Assembly: GCA_031255425.1 (NCBI GenBank)
Contig: JAIRSN010000228.1
Coordinates: 1 to 10,393, forward strand
DNA length: 10,393 bases
Source: Dysgonamonadaceae bacterium
Lineage (GTDB): Bacteria; Bacteroidota; Bacteroidia; Bacteroidales; Azobacteroidaceae
Reading direction: 5' to 3'
Position numbers and translations under genes: made by a program
Notes under the pieces: model-generated
The model's input: only the letters and a program-made list of their open reading frames with translations
The model's database searches: none
What the model was told of the DNA's origin: nothing
In this document: one piece after another, positions 1-10,393 of the stretch
How positions within the stretch are numbered: position 1 is the stretch's first letter
How the letters are laid out: each line of letters starts with the position of its first letter

Positions 1-77
1 TCTATCACCCCGCCGATAGCTTCTCCATGCGATTCTCCAAAGGAAGTCAACCGGAATTTATGGCCAAAAGTATTCAT
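1..77 (-). CDS. aroC: Chorismate synthase, N-terminal part (cut by window edge)
   Basis: Chorismate synthase converts 5-enolpyruvylshikimate-3-phosphate to chorismate using reduced FMN, the last step of the shikimate pathway, in the cytoplasm. Only the first 25 codons are present. Reading leftward from the ATG at 77-75 the protein begins MNTFGHKFRLTSFGESHG and continues EAIGGVI. The MNTFG start and the GESHG motif are hallmarks of AroC. The gene starts only 6 bp after the slyD stop codon, so the two are probably co-transcribed from the slyD promoter. The fragment is short, but the motif is specific enough for a firm call. Nothing can be said about the rest of the protein. Confidence 0.93.
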   Translation of the reverse strand, partial: MNTFGHKFRLTSFGESHGEAIGGVI

Positions 78-83
78 TACTGA

Positions 84-632
84 TTAATTACATCCGCAGT
101 CGCATTTGTCTTCCGCATCGCAACTGCTGCAGTTGCATCCTCCGTGGGGTTGGGTGAGCGCTGCGATTTCTTCCGCCGTCGCTTCGTGAACGTCTATCAC
201 TTTGCCGTCGAAATGCAGTGTTTCGCCGGCGAGGGGATGGTTGAAATCCATGACGACCACCTCCGCTTTGACTTCCAGCACAGAACCCATCAAACGGTTG
301 CCCTGTGCATCCATCATCGGAAGTGTTTCCCCTTCGGAAATCCGGCTCTTATCGAATTTCCCCTCTATTTCGAATATTTTCTTGGGTAATTCGACGACAT
401 TTTCTTCCTTATATTCACCGTATGCCTCTTCGGGACGCAACGAGAAAGAAAACTTATCGCCCGGTTGCAGTCCTTCGATGTTCCGTTCAAAGGCTTCGAG
501 CATCATGCCCATACCATATATAAACGATAACGGACGTTCTTCGGTGGCACGCTCCATCAATTCCTGTTCGCCGTCTTGTCCAACATTTAAATCGTATGTC
601 AATGATACGAACTTGTCTTTCGAAATTTTCAT
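84..632 (-). CDS. slyD: SlyD-type FKBP peptidyl-prolyl cis-trans isomerase
   Basis: SlyD proteins are cytoplasmic prolyl isomerases and chaperones built from an FKBP domain with an inserted IF (insert-in-flap) chaperone domain. In this 182-residue protein the first FKBP part includes the GMGMMLEAFE stretch (about 40-49). The flap/IF insert follows at about 65-125, and the family signature DFNHPLAGETLHF closes the fold at about 129-141. The tail carries six cysteines (166, 168, 171, 177, 179 and 181) plus His163. This resembles the metal-binding tail of E. coli SlyD, which binds Ni/Zn; metal binding here is inferred. The ATG at 632 gives the usual N-terminus. An exact TAnnTTTG box sits 27 bp upstream, so the gene has its own promoter and likely leads a slyD-aroC transcript. 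Confidence 0.93.
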   Translation of the reverse strand: MKISKDKFVSLTYDLNVGQDGEQELMERATEERPLSFIYGMGMMLEAFERNIEGLQPGDKFSFSLRPEEAYGEYKEENVVELPKKIFEIEGKFDKSRISEGETLPMMDAQGNRLMGSVLEVKAEVVVMDFNHPLAGETLHFDGKVIDVHEATAEEIAALTQPHGGCNCSSCDAEDKCDCGCN

Positions 633-659
633 TCTTTATTTATTTTTTAGTTAATCCGA

Positions 660-667
660 CAAAGGTA
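660..667 (-). promoter_or_regulatory. Bacteroidetes -7 promoter element for slyD
   Basis: Read leftward the sequence is TACCTTTG, an exact match to the TAnnTTTG -7 consensus of the Bacteroidetes primary sigma factor. It lies 27 bp before the slyD ATG. No good TTTG -33 box is visible at the expected distance, where the sequence is already the 3' end of malY. Confidence 0.6.
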
Positions 668-678
668 AGCAATAATCT

Positions 679-1848
679 TCAGATTAGCGCGCGCTTCAAC
701 CGGTGCAGCGCCTGCACCAAAACCGCTCTCGGACAGCCTATGTTCATGCGCATAAACCCGCGTCCTTCTTCTCCGAACATTTCGCCGTCGTTGAGCGCCA
801 GTCCGGCTTTTTCGACAAACAGTGCGTTGAGCGCTTTTTGGTCTAATCCCAATTCCCGGCAATCCAACCAGACCAAAAAGGATGCGTCCGGGATAAAGGC
901 TTTGATGGACGGGATATTTTCCTTTAAATACGTATCCACCCATTGAATGTTGCCTTCGATATAGCGAAGCATTTGGCTTCGCCATCCGGCTCCGTGGTTG
1001 TAGGCCGTCTCGGTCACGACGTAGGAGAAAATAGTCCCGGCGTTCAGTTCGCAGGATTCGAGGAAGGAATGGAACTTTTCGCGCAGTTGTTTATTGGGAA
1101 TAATCGAATGGGAACTGACGATTCCGGCGGTGTTGAACGTCTTGGAGGGCGCCATAAAGGTAATGCTGTTCTGCCGGGCGGCTTCGGATACCGAAGCAAA
1201 CGGGAGGTGCCGGTGCCCGAACAATGCCATGTCGGAATGGATTTCGTCCGAAATAACCGGCACGTTCTTTTCCGCACAGATCTCCGCCAGTTCTGCCAGC
1301 GTTTCCCTGTCCCAGGTAATCCCTACCGGATTGTGCGGATTGGCGAGAATCAGCAGTTTACAGTCTTCGTCGATCATCCGGCGCAACCCGTCCAGGTCCA
1401 TTCTATACCGGTGGTTTTCTTCGATTAACGGATTGTAAGCCACCCGGCGGCGGTGCATCAGGGGAAGCAGCCGGAAGGGATGATACACGGGCGGCTGGAT
1501 AATGACCTTGTCGTCCGGGCGGGTAAATTGCATAATCACGAAGGCAATCCCCTTCACAATACCGGGGATGTAGGAAATCCATTCTTTTTCGATAGCCCAG
1601 CCGTGATTCTTTTCCACCCAGTCGATAATCGCCCGGTAGTAGGCATCGGAAGGCATTGTGTACCCGAAAATACCCCGGTCGCACCGCGCTTTCAGCGCCT
1701 CAAGGATAAAATCGCCGCATTTAAAATCCATATCCGCCACCCAGAGCGGAATCAAATCCGGGTGGCCGAAACGTTCCTGCAAAGCATCCGTCTTCAGGGC
1801 ATTCGTTCCTCTCCGGTCAACCGGTTCATCAAAATTATATTGTTTCAT
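679..1848 (-). CDS. MalY/PatB-family PLP-dependent C-S lyase / aminotransferase
   Basis: This is a fold-type I PLP enzyme of the MalY/PatB family, whose members cleave C-S bonds (cystathionine beta-lyase or cysteine desulfhydrase activity) and are related to class I/II aminotransferases. From the ATG at 1848 the protein is 389 residues, normal for the family. Visible marks are the N-terminal PLWVADMDF, the substrate/PLP motif NPHNPVG (about 170-176), DEIHSD (about 201-206) with the Asp that contacts the PLP ring nitrogen, and SKTFN with the Schiff-base lysine at about 236. A TTG two codons upstream (1854) is a possible but less likely start. An exact TACCTTTG box ends 14 bp before the ATG, so the leader would be very short. 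Substrate cannot be told from sequence; cystathionine or cysteine is the usual guess. Confidence 0.9.
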   Translation of the reverse strand: MKQYNFDEPVDRRGTNALKTDALQERFGHPDLIPLWVADMDFKCGDFILEALKARCDRGIFGYTMPSDAYYRAIIDWVEKNHGWAIEKEWISYIPGIVKGIAFVIMQFTRPDDKVIIQPPVYHPFRLLPLMHRRRVAYNPLIEENHRYRMDLDGLRRMIDEDCKLLILANPHNPVGITWDRETLAELAEICAEKNVPVISDEIHSDMALFGHRHLPFASVSEAARQNSITFMAPSKTFNTAGIVSSHSIIPNKQLREKFHSFLESCELNAGTIFSYVVTETAYNHGAGWRSQMLRYIEGNIQWVDTYLKENIPSIKAFIPDASFLVWLDCRELGLDQKALNALFVEKAGLALNDGEMFGEEGRGFMRMNIGCPRAVLVQALHRLKRALI

Positions 1849-1862
1849 TGTCAATTTTTCCG

Positions 1863-1870
1863 CAAAGGTA
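1863..1870 (-). promoter_or_regulatory. -7 promoter element for the malY-like gene
   Basis: Leftward this reads TACCTTTG, matching TAnnTTTG exactly and identical to the slyD box. It ends 14 bp before the ATG at 1848, so transcription would begin roughly 5-10 bases before the start codon, giving a nearly leaderless mRNA. No clear -33 TTTG is visible. Confidence 0.55.
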
Positions 1871-1921
1871 GTGCAAAATTCAGGTTATTTTTGCGGAAAC
1901 CGGAAATTAAACAGGCTTATA

Positions 1922-1953
1922 CTTGACATTTAAGAATATATGTACTACATTTG
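1922..1953 (+). promoter_or_regulatory. Promoter of the HU gene
   Basis: TACATTTG at 1946-1953 matches the Bacteroidetes -7 consensus exactly. A near-consensus -33 element CTTG lies at 1922-1925 with a 20-bp spacer, within the expected range. Predicted transcription starts around 1958-1962, giving an AT-rich 5' leader of about 36-40 bases before the ATG at 1998. This is the best-formed promoter in the window. Confidence 0.7.
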
Positions 1954-1997
1954 GCCTCGAAACAAGTTAAATATAGTTTAATTTTAATTTTTTTACC

Positions 1998-2264
1998 ATG
2001 AATAAAACAGAATTAATTACTGCAATGGCCGCCGATTCGGGGCTGAGCAAAGTGAGTGCAAAAAAAGCGTTGGAAAGTTTCCTGGCAATCCTTTCTAAAG
2101 AACTGAAAGCGGGTGGAAAAGTCTCATTGGTCGGGCACGGAACGTATCAGGTGGTCGAAAAAGCAGCCCGTACCGGCATTAACCCTCAAACAAAGGCGCC
2201 GATCCGGATACCCGCCGGGAAAACGGTTAAATTCAAACCGAGCGAGCAGATCAAACATTTGTAA
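1998..2264 (+). CDS. HU-family nucleoid-associated DNA-binding protein
   Basis: HU proteins are small basic dimers that bend and compact DNA with little sequence preference. This one has 88 residues, close to the usual 90. It starts MNKTELITAMA and carries the alpha-helical dimerisation half (about 1-40), then GKVSLVGHGTYQV in place of the common GFGTF turn (about 40-52). The DNA-binding arm follows with RTGINPQTKAPIRIPAG (about 58-74), containing the conserved Arg and the Pro that intercalates in HU/IHF arms. It ends with KTVKFKPSEQIKHL. It is the only rightward gene in the window and stands alone, with its own promoter, two terminator-like hairpins after the stop, and then a 42-bp palindrome array. 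The GHGTY variant is a mild departure from the family norm. Confidence 0.95.
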   Translation: MNKTELITAMAADSGLSKVSAKKALESFLAILSKELKAGGKVSLVGHGTYQVVEKAARTGINPQTKAPIRIPAGKTVKFKPSEQIKHL

Positions 2265-2295
2265 TTCCTTTTTAGCGAGTGTATTCTCGGACACG

Positions 2296-2316
2296 GAGGC
2301 GTTGCCTCTTTTATTT
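2296..2316 (+). terminator. Rho-independent terminator after the HU gene
   Basis: GAGGC (2296-2300), loop GTT, GCCTC (2304-2308) form a 5-bp stem followed directly by TTTTATTT. It lies 31 bp after the HU stop codon. The stem is short but the arrangement is that of an intrinsic terminator. Confidence 0.55.
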
Positions 2317-2326
2317 CAGTATCAAC

Positions 2327-2365
2327 CCCGGGTGACCCGACAAACGTCCCCGGGCGTTTTTTTTT
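2327..2365 (+). terminator. Second terminator-like hairpin with T9 tail
   Basis: CCCGGG at 2327-2332 can pair with CCCGGG at 2349-2354, followed by CG and nine T residues at 2357-2365. It would back up the first terminator. CCCGGG is self-complementary and the left copy overlaps the first short palindrome of the array (centre 2334), so alternative folds compete. Confidence 0.45.
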
Positions 2366-2635
2366 GCTTTCGGGGTAACCCCGAAAACGTCCCGGGCAAA
2401 TTTTTACGGTTGTGGGGTAACCCCAAAAACGCCCCAGGCAAATTTTTACGGTTGTGGGGTAACCCCAAAAACGTCCCAGGCAAATTTTTACGGTTTTGGG
2501 ACAACCCCAATCGTAAAAAATTAACAGATTTTCGTTTTTGGGGCGACCCCAATGTCAAAAAATTAACAGGTTTTCGTTTTTGGGGAAACCCCAATGTCAA
2601 GAAATTAACAGATTTTCGCTTTCCGGGTATCCCGG
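2329..2635. repeat. Array of eight GGGG-NNN-CCCC palindromes, 42-bp period
   Basis: Eight short palindromes with 3-nt centres are centred at 2334, 2377, 2419, 2461, 2503, 2545, 2587 and 2629; all but the first interval (43) are exactly 42 bp. Cores are GGGG-TAA-CCCC (three copies), GGGG-CGA-CCCC, GGGG-AAA-CCCC, CGGG-TGA-CCCG and CCGGG-TAT-CCCGG; the copy at 2503 has one stem mismatch. Stem positions covary: the fourth pair from the loop is G-C in most copies but C-G at 2334 and 2629, and the fifth is T-A or C-G. Linkers are 31 bp. Those left of 2503 begin AAAAACG, while those right of it end CGTTTTT or a near variant, so orientation flips in the middle. The array fills the gap between the convergent HU and acyltransferase genes. 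Its function is unknown. Fixed linkers argue against CRISPR. A 14-residue coding repeat is the main alternative. Confidence 0.9.
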
Positions 2636-2695
2636 CGTGCGAAAAAAACCTCATTTCTACCTAATTTTATAAACAAACAGACACAGTAGCTCAAA

Positions 2696-2712
2696 GACAT
2701 ATCCCCTATGTC
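2696..2712. repeat. Small inverted repeat at the end of the acyltransferase gene
   Basis: GACATA (2696-2701), loop TCCCC, TATGTC (2707-2712) form a 6-bp perfect stem that includes the acyltransferase stop codon (2706-2708). No T-run follows on the leftward strand, so it is a poor intrinsic terminator. No better terminator was seen for this operon end. Confidence 0.3.
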
Positions 2713-3779
2713 CCAACCTCATTACCTTCAAACAGGCTGCGCCGCCGTTTTGGCAGAAATCTTTTTTCCCATAAATGCCACGACAACCACGACAAAACCG
2801 AGAGCAACCCGAAACAGGAAAGAAACAAGAGAAAAGGACGGCCGTTCAGCCATCCGAAGTGGATAAACAACTGAATGACCGGAAAATGATAGAGGTAAAA
2901 ACCATACGAAAGATCGCCGATCCGGGAAACCGCCGCCAGGCTTTTGAAGAAATAAGCAAACGAAATAAGCACAACCGCCAGCGCCAGCGGATAAACAATC
3001 TCAACCGCCACCGATTGAACGAAATATTGCAGGAAGAAAATCAACAGCGCCACCGGTAAAACCCATTTGATCCGCCGTTTGAAGAAATCAAAATAAAACA
3101 ACAGCGCGGCGCCCGAAATAAAAAACCGGATTTGCCCCAGGAACTGTTTTTTTAAGGTAAGATAGATCGTTTCGCCCGAAATATCGTAAAGGTAATTCAT
3201 ATAATAATAGAAAGAAAACGATAAAACATACAATCCGGCAAAGATTAAAAACGGTTTCTTCCGGAGGAACAACACCAGGAAAGGCACGAAAAGATACAAG
3301 ACCACCTCCACTTTGAGCGTCCACAGCGAGCCATTGATAACCGGTTGCAGGTTGCCGGAAAAAACGCCGGGCAAGGTCGGTTGCAGGAAGTTCATAAACG
3401 TGAGATTCGCCGCCAGGTACCGGTAGAAGGCATTGGAGGAGAAATATTCCGAAAAAGAAAACGAACTCACCAGCGAGAGCAACAAAGCGCAGGCAACAAC
3501 GGTCAGAGCGTACGCGGGGACGATTCGCCGGATCCGTTTTTTTGCGTAATCCAACAGGTTACGGCTTCTGTAATAGCTCCGGATAATCAAAAAACCACTG
3601 ATAACAAAGAACCCGGAAACCCGCATGGGACCGGAGATCGGCCAGTAGAACAACTCGGCGCCGGTCAACACTTTGAAGTGCGACAGGAAGACGGAAAAAG
3701 CCAGCAGCAGGCGCAAAAAAGTAAAACTGTTTTTTTCCGAAATGTCCGGAGAGAAAGATTGTTCCGTGTAAAGTCTCAT
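2706..3779 (-). CDS. Acyltransferase-3 family (OafA/YrhL-like) membrane protein
   Basis: Acyltransferase-3 proteins are polytopic inner-membrane enzymes that move acyl groups, often acetyl, onto extracytoplasmic glycans such as O-antigen, capsule or other surface sugars. The 357-residue protein shows the family N-terminus: Phe/Leu-rich first helix with FLRLLLAFSVFLSHF (Arg23, and His34 at the usual catalytic position), GFFVISGFLI (56-65), and the basic RIRRIVPAY segment (82-90). About ten hydrophobic helices follow. Length is typical for a transporter-like domain without the SGNH extension. It begins 20 bp after porZ on the same strand, so it is probably the last gene of that operon. Since PorZ belongs to the pathway that attaches cargo to anionic LPS in Porphyromonas, a role in modifying LPS or a related surface glycan is a reasonable inference. 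The acceptor is not visible in sequence. Confidence 0.88.
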   Translation of the reverse strand: MRLYTEQSFSPDISEKNSFTFLRLLLAFSVFLSHFKVLTGAELFYWPISGPMRVSGFFVISGFLIIRSYYRSRNLLDYAKKRIRRIVPAYALTVVACALLLSLVSSFSFSEYFSSNAFYRYLAANLTFMNFLQPTLPGVFSGNLQPVINGSLWTLKVEVVLYLFVPFLVLFLRKKPFLIFAGLYVLSFSFYYYMNYLYDISGETIYLTLKKQFLGQIRFFISGAALLFYFDFFKRRIKWVLPVALLIFFLQYFVQSVAVEIVYPLALAVVLISFAYFFKSLAAVSRIGDLSYGFYLYHFPVIQLFIHFGWLNGRPFLLFLSCFGLLSVLSWLSWHLWEKRFLPKRRRSLFEGNEVGT

Positions 3780-3799
3780 GCAAAAGGCGCTTTACCGGG

Positions 3800-6169
3800 T
3801 TATTTCAGCACCATTATTTTGGTGACAACGCCTTGGCTCCCATCGGGAAGGGTCGCAAAAACAAGGTAGATGCCGGCTTTGACGGCGGCGCCGGCGGCAT
3901 TGGTGCAGTTCCACGAGTATTGCCCCCCCTTGGAAACGCCCCGGTTGACCAGGTTCCCGGCGATGTCGGTGATTTTAATGTCCGAACTGCCGACCAATCC
4001 GCTGATTGTCACCAGACTGTTTCTTCTCGGGTCGACCGGGTTCGGGTAGGCGTGTATGTTCGAATAGTCGGGCGCACCCTTCACGGCATCGCCCATGTAA
4101 GAAACCAGCCCTTTGTCGGTTCCGATAAACACTTCGCCCGTATCGTGGTTGATGGCGATGGCGGTGATATTGTCCGAAATAAGATTGGAATTGCGGGTGT
4201 TAAAGTTTTCCACGGTCCAGTTTCCCTCGGAATTTTCCAGGATAAAGACGCCTTCGCCGCCGGTACCGATCCATTTCCGGTTGCCGCCGTCGATGGCGAT
4301 GGCGGTTACCCGCTGGTTTTCCATAACATAGAAGCCCGTGTTCTGTTGGTCGGTCGAAACAATCCGCGTGCATAAGCCCTCGCCGACCTGGGCGGGGGAG
4401 GTGAACGTAATCGGTCCTATATCGGTTCCCACCCATATTGTGCCGTCTAAATCTTCCGCGATGCAGGAATAAGTCGTCGCGTTGACCGTCCGGTCCTGTT
4501 GGTCCCTGAACAGGCTGGAGTGGTAGGCGGTGTCGTCCGACGGATTGTCCATCGTGTTGTTATCGTCTAATACCCAAACGCCTATGGACGCCCGGTATTT
4601 ATTGATCCATTTGAAATTGTTCCGGTCGATAAACAACTGGTAGGTCCACACCTTGGCAATATCGGGGTAGTAGAACGATGCCCATTGCCTGTCGGCGGTC
4701 AGTACGCTCAATCCGTTTTGCGCCTCTGCATTAGCGACATAAAGATTGTTGTTCCGGTCGAAGGCAAGGCTTGCCGCCCGGACATAGAGTTCCGGGTGAA
4801 AGCCGGGGTTTGCCGTTTGCAAGGCGTTGTTGGTGTTGGTGTAGGAGTGCAGTTTGAGCAGGACGGTATCCTGGAACTCGTATATCCCATCGTGGAAGCC
4901 GCCCACGAAATAATGGTTGGGATCGCGCGGATCGACAGCCACCGAGGTGAAATCGCGGCACCAGGGCGTGCCGTTGAAGTTCAGTCCGGAGGCTTTGGCG
5001 ATGGCCTGGTCGTCGAAGTTGGTCCACTTCCCGTTTTCGTAGATCATAAACGTTCCGCTGACGTTCCGGTTGTCCACATGTCCGCCGACGACCAGCAGTT
5101 TGCCGGCAGTATAAGTCATATAAAAACAATGGTTCCGCAGCGGGCTGTCCACCTTGATGCCCTGCGTGAGCAATGAATACCCGTCCACGCCGGTTTCTTT
5201 CTTTATGCTTATCAGTCCGGTACGCAGTTGCGCCACCCAGTAGGTGTCTTTCGACTGATACGAACTGATGGCTGCCGCCGTCACCTTTGCTTCGGTCGCT
5301 TTCGCGGCGAGGTCGGTGTAGAAATAGATGGTGTTGGATAAGCAGAGGACCAGTTGGTCGTTCAGCACGGTCAGTTGCCGGCAGGCGCCGGTGTGGAGCG
5401 TGTTTACGCTTCCTTCTTTGGAGGCACTGACAATGCGGTTGTTGCTTCCGTCGTGGAAGATCAGCCGGTCTTTGAAGACAGTCATCCGGTCGATGCGGGT
5501 TTCATCGCCGTCGTATACCAGTTCGTCGAAAGGCGTCCAGTTTTCCTTGTCCATCAGGTTGGCGGCGATCGGCGCCCGCCGGATGCCCTCGCTCGTGGCG
5601 GCGTAGAGCTGGTCGCCCCATTGGCAGACGGCATGGACATTCAGCCCCAGCTTACATTCGGTTTTTATCTCTTTCCGCTCCGTATCCACGACGACGATGC
5701 CGAAGCCCGTGGCTATGTAAGCCTGCTTGCCGATGATCCGGAGGCTGTTGATGGATTTGTTCGTCACGGTTTCGTTCTTTATATTCGGAAGATTGTAGAC
5801 ATTGTTCTTTCCCATAAACAGGTCGATGTTGGCATTGTCGTAAACAAGTACCAGCGTTTGGGTTTCGGGACAATAATCCATTTGCGCGATACCGATGTCG
5901 TTGAGTCCTTCCCGGAAAGAGTAAGTCAAGACCTCGTTGTCTTCCTTCGAGAAGGAGAGCAGCACGCCGTCGTTGTATACCTTTCCGTCGTTATAGGCTC
6001 CGCGGTAGACCGCAAAGACACGGTTCGGCGTTTCGGTCGTCAGTATGGCTTCCTGATACGCCAGGTAGGTTTTCCACGTTCCTATCCGAGATCTCTGCGC
6101 TTGTAAAGCCGTAGGAAACAGGCAGAACAGACAAGCGATTGCAAGGGAATTAAACCGGATCGTTTTCAT
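3800..6169 (-). CDS. porZ: Type IX secretion system protein PorZ (beta-propeller, T9SS CTD)
   Basis: PorZ is a surface-exposed component of the type IX secretion attachment complex (with PorU, PorV and PorQ in P. gingivalis), where it binds anionic LPS and supplies it for cargo anchoring. This 789-residue protein is close to the P. gingivalis length. A Sec signal peptide is clear ([23 protein letters not shown], cut near residue 24), followed by the PorZ-like opening [14 protein letters not shown]. Two beta-propeller regions follow. Late blades carry the regulator-propeller motif: IWVGTD (578-583), WIGTGG (about 633-638) and VFIGTD (about 680-685). The C-terminus, [10 protein letters not shown] onward (708-789), is a T9SS type-A sorting domain ending KIMVLK. 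The start overlaps the rdgB 3' end by 20 nt, suggesting coupled translation. A generic two-component-regulator propeller protein is the alternative, but there is no kinase, and the length, N-terminus and CTD fit PorZ. Confidence 0.87.
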
Positions 6170-6740
6170 CTAAAAAGAGTTTTAATTTGTTTATAGCGTT
6201 AGCCCTGTGGCTGATTGTATTCTTGAGGACGGTTCCCATTTCCGCAAACGTTTCGCCAAATCCTTCGGGAACGAAGATGGGATCGTAACCGAAACCGGCG
6301 GTTCCCCTTTCTTCCCGGACCAGGCATCCGTTGACGATTCCTTCGAAGAGGCGCTCCTGTCCGTCCGTTACCAGCGCAATCACGGTCCGGAAGCGGGCGG
6401 AGTAATCCTTTTTTCCTTCCAGTTCCCGCAATACTTTCTGCCTGTTCGCTTTGGAATCTTTCGCTTCCCCGGCATAACGCGCCGAATATACGCCGGGGGC
6501 GTTGTTCAGCGCCGTCACTTCCAGTCCGGTGTCATCGGAGAAGCAATCCAGGCGGTAATTTGTTTTTACGTAGCGTGCTTTCAGCAGCGCGTTTCCTTCC
6601 AGCGTATCCGCCGTTTCGGGAATTTCTTCCGTGCAACCGATGTCCTTCAGGGACAATATCCGGAAGGCGTCCCCCAGTATTTCCCGGACTTCTTCCAGTT
6701 TATGATTGTTGTTTGTTGCGAAAACCAATTGTTTTTTCAT
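6150..6740 (-). CDS. rdgB: XTP/dITP (non-canonical purine NTP) pyrophosphatase, RdgB/HAM1 family
   Basis: RdgB hydrolyses dITP, XTP and related deaminated purine nucleotides to monophosphates, keeping them out of DNA and RNA. From the ATG at 6740 the protein has 196 residues and begins [17 protein letters not shown], the family's substrate-binding T/S-x-N-x-x-K motif near the N-terminus (Lys14). SDDTGLEV contains the paired acidic residues (about 69-70) used for metal and catalysis, FGYDPIF binds the base, and SHRANAI near the C-terminus completes the site. An in-frame upstream ATG at 6761 would add seven residues absent from the family, so 6740 is preferred. The 3' end overlaps porZ by 20 nt. 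Confidence 0.96.
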
Positions 6741-6780
6741 AGTATTAATAACGTAAAGCAACGCAAAAAATTACATTCCG

Positions 6781-6803
6781 GCAGGATAAACGCTTTATCC
6801 TGC
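6781..6803. terminator. Perfect 10-bp hairpin between yitT and rdgB
   Basis: GCAGGATAAA (6781-6790), loop CGC, TTTATCCTGC (6794-6803) form a perfect 10-bp stem with a 3-nt loop. On the leftward strand it is followed by CGGAATGTAA and then a run of six T's, so the T-run is about 10 nt late for a classic intrinsic terminator. It could attenuate read-through from yitT into rdgB, stabilise the yitT 3' end, or act as an RNA-processing signal. Nothing similar follows it on the rightward strand. Confidence 0.45.
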
Positions 6804-6833
6804 GTTGGCTCTGTATATTCCCGCCTTTCGCTG

Positions 6834-7727
6834 CTATACTTTTATCTGTTCAAATCCTTGCCCGTAGACGCCGCGCACCGAACTTTGGGAGATGAACGCA
6901 TGCGGGTCAATGTCTTTTACGATGCGGAAGATGGTGACGGATTCGTTCTTTTTAGCCATTACAACAATTACTTTTACGGGTTTCTTGGAATACCATCCGG
7001 TTCCGTCCAAGAGGGTGCAGCCTCTGTGCGCCTGCCGGATAATCGCGTCGGCTATTTCGCCGTGCTTGTCCGAGAAGATGAAAAACTGTACCGATTGCCT
7101 CGCCCCGTTCAAAACCATGTCCACCGCATAGGATGAAACGCCCATGGCGACAAAGCCGTAAACGATTTTATCTACACTGTGCAGGATTAAATAGGAAGAC
7201 GAGATGATCAGGACGTCGCATATCAGCAAGGCTTTTCCGAGGGAAATATGGTAGTGCCGGTTGATGATAAGCGCCAGAATATCGGTTCCGCCCGTGCTTC
7301 CTTTATAGTTGAATATCAATCCGATGCCGGAGCCACAGATGATACCGCCCAGGATGCAGTTCATAAACGCTTCGTTTTTCACCAGCGGTTCCTTTATGAT
7401 GGATTGGAGGAAAGACAAGAGAAACGTGAGAATAAAGACATTGATAATGGTTTTCAGGCTGAACTTAAATCCGAAAATCTTTATCGACAGCGACAGCAAC
7501 AGCGCGTTAATGCAGAAGTAACTGATCCCGACCGGGATATTTGTCGCAAAGAAAATGATGGCGGCGATACCGGTTACGCCTCCGGTGGTCACCTGGGCGG
7601 GCAGAAGAAAGCCTGTCCACCCAAAAGCATATATACACAAACCCAGGAAGATAAAGACGTAATCCTGTATTTCCCGGATAATAACCTTTTTTCGAAGATC
7701 AAAAGGCTTCCCTGTATTTGTTTTCAT
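6834..7727 (-). CDS. YitT family membrane protein (DUF161/DUF2179)
   Basis: YitT-family proteins are integral membrane proteins of unknown transport role with an N-terminal multi-helix region and a C-terminal soluble domain (DUF2179, a ferredoxin-like regulatory fold). From the ATG at 7727 the protein has 297 residues. Five or six hydrophobic helices span about residues 20-190, with the glycine-rich stretches TTGGVTGIA and [13 protein letters not shown] characteristic of the family. The C-terminal part ([15 protein letters not shown] through [14 protein letters not shown]) is DUF2179. A second ATG at 7736 is equally possible and adds three residues. Either start lies inside the rsgA 3' end (29 or 38 nt overlap), so translation is probably coupled to rsgA. 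Substrate is unknown. Confidence 0.9.
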
Positions 7728-8631
7728 TTTTATCATCAAGCATATTAAGATAACTGCGATAGCGGGATTCACTGATCAGGTGATCTTCTATCGCTTGTTG
7801 AACAGCGCAGCCGGGTTCTTTCCGGTGGCTGCAATTATTAAATTTACAACGATGCGAGTATTGGAATATTTCGGGAAAGTAATGGGAAATTTCCACTCCT
7901 TCCATATCAAAAACCCCAAAACCCTTGATCCCTGGAGTGTCGATGATGTAACCTCCGGAAGGAAGTTCGATCATTTCGGAGAACGTGGTGGTGTGTATTC
8001 CTTTATTATGGTATTCGGATATTTCCTGCGTTTTCTGTCCGGCATCCGGAATCAGGCGGTTGACGAGCGTCGATTTCCCTACCCCCGAATGACCCGACAG
8101 TAACGTGACTTTACCCTTCAGCCGGTTTTCAATAAAAGAGAGGTCTTTCTCCTGTTTGGCGGACATCCGGTAGCAGGGGTAGCCGATTGTTTCGTACAGG
8201 TGAATCAACGCTCCGGCATATTCCGCATCCTGTTTATTGTAACGGTCTGTCTTATTGAAAAGAAGGAAAGCCGGGATCCGGTATGCTTCTGTTGTAGCCA
8301 GAAACCGGTCGATAAACGTAGGGGTGGTTATCGGATAATTGACGGTAACAATCAGAAACGTCTGATCCAGATTCGCCGCAATAATGTGGGATTGTTTGGA
8401 AAGGTTGGACGAACGGCGGACGATATAATTCTTCCGGTCTTCGATTTCATAAATAAAAGAAAGTCCTTCCGGATTTTTCTCAAGGAGAACAAAATCTCCG
8501 ATTGCGACAGGATTGGTGCTTTGGATGTCTTTCAGGCGAAAGTTGCCTTTCAGCTTGGCTTCGGTCCACTGTCCGTCGTCTGTTTTTACCTGGTAACTGT
8601 TCCCTGTATTTTTTACTACAATCCCTCTCAT
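7699..8631 (-). CDS. rsgA: Ribosome small-subunit-dependent GTPase RsgA (YjeQ/EngC)
   Basis: RsgA is a circularly permuted GTPase that checks the decoding centre and releases RbfA in late 30S maturation. The 310-residue protein shows all three parts. An OB-fold N-terminus (about 1-65) is followed by the GTPase with motifs in permuted order: NKTD (G4, 126-129), GHSGVGKST (G1 P-loop, 180-188), HTTT (G2, 213-216) and DTPG (G3, 231-234). The C-terminal zinc-binding motif has Cys262, Cys267, His269 and Cys275. No key residue is missing. It lies 46 bp after frr in the leftward run and overlaps yitT at its 3' end. Its neighbours pyrH and frr fit a translation and growth cluster. Confidence 0.97.
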
Positions 8632-8650
8632 TTTGGAATATGAGGATTAA

Positions 8651-8670
8651 GATTATGGAAACGCATAATC
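8651..8670. repeat. Inverted repeat in the frr-rsgA gap
   Basis: GATTATG (8651-8657) and CATAATC (8664-8670) form a 7-bp stem with loop GAAACG in the 46-bp gap between the frr stop and the rsgA start. It lacks a T-run on either strand. It may be an mRNA-processing or stabilising hairpin; no stronger claim is possible. Confidence 0.35.
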
Positions 8671-8677
8671 CATAACG

Positions 8678-9238
8678 CTACACGGTCATTATTTCTTTTT
8701 CTTTGGCGGCCAGTACTTCTTCCACTTTTTTCAGGTATTTATCGTGGAGTTTTTGGATGGCGGTTTCGGTTTCTTTTCCTTCATCTTCGGAAACCCCTTC
8801 TTTGACGGCTTTTTTTATTCCGTCGTTAGCGTCCCGGCGGGCATTCCGAATCCCGATTTTAGCATTTTCGGCTTCGTTTCTCGATTGTTTCACCAGCAGT
8901 TTGCGGCGTTCTTCCGTCAAAGGCGGGATTCCCAACCGGATAATTTCGCCGTTGTTCTCCGGGGTAATTCCCACATCCGAATCCTGTATTGCTTTTTCAA
9001 TGGGTTTCATCATTTGCTTTTCCCAAGCGAGAACGGTGATGGTTTTTGCATCGGGAGTTGAAATGGTTGCCACATTAGAGACCGGGACCATACTTCCGTA
9101 GTATTCCACTTTTACGCCGTCCAATATATGCACATTGGCTTTTCCGGCGCGAATACGGGAGAGTGCATCTTCCAGATAGGTCAATGCGTGAAGCATCTTT
9201 TCTTCCGCTTGTTCCGCTACATTTTTTATAATACTCAT
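8678..9238 (-). CDS. frr: Ribosome recycling factor
   Basis: RRF, with EF-G, splits the post-termination ribosome so that subunits can be reused. The protein is 186 residues, the standard length. The first helix of the three-helix bundle contains SRIRAGKANVHILDGVKVEYYG (about 28-49), the most conserved stretch of the family. The small beta/alpha domain follows (VPVSNVATISTPDAKTI, ITPENNGEIIRLGIPPLTEERR), and the last two helices end in a charged region. It follows pyrH by 56 bp on the same strand, the usual pyrH-frr pairing. An exact -7 box lies in that gap, so frr may also be transcribed on its own. Confidence 0.97.
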   Translation of the reverse strand: MSIIKNVAEQAEEKMLHALTYLEDALSRIRAGKANVHILDGVKVEYYGSMVPVSNVATISTPDAKTITVLAWEKQMMKPIEKAIQDSDVGITPENNGEIIRLGIPPLTEERRKLLVKQSRNEAENAKIGIRNARRDANDGIKKAVKEGVSEDEGKETETAIQKLHDKYLKKVEEVLAAKEKEIMTV

Positions 9239-9262
9239 ACGTAATTAATTTTGTTTTGTTTG

Positions 9263-9295
9263 CAAATATAGAAGTTTTTCATTGAACAACGCAAC
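9263..9295 (-). promoter_or_regulatory. Candidate internal promoter for frr
   Basis: Leftward, TATATTTG (9270-9263) matches TAnnTTTG exactly. A weak -33 match GTTG (9295-9292) lies 21 bp upstream, overlapping the pyrH stop region. It would give frr a 5' leader of about 20 nt. The AT-rich context makes a chance match possible. Confidence 0.45.
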
Positions 9296-10005
9296 TAATT
9301 GCGAACGAAAGTTCCAATATTTTCTCCCGACAGGACTTTTTTAAGATTTCCCACCGTATCCATATCAAAAACAATGATAGGCAGATGATTGTCTTTCGCC
9401 AAAGTCGTTGCGGTCAAATCCATTATTTTCAGGCCTCGATGATAGATTTCGTCGTAAGTAATTTCGTCGAATTTGGTTGCCTCCGGGTCTTTTTCCGGGT
9501 CAGCGGAATAAATTCCATCCACACGCGTTCCTTTCAGCATCACCTCTGCGTTCAATTCGACGGCACGCAAAACAGAAGCAGTATCGGTGGTAAAAAAAGG
9601 ATTCCCGGTTCCGCCGGACACAATAGCTATTTCGCCTCGTTCCATCGCTTCCATCGCATCCTGATTAGCATAAAGGCGTCCGACCGGCTCCATCCGGATG
9701 GAAGTAAAAACCCGTCCTTTTATTCCCTCTTTTTCCAGAGCGGAACTCAACGCCAAGCTATTGACAACGGTTGCCAACATTCCCATTTGGTCTCCCTTCA
9801 CCCGGTCGAATCCTTTCGCAGCGCCACTCAATCCGCGAAAGATATTACCGCCACCGATTACAACGGCAATTTGGATTTTCCTGTCGGCTATTTCTTTGAT
9901 CTGCCGGGCATAATCTGCTAACCGGTCTTCATCTATTCCATACTGTTTGTCGCCCATAAGAGATTCACCGCTGAGCTTTAGAAGAATTCGTTTGTATTTC
10001 AACAT
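9295..10005 (-). CDS. pyrH: UMP kinase (uridylate kinase)
   Basis: Bacterial UMP kinase phosphorylates UMP to UDP in de novo pyrimidine nucleotide synthesis. It is a hexameric amino-acid-kinase-fold enzyme unlike eukaryotic UMP/CMP kinases. The 236-residue protein shows KLSGESLMG (about 9-17, phosphate binding), VIGGGNIFRG (about 49-58), DQMGMLATVVNSLAL (UMP site), GGTGNPFFTTDTASVLRA (phosphate/UMP binding) and KGTRVDGIYSADP (ATP-binding side). The ATG at 10005 gives the normal start MLKYKRILLKLSG. A TAnnTTTG promoter lies 50 bp upstream. It is the first recognised gene of the leftward run that continues into frr and rsgA. Confidence 0.97.
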   Translation of the reverse strand: MLKYKRILLKLSGESLMGDKQYGIDEDRLADYARQIKEIADRKIQIAVVIGGGNIFRGLSGAAKGFDRVKGDQMGMLATVVNSLALSSALEKEGIKGRVFTSIRMEPVGRLYANQDAMEAMERGEIAIVSGGTGNPFFTTDTASVLRAVELNAEVMLKGTRVDGIYSADPEKDPEATKFDEITYDEIYHRGLKIMDLTATTLAKDNHLPIIVFDMDTVGNLKKVLSGENIGTFVRN

Positions 10006-10054
10006 AATCTATTTCATTTTTGAGGTGATTTTTCCATTTTTCAAAATCAGGATA

Positions 10055-10089
10055 CAAAGATAAATGAAAAATTAAAAAAGTCGTGCAAA
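10055..10089 (-). promoter_or_regulatory. Promoter of pyrH
   Basis: Leftward, TTTG (10089-10086) and TATCTTTG (10062-10055) match the Bacteroidetes -33 and -7 elements exactly. The 23-bp spacer is slightly longer than the usual 19-21. Transcription would start near 10048, giving a leader of about 43 nt before the pyrH ATG. Confidence 0.6.
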
Positions 10090-10110
10090 TGTACAGGGCA
10101 AACGGCGGCG

Positions 10111-10131
10111 GACACGCAGTGTCTTTTATAT
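10111..10131 (+). terminator. Hairpin followed by T-rich stretch
   Basis: GACAC (10111-10115), loop GCA, GTGTC (10119-10123) followed by TTTTATATTTT. It has the shape of a weak terminator for rightward transcription, but no rightward gene is seen entering it. It could insulate the pyrH promoter or be one more of the 3-nt-loop palindromes of this intergenic region. Confidence 0.3.
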
Positions 10132-10163
10132 TTTAAAGAGGCACGGTGTATCTGCTTGGCTGC

Positions 10164-10205
10164 GGAAACAGTGTTTCCCCAAAAAATAAAAGCGGCGGCG
10201 CCGCT
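10164..10205. repeat. Two palindromes next to the 42-bp array
   Basis: GGAAAC-AGT-GTTTCC (10164-10178) and AGCGGC-GGC-GCCGCT (10191-10205) are perfect 6-bp inverted repeats with 3-nt centres, placed just before the first full repeat unit. They are not in 42-bp phase with it. The stretch 10204-10212 (CTGAAAACA) resembles the end of a repeat unit, so this may be a degenerate edge copy. Confidence 0.5.
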
Positions 10206-10212
10206 GAAAACA

Positions 10213-10393
10213 GACTTGCGGGAACTTCCGCAACCATGAATTCAGTTGAAAAGTGACTTGCGGGAACCTCCGCAACTAAGAATTCAGTTGAAAAGTGACT
10301 TGCGGGAACCTCCGCGACTAAGAATTCAGTTGTAAACAGACTTGCGGGAGCTTCCGCAACAAAGAATTCAGTTGAAAACAGACTTGCGGGAAC
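10213..10393. repeat. 42-bp tandem repeat array with internal palindromes (continues past window)
   Basis: Four full units start at 10213, 10255, 10297 and 10339; a fifth is cut by the window edge after 13 bases. The period is exactly 42 bp and units differ at only a few positions. Each carries two inverted repeats: TTGCGG-N6-CCGCAA (one arm varied to CCGCGA in the third unit) and CAACT-N8-AGTTG around a GAATTC, with the left arm altered in the first, third and fourth units. The sequence is unrelated to the 2329-2635 array, but the period and palindrome-rich design are the same. It lies upstream of the pyrH promoter. Total copy number is unknown because the array leaves the window. Confidence 0.92.

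Follow-up and report, generated by a model that had tools for sequence, protein, structure and literature searches.

The stretch of DNA analyzed here (the window; 10,393 nucleotides) contains two arrays of a Bacteroidales-wide kind of element, built of tandem 41–43 bp quasi-palindromic units that span about four helical turns each. Such arrays lie upstream of most genes encoding DUF6261 (PF19775) that could be tested, and the same kind of array also stands at other intergenic places in some genomes, as it does beside hup in the window. We regard the array geometry and its link to DUF6261 as nearly certain. The best reading of the element, which we hold with moderate confidence, is that of a duplex-DNA platform whose dyads share one face of the helix, with DUF6261 as its probable binder.

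The window corresponds to contig C212 in the source assembly (G000; 2.01 Mb, 274 contigs, 77% complete). By PorZ protein, the closest named kin of the host are MAGs called Dysgonamonadaceae bacterium and Candidatus Azobacteroides sp., which presumably come from termite guts. The features of the window arrays are collected in Table 1. The first of them, array 1, adjoins hup, and all eight dyad centers claimed by the initial annotation are present, with a step of 43 bp once, between the first two, followed by six steps of exactly 42 bp. In seven of the eight palindromes, a 3-nt loop is enclosed by GC-rich arms that pair perfectly over 4 bp, while the copy centered at 2503 carries an A-C mismatch adjoining the loop; palindromes of the same type (4-bp GC-rich arms, 3-nt loop) occur 15 times in the remaining 10.07 kb of the window. 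The arm changes described earlier were also read correctly (the fourth pair is C-G at 2334 and 2629, the fifth C-G at 2377 and 2629), and the loops do vary, as had been stated. On the minus strand, the linkers follow a fixed order, CGAAAATnTGTTAATTT then CGTAAAAATTTGCCTGGGACG, and this a-to-b order recurs in four further loci (L009, L011, L013, and L019). Because two linker types are present, TRF splits array 1 into two 42-bp arrays (2372-2510 and 2487-2622). There is one open frame per strand across array 1, at its 42-bp period. Array 2, which is cut by the contig end, was absent from the initial annotation and was found by TRF.

Table 1. Arrays, palindromes, and linker stretches of the window (central nucleotides of the palindromes in square brackets).
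Feature	Position	Strand	Description
Array 1	2329..2635	.	eight phased palindromes, 42-bp unit, two linker types
Palindrome	2329..2339		CGGGT[G]ACCCG; center 2334
Palindrome	2368..2386		TTTCGGGGT[A]ACCCCGAAA; center 2377
Type-b linker stretch	2387..2495	-	minus-strand reading CGTAAAAATTTGCC(T/C)GGG(A/G)CG
Palindrome	2413..2425		TGGGGT[A]ACCCCA; center 2419
Palindrome	2455..2467		TGGGGT[A]ACCCCA; center 2461
Palindrome	2496..2510		TTGGG[ACAAC]CCCAA; center 2503; innermost pair A-C
Type-a linker stretch	2511..2622	-	minus-strand reading CGAAAA(T/C)CTGTTAATTT
Palindrome	2538..2552		TTGGGG[CGA]CCCCAA; center 2545
Palindrome	2580..2594		TTGGGG[AAA]CCCCAA; center 2587
Palindrome	2623..2635		CCGGG[TAT]CCCGG; center 2629
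Array 2	10205..10393	.	42-bp unit, palindrome TTGCGG-GAACCT-CCGCAA; cut by contig end

Array 1 is one of dozens of scattered arrays in its genome. A DNA search returned 28 matches in the source genome, and of 58 genomes searched in this way, the source genome included, only the source genome matched. A covariance-model search of this and related genomes had been proposed in the initial annotation; one such model, R1, gave at least 126 matches on 35 contigs of the source genome among the 140 of 1830 candidates that were scored (adjacent matches share sequence, and some units were matched in both orientations), and a single weak match in the 37 other genomes of the genus (G008, E 8e-4). The claimed covariation of the arms is borne out by an alignment of 26 units from ten own-genome arrays (nine fetched loci and the window), in which several rows share one array and are hence not independent: two-sided changes occur in 12 of 14 pairs, 89.3% of the cells are paired, and the covariation score is 0.525, vs 0.223 for shuffled and at most 0.122 for slid alignments. 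Within one array the arms are largely uniform, and they differ among arrays, with GGGG/CCCC, GCCGGT/ACCGGC, GCCAAG/CTTGGC, and CCATGT/ACATGG among the types seen. Arrays with a period of 41 or 43 bp exist in the same genome (L020, L085, and L089).

The surroundings of these arrays are varied. The 31 own-genome array places, classed by a script that ignores genes shorter than 100 amino acids, include four between convergent genes, four between divergent genes, five between tandem genes, and 18 that are unclassifiable; counting hup (88 amino acids) moves the window array from the tandem to the convergent class. Confinement to convergent genes, suggested as a check by the initial annotation, does not hold for a genome in which divergent and tandem placements occur as well, and a cluster of intrinsic terminators was rejected on the four divergent places among the 31. 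A special tie to hup was likewise rejected, since hup stands beside the window array and different neighbor genes stand at other arrays. The earlier suggestion of a structured RNA made by read-through from hup is not supported: other neighbors were found at 18 own-genome loci, where they are listed as ORFs without Pfam assignment, and at 15 arrays of genomes G410 and G209. Further intergenic repeats recur at L009, L013, L019, L022, and other own-genome loci, namely AGTGTCTTTTATATTTTAAAG..., GCGGCTGCGCCGC, CCCGGGGCGAACGCCCTGGGC, and CTCATTTCTACCTAATTTTATAAAC.

The connection to DUF6261 emerged from relatives of the window arrays in the same genome. The gene beside arrays on contigs C60 and C163 encodes DUF6261; array 1 shares 87% identity over 293 bp with the array upstream of DUF6261 on C60 and 67% over 273 bp with the DUF6261-linked array of C163, while array 2 shares 72% identity over 186 bp with a 41-bp array preceding the DUF6261 gene of contig C47. 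Both window arrays are kin of DUF6261-linked arrays in their own genome. The array around the single R1 match in G008 has a 41-bp period and a sequence that differs strongly, and it too precedes a DUF6261 gene; the search was therefore widened by means of DUF6261 itself. DUF6261 has 14 matches in the source genome, and it was found in 13 of the 38 genomes of the genus and in 45 of the 392 sampled Bacteroidales genomes, about one in nine.

We collected 110 DUF6261 loci, consisting of the best-scoring matches and a hand-picked set of 40, which makes the sample non-random. Fourteen loci without 300 nt of upstream sequence or without a start were dropped, which left 96 loci from 20 families (48 genomes), all with 300 nt or more ahead of the start. 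Gene starts were assigned by rule, taking the ATG closest to a point 190 nt ahead of the domain, which makes distances to them approximate. Scanning 900 nt on either side with TRF for periods of 36–48 bp revealed a tandem array upstream of 75 of the 96 loci. The upstream periods are 41 bp (41 loci), 42 bp (31 loci), and 43 bp (three loci), with none at 36–40 or 44–48 bp. Downstream, over the same distance, arrays were seen at five of 83 loci (upstream vs downstream, Fisher p 2e-24). At least one upstream array was detected in 38 of the 48 genomes and 16 of the 20 families, and in the source genome all five testable DUF6261 genes have one. Among the 21 TRF-negative loci, nine reach an autocorrelation of at least 0.62 at a lag of 41-42 or 82-84, compared with none of the 21 at three other sets of lags and six of 83 downstream controls; 12 of the 96 loci have no array by either TRF or autocorrelation at this threshold. 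The distance from the end of the array to the start of DUF6261 ranges from 36 to 640 nt, with a median of 115 nt. In Prevotella nigrescens FDAARGOS_1486 (NZ_CP082843.1, K8O81_RS10460), a 41-bp array overlaps the annotated 5' end of DUF6261. In 20 further loci beyond the 96, where arrays were counted irrespective of their position relative to the gene, 14 have a 41–43 bp array (one being a redundant copy of L153), two identical copies have a period of 83 bp, and four have neither.

When 63 downstream and 75 upstream neighbors of DUF6261 were compared among themselves only, the largest shared family had six members; of all companions found, the array accompanies DUF6261 most regularly. Several DUF6261 loci (L113, L115, L124, L130, and L152) also have 69-bp tandem repeats nearby, which we guess may be within leucine-rich-repeat protein genes. 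A coding origin of the DUF6261-linked arrays themselves was rejected because periods of 41 or 43 bp, present in 44 of the 75, exclude a kept reading frame.

What the linked arrays have in common is geometry. A length of 42 bp corresponds to about four turns of B-DNA. The sequences of the units are mostly unrelated between DUF6261 loci and are alike only where the proteins are closely related: the mean unit similarity is 0.445 in the bins of low protein identity and 0.528 above 55% identity (12 pairs). Even between two DUF6261 loci of genome G342, which are 86.6% identical over 960 nt spanning the gene, the arrays are 69% identical over 180 nt. Dyad symmetry is kept nonetheless. The mean self-complementarity of the units is 0.576 vs 0.476 +/- 0.006. 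Taken one by one, many units show only weak palindromy (p<0.05 in 20 of 75; combined by Fisher's method, 3e-16). The second-best dyad lies exactly half a unit away from the best in 22 of 75 units, vs 2.5 +/- 1.7 in 200 shuffles. This second dyad indicates that symmetry runs through the unit, since in a periodic sequence full symmetry implies a second dyad.

A finer rhythm runs inside the units. In a Fourier analysis of 89 units, of which 14 come from the 20 further loci, the 10.4-bp component (a quarter of the unit) is the strongest for A (z 9.8), T (z 6.8), and purines (z 6.3), while AT content has no periodicity at 10.4 bp (z -1.1). Some other harmonics also exceed the shuffles, such as T at 41.5 bp (z 4.7) and purines at 20.8 bp (z 5.2). 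The autocorrelation computed over 75 units dips near 5 and 15 and rises near 10-12 and 19-21, being weakest for T; in flanking DNA it is flat, with an A power at 10.4 bp of 0.030 vs 0.054 in the units. When the 75 units were shuffled so as to keep their dyad pairs, the 10.4-bp component stayed (A z 10.2, T 7.9, purine 7.1), and dyad symmetry thus does not explain the rhythm. The leading idea of the initial annotation, helically phased dyads as a multi-site DNA platform, finds support at many loci besides array 1 in both sets of results: the 41–43 bp period extends to 16 of 20 families without the sequence being kept, and the internal 10.4-bp rhythm of the units adds further support.

A protein in contact with a single side of B-DNA would select for what is seen here: a period of four turns that persists although the sequence is lost, dyads spaced by two turns, and an A, T, and purine rhythm of one turn. 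We consider it likely that the arrays act as duplex DNA. Given how regularly the array accompanies DUF6261, we propose DUF6261, alone or in a complex, as the binder; that DUF6261 itself makes the contact has, in our judgment, an even chance. In the proposed mechanism, a dimeric protein, most likely DUF6261, would occupy one dyad after another on the same side of the helix, and the docked dimers would build a phased nucleoprotein stretch that may serve auto-regulation, silencing, looping, or nucleoid anchoring. The sequence could drift if array and protein co-evolve, or if shape and symmetry are what is read. Against the platform reading stand the 12 loci of the 96 that have no array, the weak palindromy of many single units, the other harmonics above the shuffles, the uneven dispersal with most arrays away from DUF6261 genes, the slight G-T excess, the 43-bp arrays beside a Y1 transposase at L245, and, for DUF6261 as the binder, its near-neutral isoelectric point and the weakness of its hits to other families.

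A broader interpretation, which we put forward tentatively and rate below even, is that DUF6261 and its array constitute a new class of chromosome-organizing or gene-silencing system in Bacteroidales. Under this broader interpretation, selection would act on helical placement, with dyads two turns apart and units of four turns, and would leave the sequence free. At each locus, array and protein would stay matched through co-evolution or shape recognition, and some symbionts would have seen their arrays spread genome-wide as scattered, centromere-like anchor sites. For DUF6261, a little-studied family, the array is the first strong lead: what usually accompanies the gene is repeat DNA with a physical invariant, the helical turn, and not a sequence motif, and geometry would be separable from sequence in DNA recognition. 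A literature search, conducted mostly outside subscription journals, returned no description of the arrays or of DUF6261.

Arrays also occur away from DUF6261 genes. We surveyed hand-picked stretches, 40 from 11 genomes with DUF6261 (797 kb) and 39 from 14 genomes without it (648 kb); DUF6261 was searched for in these 14 control genomes and was absent from them. Tandem loci with a period of 40–44 bp number 18 in the 797 kb and one in the 648 kb, and the arrays are thus concentrated in the sampled genomes that carry DUF6261. The 18 are distributed unevenly, with 11 in G209, two in G410, five in four other genomes, and none in the remaining five; the single array of the DUF6261-free genomes (L297) has no palindrome by eye. 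Seven other tandem loci were seen in the DUF6261 genomes, three with periods of 62-64, 83-85, or 127 bp, one of 169 bp, and three of 25–33 bp, and three of the seven periods are multiples of about 21 bp. In G410 and G209 together, 15 arrays were found with mostly unrelated genes as neighbors, one of them (L217) upstream of DUF6261. Most arrays in the G000 and G209 stretches do not adjoin DUF6261, and contig ends hide many of the G000 neighbors. DUF6261 may explain much of the 41–43 bp tandem repeat DNA in the genomes that carry it.

The dispersal of the arrays invites comparison with REP/BIME elements, a likeness already raised in the initial annotation. REP/RAYT elements are short intergenic palindromes present in many copies with a linked Y1 transposase gene (PMC3733652, PMC6006769), and REP sequences are described as tagged by GTAG or CGTC at one end (PMC3733652). 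If the arrays were mobile palindromes of this kind, copied by a transposase, their link to DUF6261 would be secondary. We regard this alternative as unlikely, but as the most probable of those considered. It shares with the arrays many intergenic palindromic copies of one family per genome and a linked gene, and the copies dispersed within the source genome would follow from it; so would the DUF6261-linked array of G209, which has a 77% identical copy over 233 bp elsewhere. Matches to Y1_Tnp (PF01797) and DUF6261 lie, by their coordinates, at most 1 kb apart in G410, G066, and G280, and G041, a genome that gave no DUF6261 match, has a Y1_Tnp gene between two 52-bp arrays (L238, 15465-17552). 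The 52-bp period of G041 is near five helical turns.

Against mobilization by such a transposase, Y1_Tnp was not found in six of the 14 DUF6261 genomes searched, namely G000 (77% complete), G008, G033, G016, G340, and G124, and it is present in the other eight. Of the earlier suggestion, the dispersal therefore stands, and the defining Y1 transposase was not found in the source genome, at its 77% completeness; RAYT as a mobilizer was rejected on the same search, which gave no match in this genome. Among 12 Y1_Tnp loci (L244-L255), only L245 has 43-bp arrays beside the transposase; L249 has only the upstream array of DUF6261 itself, L252 has 52-bp arrays, L254 has a 31-bp repeat, and the remaining eight have no repeat with a period of 15 bp or more. 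Furthermore, the partner here is DUF6261 and not a Y1 transposase, the tandem geometry of 41–43 bp is strict, and the DUF6261-linked arrays are mostly unrelated to each other, so that, unlike REP sequences, theirs are mostly not common between loci. REP/RAYT remains the closest known kind in dispersal. At L245 (G066 C9, 129296-132631), the Y1 transposase is flanked on both sides by 43-bp CCCCAGCCTGAAGGCTGGGG arrays, and a DUF6261 gene with its own 42-bp array is also nearby.

A second alternative, to which we assign a somewhat lower probability, is a structured RNA: transcription of the array would yield a row of hairpins, for example within the leader of DUF6261 or as an RNA that works with the protein. 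Stable folds are predicted for RNA from either strand of array 1 (z -5.85 and -4.46), and the position of the arrays upstream of the start codon, at a median gap of 115 nt, would suit a leader. In DUF6261-linked arrays, G-T mismatches slightly exceed A-C mismatches on the sense strand of the gene (72 to 45, p 0.016, a value uncorrected for related copies), as an RNA role would have it, but the two are equal in the own-genome arrays, at 10 and 10. Hairpins in RNA, however, would require neither the 41–43 bp spacing nor the 10.4-bp rhythm, and no curated Rfam family, and thus no known structured RNA, matched the window or ten array loci. The −7-like promoter motif of Bacteroidales is TA..TTTG. 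Between the array and the ATG, this motif occurs 17 times in sense and seven times in antisense, which would place some arrays ahead of the promoter, but the region before the array has the same bias (40 to 19).

Improbable, finally, is a selfish tandem duplication without function, its period inherited and spread by recombination with palindromes helping slippage: units are homogeneous inside arrays and turn over fast, as at the two G342 loci, but unrelated units have the same 41–43 bp period, half-unit dyads, and 10.4-bp rhythm, a geometry that inheritance alone would not keep once the sequence is lost, and two own-genome arrays arrive at 42 bp by different routes (18-nt palindromes with 24-nt linkers in L021, 19-nt palindromes with 23-nt linkers in L025).

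The closest known architecture is the centromere of the F plasmid. Its parS/sopC consists of twelve 43-bp repeats with ten 16-bp inverted repeats, bound by ParB/SopB (PMC6238139), and it shares with the arrays a nearly identical period and the same dyad logic. The arrays differ in being numerous within a genome and unrelated in sequence, and a Pfam comparison of six DUF6261 proteins gave no hit to a ParB model. Plasmid iterons are phased direct repeats of conserved sequence just upstream of rep genes, whose product is thought to bind them; the arrays similarly consist of phased repeats just upstream of a gene whose product is a putative binder, but here the sequence is free, dyad symmetry is kept, and the six DUF6261 proteins have no Rep match in Pfam. 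CRISPR loci likewise contain regularly spaced palindromic repeats, and were rejected as a parallel since the linkers repeat within the arrays, leaving no unique spacers. No known kind agreed with the arrays in all of its defining features.

The protein itself has no convincing related family by sequence comparison, and its hits elsewhere are weak. The best values were E 0.00066 in Pfam beyond DUF6261 (DUF5344, under its cut-off), E 0.001 in PHROGs (a sigma-factor family, aligned to 66 residues in a single protein), E 0.0016 in PADLOC, and E 0.022 in the PDB, and NCBIfam gave no family for two DUF6261 proteins. The predicted isoelectric point is near neutral, with a median of 5.99 over 98 proteins. 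A search of viral_contigs, with patterns taken from the C-terminal extension of the genus proteins and blind to most of the family, confirmed no DUF6261. Two unannotated 'Bacteriophage sp.' fecal contigs encode distant DUF6261 relatives; one has no tandem repeat with a period of 15 bp or more, and the other has 16- and 23-bp repeats only. Beside a 42-bp array of G209 (L220, 18112-18840) lies a gene whose 242-amino-acid product has a tail rich in lysine and matches nothing in Pfam, possibly another partner family. DUF6261 proteins of the genus often have a C-terminal extension of ~70 residues without a Pfam match (e.g., residues 240-309 of P0001), which looks Ig-like.
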